This document shows, piece by piece, positions 1 to 64,000 of a DNA stretch of 64,000 bases. How positions within the stretch are numbered: the first letter of the stretch is position 1; each line of letters starts with the position of its first letter. Under the pieces are notes generated by a model that had not been told where the DNA came from, made no database searches, and saw nothing but the letters and a program-made list of their open reading frames with translations. The DNA is from Thermococcus sp. AM4. GTDB lineage: Archaea > Methanobacteriota_B > Thermococci > Thermococcales > Thermococcaceae. The DNA is taken from positions 868,001 through 932,000 of the forward strand of contig NC_016051.1 of NCBI RefSeq assembly GCF_000151205.2, written 5' to 3'. The translations under genes and the position numbers were made by a program.

Positions 1-848
1 AAGCCGAGCCTCATGAGGGTCTCGATGTAGGGGTAAACGCTCCTCGCCGGAAGGCCGAGGTAGTTCGCAATCCTCTCAAGCCTCCTGTTGCCCTCTGCAA
101 TCGCCCTGAGGATGGAGAAATAGCTTTTCAGCTCCCTCAGCTCCTCTCCGAGGATTATGTAGGGTTCGTCGTAGAACAGGCCGTAGTCGCTCAAGAACTC
201 TTCTCTAACGAACTCCTCAATCGATGAGTAGCGGGAAGCGAGCCTCAGATAGGGCGGAATCCCTCCAACGAGCATGTAAGCTCGTATCCCATATTCTTTA
301 TCCTCAAAAAACTTCAGGGCGTTGGGGTAATCTAAGGGCTTCAGGTGAAGGCTCCTCGTCCTCCTGCCGTAGAGGGGCGAAGCGTGGCTCAGAACATCGT
401 CCCACATCATGCCAAGCAGGGAGCCGGAGATGACGAGCATGACGTTTTTCTCACTCAGAATCCCGTCCCAGACCCTCTGGAGGTCGCTCAGAATCTTCCG
501 GTCGGACTTTATGGCGTAGGTGAACTCGTCGAGGACTATGAGGCAGTCCTCTGCCCTCTCGGCGAGGTAACTCAGAAGGTCGAACCAGTTATCAGTCTCA
601 ACCTTCAGTATCAGCTCGTCCCTGAGGAACGAGGCAAGGGCGCGCTTGAACTCCCTCATCTGCACTTCCTTTATCGCCTCGGGGAACGTAAAGAAGAAGG
701 TCTTCCTGCCCTTGGAGAACTCGCGCATCAGCCTCGTCTTTCCAACTCTCCTCCTTCCGTAGAGAACGACGAAAGACGGCCTATTCTCCCACTCCCGCTC
801 GAGAACCTTCATTTCCTTCTCGCGGTCTATGAACTCCACAGCTTTCAC
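1..848 (-). CDS. Archaeal AAA-type ATPase (PF01637-like), 3' end cut by window edge
   Basis: The reading frame runs from a GTG at 848 off the left edge, so about 282 residues are visible. It opens with a short hydrophobic strand and a P-loop, GRRRVGKT (residues 31-38), with a Walker B strand ending CLIVLDEF about 75 residues later. The arrangement matches the archaeal ATPase family found in many copies in Thermococcales, usually of unknown role. The visible C-terminal part starts a winged-helix-like segment, also typical of the family. A TATA-like element about 25 bp before the GTG suggests a leaderless or nearly leaderless transcript. An in-frame GTG at 839 is an alternative start. Confidence 0.8.
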   Translation of the reverse strand, partial: MKAVEFIDREKEMKVLEREWENRPSFVVLYGRRRVGKTRLMREFSKGRKTFFFTFPEAIKEVQMREFKRALASFLRDELILKVETDNWFDLLSYLAERAEDCLIVLDEFTYAIKSDRKILSDLQRVWDGILSEKNVMLVISGSLLGMMWDDVLSHASPLYGRRTRSLHLKPLDYPNALKFFEDKEYGIRAYMLVGGIPPYLRLASRYSSIEEFVREEFLSDYGLFYDEPYIILGEELRELKSYFSILRAIAEGNRRLERIANYLGLPARSVYPYIETLMRLG

Positions 849-862
849 CAGATTGTATAAGC

Positions 863-880
863 GCGATTATATATAAATGC
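863..880 (-). promoter_or_regulatory. TATA promoter of the ATPase gene
   Basis: On the minus strand this reads tttatatata, the strongest TATA-like stretch in the gap. The GTG start at 848 lies about 25 bp downstream, at the expected transcription start, and no ribosome-binding site is visible between them. Confidence 0.55.
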
Positions 881-940
881 GTTTCGATGAAATCCCCAAT
901 CCCCAACCAGTAACTGGGGGCCTGCTTAATAAGATTGGGT

Positions 941-960
941 CAAAGGGGAAAAAGAAAATC
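941..960 (-). terminator. T-rich terminator after the M20 deacylase gene
   Basis: Read on the minus strand, the bases right after the stop codon are T-rich (ttttctttttcccc), the usual U-tract type of archaeal terminator. Confidence 0.4.
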
Positions 961-2025
961 TCACTCCTTTGGTTCGTTCCCGCCGTAAATCTCGTTGAGG
1001 GCCTTGAGGAACTCACTTGCCGTAACAACGTCCCTGACGTCTATGCGCTCGAACTTGGTGTGCGAGATGTCGAGGTTGCCGGGGCCGAAGACTATCGTCC
1101 TCGTTCCGTTGTACATGAAGTTTATCGCGTCCGTCCAGCTCCTCATTCCGCCGAACTCGTCGAGACCCGTCCTGTCCATCGCCTTCTTGGCGAGCTGGAC
1201 TATCTCCTCGTCCGGCTCGAGCCTGTAGCCGTCCCATATCTCGGTGTACTCGTAGCTCTTGGTGTACTCGTCGAGTATCGGGTCCATTAAATCCAGAACG
1301 TCCTCGACCTCCTGCTCCGGCAGAAGCCTCGCCTCGAGCCTTCCCTTGCACAGGGCGGGGATTAAGTAGACGGGGTTCTCGCAGACGAGCTCCTGAATGC
1401 CTATGTGCGGGTCGAAAAACTCGCCTTTAGCTTTGAAGGGTTCGAGCTTCTTGAGTTCTTCCAGCATCTTGTATGTCTCTTCAATCGCGTTGACACCGCT
1501 CTCCGGGCAGGCGCCGTGGGCTTCCTTGCCGTCCACTTCGAAATACGCCTCGATGTTGCCTGCGTGGGCGATGTGAACCTCAAGGTCGGTCGGCTCAAGG
1601 ACAACGGCCATTCTCGGTTTGTAGCGCTCCATGAAGAGCGCGCTCCCGCGACCGCCGAGTTCCTCGTCGCTGACGAAGACAATGCCGACGTTAAGGTCTT
1701 TGTTTTCCTTCCTCAGCTCCTCGAGCATGAGCAGAATCGCGGCCGCTCCACCCTTGATGTCGCTCGCGCCGGTGCCGTAGATTATGTTTCCCCTGACGAA
1801 GGGCTCGGCTCGAATCGGTATGGTGTCAACGTGGACTTCGTAGAAAAGCTCCGCTTCCGGGTTCACAACGAGGTCTATTATCTCGCCGTCGCTCTCTATC
1901 TTGACGTCGTAGTCGAGCCTGTGCAGGAACTCCATGATGTGGAGCATGAGCCTGTCTTCCTGGCCCGAAGGCGAGGGTATCTTCAAAAGCTGGAGGAGTA
2001 TCTCCTTCGCTCTCTCGGTCTTCAT
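961..2025 (-). CDS. M20-family deacylase (ArgE/DapE/LysK-like)
   Basis: A zinc-dependent amidohydrolase of 354 residues that would remove an acyl or carrier group from an amino acid. Visible signature residues are H65-x-D67 (EVHVDT), the bridging D89 in GASDIKGG, the catalytic E121/E122 in SDEELGG, and a C-terminal HTKFE histidine. The length fits the ArgE/DapE/LysK group. No LysW, argininosuccinate or lysine genes are adjacent, so the substrate cannot be settled here. The ATG at 2025 is preferred because AGGTGA sits 6 bases upstream; a GTG at 2034 overlaps that site. N-acetyl-amino-acid deacetylation, or peptidase activity, are the alternatives. Confidence 0.8.
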   Translation of the reverse strand: MKTERAKEILLQLLKIPSPSGQEDRLMLHIMEFLHRLDYDVKIESDGEIIDLVVNPEAELFYEVHVDTIPIRAEPFVRGNIIYGTGASDIKGGAAAILLMLEELRKENKDLNVGIVFVSDEELGGRGSALFMERYKPRMAVVLEPTDLEVHIAHAGNIEAYFEVDGKEAHGACPESGVNAIEETYKMLEELKKLEPFKAKGEFFDPHIGIQELVCENPVYLIPALCKGRLEARLLPEQEVEDVLDLMDPILDEYTKSYEYTEIWDGYRLEPDEEIVQLAKKAMDRTGLDEFGGMRSWTDAINFMYNGTRTIVFGPGNLDISHTKFERIDVRDVVTASEFLKALNEIYGGNEPKE

Positions 2026-2124
2026 TTGGTTCACCTAACTTACCCTCGACGTCGCCCTTTATAAACCTCGGCATTCCAAGCATTCTTGGAGCCATATGAA
2101 AAGACATCACGCGCCGTTCAGATT

Positions 2125-2763
2125 TCACTCCCCACCCTCTGACAGCCACCCCTCCAAAGTCCGAGTGACGAGCCTTAGGAACTCCTCCTTCGTCCCGCCC
2201 CTCCGGTAAAACTCCTCGAGCAGTTCCATGAAGCGCTTCTCATCCTCACTGAACTTCTCCCCCATCCAGCGGAAGATTTTGAAGCGTTCCCCAAGGAGCT
2301 CGACGGTGTGAAAGCCCTCGTCCCTCGGGGTTGGCTCAAGGTCCTTCACGAGCTCGACGGTGTTTATCGTATCGTAGCCGAGTCTCTTCCAGAAAGCTAT
2401 GGCGTCCTTATCCTGCGGCAGGACGAAGAGGTAAAGAGCCGAATCCCACTTTAGAACCTCCTCCTCGGCCCGCTCTACGAGCGCCCTTCCGATGCCCCTT
2501 CCCCTGAACTCGGGCCTTACGAAGAGCTCTTCCACCCAGAAACTTCCATCCCTGCTCGAAATCCTGATGAATCCAACGGTTTTTCCGTTTTCAACGGCGA
2601 GAAAGATTATGTCGCCCCTTTTGAAGTAATGCGTTGCCTCGACCCTGTACTCTGCCTCAGCGTGTGGACTCCAGCCCTGCTTTCCCCTGAGCTCCTTGAA
2701 AAACTCGATGTAAAGCCCTTGGAAGTCGGGGAGGTTTTCCTCGGTTAGGCGAATTATCTCCAT
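2125..2763 (-). CDS. GNAT-family N-acetyltransferase with C-terminal extension
   Basis: The first ~140 residues form a GNAT fold. The acetyl-CoA-binding loop is visible as RPEFRGRGIGRAL, followed by the usual helix, and a FWKRLGYD motif marks the last strand. The remaining ~70 residues are charged and helical and not recognised. It is the second gene of a two-gene unit, beginning 4 bp after the preceding acetyltransferase stop, with GGGGGTGA just before the ATG. The acceptor substrate is unknown. Confidence 0.8.
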   Translation of the reverse strand: MEIIRLTEENLPDFQGLYIEFFKELRGKQGWSPHAEAEYRVEATHYFKRGDIIFLAVENGKTVGFIRISSRDGSFWVEELFVRPEFRGRGIGRALVERAEEEVLKWDSALYLFVLPQDKDAIAFWKRLGYDTINTVELVKDLEPTPRDEGFHTVELLGERFKIFRWMGEKFSEDEKRFMELLEEFYRRGGTKEEFLRLVTRTLEGWLSEGGE

Positions 2764-2767
2764 TTAT

Positions 2768-3580
2768 TCACCCCCTCACGAGCCTCTTCCGGAAAACCAG
2801 AACGTTCGGCTCCTCAGTCTCATCCCAGAGGGAGAGACCTAACCTTTTGAGTCCGGGCAGGAGAGGTTTGACTCCACTCGGGAGCATGACGTCGAAGTTC
2901 CCCCTCCCGCGCTCCTCAGCGACCCAAGCCATAGCGGGAAGCATCGCCTTGAGAGTTGCCAGGCCGACGTCGAGGGGCGTAAACGTCGCTCCTCTCCTTG
3001 AGACGAGGAAGCGGAAGCCGTTGAAGTCGTAAATGTGGGCGTTTTTCCGAATCCAGTCTAAAGCCTCTTCGCTCCTCCTCACGAAGCGCCAGCCGACGGG
3101 AATGAGGCCGAGTGTCAGGTCGCTCAGCTCCGGCTCGATTTGCTCGGGCTTCTCTGGCTGGAAGTCCGCAGTTTTGGCGCTGAAGATAAAGAACTTCGCC
3201 TTAACCCTAAAGCCCGTCTTTTCGGCCATCGCGATGCTCTCGCGGTTGAGGAAGTAGGTCGCGAACTCAAGGGCCTCGATTTTTCCCTCCTTCGCGAGTC
3301 TCTCGCCGAGCCGGAGCATAAAGTCGTGGAGCTTTCGCCCGTAGCCTCTTCCGCGGTAGTCGGGATGAACCCTCAGCCCCTCGAGCCAGCCGACCTTTCC
3401 GGGCAGAATGGTTAGCTTTGCCGTTCCAACGACCTTTCCGTCCACCTCGAGCACGTAAAACCCGCCGTCCTCAAGCCAATCATCAAAGACCCGTGCTAGA
3501 TAATCCTCACCACCCCACGTCAGCCTCGCTATCTCCTCGATGAAGGGTTTATCGTCTGGCCTAGCCTCGCGTATGATCAT
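2768..3580 (-). CDS. GNAT-family N-acetyltransferase
   Basis: 270 residues. The N-terminal ~140 hold a GNAT domain with the CoA loop HPDYRGRGYGRKL and a downstream AEKTGFR segment. The C-terminal half is longer than a minimal GNAT and may be a second, degenerate acetyltransferase-like or substrate-binding domain; it has a Trp-rich strand near residues 175-180. It is first in a two-acetyltransferase operon and diverges from the gene at 3648 across a shared promoter. Substrate unknown. Confidence 0.78.
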   Translation of the reverse strand: MIIREARPDDKPFIEEIARLTWGGEDYLARVFDDWLEDGGFYVLEVDGKVVGTAKLTILPGKVGWLEGLRVHPDYRGRGYGRKLHDFMLRLGERLAKEGKIEALEFATYFLNRESIAMAEKTGFRVKAKFFIFSAKTADFQPEKPEQIEPELSDLTLGLIPVGWRFVRRSEEALDWIRKNAHIYDFNGFRFLVSRRGATFTPLDVGLATLKAMLPAMAWVAEERGRGNFDVMLPSGVKPLLPGLKRLGLSLWDETEEPNVLVFRKRLVRG

Positions 3581-3605
3581 TCACCTCACCCATATGGGAT
3601 AGGAA

Positions 3606-3620
3606 AAACCTTTTAAGGCC
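3606..3620. promoter_or_regulatory. Shared TATA element of a divergent pair
   Basis: CCTTTTAAGG-like core at 3609-3618. Its centre lies 34 bp from the ATG of each divergent gene (3580 on minus, 3648 on plus). It can be read as a TATA box on both strands, and no second AT-rich element is present in the 67-bp gap. Confidence 0.5.
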
Positions 3621-3647
3621 CTTTCTCAATTACGTACGGTGGTGTTA

Positions 3648-4148
3648 ATGAGGCGCCTACTCGCGGTCATCGTTGCCCTGCTCATCCTCTCAGCTTTCCT
3701 CGGATACACATACCACAGGGTGGACGCGGAGGTAAAGAACGCAGAATCCGGCCTGCTCTCCGTTTCCATCACCGCCCTCTCCTGCATGAGCGACATGGAC
3801 GCGTTCAAAACGATGCTTGAAACCAACACGAGCGCGGATCTGCTGAGGGAGCGCGCCGGGAGGTACGCCTACTGCGCGCAGGTTCTCAGCGAGGCTTCAG
3901 AGTCTCTATATGAACTCACCGGAAAGGAGACCTACCGGGACATCCACGCTGCCGCGTCAAACCTCGCGGTTTTCTTCAACCACGTGAGGAACAGCGGAGA
4001 GCCAAAAGAGCTCCTCCTCAAAAACGTGGACGTTATCGTTTCCATCGGTGATGCCATCTCAGAGGTTTACAAGGCCGAGCTAAGGGGTGGTTTGAGGAAA
4101 AACCAGACTGGTCGGCTGCTCAATCTAACGAAAGGTCTCTCGTGGTGA
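3648..4148 (+). CDS. Small membrane-anchored protein of unknown function
   Basis: 166 residues. One N-terminal hydrophobic segment (about residues 3-20) precedes an extracytoplasmic, helix-rich part with two cysteines (CMSDMD and AYCAQ). The pattern suggests a signal anchor with a small helical bundle outside. No family was recognised. The ATG at 3648 follows GGTGGTG; a GTG at 3639 is possible. The last 29 bp overlap the convergent MFS gene. Confidence 0.6.
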   Translation: MRRLLAVIVALLILSAFLGYTYHRVDAEVKNAESGLLSVSITALSCMSDMDAFKTMLETNTSADLLRERAGRYAYCAQVLSEASESLYELTGKETYRDIHAAASNLAVFFNHVRNSGEPKELLLKNVDVIVSIGDAISEVYKAELRGGLRKNQTGRLLNLTKGLSW

Positions 4149-5286
4149 GCGCGAGGATTCCGAGGGCGAGAACTCCCAGGAGAAAGGCGCCGACCGGGAG
4201 ATTCGCCCCTGTTCCCCTTTCAATCAGCCACGCAAAGGTCAGCTGGGACAGCGGAATGACCAGAGTTGCGAGGGCATCGAAAAGGCCCCTCGCGGTCCCA
4301 AGGCGCTCAAGCGGGATAAACCTCTGCATTAAGCTGTCGAACGAGACGTTGAGAAGCTCCCCGCCAAAACCGAGGATAAACACCGCTGGAAACAGCGCCA
4401 CCACAGATGGGATGCGTACGATGAGGAGTGAGATGCTCTGGAGGAACATTCCGATCATCAGCGGGCCCCTGAGGCCGATTCCCTTCCTTTTTGCGAGAAG
4501 GGCAATAATCACTACGGCTGCAAGACTCCCGACGGTTGTGAGAGACTGCAAAATCCCGTAAACGAACTCCCCCGCGCTCAGCTTCCTCAGCGAGGCGAAG
4601 ACGAAGATCCTGAACGAGCCGAGGGCGAAGTTGAAGAGGAGCACCGAGACGAGGACTCCTATGACGAACCGCTTATCAACGGCAATCCCTTCTCTCGAGG
4701 CCTCAAACGGGGTTTCCTCGCTCTTTCTCTTTACCTCGACGTTCAGATACGGAATTAGTGTGAGCGCTCCAACCAGAAGGAGAACCGCGTCGAGGAGCAT
4801 GGCCTTTATCCCGAAGCGGTAAGACAGAAAGCCGGCCAGCGGAAAAGCCGCCAGCGAAACGGCGTTTCCAACTGTAGCGAGCTTTGCGTTGAGGCTTTGG
4901 AGCTCCGAGGGGTCGAGGGTCATCGAGGCGACCAGCGAGAAGCCGTAGTAGCGGTGGAGGATGTCGAGGGCGGAGATCCCGGAGACGATGAGGTAGAATG
5001 CAACGACGTTTGATGAGAGTGGAATTATGAGAACCGCGAGAATAGACTGAAGGAGGAGCGCGAGGAAGGCCAGCCTGACCTTCCTGGCCGTTCTGTCGAG
5101 CGTCCTTCCGAGGAGGGGCGGGAGGATAACCCAGGGCAGGTGGGAGAAGAGGGCAAAGCCACCGATGCTCAGGAGCGAGCCGGTGCTCTGGAGGATGCCC
5201 CAGGGCAGGGCAACGCTCTCGATGGCGTCTCCCACTGTTCTGAGGGCTGATGTGAGGAGCTGGAGGCGGTAGAGGGTCCGCTTCAT
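4120..5286 (-). CDS. Major facilitator superfamily transporter
   Basis: 388 residues with about 12 hydrophobic segments in two six-helix halves and a central charged loop (VKRKSEETPF). The first cytoplasmic loop has GRTLDRTARK, close to the MFS GxxxDRxxRR motif. The family includes drug exporters, but the substrate is not evident. The gene has its own short upstream region (5287-5406) and no partner gene. Confidence 0.8.
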   Translation of the reverse strand: MKRTLYRLQLLTSALRTVGDAIESVALPWGILQSTGSLLSIGGFALFSHLPWVILPPLLGRTLDRTARKVRLAFLALLLQSILAVLIIPLSSNVVAFYLIVSGISALDILHRYYGFSLVASMTLDPSELQSLNAKLATVGNAVSLAAFPLAGFLSYRFGIKAMLLDAVLLLVGALTLIPYLNVEVKRKSEETPFEASREGIAVDKRFVIGVLVSVLLFNFALGSFRIFVFASLRKLSAGEFVYGILQSLTTVGSLAAVVIIALLAKRKGIGLRGPLMIGMFLQSISLLIVRIPSVVALFPAVFILGFGGELLNVSFDSLMQRFIPLERLGTARGLFDALATLVIPLSQLTFAWLIERGTGANLPVGAFLLGVLALGILALTTRDLSLD

Positions 5287-5406
5287 GACCGGATTTTAGG
5301 GGAGGGTTTTAAAAGAACTGCGATTTGCTTTGGGCTTACGTCCGAGTTGTGGAACTGCTCACCCCTGACCGGAAACGCTAAAGGAATGACCACTCAATCA
5401 TTAACC

Positions 5407-5853
5407 ATGCCCGATGAGGAACTCGCCAGGGAAGTTCAGGAGCTCAGGAAGGCGCTCGAAGAGCTGAGGGAGAGCTTTGCCCTCGTTTCCCAGCTGGCGC
5501 AGGCCTATCTCCGCTTAATCAACCTCTACGCCCAGTACGGCGGGCTGGGAATAGAGGTGGCCGTTCCCGAGGTTACCGACCCCATATCGAGGGAAATCGT
5601 CCGGATTCTCTTCGACCTCAAGCGGGCGAACGTGAGCGAGATAGCGCGGGAGCTGAAGGGCAGGCGCGGAAAGGCCTCGCGGAACACCGTGAGGGCCAAG
5701 CTGAGGGAGCTTAGGGAGATGGGAATCGTCGTCGAGGTTCCCGGGGAGAGGGGAAAGTGCTACGCCCTCTCAAAGAAGGTGGTCAAAAAGTGGCTCGAAA
5801 TAATCGGAATCCCGATTAACCTTGACCGAACTAAAGATTATCGAGGTGATTGA
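5407..5853 (+). CDS. Winged-helix DNA-binding protein
   Basis: 148 residues from the ATG at 5407. An N-terminal coiled-coil-like helix (residues 1-40) is followed by a winged helix: NVSEIARELKG as the first helices, SRNTVRAKLRELREMG as recognition helix, and a wing VVEVPGERGKCYALS. This is a MarR/ArsR-like transcription-factor layout, and the helix could mediate dimerisation. It is first of three tightly packed genes, with the next start 1 bp after its stop, so autoregulation of this operon is plausible. The start is uncertain: an in-frame ATG at 5386 and a TTG at 5347 lie upstream. Confidence 0.7.
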   Translation: MPDEELAREVQELRKALEELRESFALVSQLAQAYLRLINLYAQYGGLGIEVAVPEVTDPISREIVRILFDLKRANVSEIARELKGRRGKASRNTVRAKLRELREMGIVVEVPGERGKCYALSKKVVKKWLEIIGIPINLDRTKDYRGD

Positions 5854-5854
5854 T

Positions 5855-6340
5855 ATGGAGGAGAAAGTTGGAACCCCCAAGAAGAAGCTGGAGGAGCTCC
5901 TGGACGAGCTCATGGAGGAGATGAGGAACGCGAAGACGCCGGAGGAAGTGAAGGTTCTCAGGGAGAAGGCGGAAATAATAGAGGACCTCATCGAGGCCTA
6001 CGAGGGCGACAAGGACCTTGAGAAGATACCCCTCCTCATGGAGAAGGTCGGCGACATGGTGGAGGACATCCTTCAGCCGCTGAAAGAGCTCCTCAACGAG
6101 CTCTACAGCCCAGAGAGGGTTCAGGCGATTGGCAAGAGCGTGGCCGAGTTCTACAAGAACCTCGTCGAGGCGGGCATGGACAAGGAAGCGGCGCTTGAGC
6201 TCACGAAGGAGTTCATGGACTCGATAAACCCCGGGAAGAAGCTCATTGAAGCTCTGGCGAACCTCACCAAGAAGGGGGCTGTTGTGATAAATGGCCCGAC
6301 ATACTACGGGAAAAACGATGGGGAGGAGAAAGAAGAGTGA
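5855..6340 (+). CDS. Helical protein of unknown function, second in a winged-helix operon
   Basis: 161 residues, almost entirely charged amphipathic helix, with no membrane segment or cysteine. The ATG at 5855 is set by GAGGTGAT ending 4-5 bases upstream. Repeated acidic/leucine patterns (LEELLDELMEEM, LKELLNELY) suggest a helical bundle or coiled-coil partner protein. It sits between the winged-helix gene and a small membrane-like protein. No family was recognised. Confidence 0.6.
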   Translation: MEEKVGTPKKKLEELLDELMEEMRNAKTPEEVKVLREKAEIIEDLIEAYEGDKDLEKIPLLMEKVGDMVEDILQPLKELLNELYSPERVQAIGKSVAEFYKNLVEAGMDKEAALELTKEFMDSINPGKKLIEALANLTKKGAVVINGPTYYGKNDGEEKEE

Positions 6341-6531
6341 TTCTTCCCCTTCTCCGCTTTTTTCTCCGCCTTCCGTTGCTCGCGTTTAAAATCGCCGGCC
6401 TCGTGAGGATAACCAATCGGGCGAGGCGGAGCTTTAAGAGAGTTCTCAGGGAGGAGGGCCTTCCCGGGGACGTAGTCGAGGAGCTCGCCGAACATTTCAC
6501 GCCCAAACTCCCTTCGCTCCTCAAACGGTGA
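6337..6531 (+). CDS. Small hydrophobic/basic protein, third gene of the operon
   Basis: 64 residues starting at a GTG that overlaps the preceding stop (GTGA). The N-terminus (residues 2-22) is hydrophobic and Leu/Phe-rich, followed by a basic stretch (RARRSFKRVL) and an acidic helix. It could be a peripheral membrane peptide. The 4-bp overlap and matching codon bias support a real, translationally coupled gene. Function unknown. Confidence 0.55.
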   Translation: MILPLLRFFLRLPLLAFKIAGLVRITNRARRSFKRVLREEGLPGDVVEELAEHFTPKLPSLLKR

Positions 6532-6599
6532 TCAGTTCTTCAAGATTTTCACGAGTTACCGGAACTTCGTGGACGTCCGATTGAGCAGCCATTCCATCT

Positions 6600-7556
6600 T
6601 TAGTCTTCAGTTCCCCACATGGCCATAACGGTCGCTTTTACCGCGCTCTCGTTCCCGTAGAGGAGCATCACCCTGTCCATACCCGGCCCGTTGTACAGCT
6701 CAATGTACACACTTCCATTGCCCTCAAAGTAAGCCCTCCTGACGATCTCCCCCGCCGGATCCCGGGATTTCAGGGGTGGAAGGGGTTTCTCCTGGAAGCC
6801 CAGCTCCTTAATCCGCTCCTCCAGCTTAACGTAAACTTCTCCCCCACATCCCCATCTGTAAACGGCCACCTCTATTCTTGCCCCCTCGGGGGTGAAGCCG
6901 CTCGCCGAGAGAAGGTCGCCGGAGAAGATTTTGCTCCTTCCAGTTCTGTTTTCAATCCGGGTGTGCATGAAGAGACCGAGCACCTTCCCGGGAGATGGGC
7001 CCACCCACATCATGCTGAACATAAGCTTGTTGAGGGTGTACTCGGCCATGTCGGGCCACTCCTTGTCGTAGGGAACCTTCAGGATCACGATGAAATAGAA
7101 TCCACCGAAATACGCGCCAAAGGCAGAGTACAGCGCATCCCTCCCCAGCCATTTGTCCCTGTCGGTGGCGTTTCCAATTGTGGCAAGTTTCTTTTTGAGC
7201 GCGCCCAACGCTTCTGCTGCCGAATAGGAATCCGGGTAAGCAAAAACGCCGACGTACGCGCTGGAAACCTTAAAGGTTTTATTTGCAAGACTGCCCTCCG
7301 GAACGGGGAAATCTGGCCTGGCTGGCACGACCGAGTACTTTTCTTTGAGGGGCTTGATGAACCCGGCGATGCTGCTGTTTGGATCCATCCCGCAGAGGGG
7401 ATCCGATGGGGCTATTGTTCCAATTTCATCCAAAAACCCTTCTCTCATGGAGGTCATTGAGGTTGAGGTTTTCGTTTCAGGGGACTTCTCAGGGGAGCTC
7501 AGGCATCCGGCGGCGATTACGATGACAACCAGGATAAGGGTTAAAACTTTCCTCAT
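6600..7556 (-). CDS. Secreted lipoprotein of unknown function
   Basis: 318 residues. It begins with a short basic stretch, a hydrophobic segment and a lipobox ending AAGC (Cys18), then a Ser/Thr/Lys-rich linker (SPEKSPETKTSTS). This is the standard Thermococcales lipoprotein N-terminus, so the mature protein should sit outside the membrane. Two further cysteines (LCGMD, GCGGE) could pair. No domain was recognised. Its promoter (TATA near 7590) is preceded by a perfect tandem 14-bp repeat, suggesting regulation. Confidence 0.7.
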   Translation of the reverse strand: MRKVLTLILVVIVIAAGCLSSPEKSPETKTSTSMTSMREGFLDEIGTIAPSDPLCGMDPNSSIAGFIKPLKEKYSVVPARPDFPVPEGSLANKTFKVSSAYVGVFAYPDSYSAAEALGALKKKLATIGNATDRDKWLGRDALYSAFGAYFGGFYFIVILKVPYDKEWPDMAEYTLNKLMFSMMWVGPSPGKVLGLFMHTRIENRTGRSKIFSGDLLSASGFTPEGARIEVAVYRWGCGGEVYVKLEERIKELGFQEKPLPPLKSRDPAGEIVRRAYFEGNGSVYIELYNGPGMDRVMLLYGNESAVKATVMAMWGTED

Positions 7557-7581
7557 GGTGACCCCTGCCTTACTACTTGAG

Positions 7582-7597
7582 GGGAGTATAAATAGTT
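7582..7597 (-). promoter_or_regulatory. TATA promoter of the lipoprotein gene
   Basis: Minus-strand ctatttatactcc lies about 34 bp before the ATG at 7556, giving a predicted short leader that includes GGGGTCACC-type bases before the start. Confidence 0.55.
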
Positions 7598-7600
7598 TTT

Positions 7601-7628
7601 GCAGCGTATGTGAAGCAGCGTATGTGAA
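7601..7628. repeat. Perfect tandem duplication of a 14-bp unit upstream of a promoter
   Basis: GCAGCGTATGTGAA occurs twice head to tail (7601-7614 and 7615-7628). On the minus strand it lies just upstream of the TATA box of the lipoprotein gene, where archaeal activators usually bind. Confidence 0.85.
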
Positions 7629-7702
7629 AACTCTGCGGGTTAGCCCGGTCGCGGCCGCATTTTTCTCCCAAACGCTACCGTTGGGGTTCTGTTTCCGCGG
7701 GG

Positions 7703-8866
7703 CTAAAAGTACCTTTCAAAGAAGTCTCCCAGGTCTCTTCCGCTCAACTCCTCCGCGAGCCTTCTGAAACTCTCGAAATCCACGTTCTCAGCTCCCGCGA
7801 GAATCCTCAGCAGATCGTAGAAGGAATCCTCCATTAGCAGGTGAAGGTCGTAAAGGATTAAGGCCCCCTTCGTGTACGATAGCTCCCATAGGCCGAGCCT
7901 CCCCCACTCCGACGGTTTGAGCTTCTCCGCCTCCGGAAAGCGCTTAACGATGGCTTCGTAGTTCCTTCTCAGGCCCTCGATGAAGCGGTTGAACGCTTCC
8001 TCGCCGTGTATCTCTCTAATCGCAAGCGCCGTTAGATAGTTGGCAAAGGCCTCGTCGAAGAACCTGCTCAGGTGCGCCTCGGGCGTTGCCCTCGGGTTCC
8101 AGAGGTGGGCGAGCTCGTGGTAGAGGTTTGCGGGTATCTCGGCCCTCAGCGAGCTTCCGGAGACGAGCGCGTAGCCCTTCCCGGCCTGCCCACCGTAGTT
8201 CTCCGGCGTCTCGATGACGGTGAACATATTCGTCCCGCGCCCCAAGATTGCCGAGTAGAACCGGTATGCCTTCTCAAGCAGTTCGAGCGTCCTTTCAATT
8301 CCTTCCTTGCCCAGAACGAAGAGCCTGAAAGGCTCCTCTTCAATCTCTGTGGAGGGCGCTATGGCGATGTCGAGCCTGTTTGTGCCCTCGATTCTCAGCC
8401 GGTTCCCGCGTATTTCCCCGCCAAAAGCGACCACCAACCCCTCTGGAACTCCCTCCACCGTTATTTCCGCGTTAAATTCGGAGCTAACGACCGACTTTAT
8501 GAGGCTTTCAAAGTCCGGCTCCGATGGGATTGGGTAGAAGAGCGAGTCCGTTCTGAGGAGGGTGTACTCCGGGTTTACGGAGTCCTTGAGGTAGGAAAGG
8601 ACGCTCTCGTAGCCCGCAAGCCTTCCCGAATAGCTAAGCTCGACTTCCTCGCGCGGTTCTTCAAGCCGAACGACGCTGGTCTTAAAGGCCTCAACGCCTC
8701 TGAGACCCTCCAAGCACCATGAAAACGGGACGCTCGTGGAGTCCACTTTCAGCCCCCTGTTGAGGAGGAAGGTTATCGCTTTTCCGGCCAGCTTTAACTT
8801 TGTCTCTACTTCCAGCGCTCCCTTTTTGAAGTCGAAGTTCAGATGGAGTTCCAAGTGCTTAATCAT
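7703..8866 (-). CDS. M1-like zinc metallopeptidase
   Basis: 387 residues. The gluzincin site HELAHLW (about residue 250) is followed ~20 residues later by FDEAFANYL, giving the HExxH-x18-E layout of M1 aminopeptidases. The N-terminal ~170 residues look like beta-sandwich strands. The protein is much shorter than classic M1 enzymes and lacks a clear GAMEN box, though ETPENYGGQAG may be its equivalent. No signal peptide, so probably cytosolic. The start overlaps the preceding acetyltransferase by 8 bp, so the two are probably co-transcribed. Confidence 0.75.
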   Translation of the reverse strand: MIKHLELHLNFDFKKGALEVETKLKLAGKAITFLLNRGLKVDSTSVPFSWCLEGLRGVEAFKTSVVRLEEPREEVELSYSGRLAGYESVLSYLKDSVNPEYTLLRTDSLFYPIPSEPDFESLIKSVVSSEFNAEITVEGVPEGLVVAFGGEIRGNRLRIEGTNRLDIAIAPSTEIEEEPFRLFVLGKEGIERTLELLEKAYRFYSAILGRGTNMFTVIETPENYGGQAGKGYALVSGSSLRAEIPANLYHELAHLWNPRATPEAHLSRFFDEAFANYLTALAIREIHGEEAFNRFIEGLRRNYEAIVKRFPEAEKLKPSEWGRLGLWELSYTKGALILYDLHLLMEDSFYDLLRILAGAENVDFESFRRLAEELSGRDLGDFFERYF

Positions 8867-9395
8867 TCCCACTACTTCTGAACTTCTCGTAAATCAGCTC
8901 GTCTAAGTACCTCCCGTCGCTCCAGACGTGCTCCCGGAACCGTCCGCTCAATGAGAAGCCGTTCTTCTCGAGAACGCGGATTGAAGGAATGTTGTCGCTG
9001 TGAACCTTCGCCCAGACCTTACGCAGATTTAGGTGCCTGAAGGCGTATTCGCAGAGGAGCCTCACGACTTCCGTCCCATAACCCTTTCCCCTCTCCTCTG
9101 GTGCGAGGTAGTAGAACAGCTCACCCCATCTCGCGCTCCAGTTGGCCCAGTTGAAGCCCGCGATGCCTATGAGGGTTCCATCGTTTTTGAGGACGGCAAA
9201 GGCAGGCGCCTTTTCCTTGTTCTTCTTCAGCTCCTCGTAGAACTCCTCCTCTTCCTCTGGGAGTGTGAAGTAAGCAGAGTTAAAGAAGTTCCTGACCGTG
9301 CTTCTCTCGTTGTACCATTCCCAGCTTTTCCTAAGGTCTTCTTTGAGTAGTATTCCCAGAGAGACCTTTTCTCCCCTGAGGACTACCGGTCGCAT
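8859..9395 (-). CDS. RimJ/RimL-type GNAT acetyltransferase
   Basis: 178 residues. LRGEKVSLGIL at the N-terminus, the CoA loop APEERGKGYGTEV and the C-terminal VLEKNGFSLSGRFREH are typical of the RimJ/RimL branch, which acetylates protein N-termini, ribosomal proteins or small amines. The ATG at 9395 fits this N-terminus better than the upstream TTG at 9407. The gene overlaps and probably leads the metallopeptidase gene. Confidence 0.82.
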   Translation of the reverse strand: MRPVVLRGEKVSLGILLKEDLRKSWEWYNERSTVRNFFNSAYFTLPEEEEEFYEELKKNKEKAPAFAVLKNDGTLIGIAGFNWANWSARWGELFYYLAPEERGKGYGTEVVRLLCEYAFRHLNLRKVWAKVHSDNIPSIRVLEKNGFSLSGRFREHVWSDGRYLDELIYEKFRSSGND

Positions 9396-9465
9396 GAAAA
9401 TCCCCAATTATTACAACGCGAAAGAGTTTTAAGCGTTTTCTATGGCGTTGGTTTCAGTGGTGTCG

Positions 9466-9549
9466 ATGAACCCGCTCGCGGTTTTCGCCTTGGCTTTCCT
9501 CCTCGGGTTCTCCAAGGGTCTTACCTTCGCCTGCTGGTGGGATACTTGA
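9466..9549 (+). CDS. 27-residue hydrophobic small ORF or remnant of a lost membrane gene
   Basis: A small ORF has its own TATA-like element (aaagagttttaagcg, about 9420-9434) and a GGTGGTG ribosome-binding site before the ATG. The peptide is one hydrophobic helix (MNPLAVFALAFLLGF) followed by SKGLTFACWWDT. It is either a genuine single-span small membrane protein or the 5' stub of a decayed transporter gene; the sequence cannot decide. Confidence 0.4.
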   Translation: MNPLAVFALAFLLGFSKGLTFACWWDT

Positions 9550-9560
9550 GCAAAAGGTTG

Positions 9561-10484
9561 TTATGGGGAGAAGCGAACGATGACCATCTCCCAATCCTCC
9601 GTCACGCCCGCCACAATTCCCTCCCCCAAAACCTCGACCCAGCCGTTTTCCCAGAGCTTCCGAACCTTTAGCCCCTTTCCGCCGACGATTTCAACGACGA
9701 CGGCGTTTCCTTCGAGTTCGCCCCCGACGAGGAGCCTTTCCCTGAGGGGCAGGAGCGAGGTCGCGCTTCCCTCGCCGAGCTGAATCTCCCCTTCACCTGT
9801 CCGAACCCAGAATTTTTCGCCCCTGTAACCCGCCAGGACGAGTTCTTCGTTCCAGAGGCCGGCTGTGAATGCTATCCCTTCCGCGAGGGCTTCCTCCCCA
9901 CGAACCCCGCCTTTTTCATCGAAGTCGAACGACCTGACCTCCCAGCACCCATCTTTGACGCTTCCGAGGAGTTTCAACCAGTTCTCTGATGGAAGCAGGG
10001 CCGTAAAGACCGCGTCCTCCCAGCTTCCAAAATCTTTCAACCAGAGGAGCCTGCCTTCACGGGAAATCCTGCCAATGAAGAAGCCTCTGTTCCCGGGCCT
10101 CCCTGTTTCCCCGGCAATGAAAAAGCCGTCCTTTGCGGGAAGGATTGAGTAGACGGTCCCATTGCTTCTAACCTCGAGCTTTAGCTCCCAGAGGGCGTTT
10201 AAGTTCTCATCAAGTCTTGCGAGATAGGCCTTCCAGCCCTCGCCGCCGTCCGGTGCCGCGGTTCCCTCGACCGCCCCGCCGATGAGGTAGCCGTCGTCGA
10301 GCTTAGCTCCACTATGCCCCTCCCAGTCGTTCTTCCCTGCCAAAAAGCGGGTCTCAGCTATCTCATCTCCATTGAGCCTTGCGAGCATGATTTTGTAGTT
10401 CCTCCCGTCGTGGACGCTCCCGACGAGCAGATCGCCGGCGAGGGCGACGGGGACGGTCTCGGTGCCGAAGGAGTAGGTTCTCAT
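9561..10484 (-). CDS. Predicted beta-propeller-like protein of unknown function
   Basis: 307 residues made of repeated short beta strands with Gly-rich turns, for example DDGYLIGGAVEG, KDGFFIAGETGR and ELVLAGYRGEKF, spaced ~45-50 residues. This looks like a six- or seven-bladed propeller. There is no signal peptide, so it is predicted cytosolic. No enzymatic motif was recognised. The ATG at 10484 follows GGAGGCTGAGG; a TTG at 10499 is the alternative. Confidence 0.6.
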   Translation of the reverse strand: MRTYSFGTETVPVALAGDLLVGSVHDGRNYKIMLARLNGDEIAETRFLAGKNDWEGHSGAKLDDGYLIGGAVEGTAAPDGGEGWKAYLARLDENLNALWELKLEVRSNGTVYSILPAKDGFFIAGETGRPGNRGFFIGRISREGRLLWLKDFGSWEDAVFTALLPSENWLKLLGSVKDGCWEVRSFDFDEKGGVRGEEALAEGIAFTAGLWNEELVLAGYRGEKFWVRTGEGEIQLGEGSATSLLPLRERLLVGGELEGNAVVVEIVGGKGLKVRKLWENGWVEVLGEGIVAGVTEDWEMVIVRFSP

Positions 10485-10616
10485 AACCTCAGCCTCCAAG
10501 CAATTCTACTGGAGCTTCAAAGAGCTCTGCTCTCCCGCTCAGCGTTCTGATCTTAAACGAATTTCGACCCCAAACCATATTCATCCCTGAGCCTAACTTT
10601 ACTTTTTTGAGAGTGT

Positions 10617-11339
10617 TTAAACGTTGTCCGGCTTGGTCCCGACGGTCACAACGCTGAACATGCCCCTGTAGTGGGTTCTCACGTCGAAACCGGCCTTCCT
10701 CAGAACGAACTCGACTATCCACGGGGCCCAGACGTTGATTTTCACCTTGAAGAAGTAGCCTTTCTCGAAGTTCACAAAGAGCCTCTCCGCGATCCCGGTA
10801 AGCGTGTCAAGGCGAACGTGGAACGAGGTGAAGGGCTCTTCCACCAGCACCTCGCGGTAGTTCTCGTGGAGTAACCTGACCCAGTCCGCATATTCGACGA
10901 CCAGAACCCCTCCCCGCTTCAAAACGCGGAAGGCTTCTCCAACCGCAGAGTCAAAGTCGTAGACGCTCATATGCGGCAGGGGGTTACCGAGGAAGGCAAC
11001 GAGGTCAAAGCTCCCATCCGGAAAATCGAGGTTCCTGGCGTCCATTACCTTGAACTCGGCTTTATACCCGAGCTCCCGGGCGATTTCATTGGCTCTCTTT
11101 ACGAGCTCCTCCTGCGTGTCTATCCCTACAACCTCAAAGCCCAGCTCCTCGAGGGCGAAGGTTGAAACCCCCATGCCGCACCCTACGTCGAGGGCCTTTC
11201 CGCCAAGTCGAGGAAGAACGTTCCTGAGGAGTTCCCTCATCCGTTCGAGCCTCTTTCGCCCAGTTTCACTCCTCGGGTCGTAGAGCCAGGGTTTCTCCTC
11301 GTAGGTAGGTCCGAAGGTCACCCCGAGGTTCCGGAACAT
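10617..11339 (-). CDS. Class I SAM-dependent methyltransferase
   Basis: 240 residues. SAM motif I is LDVGCGMGVSTFAL (about residues 52-65), the acidic residue after strand 2 is in VVGIDTQEE, motif II is VMDARNLDFPDGSFD, and motif IV is AFLGNPLPH. The C-terminal part carries extra strands. This is a UbiE/COQ5-type small-molecule methyltransferase fold; the substrate is not evident from the neighbours. Confidence 0.82.
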   Translation of the reverse strand: MFRNLGVTFGPTYEEKPWLYDPRSETGRKRLERMRELLRNVLPRLGGKALDVGCGMGVSTFALEELGFEVVGIDTQEELVKRANEIARELGYKAEFKVMDARNLDFPDGSFDLVAFLGNPLPHMSVYDFDSAVGEAFRVLKRGGVLVVEYADWVRLLHENYREVLVEEPFTSFHVRLDTLTGIAERLFVNFEKGYFFKVKINVWAPWIVEFVLRKAGFDVRTHYRGMFSVVTVGTKPDNV

Positions 11340-11400
11340 GCTATCACCGTATTTACAACCCCAAATTGTTTTTAAGGGTTACCTTTGATTCGGAATTCAG

Positions 11401-12738
11401 GTGTCGGAGGTGGACGTTGAAAGAGCAGTTGAGCTTGCGCTGTCCCTCGGCGCTGAATATGTGGAAGTGAGAGAGGAACGGCTCCTTAAGACCGAAATCA
11501 CGGGTTCAGAGGAGGTAACCGTCTCCACCCGCTCCATTGGCGGCTTCGGCGTTAGGGTTCTCGTAAACGGCTCCTGGGGCTTCGTCTCGGTGAACTCTCC
11601 AGAGGACATTGAATGGGCCGTTAGAAAAGCGGTGAAGCTCGCACGGGTCGGGAAAAGCAGCGTTAGGCTCGCCGAGATAAAACCCGTTCGCGATATCGTG
11701 AAGAGCAGGATGAAGGTTAGGCCTCCTGAAGTGCCGGTCGATGAAAAGGTTGAGGCTGTCCGGGGGCTCCTCAACGAGCTTCCAGAGGCCTCGCGTAAGA
11801 TCGTCAAATACTCGGACTTCTCCGGCTTCAAGAGGCTCATCACGAGCGAGGGGACAGAAATCGAGGGGGAACTGGTGGGAATCTCCTTTGAGGCCGATTT
11901 GGCTGTTTCCTCTAACGGGAGGAGTGCGTGGCTCTTCAGCCTGACCGGCTCAATCGAGAGGGGCTTCGAAGCTGTTGAGGGCATGACGGAGAAAATCCTC
12001 ACTGAAATCCGCGGTCAGATGAACTGCTTCCTCCACGGGAAGAGGCCGGAGCTTAGGGACGTCCCGGTTCTCCTATCCCCATACTTCGCCGGGATGATTG
12101 CTCACGAAGCTTTGGGACACCTCGCGGAGGCCGACGAACTGCCGAACACACCTTTAGCTGATAAGCTCGGCGAGAGGATCGCGCCGGAGTTCGTGAGCTT
12201 GAGCGACGGGAACGTTCCAGATGGGCACGGGAACGACATCTACGACGATGAAGGCGTTCCAGTTAGGAATGTCGAAATCCTGAAAAATGGGATTTTCAAC
12301 GAGCCCCTCGTGGACAGGGAGCGGGCATTTGAGCTCGGCATTGAGCCTAACGGGCACGCGAGGGCCGAAAATTACGCCTTCGAGCCAATGGTGAGAATGA
12401 GGAACACCTACTTTGAACCGGGAGACTGGACGTTCGAGGAACTGCTCGAGGAAATCAAGCTCGGCTACTACCTCGTGAGCGCCGGCCCGGGGCAGACTGG
12501 ACTCGACTCCTCGTTTACCGCCGGAATCCTTGAGGGCTACGTCATCAGGAACGGTGAGATAACCGAGCCAATCTTCGGCGCAACCGCCAGCGGTAAAGCC
12601 CTCAACGCGCTCCCCGGAATCAGGGGACTCGGAAAGGAGCTTGACTTCGAGAACTCCTACTGCGGAAAGGGTCAGGTGGTGAGGGTGAGCATGGGAGGGC
12701 CCCACGTCCTCTTCGAGAAGGGAATCCGGGTGGTGTGA
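11401..12738 (+). CDS. tldD: TldD-family metalloprotease subunit
   Basis: 445 residues. The family zinc motif HEALGHLAEAD (HExxxH, about residue 235) is present, as is the GPGQTG region near the C-terminus. TldD is the catalytic subunit of a TldD/TldE heterodimer that trims unfolded peptides and, in bacteria, matures microcins. Its partner follows immediately: the stop is directly before the next ATG. The GTG at 11401 is taken as start; a GTG at 11410 is also possible. A TATA element around 11370 fits either. Confidence 0.9.
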   Translation: MSEVDVERAVELALSLGAEYVEVREERLLKTEITGSEEVTVSTRSIGGFGVRVLVNGSWGFVSVNSPEDIEWAVRKAVKLARVGKSSVRLAEIKPVRDIVKSRMKVRPPEVPVDEKVEAVRGLLNELPEASRKIVKYSDFSGFKRLITSEGTEIEGELVGISFEADLAVSSNGRSAWLFSLTGSIERGFEAVEGMTEKILTEIRGQMNCFLHGKRPELRDVPVLLSPYFAGMIAHEALGHLAEADELPNTPLADKLGERIAPEFVSLSDGNVPDGHGNDIYDDEGVPVRNVEILKNGIFNEPLVDRERAFELGIEPNGHARAENYAFEPMVRMRNTYFEPGDWTFEELLEEIKLGYYLVSAGPGQTGLDSSFTAGILEGYVIRNGEITEPIFGATASGKALNALPGIRGLGKELDFENSYCGKGQVVRVSMGGPHVLFEKGIRVV

Positions 12739-13944
12739 ATGGAGCGCGAGGTTTACCGCCTGAGGGAGGAGCGAACCGGCGTTTCCCTCGAGGGAAGCAT
12801 AAAGCCCTTCGCCCGCGTTAGGGAGTTCACAGCGGTGAGACTCATCGAGAACGGAAAGGCGGGTTCTGCACTTGCCGAAGGTAAAGACGAGGAAGGGGCT
12901 TTGAGGCTCGCCCGCGAGACGCTCCGCTTTTCAAAGGAGGAGGACTACCACCTCCCAGCAGGTTGCAGGGCTCGCTGGGACCGGACATTTGAGGTGGATA
13001 TAGAGGACCTCGCCGGCGAGCTCTCCTCACTGAGCGACGAGCTGAAGAAAAGGGGTTTCTCACTCGGCGCGACGATTGAGCTTATAACGAGGCGCTTCTC
13101 GGTCGAGAGCACCGCGGGGGCGGACGTTGAAGGTTCCTACTCCCTCATGAAGGCCGAGTTCGAAATCGGGGGCGAGCTTTCATTCTCCCTCTCCGCGGGC
13201 TCGGCTTCGAGGGTTGAGCTCACCGAGTTCATAAACCCCTACCTCGGACTCATCGAGGGGCTCGGCGAGGCCAATCCTCCAAAGGGAAACGTTGAGACAA
13301 TATTCGCTCCAACAGCTCTTTACAGCATTCTACTCCTTCCCCTCCTCTGGAAATTCCGCGGGAGCACCGCGCTCAAATCGCCGGGAATGGAGGCAAAAGA
13401 AGGGGAGACCTTAGCTTCATCGCTCGTTACGATTCTCGACGACCCCCTCGATGAAAATTCCCTCCGCTACGTAAAGGCTGACGACGAGGGAGTTGAAGCA
13501 AGGAAGAACGTTCTGATTGAGAACGGCATCGCCAAAGGTCTGCTCTGGGATAGCCACAGCGCATGGAAGGCCAGTATGGAGAGCACCGGGAACGGGATAA
13601 GAATCGAGGAGAGAATCATCGCCGGTTCACATAACTTAACCCTTGTACCGGGAAACAAGACACTGGAAGGGATGATTTCGGAAATTGATAGGGGCTTTAT
13701 TGCCCTCGGCCTCAGGGGTGCGAACGCCCTCGACAGGGCTACCGGCGACTTCTCGGTCGTAGTAACGCCGGCACTCATCATCGAGCGGGGTGAAGTTAGG
13801 GGCTTCTCACGCTTCGAGCTCAGAGGAAACGTCTGGGAGCTCCTCAAGAATGCAACGGGCATCGGGAGGGAGCTAACGAGGGCGTGGTTTGACGAGGGGT
13901 TTTCCATATCGCTCCCCTTCCTTAGGACAGAGGTGGTGGTATGA
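12739..13944 (+). CDS. pmbA: TldE/PmbA-family partner subunit
   Basis: 401 residues. It is related to TldD but lacks the HExxxH motif, as expected for the non-catalytic TldE/PmbA subunit. The family C-terminal region is visible as ALDRATGDFSVVVTPALI, where the serine-rich metal-free pocket would be. The ATG follows the tldD stop with no gap, and the stop overlaps the next ATG (ATGA), so three genes are coupled. Confidence 0.88.
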   Translation: MEREVYRLREERTGVSLEGSIKPFARVREFTAVRLIENGKAGSALAEGKDEEGALRLARETLRFSKEEDYHLPAGCRARWDRTFEVDIEDLAGELSSLSDELKKRGFSLGATIELITRRFSVESTAGADVEGSYSLMKAEFEIGGELSFSLSAGSASRVELTEFINPYLGLIEGLGEANPPKGNVETIFAPTALYSILLLPLLWKFRGSTALKSPGMEAKEGETLASSLVTILDDPLDENSLRYVKADDEGVEARKNVLIENGIAKGLLWDSHSAWKASMESTGNGIRIEERIIAGSHNLTLVPGNKTLEGMISEIDRGFIALGLRGANALDRATGDFSVVVTPALIIERGEVRGFSRFELRGNVWELLKNATGIGRELTRAWFDEGFSISLPFLRTEVVV

Positions 13945-14243
13945 GGGACTCCCTGGCCCTCCTCGCGGTTCTCTTCCTCATCGCCCTTTTCTTCCTGCCC
14001 GCTTATTACATCGGGCCACTCTACTTCCTCCTCGTTGTCCTCTACCTCCTCGCGCTCTACGCTGTGGAAAGGAGGGGTCTCAAAAGGGTTGAAGAGCTCA
14101 TCGACGTGGCGTTCTTCCTCACGTTGATGTGTCTCCTCATGAAGAAGTTTGGGGAACCCCTGTGGCAGGGGCTCGCGCTCGGACTGCTCCTCCTCGCCCT
14201 CGAGTTCATCAAGAGACGTGTTCGAGCTCAAGGGAGTTCTTGA
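13941..14243 (+). CDS. Small three- or four-helix membrane protein
   Basis: 100 residues with hydrophobic segments at about 5-22, 24-42, 56-70 and 76-90, ending in a basic tail (KRRVRAQGSS). It begins inside the tldE stop codon, so it belongs to the tldD-tldE transcript. No family recognised. Its last 35 bp overlap the convergent MFS gene. Confidence 0.6.
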   Translation: MRDSLALLAVLFLIALFFLPAYYIGPLYFLLVVLYLLALYAVERRGLKRVEELIDVAFFLTLMCLLMKKFGEPLWQGLALGLLLLALEFIKRRVRAQGSS

Positions 14244-15408
14244 GGGGCCCCAAAACTTCAAGCGCCTTCACGAGAAGGCCGAGCGCGAGAAGGCCGAGTG
14301 CAAAGACCAGCCTCGCCTTCTCAAGCCCGAGGGCGTTCACAGCAAAGCCGTAGACCGTGTAGAAGCTCCCCATGGTCAGAGCCGAGACCATCGAATCGGC
14401 CGAGAGTATCGTCGCCCTCTTCTCGCTCGGGAGCCGGTGTTGAAGCTCTATCGCGATGTTGAACTGAAAGGCCGTTGAGACGACCGTTGCGACGACACCG
14501 AGGAGCACAATCCAGAGCGGGTTCTTGTAGAGGACGGAGAGAACCGTTAAGATTGGGATGAGAACCGGGGCGACCGAATAAAGCCTGAGGCTCCACGAGT
14601 CCCGTATTCTAACCCCGATGAACTTTGGTAGGGTTCTCACCGTAACCTCGGCTATTCCGAGGAGTCCGAGGGTTCCGGTGATGGTCGTCCCGAGGTAGAC
14701 GGCCAAAACCTTGCCGAGGTACGGCTCGAAGAACTTCCTGAACTGGTTGGTCTCCAGCGAAACGAGGATTGAAACGGCAACGAGCGGGAAGATTCTTCCG
14801 CTGAAAAGCTCCCTGAAGGCTCCAAGGGTGTGCTTTCCGTAGCTCTCCCTAACCGGCTCGAAGCCGTACTCCGGAATTGAGAGCGCGAGAATTATCATCG
14901 CAACCTCGACGATGAAAGAGAGAACCAGCGGAAGGGTAAAGCCGTAGAGCTGGGCGAGGAAGGCGCCTATTAAGAGCGTCAGCGCCGAGACGGGAATCGT
15001 CAGGCTCTTGGTGCCCTTCATGAACTCCCGGAACTCCCTCTCCCTGCCGAGATGCCTCATTGTGTCGAAGAGCCACGCCTGCAGGCTCCCGCTGACGAAG
15101 GCAATGCCCAAAGCCATTAAAAGGGCGTAGAGGAGGAGCATTGCAAAGCCGCTGAGGAATATCAGGACGACCGTTGCGATGGCGTTCAGCGTCAGCCCGA
15201 TTAGAACGCTCAGCTTCCTGCTCACCCGGTCTCCGACTATGCCCGTGGGCACCTCGAGGAGGACTATCCCCCACGCGGTAAGGGCCGTGGCGAGTCCTAT
15301 CTGGGCGTAGCTCAGCCCCTTGGAGAGGTAGTAGATGACCACGAGGTTCCCGAGGAAGCCCGTGTGCATCAGCACCATCAGGAGCCGGTAGCGGTTGAGC
15401 AGGTCCAT
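14209..15408 (-). CDS. Major facilitator superfamily transporter
   Basis: 399 residues with ~12 hydrophobic helices. The loop between helices 2 and 3 reads GIVGDRVSRKLS, a clear MFS motif, preceded by LEVPT. This resembles the sugar/drug-efflux MFS proteins common in Thermococcales. The ATG at 15408 is placed at MDLLNRYR; an in-frame TTG at 15441 would lie inside the predicted TATA element, so it is unlikely. It diverges from the nitrilase gene. Confidence 0.8.
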   Translation of the reverse strand: MDLLNRYRLLMVLMHTGFLGNLVVIYYLSKGLSYAQIGLATALTAWGIVLLEVPTGIVGDRVSRKLSVLIGLTLNAIATVVLIFLSGFAMLLLYALLMALGIAFVSGSLQAWLFDTMRHLGREREFREFMKGTKSLTIPVSALTLLIGAFLAQLYGFTLPLVLSFIVEVAMIILALSIPEYGFEPVRESYGKHTLGAFRELFSGRIFPLVAVSILVSLETNQFRKFFEPYLGKVLAVYLGTTITGTLGLLGIAEVTVRTLPKFIGVRIRDSWSLRLYSVAPVLIPILTVLSVLYKNPLWIVLLGVVATVVSTAFQFNIAIELQHRLPSEKRATILSADSMVSALTMGSFYTVYGFAVNALGLEKARLVFALGLLALGLLVKALEVLGPLKNSLELEHVS

Positions 15409-15440
15409 GATTACCCAATATCCAACACCTTCGGTTCTCA

Positions 15441-15453
15441 AAAACTTTATGTT
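15441..15453. promoter_or_regulatory. Shared TATA element of MFS / nitrilase divergent pair
   Basis: aaaactttatgtt lies 38-40 bp from both ATGs (15408 and 15486). It reads as CATAAAG on minus and CTTTATG on plus, and is the only strong AT-rich element between them. Confidence 0.45.
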
Positions 15454-15485
15454 GGGTTGTTAAGACTACAACCTGCGGTGGGAGA

Positions 15486-16157
15486 ATGAAGGTCGCGCTA
15501 ATCCCTATGCGCGTTGAAACTGGAAACTTTGAGGCCAACTGGAGGGAGTTCGAGAGGCGCTTCAACGAGGCGCTAGTACATAAGCCGGATTTCCTAGTCT
15601 TCCCCGAGTACTGCCTGACAGGCTTTGAGGAGTGGGACTTCAGCGGGGCGGGGCTTTACGGCGAGATAGTCGAGAAAGTTAGCGCGCTCGCACGGGAGGC
15701 GGGAGTTTACGTCGTCTTCGGCCTCCTTGAGCCATACAAGAACTGCGTCTACAACTCGGCCCTTCTCATCGGACGCAACGGTGAGGTTCTCCTCAAGCAC
15801 AGGAAGTTCCAGGAGCCGATGAAGTTCTGCACCGGGAACACTGTGCGAACAGCATGGACGGAGTTCGGAAAGGTGGCGGTGATAATCTGCGGCGACCTCT
15901 ACAACAGGAGGATAGCGAAGTGGGTTAAGCGGAAGAAGCCGGACTACCTGTTCGTGCCGATGGAGTACTCGCCTGACTACGGGGAGCCCAACGAAGAGGA
16001 CGTTGAGGCGATGGCGGAGCGGGTGAAGCTGCTTGGCGTTAAAGCGTTTATCGTCAACAGCTACCCTCCGGGAGGCGCGTGGGCCTTTGAGGGGGGCGGT
16101 AAGCTGCTGGCCTCTTCTAGGGGAAGTCAAGATCTGGTGGTGGAAATAGGGCCGTGA
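15486..16157 (+). CDS. Nitrilase-superfamily carbon-nitrogen hydrolase
   Basis: 223 residues. The Glu-Lys-Cys triad is visible as E41 (FPEYCLTG), K107 (KHRKFQE) and C135 (IICGDLYN). It would hydrolyse an amide or nitrile. At 223 residues it is shorter than typical members (260-300), lacking part of the C-terminal strands. It precedes the aspartate aminotransferase-like gene by 48 bp; that gene has its own TATA (gtttttattg near 16170). Substrate unknown. Confidence 0.8.
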   Translation: MKVALIPMRVETGNFEANWREFERRFNEALVHKPDFLVFPEYCLTGFEEWDFSGAGLYGEIVEKVSALAREAGVYVVFGLLEPYKNCVYNSALLIGRNGEVLLKHRKFQEPMKFCTGNTVRTAWTEFGKVAVIICGDLYNRRIAKWVKRKKPDYLFVPMEYSPDYGEPNEEDVEAMAERVKLLGVKAFIVNSYPPGGAWAFEGGGKLLASSRGSQDLVVEIGP

Positions 16158-16205
16158 TCAGACATGTTTTTATTGTTGAGGAAGTATTTCAATGGGGGTG
16201 TTTGA

Positions 16206-17852
16206 ATGCGTGAAACCGAAAGCAACGGAGAATTTGACGCTCTTTTGAAGAACCTGAAGAACCTCGATGAGCTCAGCCCCTTCGAGTTCAAGGAGCTCCT
16301 GATAAGGCTCGCCCGGAGAAAATCCGAGCGGATGATGCTCAACGCCGGCAGGGGGAACCCGAACTTCCTGGCTTTGGTCCCGCGCTACGCCTATTTACAG
16401 CTCGGAAAGTTCGCGCTGAGCGAGGCCGAGCGGCACTTCGGCTACATGGGGGGCCTCATTGGAGGGCACAGCGACAGAGAGGGAATTGAAGCGCGCTTCG
16501 AGATATTCGTCAGGAACCACTGGAATGAAAAGGGAACCGCCTTCCTGAACTCGGCCGTCAGCTACGTTAGGGATTATCTCGGCTTCTCCGCTGGAGACTT
16601 TCTGCACGAGATGGTTCAGGGCTATTTAGGTTGCGACTACCCGTCACCGCCGAGGATGCTCCCGCTGGCGGAGAAGATAGTCGCGAGGTACCTCATGAAG
16701 GAGATGGGGGCAGGCTACGACCTCGGCTACTCCCTCGTTGACGAGACCCAACTTTTTGCTGTCGAGGGTGGAACCGGGGCGATGGCGTACCTCTTCGAGT
16801 CCCTCAAGGCCAACAGACTCCTCAACTCGGGCGACAGGATAGCGATAGCGGTTCCGATATTCAGCCCATACCTCGAGATTCCGAAGCTCGACACCTACCG
16901 GCTGGAGATAATCGAGGTCAGGGCGAAGGAGGAGCTTGGCTACCAGATACCGGACGAGGAGCTCGAGAAGCTCCGCGACCCGGAGATAAAGGCTTTCTTC
17001 CTCGTGAACCCCGGCAATCCGACCTCGGTGAAGCTCGGGGATAGGGTTCTCGAAAAGCTCAGGGAGATAGTCGAGGAAGACCGGAACGACCTCATAATCA
17101 TCACCGACGACGTCTACGCGACGTTCGCTGACGACTTCAAGTCGGTCTACACCGTTCTGCCCCATAACACGATACTCGTCTACTCGTTCTCCAAGTACTT
17201 CGGCGCGACCGGCTGGCGCCTCGGCGTTATAGCGCTCCACCAAGATAACGTCGTTGACAGGCTCATAAGAGAACTGCCCGAGGAAATCCAGGAGATACTC
17301 GAGAGGCGCTACGCCCCGATAACGCCGAACGTCAGGGAGCTGAAGTTCATTGACAGGTTAGTTGCAGACAGCAGGAACGTCGCTCTAAGGCACACCGCTG
17401 GCCTTTCAACGCCCCAGCAGGTTCAGATGGTCCTCTTCGCGCTCTACGCCCTCATGGACGAGCAGGAGAGGTATAAGAACGCGGTGAAGCACGTGCTCAG
17501 GAGGCGCTACCGGGCGCTCTACCGGGGTCTCGGCCTCGAACCCGAGGAGAACCAGAACCTCACCTACTACTACACCCTCCTCGACACGGAGAAGCTCGCG
17601 GAGAGGCTCTACGGCAAAGAGTTCGCCGAGTGGTTCATCAGGGCACTGCCGATAGAGGAGTTCATCGTCCGCCTCGCCCTCGATGCAGGCGTGGTTTTAC
17701 TGCCGGGCAAGGGCTTCGAGGTGCTCCACCCGTCGGCGAGGGTCTCGCTGGCGAACCTCAGGGAGATAGACTACATCAAGATAGGCCAGACGATAAGAAG
17801 GCTCATAGACGAGTACTATCGGCTCTTTACTGAGTCCTCCGGAGGGAGTTAA
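16206..17852 (+). CDS. asdA: PLP enzyme of the aspartate 4-decarboxylase / aminotransferase type
   Basis: 548 residues of fold-type I PLP enzyme. The Schiff-base lysine is K330 in SFSKYFGATGWRLG; NPGNPTS and TDDVYATF mark the cofactor site. The long N-terminal part with LNAGRGNPNF and the total length match bifunctional aspartate aminotransferase/aspartate beta-decarboxylase (about 530-545 residues, L-aspartate to L-alanine + CO2), not ordinary 390-residue aminotransferases. Known members form large oligomers. GGGGGTG precedes the ATG. Activity in this organism is inferred. Confidence 0.78.
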   Translation: MRETESNGEFDALLKNLKNLDELSPFEFKELLIRLARRKSERMMLNAGRGNPNFLALVPRYAYLQLGKFALSEAERHFGYMGGLIGGHSDREGIEARFEIFVRNHWNEKGTAFLNSAVSYVRDYLGFSAGDFLHEMVQGYLGCDYPSPPRMLPLAEKIVARYLMKEMGAGYDLGYSLVDETQLFAVEGGTGAMAYLFESLKANRLLNSGDRIAIAVPIFSPYLEIPKLDTYRLEIIEVRAKEELGYQIPDEELEKLRDPEIKAFFLVNPGNPTSVKLGDRVLEKLREIVEEDRNDLIIITDDVYATFADDFKSVYTVLPHNTILVYSFSKYFGATGWRLGVIALHQDNVVDRLIRELPEEIQEILERRYAPITPNVRELKFIDRLVADSRNVALRHTAGLSTPQQVQMVLFALYALMDEQERYKNAVKHVLRRRYRALYRGLGLEPEENQNLTYYYTLLDTEKLAERLYGKEFAEWFIRALPIEEFIVRLALDAGVVLLPGKGFEVLHPSARVSLANLREIDYIKIGQTIRRLIDEYYRLFTESSGGS

Positions 17853-17967
17853 CTCTCTCCCCTGTTTTATGGGGACACACTAAGAGATCCTGGAGATCCT
17901 GATTAAAAGACCCTGTTCAGAAAACAGCCAAAAAGAAAACAGAAGGGTAAAACGAGAGAAAACCGGA

Positions 17968-19410
17968 TCATCCTCCGTGTCCGTTGCCTCCCCCTGTTTC
18001 CATTGCAGTACCGACGATTGCCTCGTACTCGTCCTCACTGAGGAGCTGGGGTTCGTACGTAACCCCGTAGTTGGCGAGGGTCTTCACGAAGGCCCTGAGG
18101 TGGTTCCTGCTTCCCTTCATTAGGTTCTCATAGACGGCTATTATGTCAAGCTTGTCCGTCTGGTCGATCCTTTCCTGGAGATCGATTATGTCGGTTTCCT
18201 CGATAAGCGCCCCTACCTTGAGGGCATCGATTTCACTCTTGCTTCCCTGCTCGATGAGCTGGTTGTACAGCGCCTGAAGGTCCGGGTTTGTGAACACTCC
18301 AACCGGTTCGTTGGCCGTGGGATCCGTGAGGTTGTACTTCTCGAGGAGCGAGCGAACCGCGTTAACGTGGGTGCTCTCACTCTGGGCGATGTTGTTGAAG
18401 ATCTGCAGGCCCCACTTCTCGTAGAGGGTAACGTAGACATCATGAGCTAGCTTCTCCTCCTCAACCATGTAGAGGAGCCCATCGATCTCCTTCTGGGTCA
18501 GCTGACCACCTGCGGTGGAGTTTATGAACTCCTGAAGCTCGGTGGTGTTAACCGTGCCGTTTTCGTCCGTCACCACGGGGATAGTGTCACTGGCTGGAGG
18601 CTGCGCCTTTGTGGTCCCCGTCTCCATGGGGCTGTTGAGTATGGAGTAAAACTCATCCTCACTGAGCACCTGTGGGGTGTAGGTAACTCCCCTGCTCTCA
18701 AGCTGGCCGACGAACGCCCTCAGGTGGTTCCTCGAGCCCGCCATGAGGTTCTCGTAAACGGTTATGATGTCCACCTTGTTCGTCTGGTCGATTCTCTCCT
18801 GGAGATCCTTTATGTCGGTCTCCTCTATCAGGGCTCCAACCTTCAGCGCGTCGATTTCGCTCTTCATGCCCATCTCAATCAGCTGGTCGTAGAGCTTCTG
18901 TATGTCGGGGTTCTGGAACTCGCCTATTCCCTCGTCCTTGGTTGGGTCGGTGAGACCGTACTTATCAAGGAGCAGCCTCACGGCGTTAATGTGTGTGCTC
19001 TCGCTATCGGCGATGTTCTTGAAGATCTGGAGTCCCCATTTCTCGTAGAGCTTGGTGTAGACATCGTGCGCCAGCTTCTCCTCCTCGACCATGTACAGCA
19101 GACCGTCCTTCTCTTCCTGGGTTAGCTCACCAGCGGGTATGGACTCCACGTACTCCCTGAGTTCATCTATGCCGACGGTACCGTTCTCGTTAACGGCTAT
19201 CGGTATCTGTCCCTGTTCTCCCTGAGGGCCTCCGGAACCGGCGCCCTGGCCATTACCTCCCTGGGGGCCCGGCGTGTGTGTTGAGCTCGGCGTGGTAGCT
19301 GGAGTGCTCGAAGTTCCGCTCTGGCTTGTCGTTCCGGTGTTTATACAGCCCGCTCCAAAGACGCTCAGGAGCAACACTCCAATCAGGAGCAGACCAAACA
19401 ACTTCCTCAT
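17968..19410 (-). CDS. Lipoprotein with two tandem DUF2202 (ferritin-like) domains
   Basis: 480 residues. A signal sequence and lipobox (SVFGAGC) lead to a Ser/Thr/Gly/Gln-rich linker, then two nearly identical ~150-residue repeats. Each repeat contains EEKLAHDVY, ESTH-NAVR, EETDI-DLQERIDQT and GSRNHLRAF, in that order. The conserved E, ExxH and E positions are those expected of a diiron four-helix bundle, fitting the ferritin-like DUF2202 family. The mature protein would sit on the outer face of the membrane. The function of DUF2202 is not established. The promoter lies in 19411-19475. Confidence 0.85.
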   Translation of the reverse strand: MRKLFGLLLIGVLLLSVFGAGCINTGTTSQSGTSSTPATTPSSTHTPGPQGGNGQGAGSGGPQGEQGQIPIAVNENGTVGIDELREYVESIPAGELTQEEKDGLLYMVEEEKLAHDVYTKLYEKWGLQIFKNIADSESTHINAVRLLLDKYGLTDPTKDEGIGEFQNPDIQKLYDQLIEMGMKSEIDALKVGALIEETDIKDLQERIDQTNKVDIITVYENLMAGSRNHLRAFVGQLESRGVTYTPQVLSEDEFYSILNSPMETGTTKAQPPASDTIPVVTDENGTVNTTELQEFINSTAGGQLTQKEIDGLLYMVEEEKLAHDVYVTLYEKWGLQIFNNIAQSESTHVNAVRSLLEKYNLTDPTANEPVGVFTNPDLQALYNQLIEQGSKSEIDALKVGALIEETDIIDLQERIDQTDKLDIIAVYENLMKGSRNHLRAFVKTLANYGVTYEPQLLSEDEYEAIVGTAMETGGGNGHGG

Positions 19411-19462
19411 AGTTCGCTCACCTCTCCATATGCAACTTTATTATTACATATGTCCTTCTCTT

Positions 19463-19476
19463 TAAAAACCTTTTGG
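19463..19476 (-). promoter_or_regulatory. TATA promoter of the DUF2202 lipoprotein gene
   Basis: Minus-strand ggtttttaaagag. Downstream, two CATATG hexamers (within about 19424-19453) flank an AT-rich stretch spanning the expected transcription start, a possible operator. GAGGTGAGC precedes the ATG. Confidence 0.45.
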
Positions 19477-19592
19477 TTTCAGCCCAAGTAAGTTTTATGT
19501 TCGATTTTCGATTTAAGACTATTGCTGTTCATAATTCAATTAATCGAAATGAATTTAACTTGTTGTACCGATTTCATAGCAGGGATACCGCG

Positions 19593-20045
19593 ATGGTCTG
19601 GCACATCGATGAGAAGGTTGCTTTTTCCAGAATCCCCTGGAAGGAAGATTTAGCCACGCTAAAGGGGCATTTCGAATGCATAGTTATCCTAGCTCCAGAG
19701 TTTGAGCTGCCCTACGGGATTAAAGACTTACTCGAGATGGGATTCAGAGTACTCCACGTTCCAATACCCGACCTCGAAGCCCCGTCCCTAGACGAGCTCA
19801 GGGCTATCGTGAACTGGATCCAGAACGAAGTTGGAACCGGGAGGAGAGTTTTGATAGCCTGCTCAAGCGGATGTGGAAGGAGCGGAACGGTGGCTGTTGC
19901 ATGGCTCATGTACTCGGGCGGCCTCTCACTCCGGGAAGCGCTGGTAACGGTTAGGAGGATCCGGCACTGTGCCGTCGAGACCGAGGGACAGATGACGGCC
20001 CTTCAAAAATTTGAGCACTACTTGAAAAACGTCGAAAAATCATGA
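19593..20045 (+). CDS. Dual-specificity-type protein phosphatase (Tk-PTP homolog)
   Basis: 150 residues from the ATG at 19593. The CX5R P-loop is C90-SSGCG-R96-SG, and D60 in VPIPDLE is placed as general acid. The residue before the catalytic cysteine is Ala (LIAC) rather than the usual His. A second Cys (C94) lies inside the loop. The spacing of D60, C90 and R96 matches the Asp/Cys/Arg of the characterised Thermococcus kodakarensis phosphatase Tk-PTP. Probable targets are phospho-Tyr/Ser proteins. It is directly upstream of the his operon but has a separate promoter. Confidence 0.85.
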   Translation: MVWHIDEKVAFSRIPWKEDLATLKGHFECIVILAPEFELPYGIKDLLEMGFRVLHVPIPDLEAPSLDELRAIVNWIQNEVGTGRRVLIACSSGCGRSGTVAVAWLMYSGGLSLREALVTVRRIRHCAVETEGQMTALQKFEHYLKNVEKS

Positions 20046-20087
20046 AAATATTCTCGAAAATTTGTCCCGATGACAGAAAATTATCAG

Positions 20088-20102
20088 ATAACCTTATTAA
20101 GC
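20088..20102 (+). promoter_or_regulatory. TATA promoter of the his operon
   Basis: ataaccttattaagc is the best TATA candidate. Transcription would begin near 20122, leaving a leader of about 108 nt before hisZ, long for an archaeal mRNA. Confidence 0.5.
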
Positions 20103-20133
20103 ACACGGAGGATCGGGGGAAGGTGTTTCCCTC

Positions 20134-20205
20134 ATGATCCCGGCCTCCCCCACCCCCTCTCCATCCCTTCTTCCGCTCCGGGATAGCCTTCATCACCCCT
20201 TCTGA
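20134..20205 (+). CDS. Candidate 23-codon leader ORF of the his operon
   Basis: ATG at 20134 is preceded by GGGGAAGGTG, a good ribosome-binding site, and the frame closes with TGA at 20203-20205. The peptide is Pro/Ser/Leu-rich and has two adjacent His codons near its end (LHHPF). Codons 4-6 include CCTCCC (20144-20149), the exact complement of the GGGAGG at 20216-20221 before hisZ. A 7-bp inverted repeat, ATCCCGG/CCGGGAT (20137-20143 and 20178-20184), also lies inside. Whether it is translated is unknown. Confidence 0.4.
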   Translation: MIPASPTPSPSLLPLRDSLHHPF

Positions 20206-20229
20206 TGAAACTCAAGGGAGGTGTTATTT

Positions 20230-21111
20230 GTGGGAAAACTCCTTTTAGCTGACTCTATCCAGCTGTCCAAAGTTGGAAAGGCTTTAAGACGAACCTTCGA
20301 GCTCTGGGGCTACGGCGAGGTCGTCCTGCCCACGATAGAGCCCTACGGGGAAACCCTGAGGGGCGGAACGAAGTTCGCCTACAACAACCAATTTTACCTG
20401 ATAAAGCCCGACGTGACGAGCAGACTGCTAAGAAACTACGACATCGCCTTCGGCAAGCTCTATTACATCGGCGAAGTCCTCGACGGCGGAGTTGAGGGAA
20501 GGTGGCAGGCGGGAGTTGAGTTCATCGGCGGTGAGCCGGCCTTCATGACGGCCGAGGTTCTGAGCGTCCTCATAACTGCATTGGAAAGCCTCGGCATTGA
20601 GGAGTTCTACATCGACCTCGGGAGCCTTGAGGTCTGGAGAAGGGCAACGGAGGGAATCGAGGATTTCCGGGAAACAATCTGTCGGGCCCTCGAAAGGAGG
20701 AACTTCGGGCTCATAGAGAAGCTCCCGCTCGATGAGGAGAAAAAGGAAGAGCTGTGGCGCCTCTTCAACTTCCGCGGGAGGGAAACCGACTACGGCAAGC
20801 TCGCCAGAATTCTCGAGCTGGTTGACGACGAGAGGGTTTTCGTGGATTTGGGCACGGTCAGACCGCTTCCCTACTACCGCGACGTAATCTTCGAGGTCTA
20901 TTCGCCAAAGCTTGGAAAGCCGATAGGCGGTGGAGGGGAGTACTCCTTCAGGGGCAGACCGGCGGTCGGCTTCGCCCTCGACCTCAGGGCCCTCATCGGG
21001 CTGGCGAAGGTAAGGGAAAGGGGGAGCAGGAGGTTCCTCAGGGGCATAAGCTCGTTCAGAGAAGCGAGGAAGCTCGTCTCGATGGGCGTTCCGGTGGAGG
21101 TGGAAAGATGA
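20230..21111 (+). CDS. hisZ: HisZ, ATP phosphoribosyltransferase regulatory subunit
   Basis: 293 residues resembling the catalytic core of histidyl-tRNA synthetase ([45 protein letters not shown]) but lacking the anticodon-binding domain. This is the HisZ signature. HisZ activates the short-form HisG and mediates histidine feedback; the short hisG follows with a 4-bp overlap. The GTG at 20230 is chosen because GGGAGGTG (20216-20223) lies 6 bases upstream; the GTG at 20221 is within that site. Confidence 0.87.
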
Positions 21112-21725
21112 GGTTCGTCCTGCCGAAGGGAAGGCTTCTCAGGGGCTCGCTGGAAATCCTGAGGAAGGCCGGCTATAACATCGACAAACCGGGCGAGAGG
21201 AAGCTAATCGAGAGGTTCAATGGCAACGAGGTTCTTCTCGCGAGGGCCTTCGACGTTCCCGTTTACGTGGAGCACGGGGTTGACGTCGGCATAGCGGGAA
21301 GCGACGCCCTTGAGGAGCGCGGAAGTGACGTTTTCGTCCCTCTGGAGCTTCCCTTCGGAAAGTGCAGGCTCAGTTTAGCGATGCCGGCTGAGAGCGTCGT
21401 CCCCCCGGAGGACATGGACGGCTACCGGATAGCGACCAAATACGAGCGGATAGCGAGGAGCTACTTCTCAAAGCTGGGCGTTGAGGTCGAAATCATAAAG
21501 CTCAGCGGGAGCGTCGAGCTGGCCCCCAAAGTCGGCGTGGCGGACGCGATAGTGGACATAGTCGAGACCGGCGAAACCCTTCGAGCGAACGGCCTCGTCG
21601 AGGTCGAGAAAATCATGGACGTTTCGGCCCAACTGCTCGTCAACAGGATTTCCCAGAAGACGAAGTTCGATGAAATCAACGCCCTGATTCTCGCGATAAA
21701 GGAGGTGGTTGGAGATGGAACTTGA
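21108..21725 (+). CDS. hisG: ATP phosphoribosyltransferase catalytic subunit, short form
   Basis: 205 residues. First step of histidine synthesis: ATP + PRPP to phosphoribosyl-ATP. [11 protein letters not shown] at the N-terminus, the substrate loop [10 protein letters not shown] and the PRPP-binding [19 protein letters not shown] are typical. The length shows it is the short form without the C-terminal regulatory domain, so it needs HisZ, encoded just upstream. Confidence 0.95.
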
Positions 21726-22842
21726 GGAGTACGTTGCGGGCATTTTGAGGGACATACGCGAAAGGGGAATCGAAGCGGTCAGGGAGTACTCTCGGAAGTT
21801 CGACAGCTACGACGGTCCATTCCGCGTGACGGATGAGGAGTTCGAGGAGGCGGAAAAGCTCGTTCCCGAGAAGGACAGGGAGATAATCGAGCGGACGATA
21901 GGGCGACTGTGGGACTACCACGAAAGGCAGAAGCCGGGAGACGAGCTTTTCGTCAAGAACGGCTCGCTCTACGGCCTTATCTACCGCCCGATACGGAGGA
22001 TAGGAATCTACGTTCCCGGCGGGAAACCGCTCCCCTCGACCCTCATGATGGTCGCCGTTCCCGCGAGGATAGCGGGCGTCAAGGAGATAGCGGTCACGAT
22101 TCCGCCGAAGGACGGCAGGGTGAACCCCTACGTGCTCTACGTGGCAAAACTGCTCGGCATCGACGAGGTTTACAAGCTCGGTGGGGTTCAGGCGATAGGG
22201 GCGATGGCGTACGGCGTTGGAATGAAGAAGGTGGACAAGATATTCGGGCCCGGAAACAGGTTCGTCAACGAGGCCAAGAGGCAGGTGTTCGGCGTCGTGG
22301 GAATAGACAGCCTCGCCGGGCCGTCGGAGATAGCGGTCATAGCCGATGAAACGGCCGAGAAGGACTACGTCCTGGTGGACCTCCTCAGCCAGCTGGAGCA
22401 CGGGAAGGACAGCAAAGCATGGCTTCTGACGACCTCGAAGGAGCTTGCCAACTTCTGCTCCCGCGACGGGATTGAGGTGATACTCTGCGAAAGCCTCGCG
22501 GAGTGCGCCGAAAAGACGAACGAGATAGCGCCGGAGCACCTTGAGATAATAACCGAAGACCCGCTCAGCCTGGTTGACCTCATCGAGAACGCCGGGGCGA
22601 TTTACCTCGGACCCTACACGCCCGTTCCCTCAGCTGATTACTTCCTCGGCGTCAACCACGTCCTTCCGACCGGAGGAACGGCAAAGTTCAGCGGGGTTCT
22701 AACGGTGAGGGACTTCATGAAGCCGATAACCCTCGCCCGGGTGAGCAGGGAGGAGTTTCTGAGCGAAAGGGAGCTTGGAATAAGATTGGCGGAGATAGAG
22801 GGCATGGAACTTCACAGGAGGAGCATGGAGGTGAGGAGATGA
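21715..22842 (+). CDS. hisD: Histidinol dehydrogenase
   Basis: 375 residues. Oxidises histidinol to histidine with NAD+ and zinc. Visible family motifs: [82 protein letters not shown]. The ATG at 21715 has GGAGGTGG 7 bases upstream and overlaps hisG by 11 bp. Confidence 0.96.
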
Positions 22843-23375
22843 GAAGAACAACGAGGGAGACCGACGTAACTGTGGAGCTTAACTCGACCGGGGAAATAGA
22901 GACCGGCGACAGGGTCCTCGAGCACATGCTCACAGCTTTGTTCCACTACATGGGCAGGAGCGCGAGGGTTAAGGCCGAATACGACCTCAGGCACCACCTC
23001 TGGGAAGACGTGGGCATAACCCTCGGGGAGGAGCTACGCTCGAAGCTCCCAGAAAGGTTCAGGCGCTTCGGGAGCGCGATTATGCCGATGGACGATGCCT
23101 TAGTCCTCGTTGCAGTGGACATCTCTGGAAGGCCCTACGTGAGCGCTGAACTGAGCTTTGAGGAGGGGGAGGAGGGGTTCGAGAAGGCCCTGGCCAGGGA
23201 GTTCCTCTGGGGGCTGGCGCGCTCGTTAAGGGCGACAATCCACGTGAAGACGCTGAGCGGAGTAAACGCGCACCACGTCATCGAGGCGACTTTCAAGGGT
23301 CTCGGCGTCGCGCTGGGCCAGGCCATTCGCGAGGGCGAGAGGGTTGAGAGCACGAAGGGACTGCTGGAGGTGTGA
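22839..23375 (+). CDS. hisB: Imidazoleglycerol-phosphate dehydratase
   Basis: 178 residues. The manganese-binding repeats are visible as [13 protein letters not shown] / [11 protein letters not shown] and ALAREFLWG / [12 protein letters not shown]. It is the stand-alone dehydratase without a fused histidinol-phosphatase domain, so another phosphatase is needed; one is encoded later in the operon. The ATG overlaps the hisD stop. Confidence 0.95.
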
Positions 23376-23377
23376 GC

Positions 23378-23968
23378 TTGATAGCGGTGGTCGATTTGGG
23401 AATAGGCAACCTCGCCAACGTGAGGAAAGCCCTCAAAGGAGTCGTCACGAGCGACCCCTACGAGATTGAGAAAGCTGAAAAGCTCGTCCTCCCGGGGGTC
23501 GGCAACTTTGGAGCGGTGATGGAGAGGCTCGAACCGCTGAGGGGCGTTATACTCGACGCGATAACCGATGGAAAGCCCTTCCTCGGGATATGCCTTGGAT
23601 TACAGCTCCTCTTCGAGGGGAGCGAGGAGAGTCCCGGAAGGTCCGGCCTCGGTGTCTTCAGGGGAAACGTCGTCAGGTTTCAGGGGGTTAGAACGCCCCA
23701 CATCGGCTGGAACCAGCTGTGGAAGCGGAAGGACTGCCCGCTCTTCAAGGGGATTCGCGATGGCGCGTACTTCTACTTCGTCCACTCCTACTACGCCGAG
23801 CCAAGTGAAGAGGAAATAATCGCGGGGGTTACCGACTACGAGTCGAGGGGAAGGAGAGTGGTCTTCACGTCGGCCGTTTGCAGGGGCAACGTTTACGCCG
23901 TCCAGTTTCACCCTGAGAAGAGCTGGCGGAACGGTTTGACCGTCATGAGAAACTTCAGGAGGCTTTAG
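23378..23968 (+). CDS. hisH: Imidazole glycerol phosphate synthase, glutaminase subunit
   Basis: 196 residues. A class I glutamine amidotransferase; the nucleophile Cys is in LGICLGLQLLFEGSEE and the His/Glu in QFHPEKSW. It supplies ammonia to HisF. The TTG at 23378 gives the usual MIAVVDLGIGN start and lies 4-5 bases after CTGGAGGTG; a GTG at 23372 overlapping the hisB stop would add two residues. Confidence 0.94.
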   Translation: MIAVVDLGIGNLANVRKALKGVVTSDPYEIEKAEKLVLPGVGNFGAVMERLEPLRGVILDAITDGKPFLGICLGLQLLFEGSEESPGRSGLGVFRGNVVRFQGVRTPHIGWNQLWKRKDCPLFKGIRDGAYFYFVHSYYAEPSEEEIIAGVTDYESRGRRVVFTSAVCRGNVYAVQFHPEKSWRNGLTVMRNFRRL

Positions 23969-23969
23969 G

Positions 23970-24668
23970 ATGGACGTCTATCCGGCAATCGACCTCATGA
24001 ACGGAAGGGCCGTCAGGCTCTACAAGGGGAAGCGAGAGGAAGTCAAGGTCTACGGCGACCCCGTCGAGATAGCGGGGCGGTTTAGCGAGTTCGTTGATAA
24101 AATCCACGTCGTGGATTTGGACGGGGCCTTTGAGGGCTTCCCTAAGAACCTCGGTGTGGTTGAGAGGATAATCCGCGAGACCGGGCTGAGGGTCCAGCTC
24201 GGTGGCGGTCTGAGGAGCTACGAGGCCGTCGAGAGGGCCTACGAAATCGGCGTCGAGAACGCGATAATAGGCACGAAAGCCTTTGATTTGGAGTTCCTGG
24301 CCAGAATAACCAACGATTTCGAGGGAATAATCGTCAGCCTCGACTCAAAGGGTGGGAGAATAGCGGTGAAGGGCTGGCTTGAGAGCGGGATTCCGGTTAG
24401 AGAGGCCTACGAGACGCTGAGGGGCTACGTTGACAGGTTCATCTACACCTCCGTCGAGAGGGACGGGACCTTAACCGGAATCGAGGAAATCAAGCGCTTT
24501 TGGAATAACGAGGAGTTCATCTACGCGGGGGGAGTTTCAGGTATTGAAGACCTGCTGAAGCTTGAGGAAATAGGTTTTTCCGGGGTCATCGTCGGGAAGG
24601 CGCTCTACGAGGGCAAGGTCAGCCTCGAAGAACTGCTGGAGGTGGCGGAATGCTCGCGAAGAGGATAA
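23970..24668 (+). CDS. hisA: ProFAR isomerase HisA
   Basis: 232 residues of half-barrel-derived TIM barrel. [28 protein letters not shown], and [12 protein letters not shown] mark the phosphate sites and the two catalytic aspartates (D8-equivalent and the later ERDGT Asp). It isomerises ProFAR to PRFAR. It overlaps hisF by 19 bp. Confidence 0.95.
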
Positions 24669-25408
24669 TCGCGGCGCTGGACATAAAAGAGGGCAGGGTC
24701 GTGAAGGGGATAAAGTTCCGGAACATACGCGATGCTGGCGACCCTGTGGAACTCGCAAAGCGCTACGAGAGCGAGGGGATAGACGAAATTGTCTTCCTCG
24801 ACATCACAGCATCGTACGAGAAGAGGGGAATTCTCCTCGACCTCGTTGAGAGAATCGCGGGGGAGATATACGTCCCCTTCACCGTCGGAGGGGGCATAAG
24901 GACGGTCGAGGAAGCGAGGGAGATAGTCAAGCGCGGGGCCGATAAGGTCTTCGTGAACACCTCTGCGGTCGATAGGCCCGAACTCGTGGGGGAGATGGCC
25001 GAGCTGATAGGAACGGCAAACACCGTGGTTGCCATAGATGCGAAGTGGAACGGCTCCTTCTGGGAGGTTTACACCCACGGCGGAAGGAAGGCGAGGGGGA
25101 TTAATGCTATCGAGTGGGCGAAGACCGTTGAGAGACTTGGAGCGGGAGAAATCCTCCTCACGAGCATGGACACTGACGGGACTAAGGAGGGCTTTGACAT
25201 AGCGCTCACGAAGGCCGTTGCGGAGGCTGTGGATATTCCTGTGATAGCCTCCGGCGGAGCGGGGAAGCCCGAGCACTTCTACGAGGCCTTCAAAGCCGGG
25301 GCCGAGGCGGCTTTAGCCGCTTCAATCTTCCACTACGGGGAATACACCGTCGGCGAGCTGAAGGAGTATCTGGCCGAGAGAGGAATTCCGGTCAGGCTGG
25401 ACTACTGA
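24650..25408 (+). CDS. hisF: Imidazole glycerol phosphate synthase, cyclase subunit
   Basis: 252 residues, a TIM barrel paralogous to His[49 protein letters not shown] and [12 protein letters not shown] give the catalytic Asp pair and phosphate loops. With HisH it makes IGP and AICAR. Confidence 0.96.
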
Positions 25409-25417
25409 GGTGGTAGC

Positions 25418-26047
25418 ATGGGCGCTGATGAGCTGATTGAAAAAGTTGACTGGGAGAAGAACGGCGGAATCGTCCCCGTCATAGTTCAAGACACAAAGGG
25501 AGAGGTTCTAACGCTGGCCTACATGGACAGGGAAGCGCTGAGGAGGACCCTTGAAACGGGCTACGCCCACTACCACTCCCGCTCGCAGGGCAGGGTGAGA
25601 ATGAAAGGTGAAGTCAGCGGAAACACCCAGAGGGTTAAGGAAATCCGGGTAGACTGCGACAGCGACGCGCTCCTCCTCATAGTCGAGCAGAAGGGCGTTG
25701 CCTGCCACACCGGGAACTACTCCTGCTTCTACCGGAAGCTGGGCGAGCCTGAGCGCGTTCTGCCGATGGACTACTCGCTCACAATCATTAGGGAGCTTGA
25801 GGAGCTGATACGAAAGAGGAAGGAAGAGCCGGTCGAAGGTTCTTACACCTCGGAGCTGTTCAAAGCCGGAAGGGAGAGGATTTACAAGAAGTTCGGCGAG
25901 GAAGCGGTGGAAGTTCTCGTTGCCGAGACGCGGGAGGGTCTCATCTACGAAACCGCCGACATGCTCTACCACCTGCTCGTTCTCCTCGCTTACAACGGCG
26001 TTTCCCTCGGGGAGGTTATGGCCGAGCTGAGGAGGCGGAGGAAGTGA
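25418..26047 (+). CDS. hisI: Bifunctional phosphoribosyl-AMP cyclohydrolase / phosphoribosyl-ATP pyrophosphatase
   Basis: 209 residues. Residues 1-115 are the HisI cyclohydrolase with [29 protein letters not shown] and [13 protein letters not shown] (zinc and magnesium ligands). Residues ~125-209 are the HisE pyrophosphatase with [15 protein letters not shown] and [13 protein letters not shown]. It does steps 2 and 3 of the pathway; the fused HisIE form explains the absence of a separate hisE. Confidence 0.95.
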
Positions 26048-27060
26048 TAAGCGAGCTGGTCAAGTCCTTTCAGCCGTATCGCGTCGTGGAGGGGAACTAC
26101 CGGATAAGGCTCGACAAGAACGAAAGCCCCTACGACCTGCCGGACTGGGTGAAGGAGGAAATCTTCGAGGAGCTGAGGGAGCTTGACTTCAACCGCTATC
26201 CTCACATAACCTCCATGCCGGCGCGGGAAGCGATAGCCGAGTTCTACGGTCTCTCGCCGGACAACGTGGCCGTCGGAAACGGGAGCGACGAGCTGTTGAG
26301 CTACCTCGTGAGGCTCTTTGAGGGAAACCATATAATCACGACTCCACCGACCTTCGGAATGTACTCCTTCTACGCGAGGCTGAACGGCGTTCCGGTCGTT
26401 GAAGTGCCCCTTCGGGAGGACTTCACGATTGACGGGGAGGCGATAGCCAAAAAAGCAGAAAACGCGAGGGCAATCTTCATAGCATCGCCCAACAACCCCA
26501 CAGGAAACCTCCAGCCGGAGGAGGAAATCGTCAGAGTCCTCGAAACCGGAAGGCCGGTAATCCTTGACGAGGCCTACGCGGAGTTCGCGGGAAAGAGCCT
26601 CTGGAAGCTCATCGAGGATTACAAGAACCTCGTAGTGCTGAGGACGTTCTCCAAGGCCTTCGGAATGGCCGGAATCAGGGCCGGCTACATGCTGGCGGGC
26701 GAAGAGGTTGTAGATGCCCTCTACCGGATAAAGTCCCCCTTCAGCGTCGGAATCATGACGATGACGGCCGTGAGGGTGGCGCTTAGACATGCGGACCTGA
26801 TGGAGAGGCGCGTTAGGAAAATTGTTGAGGAGCGCGAGAGGATGAGGAGAAAGCTCGGGGAGCTGGCCTATCCAAGCGACGCCAACTTCCTCCTCGTTAA
26901 GCTCGACGCCTACGAGGAGCTTTTGAAACGGGGCATAGTGGTGAGGAAGCTCTCGGGAAGGCTCGAGGGGCACATACGAGTAACCGTCGGCAGAAGATGG
27001 GAGAACGACGCCTTCCTGAAGGCCGTGAGGGAGGTAGCCAGCTATGTGGGTGGTCTTTGA
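26044..27060 (+). CDS. hisC: Histidinol-phosphate aminotransferase
   Basis: 338 residues, PLP aminotransferase. Signature elements: [37 protein letters not shown], and the PLP-lysine context [16 protein letters not shown]. It begins with GTG overlapping the hisI stop and ends 17 bp inside the next gene. Confidence 0.95.
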
Positions 27061-27769
27061 CGTGGACGGGACGCTGATAGACGTGGGCGAGAGCTACGAC
27101 ATGGCCGTCAAGCTGACCGTGGAGTACTTCCTCCGGGCCTTCGGGGTGGAGCGGGAAATCGAGCTTGAGTGGGTCAGAAAACTGCGCTCCAAGGGGTGCT
27201 TCGGCGACGACTTCAAGGTGAGCGAGGTGCTGATTCTTTTCTCAATGGCGGGCGACGTTGAAGCTCTCGTTGAGGAGTTCCCGGCGGGAGAGGGCATAGA
27301 GTGGGTTCGGGAGCGGTTTGGGGTTGGAATGCACCGGGGGAGCATAGAGAGGGTCTTCAACACTTTCTACCTCGGGGAAGCCTATCCCGGAAGGCTCTTC
27401 GACTTTTCGGGCCTCTGGAGAAATGAAAAACCGCTCATCGGGGCGGAGCTTTTAAGGGAACTTTCGGAGAAGTTCAGAGTTGGGGTCGTCACGGGCAGGA
27501 GCGAGCTTGAGCTTGGATTGGCTGAACAAATTCTCGGCTTCCGCTTTGAAAGGGCCGTAACGAGGGAGCTCGGCCTCAAGCCGAACCCCGACCTGCTTTG
27601 GGAGCTGGTGAAAGGTGAAAGAGGGGTTTACGTCGGCGACACGCTCAACGACGAGCTGTTCGTCGAGAACTACCAGAGGGAATACGGGGACTTCGATTTC
27701 GTCATGGTCGGGCGGGACGTTGAGAACGTCTCGGAATTCGTTGAAAACCTGCTGGAGGGGTTGAGATGA
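27044..27769 (+). CDS. HAD-superfamily phosphatase, probable histidinol-phosphate phosphatase
   Basis: 241 residues. The HAD nucleophile is in FDVDGTLID (D6/D8), motif II Thr in VVTGRSE, motif III Lys in LGLKPNPD, motif IV in YVGDTLNDE. It lies within the operon, overlapping hisC and proC, where the missing histidinol-phosphatase step is expected. A HAD/DDDD-type enzyme from the his cluster of Thermococcus onnurineus was reported to have this activity, so the assignment rests on family plus context. Confidence 0.82.
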   Translation: MWVVFDVDGTLIDVGESYDMAVKLTVEYFLRAFGVEREIELEWVRKLRSKGCFGDDFKVSEVLILFSMAGDVEALVEEFPAGEGIEWVRERFGVGMHRGSIERVFNTFYLGEAYPGRLFDFSGLWRNEKPLIGAELLRELSEKFRVGVVTGRSELELGLAEQILGFRFERAVTRELGLKPNPDLLWELVKGERGVYVGDTLNDELFVENYQREYGDFDFVMVGRDVENVSEFVENLLEGLR

Positions 27770-28542
27770 GGGTTGCCGTTCTGGGAGCTGGAACAATAGG
27801 TGGGGCGATAGCGAAGGCCCTGAAAAAGGCCGGATACGATGTCGTTGCGACGAGGAGGATGGTTGAGAAAGCTAAAGAACTGCTCGAGCTTGGAATAGAG
27901 GTCATTCCGGACAACAGGAAAGCCGCTGGAGGCGCTGATGTTGTGTTCATCGCGGTGAAGCCCAGTAAGGTCGGCGAGGTCCTCGAGGAGATATCCGACC
28001 TAATCGAGGGCAAGCTGGTAATCTCTGTCGTCGCCGGCGTCTCGCTGAAGGAACTGAAGCGCTTCGCGAAGGCGAAATTCGTAAGGGCGATGCCCAACAT
28101 AGCCGTTCTCGTCGGCGAGTCCTTCACAGCCTACGCGACGGAGCTTGAGGGTAGAGAAATTGAGCTTGTGGAAAAACTGTTGAGGACCTTTGGGGACTGC
28201 GTCCGCGTTGAGGAGGAGCACATGGACGCGATAACCGGGCTGAGCGGTTCCGGGCCGGCCTACGTTACCGTCTTCCTCGAGGCGATGATTTACGGCGGTC
28301 TGCGCGTTGGCCTGCCGAGGGATTTGGCGAAGAGGGCCTCGCTTCAGACACTCCTCGGGACTGCGAAGCTCCTCATGGAGACCGAGAGGCATCCTGCTGA
28401 AGTGAGGGAGTGGGTCATAACGCCTGGAGGAACGACGATAGACGGCGTCTTCGAGCTGGAGGAGGGCAAGATAAGAACCGCTGTAATGAAGGCCGTTGAT
28501 GCGGCAACTAAGAAGTCGAGGATTCTGTCGAAGAGGGTTTGA
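27766..28542 (+). CDS. proC: Pyrroline-5-carboxylate reductase
   Basis: 258 residues. The NAD(P) Rossmann motif VLGAGTIGGAIAKAL is at the N-terminus. The C-terminal dimer domain has LSGSGPAYV and TPGGTTIDGVFELE, typical of ProC. It makes proline from P5C. It is the last gene of the his operon, starting 4 bp inside the phosphatase gene, so proline synthesis is probably co-transcribed with histidine genes. Confidence 0.93.
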   Translation: MRVAVLGAGTIGGAIAKALKKAGYDVVATRRMVEKAKELLELGIEVIPDNRKAAGGADVVFIAVKPSKVGEVLEEISDLIEGKLVISVVAGVSLKELKRFAKAKFVRAMPNIAVLVGESFTAYATELEGREIELVEKLLRTFGDCVRVEEEHMDAITGLSGSGPAYVTVFLEAMIYGGLRVGLPRDLAKRASLQTLLGTAKLLMETERHPAEVREWVITPGGTTIDGVFELEEGKIRTAVMKAVDAATKKSRILSKRV

Positions 28543-28545
28543 GAG

Positions 28546-28565
28546 TCTTTTTCCCTTCAAATTTT
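28546..28565 (+). terminator. T-rich terminator of the his-proC operon
   Basis: Two T-runs (ctttttccc, then aaattttct) follow the proC stop within 25 bp and before the oppositely oriented tRNA gene. Confidence 0.4.
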
Positions 28566-28566
28566 C

Positions 28567-28644
28567 TGGCGGGCCGGGCGGGATTTGAACCCGCGACCTT
28601 CGGCTCCGGAGGCCGACGCTCCATCCAGGCTAAGCCACCGGCCC
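28567..28644 (-). tRNA. tRNA-Arg (anticodon CCG)
   Basis: On the minus strand the 7-bp acceptor stem GGGCCGG/CCGGCCC, discriminator G and encoded CCA are visible. The anticodon arm is TCGGC-ctCCGga-GCCGA and the T arm has GGTTCGAATCC. No intron: total 78 nt. It decodes CGG. A TATA-like element near 28674 lies ~30 bp upstream. Confidence 0.92.
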
Positions 28645-28733
28645 AACCCCTCGATAGTTGGGATGGACGTTTAAAAATCTAACTCGGCTAAGTTTTTAAG
28701 CCGGGCCGATGAAATCGGTTGGGGTGAAAGGGA

Positions 28734-29600
28734 GTGGCAATAGTCGATGTCAGGATTCTTGTTGAAGGTGCCAGCGACGTTGAGGTCGTGAGCAAGGCCC
28801 TCCAGGGCCTGGCGCTGGGAAGCGAGTACAACATAACGATATCCTCGATAATTCCCACGACCAACATAGACATTGCCAAGAGCGCGGCCGCCGGAGCGGA
28901 CCTGCTCATCATAGCGACCGACGCCGACCGCGTGGGAAGGGAGCTCGCGGAGAGGCTCTTCAACGAGCTCGGGGAAATGGTCGGCCACATCGAGAGGATG
29001 AAGCTTCCCCTCGGCCACGATCTGGAGCACGTTGACGTCGAACTCGTGAGGAAAGAACTGAAGAACACCCTCGTAAGGGCCGGTCTGAAGAGCCTGAGGG
29101 TCCTCCCGGAGTACATGGAGCTCAGAAAAGAGTTGCTCGACGTTAAAGGCCATTACGACGAGCTGGCCCACCAGTACGAAGAACTGGAGCGCGAATACGA
29201 GGAGCTCAGGAGAAAGTACGAGGAGCTCAGAAGCGAGTACCTGAGCCTCAAGCAGGAGAACGAGAGCCTTCAGACCCTTCTTGAAAAGAAGAGCAGGCCT
29301 GTGAAGATCGAGGAAGCCTGGAAGGCCCTGTTCCCCGCGGAACCCGTTCCCCCTGAGGAGTTCCTGGCAATAGCAGTTGAAAAGCTCGGCCTCAACGGAA
29401 AGATCGTCGTTGGGCAGGGCTACATCTACGCGGAGGAGGAAGAGGCCGTCGGGGAGCTCCTGAAGACTGTGTACCTGAGCATGGCCATCTCAAAGGAGCT
29501 CGTTGAGAAGGAGAAACCGGAAGAAAAGGAGCCCGAGAAACAGGAAGAAATAGCCGAGGAAGGCCTTGAAGAGGTAATCCCAGGAATCGAGGAGGACTGA
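28734..29600 (+). CDS. Toprim-domain protein with central coiled coil
   Basis: 288 residues. Residues ~5-90 show a Toprim fold: the conserved Glu in LVEGASD and the DxD in [10 protein letters not shown], which bind metal in primases, topoisomerases and some nucleases. Residues ~135-185 form a long heptad coiled coil (repeats of YEELxxxYEEL). A globular part follows, then a Glu/Lys-rich tail ([13 protein letters not shown]). GTG start with GGGTGAAAGGGA upstream. It lies 8 bp before xerA. Exact role unknown; DNA processing is likely. Confidence 0.78.
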
Positions 29601-29608
29601 GTGCCGGG

Positions 29609-30460
29609 ATGAACGGAGAGCATTCAACAGTCATCGAGGAGTTCGCAACGTACCTCGACCTCGAGGGCAAGAGCCCGAACACCATAAGGATGTACACGTA
29701 CTACGTTAGGCGATACCTTGAGCAGGGCGGGGGGCTTGACTTCCGCTCCGCCCTCCGTTTTCTGGCACGCCTGAGGAGAGAAGGCTACTCAAACAGAAGC
29801 CTGAACCTCGTTGTGCAGGCCCTTAGAGCTTACTTCCGTTTTGAGGGACTCGATGAAGAGGCTGAAAAGCTCAAACCGCCCAAGGTCCCCAAGAGCCTTC
29901 CAAAGGCTCTGACGCCCGAGGAAGTTAGGAAGATCCTCTCGGTTATTCCCCTCACGCGCAGGAGGGACAGGCTGATAGTTCTCCTCCTCTACGGTGCGGG
30001 TTTACGAGTCAGCGAGCTCTGCAACCTGAAGAGAGGCGATGTGGACCTAGACAGGGGCATCATAACCGTTCGGGGCGGAAAAGGGGCAAAGGACCGCGTT
30101 GTCCCGATTTCCCCGGCACTGGCGGAGGAGATCAGGGCGTACCTCCGGGAGAGAAAAGATAACAGCGAGTACCTCCTCGTCGAGGTCAGGAGGGGGACGA
30201 AGGACAGGCTCTCGCCGAAGACCGTCTGGTATCTCCTGAACCGCTACGGCAAGAAGGCCGGCGTCAAGGTAACGCCTCACATGCTCAGGCACAGCTTCGC
30301 GACCCACATGCTGGAGAGGGGGGTGGACATAAGGGCGATACAGGAACTCCTCGGTCATTCAAACCTCTCGACGACGCAGATCTACACCAAGGTCACGGTG
30401 GAGCACCTCAAGAAGGCACAGGAAAAGGCGAAGCTCCTCGAAAGCCTGATGGAAGAATAA
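29609..30460 (+). CDS. xerA: XerA tyrosine recombinase
   Basis: 283 residues. Catalytic residues are all present: R133 (GAGLRVSEL), K158 (GGKGAKD), H224-xx-R227 (HMLRHSF), H250 (LGHSNL) and Y259 (TTQIYT). The N-terminal ~90 residues are a SAM-like core-binding domain. Archaeal XerA resolves chromosome dimers at dif without FtsK. No dif site was found next to it. It is coupled to the Toprim gene. Confidence 0.92.
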
Positions 30461-30468
30461 AAGAAAGC

Positions 30469-31446
<978 letters not shown>

Positions 31447-31507
31447 TCACATCTGCTTTGGGTAATCAGGGGGTTGGGAAAGGGGGTTTATATCGTTTGC
31501 GCAGGGG

Positions 31508-31521
31508 AAGATTTTTAAATA
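31508..31521 (+). promoter_or_regulatory. TATA promoter of ribosomal protein S6e
   Basis: agatttttaaataac, a strong TATA, gives a start near 31540 and a ~50-nt leader ending GGTGGGAGG before the ATG at 31591. Confidence 0.6.
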
Positions 31522-31590
31522 ACCCACTCAACATCACCCGGGAAAGGGCTGGGCCCAATGAATCCCGCTGATGAGTGGAGGTGGGAGGAA

Positions 31591-31968
31591 ATGGCTACGT
31601 TTAAGGTCGTTATATCCAACCCGAAGAACGGCATAGCCAGGCAGATAGAGATAAGCGGCGATGCCGCGGAGAAGCTCATAGGCAAGCGCATCGGCGATGA
31701 GATCCCGGTTAAGGAGCTCGGCATAAACCTCTCGGAGATCTTCGGCCAGGAGATCCCGGAGGATGCAAAGCTCAAGATAAAGGGAGGCACCGACAAGGAC
31801 GGCTTCCCAATGAGGCCCGACGTTCACGGCCCGAGGAGGGTCAGGATACTCCTCTCCAAGGGGCCGGGCTTCAGGCCGAAGGAGAAGGGAGAGAGGAGAA
31901 AGAAAACCGTCAGGGGCAACACCATAAGCCCCGAGATCGTCCAGATAAACGCGGTCCTCGTCTTCTGA
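31591..31968 (+). CDS. rps6e: 30S ribosomal protein S6e
   Basis: 125 residues. [14 protein letters not shown], the [15 protein letters not shown] segment and the basic [17 protein letters not shown] segment are diagnostic of S6e, a small-subunit protein of archaea and eukaryotes. The ATG at 31591 is preferred over upstream in-frame codons because GGTGGGAGG is 3-4 bases away. Confidence 0.95.
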
Positions 31969-31979
31969 GGACCCTTTTC

Positions 31980-32621
31980 TCAATCCTCAAGCCATATTTC
32001 CAGCCTCTGCTTTCCTTTTCCGAGGCTGGAGCGCTTGAACTTCTTCAGGTGACCGATCTCCTTTATGTCCCTCACGTGGGTTCCGCCGCAGGGGATCACC
32101 TCGAAGTCCCTAATCTGGGTGAGTCTCTTCTCCCCTTCCCACCATATCTTCATCTCACCGCCCTCATCGACAAGCCTGTTGAAGGTCTCGATGATCTGCT
32201 CTTTCCACTGGTTGACGTTTTCAGGATAGAGGATGTCGTAGCGGCCCTTTTCGACGCTCATTCCGCTCCCGTAGAGCTCCCACTTTCCGGGCAGGACGAG
32301 GTTGAGGACGTGCTCGAGCAGGTGCATGGCGCTGTGAATTCTCATGAGTTTGTACCTGTAGTCCCAGTCTATCTTGAGCTCAACCTCGTCGCCGGGCTTG
32401 AACTTCTCCGGCTCGGCAACGACGTGCCAGACGTTGCCTTCATCGTCTTTGTAGACGTCCAGAACCTCGATTCCGTTTATCGTTCCCCTGTCGTGGGGCT
32501 GGCCGCCGCCCGTCGGGTAGAAGATCGTCTGGTCGAGGAGCAGGGCGTCGCCTTTCACCTCGAGAACCTTCGCCTTGGCCTCCTTGAGGTAGGCGTCCTC
32601 GTAGTATAGCTTGCGGGTCAT
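31980..32621 (-). CDS. alaX: Alanyl-tRNA editing protein AlaX
   Basis: 213 residues homologous to the AlaRS editing domain. Zinc ligands H96 and H100 (HSAMH) and C178 and H182 (CGGTH) are present, as is the Gly-rich TGGGQPHDRG of the AlaX-M type. It deacylates mischarged Ser- or Gly-tRNA-Ala in trans. Convergent with rps6e, 11 bp apart. Confidence 0.92.
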   Translation of the reverse strand: MTRKLYYEDAYLKEAKAKVLEVKGDALLLDQTIFYPTGGGQPHDRGTINGIEVLDVYKDDEGNVWHVVAEPEKFKPGDEVELKIDWDYRYKLMRIHSAMHLLEHVLNLVLPGKWELYGSGMSVEKGRYDILYPENVNQWKEQIIETFNRLVDEGGEMKIWWEGEKRLTQIRDFEVIPCGGTHVRDIKEIGHLKKFKRSSLGKGKQRLEIWLED

Positions 32622-32684
32622 TTAAACCACCGTAGAAAAGAGGGCGCCAAAGCTTAAATGAATATCGAAAAGGGAAAGGGGGAT

Positions 32685-33269
32685 TCAGCGCCTCCTCCTG
32701 AGGAACAGGGGAACCATCGCAATCGCGATGATTAGTGCAGGACCGCAGACCTTCTTGTTCTCTTTGCTGGTCGTTGTGGGCGTTTCCTCGGGCTCACCGG
32801 CCTTTGTGAAGAGGTACTGGAGCTTCTCAACGATTTTCATCGCCTTCGTGTCGTTGTGGGGCAGGATGTAGTTGCCAGAGGCCAGCAGGAGAAGAGTGCC
32901 GTTGTGTTTTATCGCATCCCTCACGATCTGGGGTGTCACCGAAACGTTGTACTCACCCTCTATTACAGCCACGAGAGAACCGTTGTACACTATGCCTATA
33001 ACCGGAACGCCGGTCACGCCGATCAGGCGGGAGATGTTGTTCATGACCTCGTCGTTGTGCTTGTTCCCGACAAGCTCGTAGTAGGTGAACTTGTCCGCAC
33101 CGTAGGTCAGCGGGATGAGCTCCCTCATGTGCCTGCAGTGGGGGCAGGTTTTCATCCCGTACATGTAGAAGTGCACCAGGGAAGGGTCGAACTTCCAGTT
33201 TGAGGCGCTAACCGGGACCAGAGCCGATGAGAGCAGCAACAGCAGGGCCAGTGCAACAGCTCTTCTCAT
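32685..33269 (-). CDS. Surface thioredoxin-fold protein with CGP-CTERM tail
   Basis: 194 residues. Signal peptide (residues 1-22, ending PVSAS), then a thioredoxin fold with the redox site MKTCPHCRHM (C-P-H-C) and cis-Pro context GVTGVPVIGIV. A Thr/Pro/Glu linker precedes CGPALIIAIAM and a final RRRR. That Cys-Gly-Pro, hydrophobic, basic ending is the CGP-CTERM signal of Thermococcales surface proteins, thought to be processed and anchored. It probably acts as an extracellular thiol oxidoreductase. The ATG at 33269 follows CCGGTGGATGGG. Confidence 0.85.
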   Translation of the reverse strand: MRRAVALALLLLLSSALVPVSASNWKFDPSLVHFYMYGMKTCPHCRHMRELIPLTYGADKFTYYELVGNKHNDEVMNNISRLIGVTGVPVIGIVYNGSLVAVIEGEYNVSVTPQIVRDAIKHNGTLLLLASGNYILPHNDTKAMKIVEKLQYLFTKAGEPEETPTTTSKENKKVCGPALIIAIAMVPLFLRRRR

Positions 33270-33365
33270 CCCATCCACCGGTGAGGATTGGGAGGAGGGG
33301 GTTATAAGCTTAGCCTCCACCAGATTTTTATACTCTCCGAACGTGCATTCATCAAGGTGAAGGCC

Positions 33366-34172
33366 ATGGAGATAGGTGTAACCGTTTACCCGCGCTTCGT
33401 CACCAAGGACAAGAGCCTTGCCTCGGTGCTCGCGGACGTGAAGATAAAGTCGTACGACTTCGTTTCGATCTTCCCTCACACGCTGGGCCTCATAGTGAAC
33501 GGCCAGGTCGTGGAGAAGAAGCTCAAGAACATTGAGAGCACCCTGAAGGGCGTTGGGATAGACTACATCGTCAGGATGCCAACCTCGATGAACCTGAGGG
33601 ATCACATCTACCACAGCAGGCACTTCAGAGTTGCCAAGGCCATCGCAGACGTCGCCATAAAGTTAGGAGCCAAGGTCATAGTTATGCAGAGCGGCAAAAC
33701 TGGCAGGTTGGACCTCGAAATAGAGGCGATCCAGCAGCTGGCGGATATGGTGAAGCCCTTCGGAATAAAGATAGCCCTTGAGAACACATACAGCGTCAAG
33801 GACACGCTCTACGTGGTTGACAACGTGAACAGGGACAACGTTGGCTTCGCCCTCGACGTCGCCCACGCGTTCCTGAGCGCACAGGGGGACGAGAACAAAC
33901 TTCTGGAGGACGTTAAGCTCGGAACCGACAAGACGATCATCCTGATGATCCACGACAACTTCGGAAAGCTCTTCCCTCAGGTCGAGCCTGAAGACGCCCT
34001 GGCTTATGGTGTTGGAGACCTCCACCTCCTGCCCGGGGAAGGAAAGATCCCCTTCGGAAAGGTTCTGAAGCTCTTCGGCGACGTTCCGATCCTCCTCAAG
34101 GTCAAAGATCCCGACAAGTTCGCGAAGATACCGACGAAAAAAGGATTGATAGAGCTGCTGACCTCTCTCTGA
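33366..34172 (+). CDS. Sugar-phosphate isomerase/epimerase-like TIM barrel protein
   Basis: 268 residues with alternating strands and helices of the AP-endonuclease-2-like TIM barrel. Possible metal ligands are E in ALENTYS, D and H in ALDVAHAF, H in LMIHDNFG and H in GDLHLLPGEG. These families act on sugar phosphates or abasic DNA; the substrate is unknown. AAGGTGA lies 5-6 bases before the ATG. It is convergent with ftsY, 2 bp apart. Confidence 0.75.
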   Translation: MEIGVTVYPRFVTKDKSLASVLADVKIKSYDFVSIFPHTLGLIVNGQVVEKKLKNIESTLKGVGIDYIVRMPTSMNLRDHIYHSRHFRVAKAIADVAIKLGAKVIVMQSGKTGRLDLEIEAIQQLADMVKPFGIKIALENTYSVKDTLYVVDNVNRDNVGFALDVAHAFLSAQGDENKLLEDVKLGTDKTIILMIHDNFGKLFPQVEPEDALAYGVGDLHLLPGEGKIPFGKVLKLFGDVPILLKVKDPDKFAKIPTKKGLIELLTSL

Positions 34173-34174
34173 CC

Positions 34175-35161
34175 TCAATTTTCTTCCCCGAAGATCAGGT
34201 TCACGAACCACTTCTCGTCGAAGGGCTTTAGATCGTCGTAGCCCTGCCCGACGCCAACGAAGAGTATGGGCGCGCCTATGGCGTGGCTTATGCTCAAAGC
34301 TGCCCCACCCCTCGAGTCAGCGTCGAGTTTGGTGAGGATCACGCCGTCTATCCTGACCGCCTCGTTGAACTGCCTGGCCTGGTCGATTATGGAGTTTCCA
34401 GCCAATGAGTCGCCCACGAAGATCACCAGATCGGGCTTGGTGACGCGGACTATCTTCTTCATTTCGTCCATGAGGTTCCTGTTGAGCTCGTTCCTTCCGG
34501 CGGTATCTACGAGGACAACATCGATCCCCCTCGCCTTGGCGTGCTGTATGGCGTCATAAGCCACAGCGGCAGGATCGGCGCCGTAGGAGTGCTTTATCAC
34601 CTTAACGCCGACGCGCTTCGCGTGCTCTTCAACCTGCTCTATTGCCCCGGCCCTGAAGGTGTCGCTGGCTGCTATGACCACGCTCAGGCCGTTCTTCTTG
34701 AGCCAGTGGGCGAGCTTGGCTATGGTCGTCGTCTTCCCGCTTCCGTTGAAGCCAACGAAGACTATGACGTAGGGCTTCTCCTTCTTGGCCCTTATCTCCT
34801 CCAGAAGGTTTATCTTTCTTGGAGGAGTCAGAACCTCCAGAACGGCCTCCTTAACGGCATCCTCAATTATCTTTGCCTTGTCCGTGCCGATCTTGACCTT
34901 TCTCCCGACGAGCTTCCGTTTTATGCTCTCCCTGAGCTCGTCCACGACCTCCAGGGCAACGTCCGCCTCAAGGAGCTCGATCTCAAGGTCGTCAAGGGCC
35001 CGCTCAACGTCCTTCTCCTTGATCTCGACCTGGAGGAGCCTCTCAAAGAGGCCGGGCTTCTTCTCGGGCTCTGCCTTTTCAACCTTCTTCTCTTCCTCCT
35101 CGACGTTCTCCTCGACCCTCTTGACGAAGCCCTTGAGTTTCTCCCTGAGCTTTCCGAACAT
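34175..35161 (-). CDS. ftsY: Signal recognition particle receptor FtsY
   Basis: 328 residues. A charged N-terminal A region ([13 protein letters not shown]) is followed by the NG GTPase: P-loop [52 protein letters not shown] and [12 protein letters not shown]. It docks ribosome-SRP complexes at the membrane. The ATG at 35161 has CGGTGATC just upstream. Confidence 0.95.
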
Positions 35162-35261
35162 TCTGATCACCGATCACGGGGGAACTTATTCATATATATC
35201 ATTATCGGCATCGGCCTCAGCGATAGCTGGTGTCATCACCCTTCAGACCCGAAGCCACACA

Positions 35262-35720
35262 TCATCGGCGCCTCACGAGCTTTGAGGACTCAACGACCCT
35301 TCCGTTCTCCAGCCGGTAGAGGTTAACGATCTCCGTATCGACCGTCTCGCGCCTGTAGGCGAGGAGGTAGTCTATAAAGTTTCTGATCGGGTACCTTGAT
35401 ATCGAGTCCCCCACGTACTTGTGCTCGTAGAGGACGACGAGCCTGTCACGATGGGAATCCAGCCACGAGTGAAGCCTTTCCCGCTCATTTCCCGTCCTCG
35501 CAAGGGGGTTGAGGATCAGGTAGACATCGAAGTTCTCGTTTTCGAAGGGGTCGCCGATGAAGACCTCTCCCTCAATCTGGAAGGGAAGCCCCTCCGCCAG
35601 CACCTTCCACCCCTGTCTGGCCCATTCGTTGAGGATTATCCTCGCTATCCTCTTCGGGTTGCCCGTCATGAGTATCCGTCCGGATTTGAGGTAAAGAAGA
35701 TCCGTTAGCCTGAGTGCCAT
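35262..35720 (-). CDS. Conserved-looking protein of unknown function
   Basis: 152 residues, predicted alpha/beta. It has an N-terminal helix with strand (GRILMTGNPKRI), a second strand at VYLILNP, and a charged C-terminus ending VRRR. No membrane segment or recognised motif; it vaguely resembles a RecA-like or nucleotide-binding half-domain without a P-loop. GGAGGAAAGGGA precedes the ATG. It sits upstream of ftsY on the same strand, separated by 100 bp that contains the ftsY TATA (gatatatatgaata). Confidence 0.6.
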   Translation of the reverse strand: MALRLTDLLYLKSGRILMTGNPKRIARIILNEWARQGWKVLAEGLPFQIEGEVFIGDPFENENFDVYLILNPLARTGNERERLHSWLDSHRDRLVVLYEHKYVGDSISRYPIRNFIDYLLAYRRETVDTEIVNLYRLENGRVVESSKLVRRR

Positions 35721-35819
35721 TCCCTTTCCTCCACGCGTTGTTAAAGCGAATAACGCAACCCTCTCAAAAATCTTTCGATCCGAGTTAGGGTTTTGTGAGG
35801 GGTTTTCTTTTACAGTTTA

Positions 35820-35842
35820 GCAAACCGCAAACTATATATCCC
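35820..35842 (+). promoter_or_regulatory. Promoter of the nucleoside-type ABC importer with paired GCAAAC
   Basis: The TATA core is actatatatccc. GCAAAC occurs at 35820-35825 and 35827-35832, directly abutting the TATA box, where a repressor or TFB-recruiting factor could bind. Confidence 0.45.
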
Positions 35843-35886
35843 GTCTTTGCCCATTCAGATCGACAGCTGTATTCAGGGGTGTCCCT

Positions 35887-37179
35887 ATGAAATGGAAAAG
35901 CGTGTTCGCACTTTTGGTTGTCGGGCTCGTTGCCCTTAGCGTAGCGGCCAGCGGCTGCATTAGTGGTGGAGGAGAGAAGACTGGGATAAACATTCTCTAC
36001 ACCTACACGGGATCCTTCGGTGACCCGGCCAAAGGAAAGCAGGCGGCTCAGGCCCAGCTCCAGCAGGGTGCGTGGGTTATCTACCAGGTCGCTGGAGGAA
36101 CCGGTCTCGGTGTCTTCGAGGCCGTTGGCGACTACCTCAAGGCCAACAACAAGAAGATGGGTCCTCCGTTCGCGATAGGAGTTGACTCCGCTCAGGACTG
36201 GATTAAGCCCGGCGTTATAATCGCCAGCATGATGAAGCGCGTTGACGTTGGTGTTTACAACGCCGTCAAGCAGGCCGAGGAGAACAAGTTCAAGGGCGGC
36301 GTAGTTGAGCTCGGCCTCAAGGAGGGCGGCGTTAAGCTCTCCACCATAGACGACGTTAAGGCCATGTTCGACTCCCTCCCTGCCGACGTCAGGGAGAAGA
36401 AGCTCAAGGACCTTGGGTTTAAGAACGAGAGTGAGCTCATCCAGTTCCTCGAGCAGACCAGGAAGCAGGTTCCCGACTGGATATGGCAGGCCGTTGACGA
36501 CCTCCAGAAGCAGATAATCAACGGACAGATCGTCGTTCCGAAGGCGACCTCCAAGGACCAGATCGAGGAGCTGAGGAAGCTCAGCGACTGGAAGAAGATG
36601 GAGGACTACGCCAAGCAGTGGGCGGCCAACGAGCCCAAGCCCGAGACCTACTCCAACGAGACCCTCAACGAGAGGCAGAACACCGGAAAGATAGCCATCG
36701 TTTACGACGTCGGCGGCAGGGGTGACCTCAGCTTCAACGACATGGCCTACATGGGTGCCGAAAGGGCAGCTAAAGAGCTCGGCCTCCAGCTCGATGAGCT
36801 CCAGAGCAACAGCGAGAACGACTACCTGCCGAACCTCAGGAGCCTCGCCAAGAGCGGTGAGTACGACATCATCATCGCCGTCGGCTTCATGATGACCAAG
36901 GCCGTCAAGCAGGTCGCCAAGGAGTACCCGAAGCAGAGGTTCGTCATCATCGACGGTTACGACCCGGAGATGCCCCACAACGTCCAGATGGTCCTCTTCA
37001 AGGAGAACGAGGGTTCGGCCCTTGCCGGTGCCCTGGCGGCTTTGATAACGCTTAACGACAACAAGAACACCATCGGAATCGTCCTCGGTATGGAGATTCC
37101 GGTTCTCTACAAGTTCGAGGGCGGCTACCGCTTTGGCGCCTACTGGGCCCTTGACTACTACAAGAACCACAAGCAGTGA
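35887..37179 (+). CDS. BMP-family (PnrA/TmpC-like) solute-binding lipoprotein with swapped halves
   Basis: 430 residues. Signal sequence with lipobox SVAASGC (Cys24), then the segment normally found in the C-terminal half of BMP proteins: YTGSFGDPAKGK (41-51), GGTGLGVFEA (70-79), IGVDSAQDW (97-105), FKGGVVELGLKEGG (135-148). Then, after a linker at ~240-266, comes the segment normally N-terminal: IVYDVGGRGDLSFND (271-285), NDYLPNLRSL, FVIIDGY, FKENEGSALAGALAAL, GMEIPVLYKFEGGYRFGAYW (401-420). The order is thus C-half then N-half. The break falls near the hinge between the two lobes, so folding as a circular permutant is plausible. It should bind nucleosides for the adjacent transporter. Confidence 0.88.
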   Translation: MKWKSVFALLVVGLVALSVAASGCISGGGEKTGINILYTYTGSFGDPAKGKQAAQAQLQQGAWVIYQVAGGTGLGVFEAVGDYLKANNKKMGPPFAIGVDSAQDWIKPGVIIASMMKRVDVGVYNAVKQAEENKFKGGVVELGLKEGGVKLSTIDDVKAMFDSLPADVREKKLKDLGFKNESELIQFLEQTRKQVPDWIWQAVDDLQKQIINGQIVVPKATSKDQIEELRKLSDWKKMEDYAKQWAANEPKPETYSNETLNERQNTGKIAIVYDVGGRGDLSFNDMAYMGAERAAKELGLQLDELQSNSENDYLPNLRSLAKSGEYDIIIAVGFMMTKAVKQVAKEYPKQRFVIIDGYDPEMPHNVQMVLFKENEGSALAGALAALITLNDNKNTIGIVLGMEIPVLYKFEGGYRFGAYWALDYYKNHKQ

Positions 37180-37180
37180 T

Positions 37181-37200
37181 CTTCTTCCCTCTTTTTGTTT
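37181..37200 (+). terminator. T-rich terminator or attenuator after the binding-protein gene
   Basis: The run cttcttccctctttttgttt directly follows the stop codon. Partial termination here would explain how a binding protein is made in excess of its transporter. Confidence 0.4.
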
Positions 37201-37236
37201 CGCCCTTTCACTTTTTGAGTTCCGGAGGTGAAAGCG

Positions 37237-38772
37237 ATGGAAGAGCGAACTCCAGTGCTCGAGATGAGGGACATCGTGAAGATCTATCCCGACGGCACAA
37301 AGGCCCTCAAGGGGGTTACGATCAAGGTTTACGAGGGCGAGATCCTCGGTCTTCTCGGCGAAAACGGTGCCGGAAAGACAACGCTCATGAAGATCCTCTT
37401 TGGAATGCTCAAGCCCACGAAGGGCAAGATCTTCCTCAGGGGTAAAGAGGTCCGCTTCAAAAGCCCCGCAGACGCGATAGCGAACGGGATAGGAATGGTT
37501 CACCAGCACTTCACGCTCGTCGAGGTCTTCAACGCACTGGAGAACATAATCCTCGGAATGGAGGGACACGGCCTTCTCTCGAAGATCGACGTCGAGAACG
37601 CGAGGAAGAAGCTTCAGAAGCTCATGGACGAGCTCAACTTCCAGGTTCCCCTCGACGTTCCAGTCGAGAACCTCCCCGTCGGCGTTCAGCAGAGGATAGA
37701 GATCCTCAAGATGCTCTACCGCGACGTTGACATACTCATCCTCGACGAGCCGACGGCTGTCCTCACGCCGATAGAGGTCAAGGAGCTCTTCGCGGTTCTC
37801 AGGAAGCTAAAAGCCCAGGGGAAGACGATAATCTTCATCAGCCACAAGCTCAACGAGGTAATGGAGATAACCGACCGCGTCACGGTCATAAGGAAGGGAG
37901 AGGTTATAGGAACCGTCAAAACGAGTGAGGCAACGCCCCAGCTCCTCGCGAGGATGATGGTGGGAAGAGACGTCGTGCTGAGGATCGAGAAGCCCCCCAA
38001 GGAGCCCGGTGAGGTGATCTTCCGCGTTGAGGATCTGTGGGTGAAGGGAGACAGGGGAGAGGAAGCCGTTCGCGGCCTGACCTTCGAGGTTCGCGCCGGG
38101 GAGATATTCGGAATAGCTGGAGTTGAAGGCAACGGTCAGAGCGAGCTCATAGAGGCCATAGCAGGCCTGAGAAAGATCGAAAAGGGCAAAGTTTACCTCA
38201 AGGGCGTTGACGTTACAGGAAAGAGGCCGAGGGATCTCTACGATATGGGAGTGGCGCACATCCCCGAGGACAGGACGCACATGGGCCTAATCCTTGAGAT
38301 GACGGTGATGGAGAACTCAATCCTGGGAATGCACTGGAGGGAGGAGTTCTCCAGGGGACCGCTCATCGACTGGAATAAAGTTGAGGAGCACGCGAAGAGG
38401 CTCATAGACGAGTTCGAGATAAGCGCCCCCGGAACCAAGGCCCCGGTGAAGAGCCTGAGCGGTGGAAACCAGCAGAAGCTCATCGTTGCCAGGGAAGTCA
38501 GCAAAAAGCCGGAGTTCATCATAGCGGCCCAGCCGACGCGCGGCGTTGACGTGGCTTCGACAGAATACATCAGGAACTACCTCGTCAAGCTGAGGAACGA
38601 GGACAAAGCAGTTTTACTCGTCTCGGCCGATCTGGACGAGGTTCTCCAGCTCAGCGACAGGATGGCGATAATGTACGAGGGCCAGTTCATGGGAATAGTC
38701 AGGCCCGACGAGGTTACCGAGGAGCAGATAGGACTAATGATGGGAGGTGTTAAGGGTGAACCTCAAGGATGA
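37237..38772 (+). CDS. ABC transporter ATPase with two nucleotide-binding domains (nucleoside type)
   Basis: 511 residues. The first domain has an intact Walker A (GENGAGKTTLMK), Q-loop HQHFTLVE, signature LPVGVQQRIEIL and Walker B LILDEPTAVLTP. The second domain has a degenerate Walker A (GVEGNGQSELIE, no Lys), a good signature LSGGNQQKL and AAQPTRGVDV in place of the canonical Walker B. This asymmetry is usual in the ribose/nucleoside importer class. The ATG at 37237 has CGGAGGTGAAAG upstream. It overlaps the first permease. Confidence 0.92.
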   Translation: MEERTPVLEMRDIVKIYPDGTKALKGVTIKVYEGEILGLLGENGAGKTTLMKILFGMLKPTKGKIFLRGKEVRFKSPADAIANGIGMVHQHFTLVEVFNALENIILGMEGHGLLSKIDVENARKKLQKLMDELNFQVPLDVPVENLPVGVQQRIEILKMLYRDVDILILDEPTAVLTPIEVKELFAVLRKLKAQGKTIIFISHKLNEVMEITDRVTVIRKGEVIGTVKTSEATPQLLARMMVGRDVVLRIEKPPKEPGEVIFRVEDLWVKGDRGEEAVRGLTFEVRAGEIFGIAGVEGNGQSELIEAIAGLRKIEKGKVYLKGVDVTGKRPRDLYDMGVAHIPEDRTHMGLILEMTVMENSILGMHWREEFSRGPLIDWNKVEEHAKRLIDEFEISAPGTKAPVKSLSGGNQQKLIVAREVSKKPEFIIAAQPTRGVDVASTEYIRNYLVKLRNEDKAVLLVSADLDEVLQLSDRMAIMYEGQFMGIVRPDEVTEEQIGLMMGGVKGEPQG

Positions 38773-39802
38773 GCTCAGGGGCTACGTCAAGCCCGTCGCC
38801 GAGAGCGTTTTGGCGATACTCATTGGAGCCTTCATAGGTGCCCTCGTCCTCTGGTTCAGCGGATACAGCCCGTTTGAGGCCTACTACTGGCTGATAAGGG
38901 GCTCCCTCACGTCTGTTGATGGCATCGCCGAAACCCTCGCAAAGTCCGCGCCGCTGATCCTAACTGCCATAACCTTCGCTATAGGCGCAAGGACCGGACT
39001 CTTCAACATCGGTGCCGAGGGGACAGTTTACTTCGGAGCGATGGCGGCGATAATAGTGACCCAGTACCTCCAGAACCCGATAGCGGGCCTTCTCGCCGGC
39101 CTTCTCATTGGAGCCCTGTGGGCCCTTCCCGCGGCGGTTCTCAAGGTTTACAGGGGAGTGCACGAGGTCATATCGACGATAATGTTCAACTGGATAGCCT
39201 TCTTCATCGTCAGCTGGCTCGCGGTCAGCGTCTACTACAACCCCAAGGATCCGAACAGCACGCTGCCGATTCCCCCATCGGCGAGGCTTCCGCTCCTCGT
39301 GAAGAACACCAGCCTCTCCTGGGCCTTCATAATAGCGATCCTCGCGGCCGTTATAATCTTCATCGTGATGTGGCACACCAAGCTGGGCTACGAGCTCAGA
39401 ACCAGCGGACAGAACCCGAGGGCGGCCGAGTACGGCGGAATCAACCCGAGGCGCTCGGCCATCTGGTCCTTCGTCATCGGCGGAATGACCGCCGGACTGG
39501 CCGGGGCCGGAATAGTCATGGGAACGCCCCCGAGCTACGCAATAACCCAGGGACTGGCCAACGTTTACGGCTACGGCTTCGACGGAATAGGCGTCGCCCT
39601 CGTCGGCAGGAACCACCCGCTCGGCATAATCTTCTCGGGAATCCTCTTCGGAGCCCTGAGCGCAGGAGCGACCGCGATGCAGCAGCACGCCCACGTTCCG
39701 CTGGAGATGATCAAGGTCATCGAGGGAATAATCATCATCGCCGTCGCCGTTCCCGGGTTAATCGACCTCTTCGCCAGGCTCTTCAGGAGGGGTGGGGCAT
39801 GA
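38756..39802 (+). CDS. ABC transporter permease, first subunit (nucleoside type)
   Basis: 348 residues with about 8-10 hydrophobic helices. Motifs GLFNIGAEGTVYFGA and GQNPRAAEYGGINPRRS are typical of BPD_transp_2 permeases in nucleoside importers. The GTG at 38756 follows GGGAGGTG by 6 bases. It overlaps both flanking genes. Confidence 0.9.
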   Translation: MNLKDELRGYVKPVAESVLAILIGAFIGALVLWFSGYSPFEAYYWLIRGSLTSVDGIAETLAKSAPLILTAITFAIGARTGLFNIGAEGTVYFGAMAAIIVTQYLQNPIAGLLAGLLIGALWALPAAVLKVYRGVHEVISTIMFNWIAFFIVSWLAVSVYYNPKDPNSTLPIPPSARLPLLVKNTSLSWAFIIAILAAVIIFIVMWHTKLGYELRTSGQNPRAAEYGGINPRRSAIWSFVIGGMTAGLAGAGIVMGTPPSYAITQGLANVYGYGFDGIGVALVGRNHPLGIIFSGILFGALSAGATAMQQHAHVPLEMIKVIEGIIIIAVAVPGLIDLFARLFRRGGA

Positions 39803-40710
39803 ACGAGTCGATGATAATAAGCCTCCTCCTCGGCTCACTGGCGGCGATGGTGCCGATAGCGCTGACCAGCATAGGCGCTGTGATAAGCGAGAGGGCCGGT
39901 GTCGTGAACATCGGTTACGAGGGAATCCTGATGTTCTCGGCGTTCTTCGGAGCGATGTTCGCCGAACTCGCCGGAAACGGCTGGGTCGGCCTTCTCGGCG
40001 GGGCCCTCGTCGGACTGCTCTTCGGAGCTCTCCACGGATTCCTGACAGTGTACCTCAAGGGAGACCACGTCATTCCGGGCATTGGCCTCAACCTCCTCGG
40101 CTACGGTGCGGTGGCTTTTGGCATTCGCGCCTACTGGGGAACCGCCGGCCAGCACCAGGTTCCCAACAACGCCCAGATAAGCCCCCTGTGGATGGACGCC
40201 TTCGGAAACGCGCTGAGTCCGATGGTGCCGATAACGATAGCGATAGCCGTAATAGCCTGGTGGGTGCTCTTCAAAACGCCCTTTGGACTGAGAATCCGCG
40301 CCGTCGGTGAGAATCCAGAGGCGGCCGATGCCCTCGGAATAAACGTCGAGCTCTACCGCTTCACGGCGGTGCTCATAGCCAGCGCATTAGCGGGTGTCGC
40401 CGGTGCCTACCTCAGCGTCGACTGGCTCGGAACCGTTACGAAGCAGATTGCCGCGGGAAGGGGTTTCATAGCGCTGGCGAACATGGTCTTCAGCGGCTGG
40501 AACCCGCTGATAGCCCTCGGCGGTGCGTTCCTCTTCGGGTTCTTCGACAACCTGGCGATCTACATCCAGAACAACCCCTGGCTGGCGGGAACGATACCCT
40601 GGCAGTTCATAGCGACGCTGCCCTACGTGGTTACCCTGATAGTCGTCGCCGGAATAATAGGAAGGGCCAGACCGCCCAAGTGGGACGGCAGGCCCTACAA
40701 GCGCGAGTGA
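39799..40710 (+). CDS. ABC transporter permease, second subunit (nucleoside type)
   Basis: 303 residues, about 8-9 hydrophobic helices, paralogous to the first permease: GVVNIGYEGILMFSA and GENPEAADALGINVELYR align with its motifs. The ATG at 39799 overlaps the preceding stop by 4 bp and has GGAGGGGTGGG upstream. Together with the upstream ATPase and lipoprotein it forms a complete importer. Confidence 0.9.
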   Translation: MNESMIISLLLGSLAAMVPIALTSIGAVISERAGVVNIGYEGILMFSAFFGAMFAELAGNGWVGLLGGALVGLLFGALHGFLTVYLKGDHVIPGIGLNLLGYGAVAFGIRAYWGTAGQHQVPNNAQISPLWMDAFGNALSPMVPITIAIAVIAWWVLFKTPFGLRIRAVGENPEAADALGINVELYRFTAVLIASALAGVAGAYLSVDWLGTVTKQIAAGRGFIALANMVFSGWNPLIALGGAFLFGFFDNLAIYIQNNPWLAGTIPWQFIATLPYVVTLIVVAGIIGRARPPKWDGRPYKRE

Positions 40711-40711
40711 T

Positions 40712-41692
40712 TCAGCCCTTCAGCGCGTAGCCGAGGGCGGTGCCAAGGGAAAGACCTGCGAAAAGGGCCGAGAGAACGTAGGCGAGGCTGTAGCCGTTTC
40801 CTTTTTTCTCCACCTCAACCCTCTTCTCACCGAGAGCCTTAAGGACGCTCACCGCGTTCTCCCTGAGGACTTCAGTGTAGGGCTTGCCCTCCCAGAAAAC
40901 AACTACCCCTGCAACGGGCTTCCCGCTCTTCTCTGCCAGCTCGATCGCGGCCTCCTGGAGCTGAACAGGGCTCTGGAGGGAGTAGACAACCACGTCGGAC
41001 CTCTCGGCAACGGGCACGAGCTCGTCCACACCTTTGGCAGGCACTTCCTCCTCGGGCTTTATCGAGGCCACAGCCTTTATTCCGAGCCACTCAACGGCGT
41101 ACTGAACGGGGGGCATGTTTATAACCGCGCTCCTGTTTGCGGCAAAGCCTGAGAATGCCTCCTTTATGGCGGTAACCCTCGCCCTGAAGAGATCGAGGTC
41201 CCTCCGGTAGGTTTCAGCGTTGGCAGGATCAACTTTCTCGAGGGCACTCTCAGTCGCGGACGCTATCGCCAAGGCGTTGTCGGGATCGAGCCACGTGCCG
41301 TGGGGGTTGTCCTTGCCGCCGTACCAGCGCTCGGGGAGGTAGTGGAAGCCCTTAGCCTTGAAGTCGTCGATTAGCAGGATCTCCGCGTTAATAACCCCTT
41401 CCTCCTTGAGCTGGGCCATCTTGGCCTCAACGGGCAGATGGCCGCCGGTGGTCACTATAACGTCCGCCCTCTGGAGGAGGTTTATCTGCTCGGCGCTGAG
41501 CTGGTACTCGTGCGGATCCGCACCGAGGGGAATCAGCGTCACGACTTCAACCGAGTTCCCGAACGCTTCCTCAACTATCGACGTTATCGGCCCTATGCTC
41601 GCCACGACGAGGGGCTTTTCCCCGGCGCTGGCTACCGGGGTAAAGAGGCCCAGGATAAGGAGTATGAGCAGGAGCGCGTAGCCTTTCCTCAT
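40712..41692 (-). CDS. ZnuA-like metal-binding protein with C-terminal membrane anchor
   Basis: 326 residues. Signal peptide (to ~23, ASAGE), then a cluster A-I substrate-binding fold. Candidate metal ligands: His in GADPHEYQ, GGHLPVEA, and NPHGTWLDPDN. A hydrophobic C-terminal helix (LAYVLSALFAGLSLGTALGYA) would anchor it in the membrane in place of a lipid. No permease or ATPase partner is nearby. It likely binds zinc or manganese. GGGTGATC precedes the ATG. Confidence 0.83.
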   Translation of the reverse strand: MRKGYALLLILLILGLFTPVASAGEKPLVVASIGPITSIVEEAFGNSVEVVTLIPLGADPHEYQLSAEQINLLQRADVIVTTGGHLPVEAKMAQLKEEGVINAEILLIDDFKAKGFHYLPERWYGGKDNPHGTWLDPDNALAIASATESALEKVDPANAETYRRDLDLFRARVTAIKEAFSGFAANRSAVINMPPVQYAVEWLGIKAVASIKPEEEVPAKGVDELVPVAERSDVVVYSLQSPVQLQEAAIELAEKSGKPVAGVVVFWEGKPYTEVLRENAVSVLKALGEKRVEVEKKGNGYSLAYVLSALFAGLSLGTALGYALKG

Positions 41693-42018
41693 GTTAGATC
41701 ACCCTAATCCGTTATGGCCTCCCTCTTTAAAGGTTGTCGGAAGCACACCAGACTGATGCAAGTGCCTCAAAACGGCCATAAAAACCGAAGAAATGACCGC
41801 GATGGTGTGAATTGTTACAGACATTGCATACAAATCGGACATATTATCTCCTTAATCGCGGGTTTAAGCGAGAAAAGGAACGGTGATCACTCCACATCCT
41901 CCCCTCGAACCGATTTCCTTTCCGCTCAGTCCTTTTTGAACTATTGAAGAACATTAAAAAGCTTAACTTGGTAGGAAAAAGTTTAAAGTATTCACCCTAA
42001 ATGTTCCCGGGGATTCTC
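41693..42018. other. 326-bp gap: two promoters, no supported gene
   Basis: A weak frame at 41714-41947 has no ribosome-binding site and atypical residues, so it is not called. The right end has a clear TATA (gaaaaagtttaaag, about 41974-41987) for the metalloprotease gene. A second TATA-like element (gggtttaagcg, about 41859-41869) with a T-run at about 41931-41937 could bound a short unannotated RNA. The left end serves the ZnuA-like gene. Confidence 0.5.
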
Positions 42019-43929
42019 ATGAACAGGAAGGGCACAACCGTGGCAATCCTTCTGATCGTTTTGGTTGTTGGTGTCATTTCGGTATACCTGATCGCCCCGC
42101 AGGAGATGGGCGGAACCCATGAGAAGCTCCAGCACAACACCACGATATACCACTTCTCGCCGAACGTCACCGTGGAGATATCACCCTCCCTGGAACTCTT
42201 TGGAGTAGTCTACTACCTCGCAATGGGCAACGACACATTCGTTACTGAGAGGGGGGCCTACCTAAACGATGTCCGGAGGTGGTTTTCGCCATTCCGAAAT
42301 CACGAGGCGGTCAAACTGCTCAGGGAGACCCTTGAAGAGCGCATCAACGAAACACAGCATGAATACGGTGCCTACGCAGGGCTCTGGGTCAAGGGGTACA
42401 CGATCTTCCTTGTGGAGTACACTCTTTTCAATTGCCCCAACCCTGAGAACATCAACGCCTCCCAGCTCCTCAACAGGAGCGACGTGCAGTGGTTCCCCGA
42501 GGAACAGCGGATGTTCCTGAAGAAATTTTTGCCCGCACTCAAAGACTTCGCGGAAAAGAGCAACTTCATGGAGTTCTACAGGAGACACATGAACTACTAC
42601 AGGGGTGACCTGTCGATCTACGCGAACGCCCTGAAGGAACTGCCCCCCGACAGGTTCATGGAGAAGTACGCGGGCGTTTCTGGTGTCAGGTACCTCTTCG
42701 TTCATCCCTACCTGATAATCGCACACGGCCACAACATGAGGGAGAAAATAAACGGAACCACGATCCTCGGAGTCGGCGGCAGCATTCCCCTGGTAAGACG
42801 CAGTCCCCAGCGGACGCTCTGGAGCTACGAAACTGCCAAGGATGACCTCCTGAATCTACCCCTGAACAGGGACTACATTGTAAACCAGGGGCTTGATGAG
42901 CTGCTCTACCTCGAGTTTATCTACCACGAACTGGGACACGACATCACGATTCCCGCGTTGCAAAACGAATCCTCCGAACTCGCAGGCATGGAGTATTTCG
43001 TCGATGTTACGAGGGCCGACATGCCCTATCTAGCGCGCTACGACATGCACTTCCAGAGCAGGGCAGGATTGATCTACGAGGGCTTCGCCGATGCATGGGC
43101 CGACTTTGCACTCTCCCACGTTGACAGGGACTATGCAAAACTCATCATGTGGATGCAGCGCGGATGGGGTGAGTTCTGGATAGAGAAGCAGTACGAGCTT
43201 ACGGAAAAGTACGTGGAGAGGGCAAGAGAGGAGGGGAGACCGTTCTCATACTACGTGCCCCAGATCCTGAGTGGGCTGAGGTCCTTTGTATCGCCGGACA
43301 ACGTGAGCGAAGTCTACGAGGAAAACGTTCCAGTGACCCCGCTTAGGGCGCTGGACAGGGCAACCGTAACCGGCAGGGTCGTGGTCGTCTACGGCACGGG
43401 GGGAACCAACGAGGACGAAAAACAGGCCGTGAAGTCAGCCGCGGAGAAGATAGCGAGTACCCTGAGGAAATTCTACGGGGAGGGGCTCACCGGAACGGAA
43501 GTTATACTCAAACCGGACGCCAACGTAACACCCGATGACCTGAAAGGAGAGCTGGTCCTCGTCGGAACCCCGGACGTGAACTCGGTGGTAAAGGATATGG
43601 AGGGCAAGTTCCCCCTGTACTTTGTGCGGGAGGGCGATGGCAGGTGGGTGCTCCACAGGAACGGGGAATGGAACGTGACCTCCTTCGTTCTGACGACCCG
43701 GAAGGACGATCCTGCGGTAAAGGGAGAGCTCAAAGACACTTCCAGGGTCGCGATCCTGCTGGCGGTGAGGAACCCCAACAACCCTGAGAACTACGTTGTG
43801 TGGACCGCAGGAAGCACGGCAGGGCTCACGGGACTGTTCCAGGATCCCGCCTACTACCTCAGCAGCTACGAAATATGGAGTAAGAAAGGAATAGAGCTGG
43901 GCTTTTACGTTCAGCCGCTCTCTTCCTGA
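42019..43929 (+). CDS. Membrane-anchored DUF4932-like metalloprotease
   Basis: 636 residues. One N-terminal membrane segment (about residues 8-27) puts the rest outside. HELGH (about residue 303) is followed by EGFADAWADF ~50 residues later, as in gluzincin-type DUF4932 proteins. The C-terminal ~180 residues (from about VVVVYGTGG) form a separate alpha/beta domain with GELVLVGTPDVN and AVRNPNNPENYVVWTAG, like that seen in Thermococcales surface proteins. The ATG at 42019 is preferred because 42001 would precede the predicted transcript start. Confidence 0.78.
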   Translation: MNRKGTTVAILLIVLVVGVISVYLIAPQEMGGTHEKLQHNTTIYHFSPNVTVEISPSLELFGVVYYLAMGNDTFVTERGAYLNDVRRWFSPFRNHEAVKLLRETLEERINETQHEYGAYAGLWVKGYTIFLVEYTLFNCPNPENINASQLLNRSDVQWFPEEQRMFLKKFLPALKDFAEKSNFMEFYRRHMNYYRGDLSIYANALKELPPDRFMEKYAGVSGVRYLFVHPYLIIAHGHNMREKINGTTILGVGGSIPLVRRSPQRTLWSYETAKDDLLNLPLNRDYIVNQGLDELLYLEFIYHELGHDITIPALQNESSELAGMEYFVDVTRADMPYLARYDMHFQSRAGLIYEGFADAWADFALSHVDRDYAKLIMWMQRGWGEFWIEKQYELTEKYVERAREEGRPFSYYVPQILSGLRSFVSPDNVSEVYEENVPVTPLRALDRATVTGRVVVVYGTGGTNEDEKQAVKSAAEKIASTLRKFYGEGLTGTEVILKPDANVTPDDLKGELVLVGTPDVNSVVKDMEGKFPLYFVREGDGRWVLHRNGEWNVTSFVLTTRKDDPAVKGELKDTSRVAILLAVRNPNNPENYVVWTAGSTAGLTGLFQDPAYYLSSYEIWSKKGIELGFYVQPLSS

Positions 43930-44213
43930 CCCTCTTTTCCGTTCTCGCTCTTTATGTGAGGCTTGCCGATGGCTATCGTGAAGCCCTTGAAGCTGTCGTC
44001 CTTCCTGTTGAACTCAATTGCCAAGGGAAGGCCGTTGTCCTCGTTGAAGACTATTCTAACGATTCTGGCCCGGGAGTGGTCGTTCAGGTAGTCCTCCTTC
44101 AGGCTCTCGTAGTTGTCTATGACGTTGTCTATGCTCTCGCTGTGCATGTCGTAAATTTCCCGCGCGTAGACGCTGTGGTTCTTGATCTCCTCGACCTTCT
44201 TCTCCCTGTCCAA
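43911..44213 (-). CDS. Small charged protein of unknown function
   Basis: 100 residues, very rich in Glu/Asp/Lys/Arg. It is predicted to have an N-terminal helical half and C-terminal strands (RIVRIVFNEDN, LAIEFNRKDD, GFTIAIGKP). A TTG start is supported by GGAGTGAT 3 bases upstream and by position 12 bp after the phosphoribosyltransferase stop. No family recognised. Its end overlaps the convergent protease gene by 19 bp. Confidence 0.6.
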   Translation of the reverse strand: MDREKKVEEIKNHSVYAREIYDMHSESIDNVIDNYESLKEDYLNDHSRARIVRIVFNEDNGLPLAIEFNRKDDSFKGFTIAIGKPHIKSENGKEGQEESG

Positions 44214-44225
44214 ACTATCACTCCC

Positions 44226-44873
44226 TCAGGCTTTGCGCCACTTCCCGTCGCGGAACTTAAAAACCTTCCTGCGCTCGGCCATCCTGAGGGCTTCCTCAAG
44301 CCTGCCCTTGGGAACCTCCATGCCGTGGAGCTCCTTGAAGAGCTCGACTATCTCGTCGGTGCTGGCCGCTTCCTTCTCCTCGAGGATGTTGTTCACGAGG
44401 TTGATCATGTCCTCCACGAAGTTCCAGGGGAAGACTATCCAGGCCCAGTCGATTTCCTCGCCGAAGTAATACGGCTTGAAGCGCGAGCCCTTGATTGTCA
44501 GGAGTGTAGCCGTCCTTATCTCGGCCGGATTCTGGCTTTCCACGTAGTTTTTGGCCAGGGTTAAACTCTCGCCGGTGTCGCTGATGTCGTCGACGATTAG
44601 AACCTTCTTGCCCTCGAGGTTGTAGTTGCTGCCGTACTTGAGCCTGGCCTTGCCGTCCGGGGTTGCCGTTACTCCCCAGTGCTCGACCTTCAGGCTTACT
44701 AAGTCCTTGACGCCAAGGTAGTCGCAGTAGAGCCTCGCCGGAACCCAGCCGCCGCGGGCGAGGCCGACTATAACGTCAGGCCTCCAGCCGTCCTCCAGAA
44801 CCTTCCAGGCCCCTTCCTTGGCCCATCTCTCAATGTCCTCCCAAGAAGCAAGCTTAGCAGGAAACTTCTTCAT
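44226..44873 (-). CDS. Purine phosphoribosyltransferase (xanthine/guanine type) with C-terminal extension
   Basis: 215 residues. The PRPP-binding loop is KVLIVDDISDTGESL; VIVGLARGGWVPARLYCDYLG marks the type I fold. The last ~55 residues (from EAASTDEIVELF) are an extra helical region resembling a small winged helix. It would salvage guanine, xanthine or hypoxanthine. It leads a two-gene unit with the small charged protein. Confidence 0.82.
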   Translation of the reverse strand: MKKFPAKLASWEDIERWAKEGAWKVLEDGWRPDVIVGLARGGWVPARLYCDYLGVKDLVSLKVEHWGVTATPDGKARLKYGSNYNLEGKKVLIVDDISDTGESLTLAKNYVESQNPAEIRTATLLTIKGSRFKPYYFGEEIDWAWIVFPWNFVEDMINLVNNILEEKEAASTDEIVELFKELHGMEVPKGRLEEALRMAERRKVFKFRDGKWRKA

Positions 44874-44932
44874 TGGATTTCCCTTAAGAAACGGGGGAGG
44901 AAGTCCTATTTAAGTTTTCCGCTAAAAGGAGA

Positions 44933-45187
44933 TCAGGAATAGCGGAGCTTGACGTAGAGGTTAACCCCGCTCTGGAAGGCGGCCAAACCGTTGAGGGCGG
45001 TGAAGATCCAGTCCCTCGGCGGAAGGTACGCGTAGATGGTCAGCAACGTCGATGCGGTGAAGTATATCAGTATGAACTTCATGTTCAGCGGGCACTTCTT
45101 GGTCCTGAGCGTTTCAACGGTCTGTGGAATCCACGAGCCGACGAGCATGAGCATACCGATCAGGCCTATCATCTCGACCCATCCCAT
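44933..45187 (-). CDS. Small PQ-loop (SemiSWEET-like) membrane protein
   Basis: 84 residues with three hydrophobic helices. The first ends GSWIPQTVETLRTKKC, matching the PQ-loop motif where a proline-glutamine pair closes helix 1. The pattern of three helices per subunit is that of SemiSWEET sugar transporters, which work as dimers. Function otherwise unknown. The ATG at 45187 has GGGGGTGAGA upstream; a longer frame upstream lacks support. Confidence 0.7.
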   Translation of the reverse strand: MGWVEMIGLIGMLMLVGSWIPQTVETLRTKKCPLNMKFILIYFTASTLLTIYAYLPPRDWIFTALNGLAAFQSGVNLYVKLRYS

Positions 45188-45292
45188 TCTCTCACCCCCA
45201 AACCCGGGGAGAGGGAGCATAGAAAAGGTTTTTGCACGATTTTGGCTCAAAAAAAGGTTATGAAGGGCCCTCCATTGAGGAAGAAACGGCAA

Positions 45293-45754
45293 TCAGACCG
45301 TGGTCGCCATCCTCGACATGGCCCAGGTTTTGACGTCCTCGTCGAGGATGTCGTTGATTATCCTCATCGCCTCGGACACCTTGCCCTCCCTCGCGAGTTT
45401 CAGGGCAACCTCCGCCTGTATCTTCGACCTGTTGGGGAGATCCCTGATGAACTCCGCTATTCTAAGCGCTTCCTCGTGAAGGCCGAGCGAGAGAAAGTCG
45501 AAAGCTAGACTCATGAGGGCCTTGGTGGCGTCTCCGGATGAAAGATCGGACGTGACGTTAATCGCCCTCTCAAGGGCCTCGCGGTAGTCCTTACCCTCTT
45601 TGGCCAGGTGAACGGCTATCTTTGAAAATGCCTTGGCCTTCACCTTATCGTCCGGTATCTGCTCGGCCATCTCAAGGGCCTCTCCGTACCTTCCGGAGTT
45701 GAGGAGCCTCATAACGGTGTCGTAGAGGGCGCGTGAACGGTACCAAACCTGCAT
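45293..45754 (-). CDS. TPR-like helical repeat protein
   Basis: 153 residues of about four helix-turn-helix repeats with the TPR spacing: GRYGEALEMAEQI, KDYREALERAINV, GLHEEALRIAEFI, GKVSEAMRIINDI. Ala/Leu at helix contacts fits a scaffold that binds a partner protein. No signal or membrane segment. Partner unknown. It diverges from sppA; each has its own TATA. Confidence 0.75.
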   Translation of the reverse strand: MQVWYRSRALYDTVMRLLNSGRYGEALEMAEQIPDDKVKAKAFSKIAVHLAKEGKDYREALERAINVTSDLSSGDATKALMSLAFDFLSLGLHEEALRIAEFIRDLPNRSKIQAEVALKLAREGKVSEAMRIINDILDEDVKTWAMSRMATTV

Positions 45755-45850
45755 AGCCTTTCCCCCAAACCTCTAACGCGGTTAAGGTTTTAAACGTCCC
45801 GGTGGACAACTTTAAAAGAGATTCCTCCCATTAACCCGGGGGAGTTGAAC

Positions 45851-46840
45851 ATGAAGAGCGATGTGTGGAAGTACATCACTTTCATCCTCGTCCTCATTCT
45901 CGGCGTTTTCGTTATGTCCACGACCCTTCTCTACCTCCAGAACCAGAGCCTCAGCAACTACACTCCTTCCAACGCCACCTGCGGGACCGAGATCGTGATC
46001 GGCAACCAGACGACCGAAACCGCCCTCCAGGCCAGCATTGCGGAGCTCCAGTCCCTCATAAGGGCAATAGAGATGGAGAGAAAGGGCATCAACGCAACGA
46101 ACTCAACCATAGCGGTTGTGCCAATTTTCGGCGTTATCGACGGCCAGACTGCGCTGAACACCGTAACAACCCTCGAAAAGCTGATGAAGGACGATTCCGT
46201 TGGGGGCGTTCTCCTCTGGATCGAAAGCCCGGGGGGAGACGTTGGTGCCGTGAGGGAGATCTACCACGAGGTCGAGGTTCTCAAAGCTAAAAAGCCGGTC
46301 GTCGCGTACACGGGAGGCATAGCCGCTTCAGGCGGCTACTACATCGCCGTCGGGACCGACAGGATAATAGCGGATCCCCTGGCCGAGGTCGGGAGCATAG
46401 GCGTTATCTACGTCCACTTCAACCTGGCGGACAACTACGCCTCAAACGGAATAAAGGTCGACGTATTCAAAACCGGACCCCACAAGGACATGGGCGCCGA
46501 GTGGAGGGCCCTCACCGAGTACGAGAGGAAGAAGATCTGGGGGATGATAGACGCCTACTTCCAGAGCTTTCTCCAGGCGGTCAGCATGGGAAGGGACATG
46601 ACCCTCAACGAGACCAGAAAATACGCAACCGGAGAGACGTGGCTCGCCGTCGAGGTAAACGGAACCCTCGTGGACGAAACCGGCAACTTCCAGACTGCAG
46701 TTCAGGAACTCGAAAAGCTTATGGGGGTTGAGAGCGCAGAGGTTAAGGTGTACGGCTCGCCAACTCAGAGCTACTCCCTCGGCGTCCTCGGGGACGAGGC
46801 CCTCTACCTCGATCCCCGGTACCTGAGGCTGAGGGGGTGA
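45851..46840 (+). CDS. sppA: SppA-type signal peptide peptidase (S49)
   Basis: 329 residues. N-terminal membrane segment (~7-29), then an S49 ClpP-like domain. The Ser-Lys dyad is S160 (GGIAASGGYY) and K212 (GPHKDMG), 52 residues apart, the same spacing as the characterised T. kodakarensis SppA. It digests released signal peptides in or outside the membrane. The ATG at 45851 is preferred; a TTG at 45845 is possible. TATA ctttaaaag near 45814. Confidence 0.92.
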   Translation: MKSDVWKYITFILVLILGVFVMSTTLLYLQNQSLSNYTPSNATCGTEIVIGNQTTETALQASIAELQSLIRAIEMERKGINATNSTIAVVPIFGVIDGQTALNTVTTLEKLMKDDSVGGVLLWIESPGGDVGAVREIYHEVEVLKAKKPVVAYTGGIAASGGYYIAVGTDRIIADPLAEVGSIGVIYVHFNLADNYASNGIKVDVFKTGPHKDMGAEWRALTEYERKKIWGMIDAYFQSFLQAVSMGRDMTLNETRKYATGETWLAVEVNGTLVDETGNFQTAVQELEKLMGVESAEVKVYGSPTQSYSLGVLGDEALYLDPRYLRLRG

Positions 46841-46844
46841 GGGC

Positions 46845-47324
46845 ATGCTCTGCGAGGAGAAGCTTGAGATCTTTGAGAACGGCTTCGAGGACGGAAAGTT
46901 CAAGCTCAGAATAGAGTACTACGGAAAGGACGCCAGAAAACTTCTCCTCGCGATAATACGGGAGCTCTACCTTCCCGACTACGGGGAGGACTACGTCTAT
47001 CCCTTCGAGTGTGCCAAGGAGCACTGGGGGATCTACCTCGACCCGGGCGAGATCGTTGCCGAGGAGCCGGCCTTCAGCCCGATCAAGTTCGTCAACAGGA
47101 GCGTCCTCAACAGGCTCGAAAAGACCCTCAGGGAAATAGATGCCCCCGAGGAGATCAAGGAAAGCGTGGACATCGAGAAAGCAGATATCGTGAAGCTCAA
47201 GAGGACTTTACTCGCGCTCGGGAAGAACTTCGTCCTCGACGAGAGGGGCTACCTCATAGTCTTCAACAAGCCGGGCGCGAGGGAACTGATACTGAAGTAC
47301 CTGGGGATGCTGGATGAGGAATGA
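46845..47324 (+). CDS. Protein of unknown function between sppA and the AI-2E-like gene
   Basis: 159 residues, predicted alpha/beta with mixed charge. Two cysteines (MLCEE, FECAK) and a Trp (KEHWGIY). No membrane segment and no motif recognised. It starts 4 bp after sppA with GGGTGAGGGC upstream and overlaps the next gene by 11 bp, so the three genes form one operon. Confidence 0.65.
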   Translation: MLCEEKLEIFENGFEDGKFKLRIEYYGKDARKLLLAIIRELYLPDYGEDYVYPFECAKEHWGIYLDPGEIVAEEPAFSPIKFVNRSVLNRLEKTLREIDAPEEIKESVDIEKADIVKLKRTLLALGKNFVLDERGYLIVFNKPGARELILKYLGMLDEE

Positions 47325-48303
47325 AACCCTCGTTTGGGCCATCGTCACCGTCGTCATCCTCTACCTCGTGTGGTTAGTCGTCAGTCCGGTCGTTTCGCCG
47401 ATAATCCTCGCCCTTGCGGTGGCCTACGTCACCTATCCCATTCACGAGAGGCTGTCGCCAAAGATAGGCCGCAAGAAGGCGGCTTTTCTGCTAACCGCGG
47501 TAATAGCGGTTCTGTCCTTCCTCTTCCTGCTCGGCTTCGTCCTCTGGATCAACGACGTCAAGTACCAGATCGTCAGGTACATGGAGATCTCCTTCAACTG
47601 GCTCCAGTCCGTGACAATATCCTCTCAGAGGATCAACGAGGTACTCACGGCCATAACTGAAGGCGTTCGCTCGAGGATCGAGGCGTACGTTATCAGCTAC
47701 ACCTACTCCATACCCAAACTCGCGCTCGAGATATTCGTCATGCTCTTCGTCTACTACGGAACCCTCGTGAACGCGGAGGAGATAGGGAGGGAACTCTACA
47801 ACCTCCTGCCGCCCCAGAGGAAGGAGTTCGGGATCAGGCTTATCGAAGCGGCCCGCTATACATTGGATACACTCCTCAAGAGCTGGCTCACGCTGAGCGT
47901 CCTGAAGGGATCCGCCACGGCCCTCGGCTTCTGGGCCTTCAGAATCGCCCCGACGAGCGGCGCCATAGCACTGGGCATCCTAACGGCCTTCGTTGAGCTC
48001 CTTCCCTTCCTCGGCGGCTGGCTCATCTGGATACCCGGGGTCGTGTACCTCGTCCACACATCGCACTACGTCCTGGCCTTCCTCTTCGCGGTCTACTCCA
48101 TCGTCTTCATATCCCCGTTGCCGGACTTTGTGCTGGCCCCCAAGATGACCCTCAGGAGGCGGGGCCTCAACGCCCTGATTTCCCTCCTCGGAATCTTCGG
48201 CGGCCTCTGGGCTTTCGGGCTCGTCGGGATAATAATAGGGCCAGTTTCCCTCGGCCTTTTGGCGACTGTGATCGAGGAGTGGAAGAAAGCGATGGAGAGC
48301 TAA
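47314..48303 (+). CDS. AI-2E (PerM/UPF0118) family transporter-like membrane protein
   Basis: 329 residues with ~7-8 hydrophobic segments. The family hallmarks are present: a PVVSPIILALAVAYVTYP-type first pair of helices, LPFLGGWLIWIPGV and GLWAFGLVGIIIGPV near the end. Members transport small molecules or ions, with varied substrates. The 3' end overlaps folP by 4 bp. Confidence 0.85.
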   Translation: MRNETLVWAIVTVVILYLVWLVVSPVVSPIILALAVAYVTYPIHERLSPKIGRKKAAFLLTAVIAVLSFLFLLGFVLWINDVKYQIVRYMEISFNWLQSVTISSQRINEVLTAITEGVRSRIEAYVISYTYSIPKLALEIFVMLFVYYGTLVNAEEIGRELYNLLPPQRKEFGIRLIEAARYTLDTLLKSWLTLSVLKGSATALGFWAFRIAPTSGAIALGILTAFVELLPFLGGWLIWIPGVVYLVHTSHYVLAFLFAVYSIVFISPLPDFVLAPKMTLRRRGLNALISLLGIFGGLWAFGLVGIIIGPVSLGLLATVIEEWKKAMES

Positions 48304-49112
48304 TAACGGGCTATATGCCGGGCAACCTTAATCGCGTCAAGGGTTTCCTTCACGTCGTGGGTTCTCACTATTCTCGCACCCTTCAGAACCGCTATTGCCG
48401 TTGCCGACAGACTGCCGGCGAGCCTCTCCTCCGGTTTCTCTCTGCCCGTTATCGCGCCTATGAAGGACTTCCGCGAGATGCCGACGAGGATTGGCCTTCC
48501 GAGGAGCTTGAGCAGGTTGAGGTTCGCTATTACCTTCGAGTCCCACTCGTACCACGGCGGCCACTCCGGGCGGAGAAAGCCGATGGCCGGATCAACGGCA
48601 ACATCTTCAACCCCGTGCTCCTCCGCTATCGTCAGGCTCTCCTCAAGGAACTCAATGACGGTTCTAACCGGGTCCGAGAAGTCCCTAACATTTCCGTGGG
48701 CGCAGAGGACGGCCGGAGCACTGTACTTAGAGGCAACCTTAGCCATCCCCGGGTCGCCCTTGAAGCCTGTGACGTCGTTTATGATGTCGGCGCCAGCCTT
48801 TAAAGCTTCCTCGGCAACCCTCGCGCTCGTGGTGTCTATGCTCAGGGGAACATCAACCGCGTCCTTGACGACCTTGACGGCCCAAACTGCCCTTCTGATT
48901 TCCTCCTCGAGCGGAATCTGAGTCTCGAGGTAAGGGGCCGTTGATTTTGCGCCGATGTCTATGAAACTCGCGCCCTCCTCGACCATTCTAACGGCGGTCT
49001 CGGCCAAAGCCTTTTCATCGTTCCTAACGCTCCCCTTGTAGAAGCTCTCGGGCGAGACGTTGATGACTCCCATTACCCTCGGCTCGTCAAGATTAACTCC
49101 CGCAAACTTCAT
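48300..49112 (-). CDS. folP: Dihydropteroate synthase
   Basis: 270 residues. Pterin-binding TIM barrel: MGVINVSPESFYKGS, DIGAKSTAP, LSIDTTSARVAEEAL, AGADIINDVTGFK, VDPAIGFLRPE, GISRKSFIGAITG. These are the standard DHPS elements. In archaea the acceptor is the ribofuranosyl-aminobenzene unit of a methanopterin-type or modified folate. The ATG at 49112 has GGTGGTGCTA upstream. It diverges from the RFA-P synthase gene, which makes that acceptor. Confidence 0.88.
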   Translation of the reverse strand: MKFAGVNLDEPRVMGVINVSPESFYKGSVRNDEKALAETAVRMVEEGASFIDIGAKSTAPYLETQIPLEEEIRRAVWAVKVVKDAVDVPLSIDTTSARVAEEALKAGADIINDVTGFKGDPGMAKVASKYSAPAVLCAHGNVRDFSDPVRTVIEFLEESLTIAEEHGVEDVAVDPAIGFLRPEWPPWYEWDSKVIANLNLLKLLGRPILVGISRKSFIGAITGREKPEERLAGSLSATAIAVLKGARIVRTHDVKETLDAIKVARHIARY

Positions 49113-49160
49113 TAGCACCACCGCAGAGGATTCTCGGGAGTCAATAAAAGGGTGATGGGC

Positions 49161-50129
49161 ATGATAATCCGGACGCCGAAGAGGCTTCACCTCGGCCTGA
49201 TAGACCCAACGGGCTCGCTCGGAAGGCGCTTCGGGAGCCTCGGGGTAGCGCTCGAAGGTGGCTACGAGGTAAAGGTTCTGCCCGCTGAACGGCTCGAGGT
49301 AAAGGCCAAAGGCGAGGACATTGAGACGATAAAGAAGGCCCTCGAGAGAATGAACTCGACCTTTGGAACAGGAACCGGCTACCTAATCGAGGTGCGGAAG
49401 GCAATCCCAAGGCACGTCGGCCTCGGCTCGACTACCCAGCTGAGCTTGGCCGTTGGAACCGCAATAGCAAAGTTAAACAACCTGAACGTTTCGGTTGAGA
49501 GACTCGCCGAGGTTCTCGGAAGGGGGAAGAACAGCGGGGCAGGGATTTACGCCTTCGCTCACGGGGGCTTCGTCCTCGATGGCGGGGTTAAAGAAGGCGT
49601 TCCCCCACTCATACTCCGCGAGGAGTTCCCCGGGGAGTGGGCCTTCCTGCTCGTGATTCCCGAGGTAAAGCCGGGCCTCGATGAAGAGGAGGAAAAGCCG
49701 ATAATGAGCGGGAACTTCGGCGACGTTAACGTTGCGATGGAGATAAGCCACCGCATTTTACTCGGCTTACTGCCCGCGTTGAAGGAGAGGAACGTCAGGG
49801 CCTTCGGTGAGCACCTTTCGGTAATACAGAGGCTCGTCGGCAGGCACTTCGCGGAGTTCCAGGGGGGAGAGTTCAGGGAGGACGTCAAGTTAATACTTGA
49901 CTGGTTAAGCAAGAAAACCTACGGCGCAGGCCAGAGCAGCTGGGGGCCGACCGTTTACGGCCTAATCCTGAAGGCGGAGTTCCAGAGGCTTTCTGCCGAG
50001 CTTAACGACCACCTTAAGGAGCACGGGATAATGGCAAAGGTCGAGCTCGGCCTTCCGAGGAACGCTGGAGCGGAAATTGTGAGCGAGAACGCCTTTCTGG
50101 AAAGGTTGATAAGGAGCGTGGCGCAATGA
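49161..50129 (+). CDS. Beta-ribofuranosylaminobenzene 5'-phosphate synthase
   Basis: 322 residues of the GHMP-kinase fold. The glycine-rich loop is HVGLGSTTQLSLAVG. RTPKRLHLGLIDPTGSLGRRFGSLG at the N-terminus and AGQSSWGPTVYGL near the C-terminus match the RFA-P synthase family of tetrahydromethanopterin synthesis, joining p-hydroxybenzoate-derived aminobenzene and PRPP with CO2 release. The ATG at 49161 follows GGGTGAT by 4 bases. Pairs functionally with folP. Confidence 0.85.
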   Translation: MIIRTPKRLHLGLIDPTGSLGRRFGSLGVALEGGYEVKVLPAERLEVKAKGEDIETIKKALERMNSTFGTGTGYLIEVRKAIPRHVGLGSTTQLSLAVGTAIAKLNNLNVSVERLAEVLGRGKNSGAGIYAFAHGGFVLDGGVKEGVPPLILREEFPGEWAFLLVIPEVKPGLDEEEEKPIMSGNFGDVNVAMEISHRILLGLLPALKERNVRAFGEHLSVIQRLVGRHFAEFQGGEFREDVKLILDWLSKKTYGAGQSSWGPTVYGLILKAEFQRLSAELNDHLKEHGIMAKVELGLPRNAGAEIVSENAFLERLIRSVAQ

Positions 50130-50917
50130 CGCTCGACCGCTTCGTGAAGATAAAATACCGGGAAGACAATGAGAAAGTTAACCGGCTCGTCGAAATACTC
50201 CGGGAGCTCGGCCTCGACTGTGCAAAAACCATTGAGGAGAAGGTTGATTTGCAGTTCGACGCCCTCAAAAACCTTAGGGAGAACCTGAAGGATGACGAGC
50301 TTTTCATCAAGCTCGTCATAGCTAACTCCCTCGTCAGCTACCAGCTGAGCGGTAAAGGTGAGGACTGGTGGTGGGAGTTCTCAAGGTATTTCTCGGAGAA
50401 CCCGCCCGAGAAGATGGCGGAGGCCTACGCCCAGTTTCTCCCCAACTCAAGAACCAATAAGAGACTCGTTGCCGGAAAGCTCAAAAGAATCGAGAGGGTT
50501 GAGCCCTTCTTAGAGTCTCTCTCGATGGACGAGCTTAGAGATTACTACTTCAATGGCATGGAACGGCTTAAAGACGACCTCGCGAAGGTGATGAACGCTA
50601 AAAGGAGCGCGAAAACGATAGTTTTCTCTGTGAAGATGTTCGGCTACGCGGGGAGAATTGCCTTTGGAGCTTTCGTTCCGTACCCAATGGCCATCGAGAT
50701 CCCGGACGACGTGAGGATAAACGCCTACACCAAGCGCTTCACGGGCGAGCCACCGGTTAGCTTCTGGAAGGGGATCGCGGAGAAAACCGGAATTCCACCG
50801 CTCCACATCGACTCAATTCTCTGGCCCGTCCTCGGAGGTAAGGGTGAGGTGATTGAGAGACTGAGGAGGTACTGCGGGGAAAAGGCAGATAAGATAATGG
50901 AGCTCAGGGATCTCTAA
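50126..50917 (+). CDS. Archaeal 8-oxoguanine DNA glycosylase/lyase (AGOG)
   Basis: 263 residues. K163 (SAKTIVFSVKM) and D195 (PDDVRINAYT) lie 32 residues apart, the same spacing as the catalytic Lys/Asp of Pyrobaculum AGOG. The WWWEFSRYF aromatic cluster and Arg/Lys-rich helices fit the family. It excises 8-oxoguanine and cleaves the strand by beta-elimination. It overlaps the preceding pterin gene by 4 bp. Confidence 0.88.
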   Translation: MTLDRFVKIKYREDNEKVNRLVEILRELGLDCAKTIEEKVDLQFDALKNLRENLKDDELFIKLVIANSLVSYQLSGKGEDWWWEFSRYFSENPPEKMAEAYAQFLPNSRTNKRLVAGKLKRIERVEPFLESLSMDELRDYYFNGMERLKDDLAKVMNAKRSAKTIVFSVKMFGYAGRIAFGAFVPYPMAIEIPDDVRINAYTKRFTGEPPVSFWKGIAEKTGIPPLHIDSILWPVLGGKGEVIERLRRYCGEKADKIMELRDL

Positions 50918-50929
50918 GGGGTGATGGTT

Positions 50930-51745
50930 TTGCTCCGGAGCTTTGGCGAGGGATTTAAGAAAAGCGTGAACGGACGGATGGTCGTTCTCTCGATGGGAGT
51001 GTTTCTGGCACCCAACGTCTCCGTGTTCCTCATGGGGAAGAGACTTCCACTCGGCGACCGAGGGGAGGTCATCAAAATAATCCACGCGGCCGTAAACCCC
51101 ATAGTCCCCGCACAGAGCCGGGACGTTCTCGGCTTCCTTCCCCTTTTCCTTGCCTTAATCGTTGGGCTGTACTCCCTGAAACACGAGTGGGAGATATCAT
51201 CCCGCCTCGCCTACCTGCTCGGAAGGTTCACGGGACATGCGGTAGTGCTCTCGGTGGCCTCGTTTGTCTCGGTCATAACCGGGTTCCTGATCCTCGTACA
51301 CCTGGGGGCCCCACTCGATGACAGTCTGCTCAGGACGGTTCTCATCATTGGGGCGCTCTACTCCCTGGTTGTGATTCAGCTCCTGGCCCTCGGCTACTTT
51401 GTTTCGGCCATCATCAAAAACACCTCAAATCGCCTGCTCGTAGGCATATTCGCCGGCTCGATGCTTTTGATAGCCATACCATTTGCTGTCGCGATTATCT
51501 TCACCCTGATGTACGCACCGATGGGAGAGCTCGTCAAGGATCCGGCAATAGTCAGGGAGGAAACCTGGAGGTACATAACCTACATCCTTCCCTTCGAGCC
51601 GACGCTGCAGATGAATGAGGCAATTCTCATGTTGGGGGAGCAGAAAAGCCGGGCAAACGTTCTAAACCTGGTCGTTTTCTCGGTCTTTTACATCGCAGCC
51701 GCAGCCTTCTTCTTTTCAAGAGCCAACCGCTCCAGCCCGGGTTAA
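50930..51745 (+). CDS. ABC-2-type permease-like membrane protein
   Basis: 271 residues with about six hydrophobic helices. A segment ending ALIVGLYSLKHEWEISS (the EExxxG-like cytoplasmic loop) suggests an ABC-2 exporter permease. The start is uncertain: GGGGTGAT supports the TTG at 50930, and GTG at 50921 or ATG at 50924 are alternatives. It is probably one of two permeases used with the ATPase at 52812. Confidence 0.7.
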   Translation: MLRSFGEGFKKSVNGRMVVLSMGVFLAPNVSVFLMGKRLPLGDRGEVIKIIHAAVNPIVPAQSRDVLGFLPLFLALIVGLYSLKHEWEISSRLAYLLGRFTGHAVVLSVASFVSVITGFLILVHLGAPLDDSLLRTVLIIGALYSLVVIQLLALGYFVSAIIKNTSNRLLVGIFAGSMLLIAIPFAVAIIFTLMYAPMGELVKDPAIVREETWRYITYILPFEPTLQMNEAILMLGEQKSRANVLNLVVFSVFYIAAAAFFFSRANRSSPG

Positions 51746-51828
51746 CCGGCGCCCGGCCACTATGCCGGGGCAAAGATTTTTATACTAAGAGCGGTAGTTG
51801 AAAAGTGAACATGGAGGTGTTGAATTTG

Positions 51829-52806
51829 ATGTGGGGATTCATTCTGGAGCTGAAGCAGAGCGTGAGGAGCAAGAAGTTCATTGCAACGCTTGGCATAATG
51901 CTGCTTCTCTACGTCCCATTCTTCTACATGATGAAGAGGTACGGCAACGTTTCCGCGATGGAAGTCAAGGACATCATCGGCAACATGATCCAGTTTCTGA
52001 GCGGAATGGCGATGTTCTTCATCGCGATCCTCGCCCTGCTTATGGGAACGACCGCCATCAACTCCGAGATAGAGAAGGGAACCCTGAGAATAGCCCTCAG
52101 CAAGCCAATCTCGAGGCTGAACTACATCATCGGAAAAATGCTGGCCCAGGCATTGGTCATTTTCATAGCACTGATGCTCTCCACGGGCACGGCGGTGATA
52201 GGCTTTGTCGCGATCGGGGTGCCGCTAACTGGACTCCTCGTCAGGGAGGTGTTTCTACTCAACATGGTCCTCTTCTTAGGCCTGGTGCAGCTGCTCTTCC
52301 TGGGCTACCTGTTCTCAACGTTCATCAAGTCCTCCACGACGGCCCTCGGTATAGCGCTGGTCCTGTTCTTCGTGGTGTCAATGATCGCCCCCGCGATCGT
52401 GACCTTCATGGCCCTCAGCCACTCAACCCCCGACAATTACGAGGAGGTCTACTCGGACTACGCAACCAAGTACCTCTTCTTCGACCCCAACGCTCAGGTG
52501 GGCATAGTTCTCAACAACGTGAACGAAAGGAAATGCTACGAATACGTCCAGACGTACAACAAGGAAACCGGAACCGTCACCCGGAAGACAAAGGAGGTGC
52601 CCACGTGTAACAACTACATCAGCCGTACCAATGTAAACGAGACTAGCGGAACGATTGAAAGCATGGGCTGCATCTGCAACGAAACGTACGCCGGGATCGC
52701 ACACTCCATCAGGAAGAACTCCGTAAACCTTGGGATCCTCATCGGGATGACCATCATCTACGGCCTGCTCGCGGTTGGAAGGTTCCTCCGCATGGATCTG
52801 AGGTGA
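51829..52806 (+). CDS. ABC-2-type permease with Cys-containing extracytoplasmic loop
   Basis: 325 residues, about six to seven hydrophobic helices. TTAINSEIEKGTLRIALSKPISR is the ABC-2 cytoplasmic loop after helix 2. Near residues 230-290 an extracytoplasmic segment holds four cysteines (RKCYEY, VPTCNN, GCICN), which may form disulfides. GGAGGTG lies 9 bases before the ATG at 51829; TTG at 51826 and ATG at 51811 are alternatives. TATA tttttatactaag near 51780. Confidence 0.75.
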   Translation: MWGFILELKQSVRSKKFIATLGIMLLLYVPFFYMMKRYGNVSAMEVKDIIGNMIQFLSGMAMFFIAILALLMGTTAINSEIEKGTLRIALSKPISRLNYIIGKMLAQALVIFIALMLSTGTAVIGFVAIGVPLTGLLVREVFLLNMVLFLGLVQLLFLGYLFSTFIKSSTTALGIALVLFFVVSMIAPAIVTFMALSHSTPDNYEEVYSDYATKYLFFDPNAQVGIVLNNVNERKCYEYVQTYNKETGTVTRKTKEVPTCNNYISRTNVNETSGTIESMGCICNETYAGIAHSIRKNSVNLGILIGMTIIYGLLAVGRFLRMDLR

Positions 52807-52811
52807 TGCCC

Positions 52812-53729
52812 ATGCTCGAAATAGAAAACCTCGTGAAGATGTACGGCAATCTTAAGGCACTGGACAACCTAACGCTCACCGTTGAGAAGGGTCAGGTTTA
52901 CGGCTTCCTCGGGCCAAACGGTGCCGGAAAGAGCACCACGATACTGAGCACCCTCGGCCTGATCAGGCCCCAGGCAGGGGTCATAAGGCTCTTTGGGGAG
53001 GAGGTTTTCAGGGATGGAAGGTACAGCGAGGGCAAGCTCGTCAAGGCCAAGGCAAAAATCGGTTACATGCCGGAGCACGCCACGCTGTGGGACTTCCTCA
53101 CGCCGCTCCAGACCCTTGAGATAATCGGGGAGTCCTTCGGCATCCCAAGGGACGAGAGAGCGAGAAGGGCCCGTGAGCTCCTCGAAATGCTGAACCTCTG
53201 GGAGGTAAAGGACGTAAAGGTCGGCAGGTTTTCAAAGGGAATGCGCCAGCGTCTTTTGCTCGCCCAGGCCTTAATAAACGACCCGGAACTTTTGATCCTC
53301 GACGAACCGATGACCGGCCTCGATCCAAAGGGCATAGCGGAGTTCAAGGACATAATAAGGAGGCAGAAGAAGGAAGGGAAGACCGTTTTCTTCTCCAGCC
53401 ACATTTTAGCCCACGTTGAAGAGGTCTGCGACACAGTCGGGGTCATAGTCAAGGGCAAGCTCCGCGTGGAGGACAGCATAGAGAACATAAAGAGGGAGTT
53501 TCTGGCGAAGGCCGGCTATCTAATACTCCTCGAAACAGATAAGCCCGTCCAGTTCGGGAACGTGAACTGGGAGATAGAGCGCGTCAGTCCGACCAAGTAC
53601 AAGATAAAGGCCCCCGAAGACGTCAGGCCCCAGATAAACGAGATAGTGTGGAGCCAGGGGGCGAAGATCCTCCAGCTCATGGTCAGAGTTCCAAGCCTCG
53701 AGGAGATCTTCCTCAAGCTCGTTGAGTAG
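52812..53729 (+). CDS. ABC-2-type exporter ATPase
   Basis: 305 residues. Walker A GPNGAGKSTTIL, Q-loop region YMPEHATLWDFLTP, signature FSKGMRQRLLLAQAL, Walker B LLILDEPMTGLDP and the switch His in FFSSHILAHVEE. The last ~75 residues are a C-terminal regulatory part. The ATG at 52812 has AGGTGATG just upstream. It energises the two permeases before it. Confidence 0.9.
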   Translation: MLEIENLVKMYGNLKALDNLTLTVEKGQVYGFLGPNGAGKSTTILSTLGLIRPQAGVIRLFGEEVFRDGRYSEGKLVKAKAKIGYMPEHATLWDFLTPLQTLEIIGESFGIPRDERARRARELLEMLNLWEVKDVKVGRFSKGMRQRLLLAQALINDPELLILDEPMTGLDPKGIAEFKDIIRRQKKEGKTVFFSSHILAHVEEVCDTVGVIVKGKLRVEDSIENIKREFLAKAGYLILLETDKPVQFGNVNWEIERVSPTKYKIKAPEDVRPQINEIVWSQGAKILQLMVRVPSLEEIFLKLVE

Positions 53730-53803
53730 TTCCCTTTCCAACTTCTCAATTTTGTTCAGAAAACTTTTTAGGTTTCAATTTCGAAGGGCTCTGAGGTGTT
53801 CGA

Positions 53804-54394
53804 ATGCTACTCCCGATGCACATCTTCGTTGCCTACCTCATAGGGGCCTGGAGGGGCTGGAACAGGAAGCTCCTCGGGCTGTTCGTCATAGCCAACTCCG
53901 CTCCCGACTACAGCTTCATTCAGATGCTCCTCACCACCGGCGACTTCACGAGGACCTTCTTCAACAACGGCTTCGTCTCGTTCATCTACATGCTCCCCTT
54001 CGGTCCGCTTGGAGTTCTGGGCAACGGCCTGCACCTGCTCGCGGACTTCTTTACAGGAGGAATTCCTTTTCTTCCCGATGGCATTTGGTACGGCTTTCCA
54101 AGGCTCGGCTGGCACCTCTGGGGCAAGTTCATACTCGTCCCATGGGAAGTTCCGATAGCGGTTGCCGGCCTCTACGCGGCCTACAGGCTCGGAGCGGGTA
54201 AGGTTCTCTACTCGCTCTCGGCGTTCCTGCTCGGCTACGCCGTCTTCATCGCCCTCAGTCCGCTCTACCTAATCAACCCGTTCCTCTCGACGGGGCTCAG
54301 CTTCCTCGTCCTCTGGTACCTCTACGAGAAGGTGGAGATAATAGACCTGCTGGAGGGCAAGATGGTGAGAAAAGCGGAGGGGGCTAAAGCCTAG
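53804..54394 (+). CDS. Membrane protein of the metal-dependent-hydrolase-like (YdjM/DUF457) type
   Basis: 196 residues with about four to five hydrophobic helices. The N-terminus MHIFVAYL, followed by NSAPDYSF and [12 protein letters not shown], places H, D and HxxxD in the pattern of YdjM/LexA-regulated membrane hydrolases. Enzymatic activity is not established. GAGGTG is 6-7 bases before the ATG. It overlaps the UbiD gene by 11 bp. Confidence 0.62.
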
Positions 54395-55649
54395 CCCTCT
54401 CGAATTCTTCCTTTCTGTCGAGGGGTTTCGTCGCGTCTATGCCCCACTTGGCGGTTAAGCTCTTCTCAGCGGAAGGGTCGAGGGAGCTGCCGCGGGCGTT
54501 GGGGACTATCACGAGGTCCTTATCTGCCTGGAAGCGTGTCGCTATCGCCCACTCCACGTCGCGGTCATCGTAGATGTCTATGTCCTCGTCAACGACAACC
54601 ACGTGTTTAAGGCTCGGGTGGCCGGCGAAGGCCGCTAAAATCGCGTTCTTGCCGTCGCCGTCGTGCTGTTTGGTTATTGAAACAACGGCGTGGAGCCACA
54701 TGGCTCCTCCTTCCGTCAGACGAACGCCGTGAACCTTTGGAACCACGCGCTTGACGCTCGCGTATATTTGAGGCTCCTTTGGAAGGCCCATGAGCATGAA
54801 GTGCTCGTAGCCACCTGGCAGGAGGGCGTGGAAAATAGGCTCATCAACGTGGTACATCCTCTCAAAGACGACCAGCGGCTGCTTCCTCACGTAGTCGTAG
54901 GTTCCCGTTATGTCCACGAACGGCCCCTCATCGACAAGCTCCGGAGTTATCTTCGCCTCGAAGACGAACTCGCTCTCGACCGGCACGGGAATCCCTCCCA
55001 GCTCGACGACCTCAACCGGCTTCCCGAAGGCGAGCTCGCTGAGTTTGGAGGCTATCTCAAGCTCGCTGATTCCGTAGGCGGTGCTGGTAGCTCCGGCCAG
55101 GAGAAGGTGAATTGGATTTCCCACGACGATTCTAACGTCCAGCTCTTCCCCGTGCTCGGCCCTGTCCTTCCACATGGCGTAGAGGTGCCTCGGGACGAGC
55201 CTTATCGCAGCGGTTCTCTCGTCCCTGACCATCATTCTGTGGAATGACATGTTGACGAAGCCGCTATCGTCCTTTGCGATGACCATCGCCGAGGTGAAGT
55301 AAGGCCCGCCGTCTTTAGGATAGTACTTCGGAACCGGAAGCTCGAGGAGGGAGAAATCGTCTGTAGAGTTCTTCAGAAAGGGGGCGCTTTCAGCGGTTCT
55401 GTATGGTGAGGGATTTTCCATCGCCTCCGCGAGCATGTGAATTAGGTTCTCTTGTTTGGTGTTCAGAAACCCGGCTATTCTCTCGCGGGTGCTCCATATG
55501 TTTCCAGCGACCCTCCAGCCGTCAACGTCCTCGAAGAGAACCGGCCTGTCGCGATACCTGAGGAGGTATCTGGTTATCCCGAGCTCCTTGCTCACGGGTT
55601 CCTTTATGACGATCAGGTCATCGAAGGTTCGAAGAATTTCCTCCAGCAT
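54384..55649 (-). CDS. UbiD-family prenylated-FMN decarboxylase (probable anhydromevalonate-phosphate decarboxylase)
   Basis: 421 residues. UbiD signature regions include [39 protein letters not shown], and [15 protein letters not shown]. In most archaea a UbiD paralog decarboxylates trans-anhydromevalonate 5-phosphate in isoprenoid synthesis; the size and single-copy context make this a reasonable guess. Other UbiD substrates remain possible. Activity would need a UbiX-type prenyltransferase, not seen in the window. Confidence 0.8.
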
Positions 55650-55716
55650 GCCACCACCTTAGGTCGTTGTTCCAAAAGGTCTATAAAGCCTTTTTCCAGA
55701 GTTGCTTTGATTGGCC

Positions 55717-57111
55717 ATGCCCATGGTTGTCCTCAGGATCCCGGACGGTTCAGCACTGGTCAAAATCGAAAAGGCGGATCCAAGCGTTTATTTCAAGATC
55801 TACGACCTGCTCACCTACAAGAAGGACTACGGCAAATGGGAGAAGCCTGAGAGCCTCTACGACCCCTACGAGAAGACCTTTCCTGTGGGCCTGCTCCCGC
55901 GGGTCAAGAAGTTCCTCAACAGCAAGGGCTACCGCGTCCGCGTGAAGGACGAGAGGAAGATCAGGGGAGTCAAGCTCAACTCAAGCTGGAACGAGAGCTA
56001 CAAGCTGAGGCGCTATCAGGGGAGAGCTGTAAGGAAGGCCCTGAAGGAGAAGATGGGCGTTTTAGCTTTGCCCGTCGGGAGCGGAAAGACGGTCGTCGGG
56101 CTGAGAATAATCCACGAGCTCGACCTTTCAGCGCTCATCGTCGTCCACACGAAGGAGCTCCTTTACCAGTGGGCCGAGAAGGTGGAGGAACTCCTCGGCG
56201 TCAAAGCCGGAATCGTCGGCGACAACAAGTGGAACGAGGAGAACGTAACGGTAGCAATGATACAGACCCTCCTTTCGAGGGGCGTTGAGGAGCTGAAGAA
56301 CGACTACGCAATAGTCATGTTCGACGAGTGCCACAGGACTTCAGCGGCTGAAAAGTTCTACCAGCTGGGGATAAGCCTCCCGCAGGTTTACCGCTTCGGG
56401 CTCTCGGCGACGCCGTGGAGGCGCGTTCGCGGGGAGGAGATAAAGATTGAGGCCGTCGTCGGGCCGATAATCTACGAGGTAAGGGCCGAGGACCTGATAA
56501 GGGAAGGCTTTCTAGCAAAGCCTCGCTTCGAGGTGATAACCTACGAGTCGAGCATGCCGTCCTTCAGCGAGCGCTATAAGGAGCTCTACGAGGACGTCGT
56601 TATGAACAACGACGAGAGGAACAGGGCGATAGTGGCGAAGGCCAAGGAGCTCGTCAGGAAGGGCCACCGCGTCCTCATCGACGTAAAGCGCATAGAGCAC
56701 GGCAAAATCCTGAAGGAGATGCTCGAAAAAGAGGGGATCAAGGCGGAGTTCCTGAGCTCCCAGAGCCAGAACCGCTGGGAGGTTCTCGAGGCGTACAAGA
56801 ACGGCGAGATTCCGGTTTTGATCTCAACTCTCCTCAAGGAGGGGGTCGATATCCCGGAGATCTCCGCCATAATCCTAGCAGGGGGAGGAAAGAGCGACAT
56901 CATGACTATACAGACCATAGGGAGGGCCCTGAGGCCGAAGAAGGGCATGAGGGCGGTTATAGTTGACGTCGCCGACGACGATCCCCTGCTCTACACGCAC
57001 TTCATCGAGAGGCAGAAAGCGCTCAAGCAGTACTACGGAAGGTACTACGACAGGGAATCAAAGCTCAACGAGACAGTCTCCAAAAAGCGCCGCCCTCGTC
57101 AAAGCCCTTGA
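55717..57111 (+). CDS. SF2 DNA/RNA helicase (DECH box, XPB-like)
   Basis: 464 residues. Motif I LPVGSGKTVV, motif Ia VHTKELLYQW, motif II FDECHRT, motif III GLSATPWRR, motif VI TIQTIGRALRPKKG. An N-terminal ~85-residue part precedes the motor. The layout resembles XPB-like or type III restriction-like helicases of archaea, probably in repair. TATA tctataaagcc near 55685 gives a very short leader; ATGs at 55717 and 55723 are close. Its last 54 bp overlap truA. Confidence 0.85.
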   Translation: MPMVVLRIPDGSALVKIEKADPSVYFKIYDLLTYKKDYGKWEKPESLYDPYEKTFPVGLLPRVKKFLNSKGYRVRVKDERKIRGVKLNSSWNESYKLRRYQGRAVRKALKEKMGVLALPVGSGKTVVGLRIIHELDLSALIVVHTKELLYQWAEKVEELLGVKAGIVGDNKWNEENVTVAMIQTLLSRGVEELKNDYAIVMFDECHRTSAAEKFYQLGISLPQVYRFGLSATPWRRVRGEEIKIEAVVGPIIYEVRAEDLIREGFLAKPRFEVITYESSMPSFSERYKELYEDVVMNNDERNRAIVAKAKELVRKGHRVLIDVKRIEHGKILKEMLEKEGIKAEFLSSQSQNRWEVLEAYKNGEIPVLISTLLKEGVDIPEISAIILAGGGKSDIMTIQTIGRALRPKKGMRAVIVDVADDDPLLYTHFIERQKALKQYYGRYYDRESKLNETVSKKRRPRQSP

Positions 57112-57861
57112 GTACCTGTTAAAGATGTCGCGTTTGGCCTTTGCAAGGCCCTTCTCATCGGTTTTGAATTCGATTTGCCCGTAATCGATGTGCCACAGGA
57201 CGAGGTTCTCTGGAGGAGCCGGCGGAACCTTCTTCCTGTAAGTTCCCTCGAGCATTGCCCCGACCTCCTCGACGTCAAGAAGACCGAGCCCGCAGAAGCG
57301 GAGCGCGTTGACGATCCTCCGAACCATCTCCCAGAGGAAGCTTTTTCCAGTGATTTCAATCACGTGGTAACCCTGTCTCTGGATGATGCCGATGTGAGTT
57401 ATCTCCCTGACCGGATCCCTGCCGGGTTCTAGCCTCGCGAAAGCTGAGAAATCGTGAAGGCCCTCGAAGAGCTTTGCACACTCGGCCATGCTGAGAACGT
57501 CAAAGCCTTCGTCTATGAGGTAATAGCGGTAGGTCTTCGACCTCGCCCAGAACCTCGGGTGGAAGTCGTCGGGAACCTCGGCAACGCCGAGAACCCAGAG
57601 ATCGTGGAGGTGGTGGTTAAGCACATCTGGCCTCGCCAGATCGGCCCTTTCTCCCGGGATAAAGGAGACCACGTTGAAGAACGCCGAGACACCACGGTCC
57701 GTCCGGGAAGCGCCCTTAAAGTCGTTTTCCTCGGGGCCATCTATGATCCTGAGTTTTGTCAGAACGCGGATGAGCTCTCCCTCGACCGTTCTAACGCCAG
57801 GCTGTCTCTGAAAGCCGTAGAAGGCGGTGCCGTCGTAGGCAACTCTGAGGGCGAGCTTCAT
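57058..57861 (-). CDS. truA: tRNA pseudouridine synthase TruA
   Basis: 267 residues. Catalytic Asp in KGASRTDRGVSAFFNV, with LRVAYDGTAFYGFQRQPG at the N-terminus and GKSFLWEMVRRIVNALRF near the C-terminus. It modifies U38-40 in tRNA anticodon arms. GGGTGATCTT is before the ATG. It sits next to tRNA-Pro and is convergent with the helicase. Confidence 0.94.
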   Translation of the reverse strand: MKLALRVAYDGTAFYGFQRQPGVRTVEGELIRVLTKLRIIDGPEENDFKGASRTDRGVSAFFNVVSFIPGERADLARPDVLNHHLHDLWVLGVAEVPDDFHPRFWARSKTYRYYLIDEGFDVLSMAECAKLFEGLHDFSAFARLEPGRDPVREITHIGIIQRQGYHVIEITGKSFLWEMVRRIVNALRFCGLGLLDVEEVGAMLEGTYRKKVPPAPPENLVLWHIDYGQIEFKTDEKGLAKAKRDIFNRYSRALTRAALFGDCLVEL

Positions 57862-57877
57862 AAGATCACCCTAAAAC

Positions 57878-57955
57878 TGGTGGGGCCGCCGGGATTTGAA
57901 CCCGGGTCACGGGCTCCCAAAGCCCGCAGGATGGGCCAAGCTACCCTACGGCCCC
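57878..57955 (-). tRNA. tRNA-Pro (anticodon TGG)
   Basis: Acceptor stem GGGGCCG/CGGCCCC with discriminator A and encoded CCA. The anticodon arm is CGGGC-ttTGGga-GCCCG, and the T arm has GGGTTCAAATCC. No intron; total 78 nt. Transcription would use the TATA at about 57988. Confidence 0.92.
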
Positions 57956-57977
57956 CTGCCCGGGGAATAAGGGCCCT

Positions 57978-57997
57978 GCAAAGCTTATAAACTTTGC
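57978..57997. promoter_or_regulatory. Palindromic TATA element between tRNA-Pro and the DPM synthase gene
   Basis: GCAAAG-CTTATAAA-CTTTGC: a perfect 6-bp inverted repeat around a TATA box readable on both strands. Its centre is 32 bp from the tRNA 5' end and 41 bp from the ATG of the glycosyltransferase gene, so it can serve both. Confidence 0.6.
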
Positions 57998-58028
57998 GGG
58001 CTTTAGTTCCTTGGCTGGGGGTAACGTT

Positions 58029-59111
58029 ATGCAGGGAAGCGAGAGACCAAAGGTATCGATAGTGATTCCCACGTACAACGAGCGGGACAACCTTGAGGAG
58101 CTCTTCGAGAGGATATCGAGGGCAATGAAGGGGGAAGGCTACGACTTCGAGATCGTGGTCGTGGACGACGACTCCCCCGACGAAACGTGGAAAAGGGCGA
58201 TGGAGCTGGCTGAAAGGTATCCCGTCAAGGTTATCAGGAGAACGGACGAGAAGGGGCTTTCCTCCGCTGTAATCAGGGGTTTTAAGGAGGCAAGCGGCGA
58301 CGTGTTTGTCGTTATGGACGCCGACCTTCAACACCCGCCCGAGAAGATCCCGGAGCTCGTTAAGGCCATAGAGAACGGGGCCGACGTGGCGATAGCGAGC
58401 CGCTACGTTCCGGGCGGGGGCGTGGAGAACTGGTACTGGTACAGGAAGCTCATCTCCCGGGGCGCGATAATGATAGGAAGACTCGCTCTCCCGAGAATCA
58501 GGGGAATAAAGGATCCAGTGAGCGGTTTCTTCGCCCTCCGGAGGGAAGTCGTCGAGAACGTTGAGCTCAATCCGATCGGCTTCAAGATCCTCATGGAGAT
58601 ACTGATCAAAGGGAACTACCGAAAGGCCGTTGAGGTGCCCTTCAAGTTCGGCCTCAGGAAGGCCGGTGAAAGCAAACTCGGCGGAAAGACCATCGTATCC
58701 TACCTCAAGCACGTCTACCGCCTGATGCGCTGGTCGGGGGAGCTCGACAGGCTCGTGAAGTTCAGCGTCGTTGGTCTCTCGGGAATCCTCGTAAACGAGG
58801 GGTTCCTGTGGTTCTTCGTCTCGGAGCTGGGCATGGACAAGATAATCGCCAACGTCCCGGCAACCGAACTCGCCATACTGAACAACTTCCTGTGGAACGA
58901 TCTCTGGACGTTCAGGGACCTCAGAAAAGCCCCTCTGTGGAAGAGGCTCGCGAGCTTCCACGTGGCGGCGTTGATGGGGGCGCTCGTGCAGTGGGCGATA
59001 TACGCGCCGCTCGTCTACCTCGGCATTAACTACCTCATAGCGAACCTCCTCGGCATAGGAGCGTCTTTCGTCGTCCGCTTCCTCTTCAACAGAAACGTGA
59101 CGTGGGGATAA
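58029..59111 (+). CDS. Dolichol-phosphate mannose synthase with GtrA-like membrane domain
   Basis: 360 residues. The GT2 catalytic domain (residues ~8-230) has IVIPTYNERDNL, VVVDDDSPDET, and D97-A-D99-L-Q101 with H102, the metal/GDP-mannose site, matching the DADLQ motif of the structurally known Pyrococcus furiosus enzyme at offset 8. Residues ~240-360 hold four hydrophobic helices of the GtrA type. It transfers mannose to dolichol phosphate for glycoprotein synthesis. Confidence 0.92.
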   Translation: MQGSERPKVSIVIPTYNERDNLEELFERISRAMKGEGYDFEIVVVDDDSPDETWKRAMELAERYPVKVIRRTDEKGLSSAVIRGFKEASGDVFVVMDADLQHPPEKIPELVKAIENGADVAIASRYVPGGGVENWYWYRKLISRGAIMIGRLALPRIRGIKDPVSGFFALRREVVENVELNPIGFKILMEILIKGNYRKAVEVPFKFGLRKAGESKLGGKTIVSYLKHVYRLMRWSGELDRLVKFSVVGLSGILVNEGFLWFFVSELGMDKIIANVPATELAILNNFLWNDLWTFRDLRKAPLWKRLASFHVAALMGALVQWAIYAPLVYLGINYLIANLLGIGASFVVRFLFNRNVTWG

Positions 59112-59124
59112 GGGAAAACGGGGA

Positions 59125-60795
<1,671 letters not shown>

Positions 60796-63006
60796 TCACT
60801 TTCTCCTCCTGAGGAGGAGCGGGATTATTGCGAGGCCGACTATGGCGGCCGGACCGCAGAGTATCGTGCCCTTCTTGGTGGTGCTCGTGGTTGTTGGAGC
60901 TGGTGTAGTGGTGCTGGTCGTGGTAGTCGTTGTGGTGGTAGTGGTCGTAGTGGTTGTGCTTGTCGTCGTTGTGGTGGTAATGGTTGTGGTAGTCGTAGTG
61001 GTGCTCGAAGTGGTGGTTGTGGTAGTTGTTGTAGTTGTTGATGTTGTCGTCGTGGTCGGGCTGGTTGTGGTTGTTGTGGTGGTTGTAGTAGTTGTGGTCG
61101 TCGTCTGGGGTGCGAAGTTCAGCTTGAGGGTCTTGGTGACCTTGTTTCCGTAGAAGTCAACGGCCGTGACCCTGATCTCGTAGTTCGACTTCTCGAGCGG
61201 CGGGATCTGGAAGAGGAAGTACTTGTTCGTGGGCTTTCCGCTGGCGGGCTCGGCCGGGAAGCGGGTGGTGTTTCCGTAGGCGAAGAGCTTTCCGCTCTTC
61301 TCGTCGTAGATCTCGGCGTAGAGGTCGCGGATGCCGATGTTGTCGGAGGCGCTGACGTAGAGCTTTATGACCTTGCCCGGCACGGGCTTGCTCGGGAGGG
61401 TGTAGGCTATCGAGAGGTCCGGGGCCTTGGTGTCCTTCTCGAGGTCAACGACGAGCTGCCAGGTTCCGAGCGGGACCGTGACGTTGAGGAGCATGTAGTG
61501 CTTGTCACCGATGGTTCTCTCGCCGAGCACCTTGTAGGTGATGTTGGTGGCGTTGGGATCGACCTTGGCCCCCTCGGGGACAACCACCGTCAGGGGTCCG
61601 GTAATCGGCTTGTACTCGTTTATGAACTTGATCGCGGTTCCGTCGCTTCCCTCGTGCCTGAAGACTATGAACTTCTGGGGAACAGGGAGGGATGCGAAGT
61701 CCCCGAAGACGGTTCCGAACATCTCCTCGACGGGCTTCATCTCGACGGTTCCGTTTTCGTAAATCGTTATGAGGTTCGAACCGTACCAGGTCGGGCTCCT
61801 TCCGGGCCTGCTCGGCGGGTTGGTTTCCTTGTCGGGGGCACCGGTTGAGGTCAGCGTGGCGAACCAGTGCTTCCTGCCCTCCTTGTCGATGAAGATGACC
61901 GTCTTGTCGTGGTGGATGTGGCCGCTCAGGACGAGCGCTATGTTGTACTTCTCGACGTCCTGGAGGAAGCGCCTGGCTATGTCCTCGCTCGTGTGCTCCG
62001 GCCCGCCTATCCAGTACCAGCTGACGTGAGGCGCTATCTCGGCCCAGGACTCGTTGTCGAAGGCGGTTCCGTTGATGTAGCCTCCCTTCTTGCCTAGGGA
62101 CGCGCTGTACCAGAACGGGTGGTGGACGAGCACTATCGGAACCTTGTCCGGGTGCTCCTCGAGGACCTTCTCCATCCACTCGAGCTGGGCCATGTCGGGA
62201 TGACCCTCGTCGCCCCTGCTGTCAAGGCCGATTATGAGGAACTTCCCTATTATCCTGTAGAAGTACCTCGGGCCGATGAGCTTCGTGAAAACCGTCGGCG
62301 GATCGTCGTGGTTGCCCTTGATGTTGATGACGAGCCTTCCGCCGGCTGAGGTCCTCTCCAGTATGTCGAGCATTATCTGATAGCCGGCGTAGTCACCGGC
62401 AGTATCAACGTCGTCACCCGTGTTGATTATGAGCGTTGCGTTGGGGTTCATCGTCCAGTAGGTGTAGGCGCTGTCGGTGGCAACTGCACTGTGAAGGGGT
62501 ATGACGTTGGAGCAGTTCTTCTCGAGCTTGAAGATGTCCCTCTGGAAGAAGTCACCGCAGACGTAGCCTATCTTCGAACCGCTGGTTATGTGGGTGTCGC
62601 TGACCTGGGCTATGTTGAGAACCGCCGGGTACTCCTTGAAGACGTAGACGCCGTTCGGAATTACGGTTTCACCTGAAGGTGTGTGGACGATCAGGAAGTA
62701 GTCATCGGGTACGACGTCTTCTGGGATCTTGGCCGTTATGACGCCGCCGTTCATGAAGGTCTCGAGCTCGTAGGGGCCGTGAAGGATGGAGACTATCTCG
62801 ACCTTGGTTATGTTCACTCCCGCCTTCGGAACGAGGGTTATCTCCGATCCAGGTGTCGCTATGGCCGGTGCACCGGGCGCCGGCTCCACGAGGGCGGTGC
62901 TGTACGCGTAGCTGACGGTGGAGGCTGCGGTGGTTGTCCTCACCCCGCTCAATCCGAAGATGGCTCCAATAAGGAGGAGCACGACCAAAAACGCGACCTT
63001 CCTCAT
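60796..63006 (-). CDS. Large surface metallophosphoesterase with Thr-rich stalk and CGP-CTERM tail
   Basis: 736 residues. Signal peptide (to ~25), an N-terminal beta domain, then a calcineurin-like phosphoesterase: AQVSDTHITS, NTGDDVDTAGDY, KGNHDDPP, LVHHPFWYS, LSGHIHHDKT. Further beta domains follow (to ~residue 640). A ~75-residue stretch is almost all Thr (60880-61106), and the end is CGPAAIVGLAIIPLLLRRRK-like. The mature enzyme likely stands off the surface on a glycosylated stalk. GGTGATGCT precedes the ATG. Confidence 0.9.
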   Translation of the reverse strand: MRKVAFLVVLLLIGAIFGLSGVRTTTAASTVSYAYSTALVEPAPGAPAIATPGSEITLVPKAGVNITKVEIVSILHGPYELETFMNGGVITAKIPEDVVPDDYFLIVHTPSGETVIPNGVYVFKEYPAVLNIAQVSDTHITSGSKIGYVCGDFFQRDIFKLEKNCSNVIPLHSAVATDSAYTYWTMNPNATLIINTGDDVDTAGDYAGYQIMLDILERTSAGGRLVINIKGNHDDPPTVFTKLIGPRYFYRIIGKFLIIGLDSRGDEGHPDMAQLEWMEKVLEEHPDKVPIVLVHHPFWYSASLGKKGGYINGTAFDNESWAEIAPHVSWYWIGGPEHTSEDIARRFLQDVEKYNIALVLSGHIHHDKTVIFIDKEGRKHWFATLTSTGAPDKETNPPSRPGRSPTWYGSNLITIYENGTVEMKPVEEMFGTVFGDFASLPVPQKFIVFRHEGSDGTAIKFINEYKPITGPLTVVVPEGAKVDPNATNITYKVLGERTIGDKHYMLLNVTVPLGTWQLVVDLEKDTKAPDLSIAYTLPSKPVPGKVIKLYVSASDNIGIRDLYAEIYDEKSGKLFAYGNTTRFPAEPASGKPTNKYFLFQIPPLEKSNYEIRVTAVDFYGNKVTKTLKLNFAPQTTTTTTTTTTTTTTSPTTTTTSTTTTTTTTTTSSTTTTTTTITTTTTTSTTTTTTTTTTTTTTSTTTPAPTTTSTTKKGTILCGPAAIVGLAIIPLLLRRRK
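60880..61106 (-). repeat. Low-complexity Thr-codon tract
   Basis: About 75 codons, nearly all ACN (Thr), with a few Ser, Pro, Ala and Ile. On the plus strand it is a GTGGT-rich stretch. Such tracts are prone to slippage. Confidence 0.85.
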
Positions 63007-63061
63007 AGCATCACCACGAAAAATGAGCGAAAAAATCGATATAAACTTTGTCCCACTCGGC

Positions 63062-63607
63062 TCATCCCCGCCGGTAGAGGCCGACAACCTCACCCCAGGC
63101 CAGGACGTGACCCTTCATCTCCCTCTCAAGGTCTCCCCTCGAAGAACCGGGCTTGAGGCTGAGCTCCGTGTCGAGGGCGTAGACCTTGAAGTGATAGTGG
63201 TGCGCCTTGCCCGGCGGTGGACAGGGCCCGTTGTAGCCGATCCTCCCGAAGTCGTTCCTTCCCTGGACGATGTGGATCGGCTCGTCGGTTTCCCCCTTCT
63301 TGGGTATCCACGACGGGATCTCCCCGAGCGGCGGGATGTTCCAGGCTATCCAGTGGGTGAACGTTCCTCCCGGCGCGTCGAGATCGTCCACTATAACGAC
63401 GAGGGACTTCGTCCCCTCTGGAATTTTGCCGACATAGATCGGCGGGTTCGTGTCGTCGCCATCGCAGGTGTACTCCCTCGGTATGAAGCCTCCGTCGTGG
63501 AAGACGGATCCAACTTCGAGGGTCTTGGCTTCCATCTTCCCACCCCCACCGGTTATGCAACCGGCGGACAGGACCAGCAGCACGAGCAGGGGAACCAGCC
63601 ACCTCAT
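63062..63607 (-). CDS. PEBP/YbhB-YbcL-family lipoprotein
   Basis: 181 residues. Lipobox LLVLSAGC then GGGGK linker. PEBP motifs: VIVDDLDAPGGTFTHWIAW (ligand pocket) and GYNGPCPPPGKAHHYHFKVYALD. Bacterial and archaeal PEBP members have unclear roles, possibly small-molecule binding or protease inhibition. The ATG at 63607 follows the shared TATA element; the mature protein should be lipid-anchored outside. Confidence 0.88.
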   Translation of the reverse strand: MRWLVPLLVLLVLSAGCITGGGGKMEAKTLEVGSVFHDGGFIPREYTCDGDDTNPPIYVGKIPEGTKSLVVIVDDLDAPGGTFTHWIAWNIPPLGEIPSWIPKKGETDEPIHIVQGRNDFGRIGYNGPCPPPGKAHHYHFKVYALDTELSLKPGSSRGDLEREMKGHVLAWGEVVGLYRRG

Positions 63608-63628
63608 GGTCTCAACTACTCTTTCCTC

Positions 63629-63643
63629 CGTAAAAGCCTTTAG
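63629..63643. promoter_or_regulatory. Shared near-symmetric TATA element of PEBP / DUF402 pair
   Basis: TAAAAGCCTTTA (63631-63642) is centred 29 bp from each divergent ATG (63607 and 63665), implying near-leaderless transcripts both ways. Confidence 0.5.
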
Positions 63644-63664
63644 CCCTGCCACCAACCGATAACC

Positions 63665-64000
63665 ATGAAGAAGATTCACCTCATCTACCGGAGGATTCCC
63701 AACAGGGTTCTTGAGCGGGACGACGAGGTTGTGGCAGATTTGGGCAACGTGCTCGTTGCCAAGGCTCGCTTTGAGGGAATGCTCGCCCCGCTGAGGGTGA
63801 ACGGCGTGGAAGTTATCAGAAACGGCTACACCATGCTCTACTTCGCCTTCGTCGGGGAGAACTACGACGTTCTGAAAGTCTACGACGAACGGGGCAACTT
63901 CAGGGGGCTTTACGTCGATGTCTTAGCTTACACGAAGCGCGAGGGGAACACCTTGGAGATGCTCGACCTCTTCCTCGACGTATTCATCTTCCCCGATGGA
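63665..64000 (+). CDS. DUF402-family protein, 3' end cut by window edge
   Basis: 112 residues visible from the ATG at 63665. The C-terminal segment with YVDVLAYTKR and LEMLDLFLDVFIFPDG is the DUF402 core, a fold seen in nucleoside di/triphosphate hydrolases and in FAU-1-like RNA-binding proteins. Metal-ligand positions in the family lie in this Asp-rich region. The rest is outside the window, so FAU-1-like or stand-alone type cannot be told. Confidence 0.78.
   Translation, partial: MKKIHLIYRRIPNRVLERDDEVVADLGNVLVAKARFEGMLAPLRVNGVEVIRNGYTMLYFAFVGENYDVLKVYDERGNFRGLYVDVLAYTKREGNTLEMLDLFLDVFIFPDG

Follow-up and report, generated by a model that had tools for sequence, protein, structure and literature searches.

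The histidine (his) operon of Thermococcus sp. AM4 raises the question of whether an archaeon can sense its histidine supply through a leader peptide. Leader-peptide control of amino-acid operons is a textbook bacterial mechanism. The operon lies within the stretch of DNA analyzed here (64,000 nucleotides of contig NC_016051.1, hereafter the window, whose numbering is used throughout) and is preceded by a short open reading frame (ORF) with adjacent His codons. Comparison of related genomes suggests, with a probability of roughly 0.75, that this element is a histidine leader peptide gene heading an archaeal his operon. Across loci, the ATG, the frame, and the terminal His codons are kept behind a TATA-like box, and a similar form appears in a sister lineage. 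The sensor part of the proposal is well supported by this comparison. The output step, for which control of hisZ translation initiation is the candidate ranked first, is tentative, with the chances somewhat against it.

The operon spans positions 20230–27060 on the plus strand in the order hisZ-G-D-B-H-A-F-IE-C. Its first gene (20230–21111, start codon GTG) encodes a HisZ-like ATP phosphoribosyltransferase regulatory subunit and is followed by hisG, hisD, hisB, hisH, hisA, hisF, hisIE, and hisC (21108–27060). The best model for the first gene is TIGR00443; the score of 123 bits is below the curated cut-off of 271.65, and a clear hisG adjoins. The hisZ Shine-Dalgarno (SD) sequence, GGGAGGTG, is read directly at 20216–20223, and the hisZ open frame extends 5′ to a GTG at 20221 within it. 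On the minus strand, an ORF at 17968–19410 encodes 480 amino acids with a lipoprotein-like start and two similar internal repeats (EEEKLAHDVY... and SESTH...AVR).

The leader ORF (20134–20205, plus strand) has 23 sense codons, MIPASPTPSPSLLPLRDSLHHPF, between the ATG at 20134 and a TGA stop at 20203–20205. Direct reading gives SLHHPF as the C-terminus of the peptide. Within it, the tandem codons CAT CAC (20191–20196) are the presumed sensing codons, on direct reading and family comparison. A preliminary description of this DNA had pointed out the 23-codon ORF and the adjacent His codons near its end, before hisZ, and both are seen here. A TATA-like sequence, CTTATTAA (20093–20100), centered 37 nt 5′ of the leader ATG, is the presumed promoter element of the operon. 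Its position puts the presumed transcription start near 20120–20125 and makes the leader ~105–110 nt long, in agreement with the ~108 nt estimated earlier by TATA position. With this start, the G-rich tract GGGGGAAGGTG (20115–20125) would lie mostly 5′ of the transcript, and AAGGTG (20120–20125) would stand at the extreme 5′ end of the RNA. This sequence is thus both the presumed transcript 5′ end, as placed from the TATA-like box, and the presumed leader SD sequence, with GGTG 8 nt 5′ of the leader ATG. The sequence suggests that the RNA presumably begins at or within AAGGTG, about 9–14 nt before the leader ATG, which is the usual short 5′ untranslated region (UTR) of these archaea. Published data give median 5′ UTRs of 16 nt in T. 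kodakarensis (PMC4247193) and 12 nt in T. onnurineus (PMC5316973).

The 94 Thermococcaceae genomes surveyed divide into 47 with a HisZ match at E 2e-22 or better, 43 with weaker matches only, and 4 with none. The 43 weaker matches are of the kind expected from histidyl-tRNA synthetase. One genome with a HisG match, no HisZ match, and an incomplete assembly (G088) was left out. Upstream regions were taken at all 47 hisZ loci, counting the window’s own; these loci are related, 39 of them sitting in 12 close groups, and the counts that follow are not independent. As a side observation, the HisZ proteins are almost histidine-free, with 13 His codons across the aligned parts of the 47 loci.

Every one of the 47 loci has a leader ORF that ends with consecutive His codons or shortly after them. 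The preliminary description held that an ORF lacking conservation in relatives would speak against its reading, and the comparison gives the opposite result. A fixed rule, which requires HH within the final 8 residues of a short ORF, picks out such an ORF in all 47 hisZ upstreams (260–330 nt searched). Applied upstream of the 62 window frames of at least 250 codons on both strands, the same rule picks out one case, namely hisZ. The run comprises two consecutive His codons in 23 leaders, three in 23, and four in 1. It stands directly before the stop in 34 leaders, and is separated from it by one residue in 1, two in 9, three in 2, and six in 1 (L058, in which the stop is lost). The commonest form has ~32 codons and ends in LLVSYCHHH. 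Leaders of the window’s clade end in SLHHPF or SCHHPF, the leader of a genome that we take to be T. kodakarensis KOD1 (G024) ends in VTYCHHLF, and a divergent leader from another genus (L061 in G009) ends in IFHHI. The leader stop ends 24–80 nt before hisZ across the 47 loci.

Signals for transcription and translation accompany this ORF. The start codon is ATG in 47/47 leaders, and an SD-like match of at least 4 bases precedes 39 of them; five of the 8 starts without such a match have a G-run instead. Four starts (L028, L030, L031, and L053) were set by hand to the start shared with their closest relatives, and the statistics postdate that step. The distance from the TATA center to the leader start has a median of 39 nt (interquartile range 37–44, range 28–69; 47 loci), a spread bounded by the search for TATA-like boxes only 23–75 nt 5′ of the leader start. 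The TATA-to-hisZ distance is 110–228 nt. The locus combines tandem codons for the operon’s own amino acid, histidine, with a short ORF whose start and ribosome-binding site lie between a TATA-like box and the first structural gene.

The pattern of change within the leader also bears on its coding status. All 8 indels within the leader ORF are multiples of three, compared with 9 of 21 in the spacer, as counted pairwise within the 12 close groups (39 of the 47 loci, not independent). The leader body has a pN/pS of 0.81, which indicates little amino-acid constraint; such near-free drift of the peptide body is expected if the frame and the last codons outweigh the product. Of the 119 terminal His codons in the 47 leaders, 115 are CAT. 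In 15 genes of the window, CAC makes up 45 of 53 His codons and CAT 8. CAT would be the wobble-read codon of a single tRNA-His, and might thereby be more sensitive to histidyl-tRNA supply.

Residues just before the His run are conserved as well (V in 38, S in 30, Y in 35, and C in 26 of 47 leaders), which would suit an arrest peptide. Here the LLVSYCHHH end would act in the exit tunnel and pause the ribosome on histidine itself, and not merely on tRNA charging. However, the SLHHPF, SCHHPF, and IFHHI endings indicate that the motif is not essential, and synonymous variety is low at these codons, so an RNA constraint could act on the same nucleotides. An arrest peptide is unlikely.

Conservation at the end of the leader reaches individual nucleotides. 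The sequence TTCT (20200–20203 in the window) is invariant in 47/47 leaders, follows the last His codon at a distance of 3, 6, or 9 nt, and is always in frame. The bases before it are C in 46 leaders, T in 42, and then a free base, and the spacer positions beside TTCT carry little information in the alignment. The pattern CATCATTGACTNTTCT has 28 matches in the 94 genomes, 27 of which are at hisZ leaders, and the reversed-pattern control has 0. A second copy of CATCATTGACTATTCT in G005 lies away from recognised his genes and was set aside, with ~0.3 chance matches expected by estimate. From general ribosome geometry, we infer that a ribosome stalled or terminating at the His or stop codons would cover TTCT or hold it in the entry channel.

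The stop codon itself was also considered. The leader stop is TGA in 46/47 leaders; it was rejected as an unusual stop, since hisZ genes also end in TGA in 43 of the 46 readable cases. The tetranucleotide TGAC occurs at 33 of 47 leader stops versus 0 of 46 readable hisZ stops; the window has TGAT (20203–20206). TGAC is a poorly terminating context in eukaryotes. TGA readthrough into Leu-Phe was likewise rejected as unsupported: of the 35 leaders whose stop precedes TTCT, only 9 have another in-frame stop immediately following TTC.

Nucleotide-level conservation of GTGAGCTACTGC and TTCT, in which the in-frame TTC is never TTT, is also what an RNA or DNA element, either protein-binding or riboswitch-like, would display, and the His reading would then be incidental. 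However, the start codon, the frame, and the ORF persist over divergent bodies, the number of His codons varies from 2 to 4, and the flanks of the HH or HHH before hisG differ in the sister lineage. In addition, the identity of the codons fits the pathway, and the three Rfam matches at 19900–20400 of the window were dismissed because all fall far below the gathering score. These observations make such an element very improbable.

In the leader-peptide reading, the leader would be transcribed together with the his operon and translated. A shortage of histidyl-tRNA would stall the ribosome on the CAT codons at the end of the ORF, and whether or not a stalled ribosome is present would then set the expression of hisZ and the operon. 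How the stalled ribosome would be read out is a guess: it may cover the segment after the His codons, TGACTNTTCT or its equivalent, which would otherwise be paired with the hisZ SD region.

The preliminary description had placed this pairing elsewhere, in CCTCCC of the leader body, and suggested that leader translation could expose or hide hisZ initiation; in the version assessed here, CCTCCC would sequester the hisZ SD and leader translation would free it. The complementarity is real: CCTCCC (20144–20149) is exactly complementary to GGGAGG (20216–20221). The 7-bp inverted repeat reported within the leader ORF is present too, as ATCCCGG (20137–20143) and CCGGGAT (20178–20184). A second 7-bp inverted repeat, TTCATCA (20189–20195) and TGATGAA (20203–20209), surrounds the His codons and the stop; its 5′ arm overlaps the His codons, and it was absent from the preliminary description. 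In the predicted fold of the window, CCTCCC pairs with GGGAGG at 37 °C with a probability of ~1. When the leader body is masked, mean SD pairing drops from 0.91 to 0.85 at 37 °C and from 0.84 to 0.59 at 80 °C. However, CCTCCC is found in only 3 of 47 leaders, all from the window’s clade, and the exact repeat only in the window (1/47). The C-rich leader also offers alternative partners, and the z-score of the whole-leader fold is only −1.03.

The direction of control poses a further difficulty. CCTCCC lies ~42 nt 5′ of the His codons, so a lone ribosome stalled there leaves it free to cover the hisZ SD, which is the wrong sense of control unless ribosomes queue behind. From its position, what would mask CCTCCC is a ribosome translating the leader body or a queue of ribosomes, and not the His-stalled ribosome. 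Masking of 20180–20208 leaves predicted SD pairing at 0.91 at 37 °C and takes it from 0.84 to 0.81 at 80 °C; the SD of the window stays paired with CCTCCC when the His region is masked. Sequestration by CCTCCC is improbable as the main device, and the pairing may be a local addition in the window’s clade. The cross-species comparison divides the earlier proposal: a translated-looking His leader before an archaeal his operon is supported, with ORF and His codons kept at 47/47 loci, but CCTCCC pairing as a general mechanism is not supported.

Pairing between the hisZ SD and the segment that follows the His codons has a mixed record. One clade, with 9 loci, has a 13-bp helix between CATTGACTCTTCT, which comprises the last His codon, the stop, and the element, and GGAGGGGTTAGTG, which comprises the hisZ SD and start codon (p 0.01–0.03 each). 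Across 30 representatives, element windows rank above uniform expectation for SD pairing (KS p 2.6e-6). However, SD pairing may reflect base composition, since only 11/30 element windows are in the top tenth and the real elements hardly outperform shuffled ones (median P 0.28; 0.1 or below in 10/30 representatives). In a family-wide shuffle test with 22 representatives, the longest helix between this zone and the SD is no better than shuffled (Fisher p 0.56; 2/22 below 0.05). SD-element pairing was rejected as a family-wide feature on these shuffle tests. Among the consensus folds of eight groups, those of groups C and F lack element-SD pairing. The sister lineage has a small CGYC/GGCG hairpin that overlaps the hisG SD; the 5′ arm lies a few nt beyond the leader stop. 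At 70 °C, which is below the growth temperatures of these organisms, folding is predicted to be weak (0 to −8.1 kcal/mol).

Transcriptional attenuation offers another output. In this case, leader translation would govern premature termination, via FttA, the archaeal polarity factor, on untranslated RNA or polymerase pausing near TTCT, and stalled ribosomes or ribosome-free RNA would alter termination before hisZ. Early termination would benefit a long operon, and TTCT, an invariant and pyrimidine-rich element, has its position set by the leader end. One source attributes archaeal polarity, cited there in T. kodakarensis, to the likely action of FttA (PMC12548453). However, no terminator hairpin with a U-run before hisZ, nor any other terminator-like site, was found at 19900–20400 of the window, and T-runs of at least 5 between the leader stop and hisZ occur at only 13 of 47 loci. 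Attenuation of this kind is possible but doubtful. A sigma-70-type promoter match was disregarded as irrelevant for an archaeon. The outputs are ranked with translation-level control first, FttA-type termination second, and a nascent-peptide effect third; they are not mutually exclusive.

The proposed leader resembles several bacterial systems in part. As in the proteobacterial his attenuator (His leader, RF00514), a short ORF with tandem His codons heads the his operon, and the ribosome would presumably stall when histidyl-tRNA is low. In contrast, the Thermococcus leader is archaeal, its ORF ends in, or shortly after, the His codons, and an invariant TTCT follows right after these codons; RF00514 has no match at 19900–20400 of the window up to E 1. 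T-box(His) elements and HisR constitute an RNA-tRNA and a repressor mechanism, respectively, without a leader ORF, and no T-box match was found at 19900–20400 of the window. Translational attenuation, of which ermC is the type, is alike in that control would act at hisZ initiation and SD helices are predicted in some clades. It differs in that the helix here is found in the 9-locus clade and the family-wide shuffle test is negative.

One study describes three of these bacterial counterparts (PMC9413887). Translational attenuators are described there as sequestering the ribosome-binding site of the first gene, and T-box(His) and HisR as placing the same pathway under the control of histidine supply in Gram-positive bacteria (PMC9413887). 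The third counterpart is a set of candidate his attenuators in Firmicutes, likewise leader peptides before his operons found by comparison, with three to five consecutive His codons (PMC9413887). Unlike the Thermococcus leader, these belong to another domain of life and have predicted terminator and antiterminator hairpins (PMC9413887).

HisG was searched for in four other families of the class and in other archaea. The latter search gave a HisG match in 193 genomes, and upstream sequence was retrieved for part of these. The 82 retrieved and placed loci from outside the class form the control set; the hisG counts exclude L141 (47 nt upstream only) and L228 (no match). In a sister lineage of the same class (genus g8 of family f3), a His-ending ORF precedes hisG in 6/6 evaluable loci. 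This leader encodes MGIINENVKFDSSIILSCTAHHH followed directly by the stop, and variants thereof, two of which end in HHQ and HHN. Its stop codon starts 29–31 nt 5′ of hisG, and hisZ is not found directly before the leader-bearing hisG. The fixed rule (HH within the final 8 residues of a short ORF) gives no case among the 82 control hisG upstreams from other archaea; a more permissive rule, which accepts H.H or HH within the final 12 residues, gives 3.

Two further observations concern the sister lineage. Its genomes (G103:C7, G104:C31, G098:C19, G097:C16, and others) hold a second HisG that is ~35% identical to the leader-bearing one; at the one such locus inspected (L138, G097), no His-ending leader was seen. 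Separately, a scan of four loci (L133, L134, L135, and L136) showed a divergent tRNA-Gly (TCC) gene 5′ of the His leader in each.

For the class Thermococci as a whole, we give an even chance to an old archaeal form of histidyl-tRNA sensing by a stalled leader ribosome; the ribosome, stalled or terminating, would act via TTCT and the hisZ or hisG start region, without terminator hairpins of the bacterial type. If true, the leader would be a leader-peptide regulator native to archaea. Its presence at 47/47 hisZ loci, together with the echo in the sister lineage, makes archaeal attenuation testable in the genetically tractable T. kodakarensis. The leader would also bear on archaeal transcription-translation coupling and on control in hot cells, where weak hairpins should melt.

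Among the matches listed in a search of open-access titles and abstract starts, none names an archaeal histidine leader peptide; subscription papers fall mostly outside this scope, and an earlier description is possible. Leader control has reportedly been proposed in older work for trp operons of haloarchaea or methanogens. Within the Thermococcaceae, scans for Trp-codon leaders at 15 trpC loci, for Thr leaders at 30 homoserine dehydrogenase loci (from 92 genomes with a match), and for branched-chain leaders at 7 ilvC loci found none. In the homoserine dehydrogenase and ilvC scans, each gene was assumed to begin at the first possible start codon of its frame, which makes these a rough control. 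By eye, a TGTCCAA-like motif just 5′ of an A/T-rich TATA-like box recurs before trpC in most of the 15 loci (L093–L107), and is possibly a regulator site.

Follow-up and report, generated by a model that had tools for sequence, protein, structure and literature searches.

The window, as the whole stretch of 64,000 nucleotides analysed here is called, belongs to the chromosome of Thermococcus sp. AM4 (NC_016051.1). It contains a gene for a 430-residue BMP/PnrA lipoprotein, which is encoded together with an ABC ATPase and two permeases (Table 1). A Pfam profile search found no other Bmp gene in this genome. The halves of the protein are circularly permuted, and in the genomes compared both permuted and conventional genes occupy one slot, in the order FtsY-DUF-[BMP]-ABC ATPase-permease-permease-ZnuA.

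Several neighbouring genes were also characterized. A conserved 152-residue protein with no Pfam match is encoded between FtsY and nupD (35262-35720, minus strand), as in most Thermococcus genomes, and a divergent 642-residue DUF4932-domain protein (40 to 52% identity) is encoded at 42001-43929 on the plus strand, syntenically downstream of ZnuA in many genomes of the genus. At 30469-31437 on the minus strand, about 4.4 kb from the putative nucleoside importer, lies a gene for ribose-1,5-bisphosphate isomerase (matches to 3a11 and 5yfj with E values no higher than 1e-180), which acts in the pentose bisphosphate pathway, a route that uses nucleoside ribose. This gene also adjoins the operon in the sister species, G014, and was absent from the regions examined in other relatives.

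Table 1. Features of the nup locus, in positions of the window
Feature	Position	Strand	Basis or remark
Gene for the circularly permuted BMP/PnrA lipoprotein of NupD type (430 aa)	35887..37179	+	Translation; family matches in inverted order; 85% identity with TK0657/NupD
Signal peptide and lipobox (SGC, Cys24)	35887..35958	+	Sequence; 23/23 residues shared with G014, the sister carrying the conventional allele
B block (residues 33-245): usual second half of the fold, here in front	35983..36621	+	Family and structure alignments
Linker uniting the original C and N termini (about residues 246-266), roughly AxEPKPETYFNxxLNxRQNT	36622..36684	+	Conserved in permuted proteins; junction-spanning match only in 22 permuted genomes
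A block (residues 267-430): usual first half of the fold, here at the end	36685..37176	+	Family and structure alignments
Thr39 codon, equivalent to evolved T39M of TK0657	36001..36003	+	Alignment to TK0657; PMC12628685
Lys117 codon, equivalent to evolved K117E of TK0657; binding pocket according to PMC12628685	36235..36237	+	Alignment to TK0657; PMC12628685
ABC transporter ATPase (NupA type)	37228..38772	+	Allele label changes once on its tree
ABC transporter permease 1	38747..39802	+	Allele label changes once on its tree
ABC transporter permease 2	39799..40710	+	Allele label changes once on its tree
Exchanged cassette, approximate extent	35960..40710		Identity steps between the window genome (G000) and sister G014; 5' edge just after the lipobox Cys

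The lipoprotein has the order signal peptide-B-A, whereas conventional family members have signal peptide-A-B. The Pfam Bmp profile (PF02608) matched it in two pieces in reversed order, the N-terminal part corresponding to profile positions 156 to 280 and residues 271 to 418 to positions 5 to 149, with a score of 173 bits (cut-off, 24.1) over most of the profile. PDB chains including 4pev, 7x0r, 2fqw, 6y9u, and 6shu matched in the same inverted manner. These matches bear out the reversal of the halves proposed in an earlier note on this DNA, and translation of the ORF placed the motifs quoted there, together with the lipobox, in a single frame. Since homology to PF02608 is certain but the match is not colinear with the profile from N to C terminus, the protein was classified as a circularly permuted variant of the family, distinct from its conventional members. 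The product is a type I solute-binding lipoprotein of the BMP family that has undergone natural circular permutation. It has the fold family and conserved motifs of PnrA from Treponema pallidum (PDB 2FQW) and of the conventional BMP lipoproteins of the Thermococcales, and the operon partners of the latter; both of these have the A-B order, and their halves are about 70% identical to those of the window protein in Thermococcus and about 30% identical in PnrA.

Of the 61 genomes from the genus, 22 carried the permuted order; the phylum's other 54 genomes contained no instance of it. Classification of the ORFs gave the same 22 genomes, several of them metagenome-assembled (MAGs), and the other Thermococcaceae and outgroups examined were conventional. 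When a 122-residue query spanning the B-A junction was searched against the 115 genomes of the phylum, 22 matched it end to end (E values up to 4e-50) and the remainder matched one side only (E values from 1e-20), so that the two types were cleanly separated. Two wrongly joined contigs might produce such an appearance, but no evidence of such a join was found; full-length colinear homologues (78 to 90% identity) are present in other assemblies, including isolates and MAGs, which excludes chance or misassembly. The same junctions recur in 22 independent assemblies, complete genomes among them, and Thermococcus kodakarensis, which carries the same order, was resequenced for a published study (PMC12628685). 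The probability of an assembly or annotation artefact is therefore negligible.

In that study, NupD (TK0657) of T. kodakarensis is an experimentally supported nucleoside-uptake protein of the NupDABC system, on the basis of growth genetics; a "flipped domain arrangement" of its N- and C-terminal regions was reported there in October 2025, and the evolved mutations T39M and K117E were placed at positions 559628 and 559861 (PMC12628685). The permuted gene of G010 has codon 39 (ACG) starting at 559627 and codon 117 (AAG) starting at 559861, in agreement with the published changes, which identifies G010 as T. kodakarensis. The window protein is 85% identical to TK0657, retains Thr39 and Lys117, and has the family, order of halves, break, linker, and operon in common with it. 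Nucleoside uptake by the window protein is thus predicted from the literature on its T. kodakarensis orthologue. The permutation itself is not new, given the published arrangement of NupD, and was already known from this one species. The earlier note had allowed for an order common to all close homologues as a known variant; this applies in part, since roughly one genome of the genus in three has the order and its description for T. kodakarensis NupD dates from 2025. The available part of PMC12628685 covers one protein and does not report the conventional allele at the locus, a single origin, or repeated exchange, and no account of a two-allele, single-origin, repeatedly exchanged nup operon was found in the open-licence literature searched.

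The structure prediction that the note had suggested gave AlphaFold2 models for the permuted protein (pLDDT, 89.5; pTM, 0.88) and the conventional protein of G014 (pLDDT, 88.3; pTM, 0.85) that share their strands and helices but differ by a rotation of the order. Foldseek aligns in chain order, and a permutation predicts reduced coverage; accordingly, the permuted model aligned with PnrA (2fqw) over 155 columns (rmsd, 2.0), about half of that protein, and the conventional model over 361 columns, nearly all of it. On these models, the fold is predicted to be the ordinary bilobed one of PnrA/BMP proteins. The permuted model also aligned in chain order and at full length with PDB 5er3 from Rhodopirellula baltica (419 columns; TM score by target, 0.57; rmsd, 9.6; 10% identity), which ranked high for it and lay outside the best 50 matches of the conventional model; 5er3 may itself be a permuted solute-binding protein.

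The cut site is a loop, around QKTGKDVN, that links the helix after the first C-lobe strand to the strand that comes next. Alignments mapped it to about residue 163 to 166 of BmpD, the C-terminal domain of which comprises residues 116 to 242 and 270 to 323 (PMC7093131). The break is thus located within the C-lobe, and its placement at the lobe crossover in the earlier note has to be abandoned. Similarly, the TG context noted at both junctions was not conserved among the 22 permuted proteins, which leaves its reading as the scar of a recombination event unsupported. Of the 155 positions invariant in conventional Thermococcaceae proteins, 142 were invariant and identical in the permuted ones, and dN/dS values of the permuted protein were about 0.03 to 0.13, both of which indicate that it is under purifying selection.

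A naturally permuted type I solute-binding protein was known earlier, namely, TpMglB-2 (Tp0684) of T. pallidum, termed "Type Ic" (PMC4990184). Like the window protein, it is lipidated and has its own ABC transporter genes, but it belongs to the MglB/glucose family and is broken within the N-lobe, after the first three strands (PMC4990184), whereas the break described here follows the helix after the first C-lobe strand. The different family and break point to a separate origin.

All 22 permuted proteins formed one clade in a tree of the BMP proteins aligned after rotation (SH-aLRT, 100), and 19 permuted operons formed one clade in a tree of the ABC and permease proteins (SH-aLRT, 100). On the RNA polymerase tree of 74 genomes, by contrast, 11 changes of type were required, at least 10 of them forced by well-supported branches, and a grouping of the permuted species as one clade was rejected (AU test, P of 8.6e-65). 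This scatter over the species tree is what would be expected if the permutation had arisen several times at the same loop, but the single clade with full support in two separate data sets, the identical break points, and a shared linker of about 20 residues present in no other genome searched lead us to reject independent permutations as highly improbable. The flanking genes required 8 (FtsY), 9 (DUF), and 10 (ZnuA) changes of type on their trees, whereas the ATPase and each of the permeases required only 1, indicating that the four genes are exchanged together, without their neighbours. On these sequence comparisons, the permuted and conventional forms are diverged alleles of a single operon that share one locus, and permuted nupDABC has most probably replaced the conventional version at this chromosomal position about 10 times within the genus.

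The boundaries of the exchange were visible in pairs of sister species, in which the flanks remained highly similar and the operon fell to about 55 to 85% DNA identity. Between the window genome (G000) and G014, DNA identity was about 83 to 97% through the signal peptide, 59 to 80% across the operon, and again 82 to 84% at ZnuA, with the downstream edge near the stop codon of permease 2, within about 250 nt. At the protein level, this pair was 97% identical in FtsY, 91% in DUF, 71% in A, 72% in B, 80% in the ATPase, 61% in permease 1, 64% in permease 2, and 87% in ZnuA. The pattern was reciprocal with G035 and G056, permuted species from another clade: FtsY was 85 to 86% and DUF 52% identical to G000, the signal peptide agreed in 14 of 23 residues, and identities rose to 95% in A, 92 to 93% in B, 96% in the ATPase, 95 to 96% in permease 1, and 94% in permease 2, to drop to 57% in ZnuA. 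Four further pairs showed comparable steps, with upstream edges ranging from about 60 nt before the ATG (G024/G004) through its vicinity (G010/G020) to just after the lipobox; this variation indicates that the signal peptide is not the sole crossover point. In G024/G004, the downstream edge lay further out, within the ZnuA gene. Flanks like those of the sister and an operon like that of distant permuted species point to replacement of a conventional cassette by a permuted nupDABC cassette, most likely by homologous recombination. In the trees of the conventional allele, G014 grouped with G023 and with G008 and G003; the conventional form was therefore probably resident in this clade, with the window genome as the recipient, and the direction of replacement would have been permuted into conventional.

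The stem of the permuted clade in the ABC/permease tree (0.41, about genus depth) shows that the alleles are old, as would also be expected of two ancestral paralogous operons that were differentially lost and not exchanged. Nevertheless, both forms have the same position, with the DUF gene on one side and ZnuA on the other, and were never found in tandem, and in distantly related hosts the permuted operons resemble one another more closely than the flanks do. Moreover, identity to the sister breaks off abruptly within the signal peptide or close to it, contrary to what differential loss predicts. The only genome holding both operon forms, on separate syntenic contigs, is G005, a MAG that is 53% complete and probably a mixed bin. 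We consider such paralogy unlikely. G040 was rejected as a second carrier of both forms, because its conventional-order copy is a separate gene: a 1,071-residue ORF (L081 locus, 5797-9009, plus strand) comprising a conventional-order Bmp domain (residues 75 to 362), a probable transmembrane segment, DUF7662, and a Ser/Thr protein kinase domain (residues 689 to 938), apparently an archaeal receptor kinase whose sensor domain is of the nucleoside type. The first approximately 280 nt of its B half were nearest the permuted allele (86 to 89%) and its A half was conventional-like, which suggests gene conversion. A plasmid or viral carrier of the permuted gene was likewise rejected, since the plasmids searched gave no full-length match and the viral contigs searched no relative.

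Taken jointly, the data are best explained, with a probability of about 0.88, by a NupD protein of the NupDABC importer that was permuted once and whose operon has repeatedly replaced the conventional one. The window lipoprotein would be the nucleoside-binding NupD, its chain starting within the C-lobe, after the first beta-alpha unit and before the second, with the original termini joined by the conserved linker; anchored by its N-terminal lipid, it would present nucleosides to the ABC permease encoded alongside. The permutation would have arisen on the stem branch of the genus or close to it. The simplest route would be an in-frame tandem duplication of A-B, after which the first A (behind the signal peptide) and the last B were lost; no duplication intermediate was found. 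The whole permuted operon would then have been exchanged repeatedly into this locus, with homologous recombination through the shared flanks as the most likely mechanism, and in the lineage of the window genome this would have happened after the split from G014. It is conceivable, if rather doubtful, that the two forms constitute a long-lived, trans-species two-allele system exchanged as whole blocks under diversifying selection, whether on substrate range or by a virus targeting the surface protein, which would maintain both alleles in the genus. In such a system, the permutation would break the colinearity of the first gene, so that any crossover there would be destructive and exchange could proceed only as a whole block.

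In mosaic operons, a resident operon is replaced in situ by homologous recombination and the flanks are kept. The nup locus differs in that the incoming allele is circularly permuted, so that the first gene is not colinear between the alleles. Natural circular permutations are usually regarded as differences that became fixed between distantly related families; at the nup locus, sister species carry the one or the other form, with a single origin of the permutation, a known function, and a genetically tractable carrier in T. kodakarensis. This makes the functional cost or benefit of the permutation directly testable by allele swaps, and the nup case indicates that a permuted gene can spread through the ordinary replacement of its operon.
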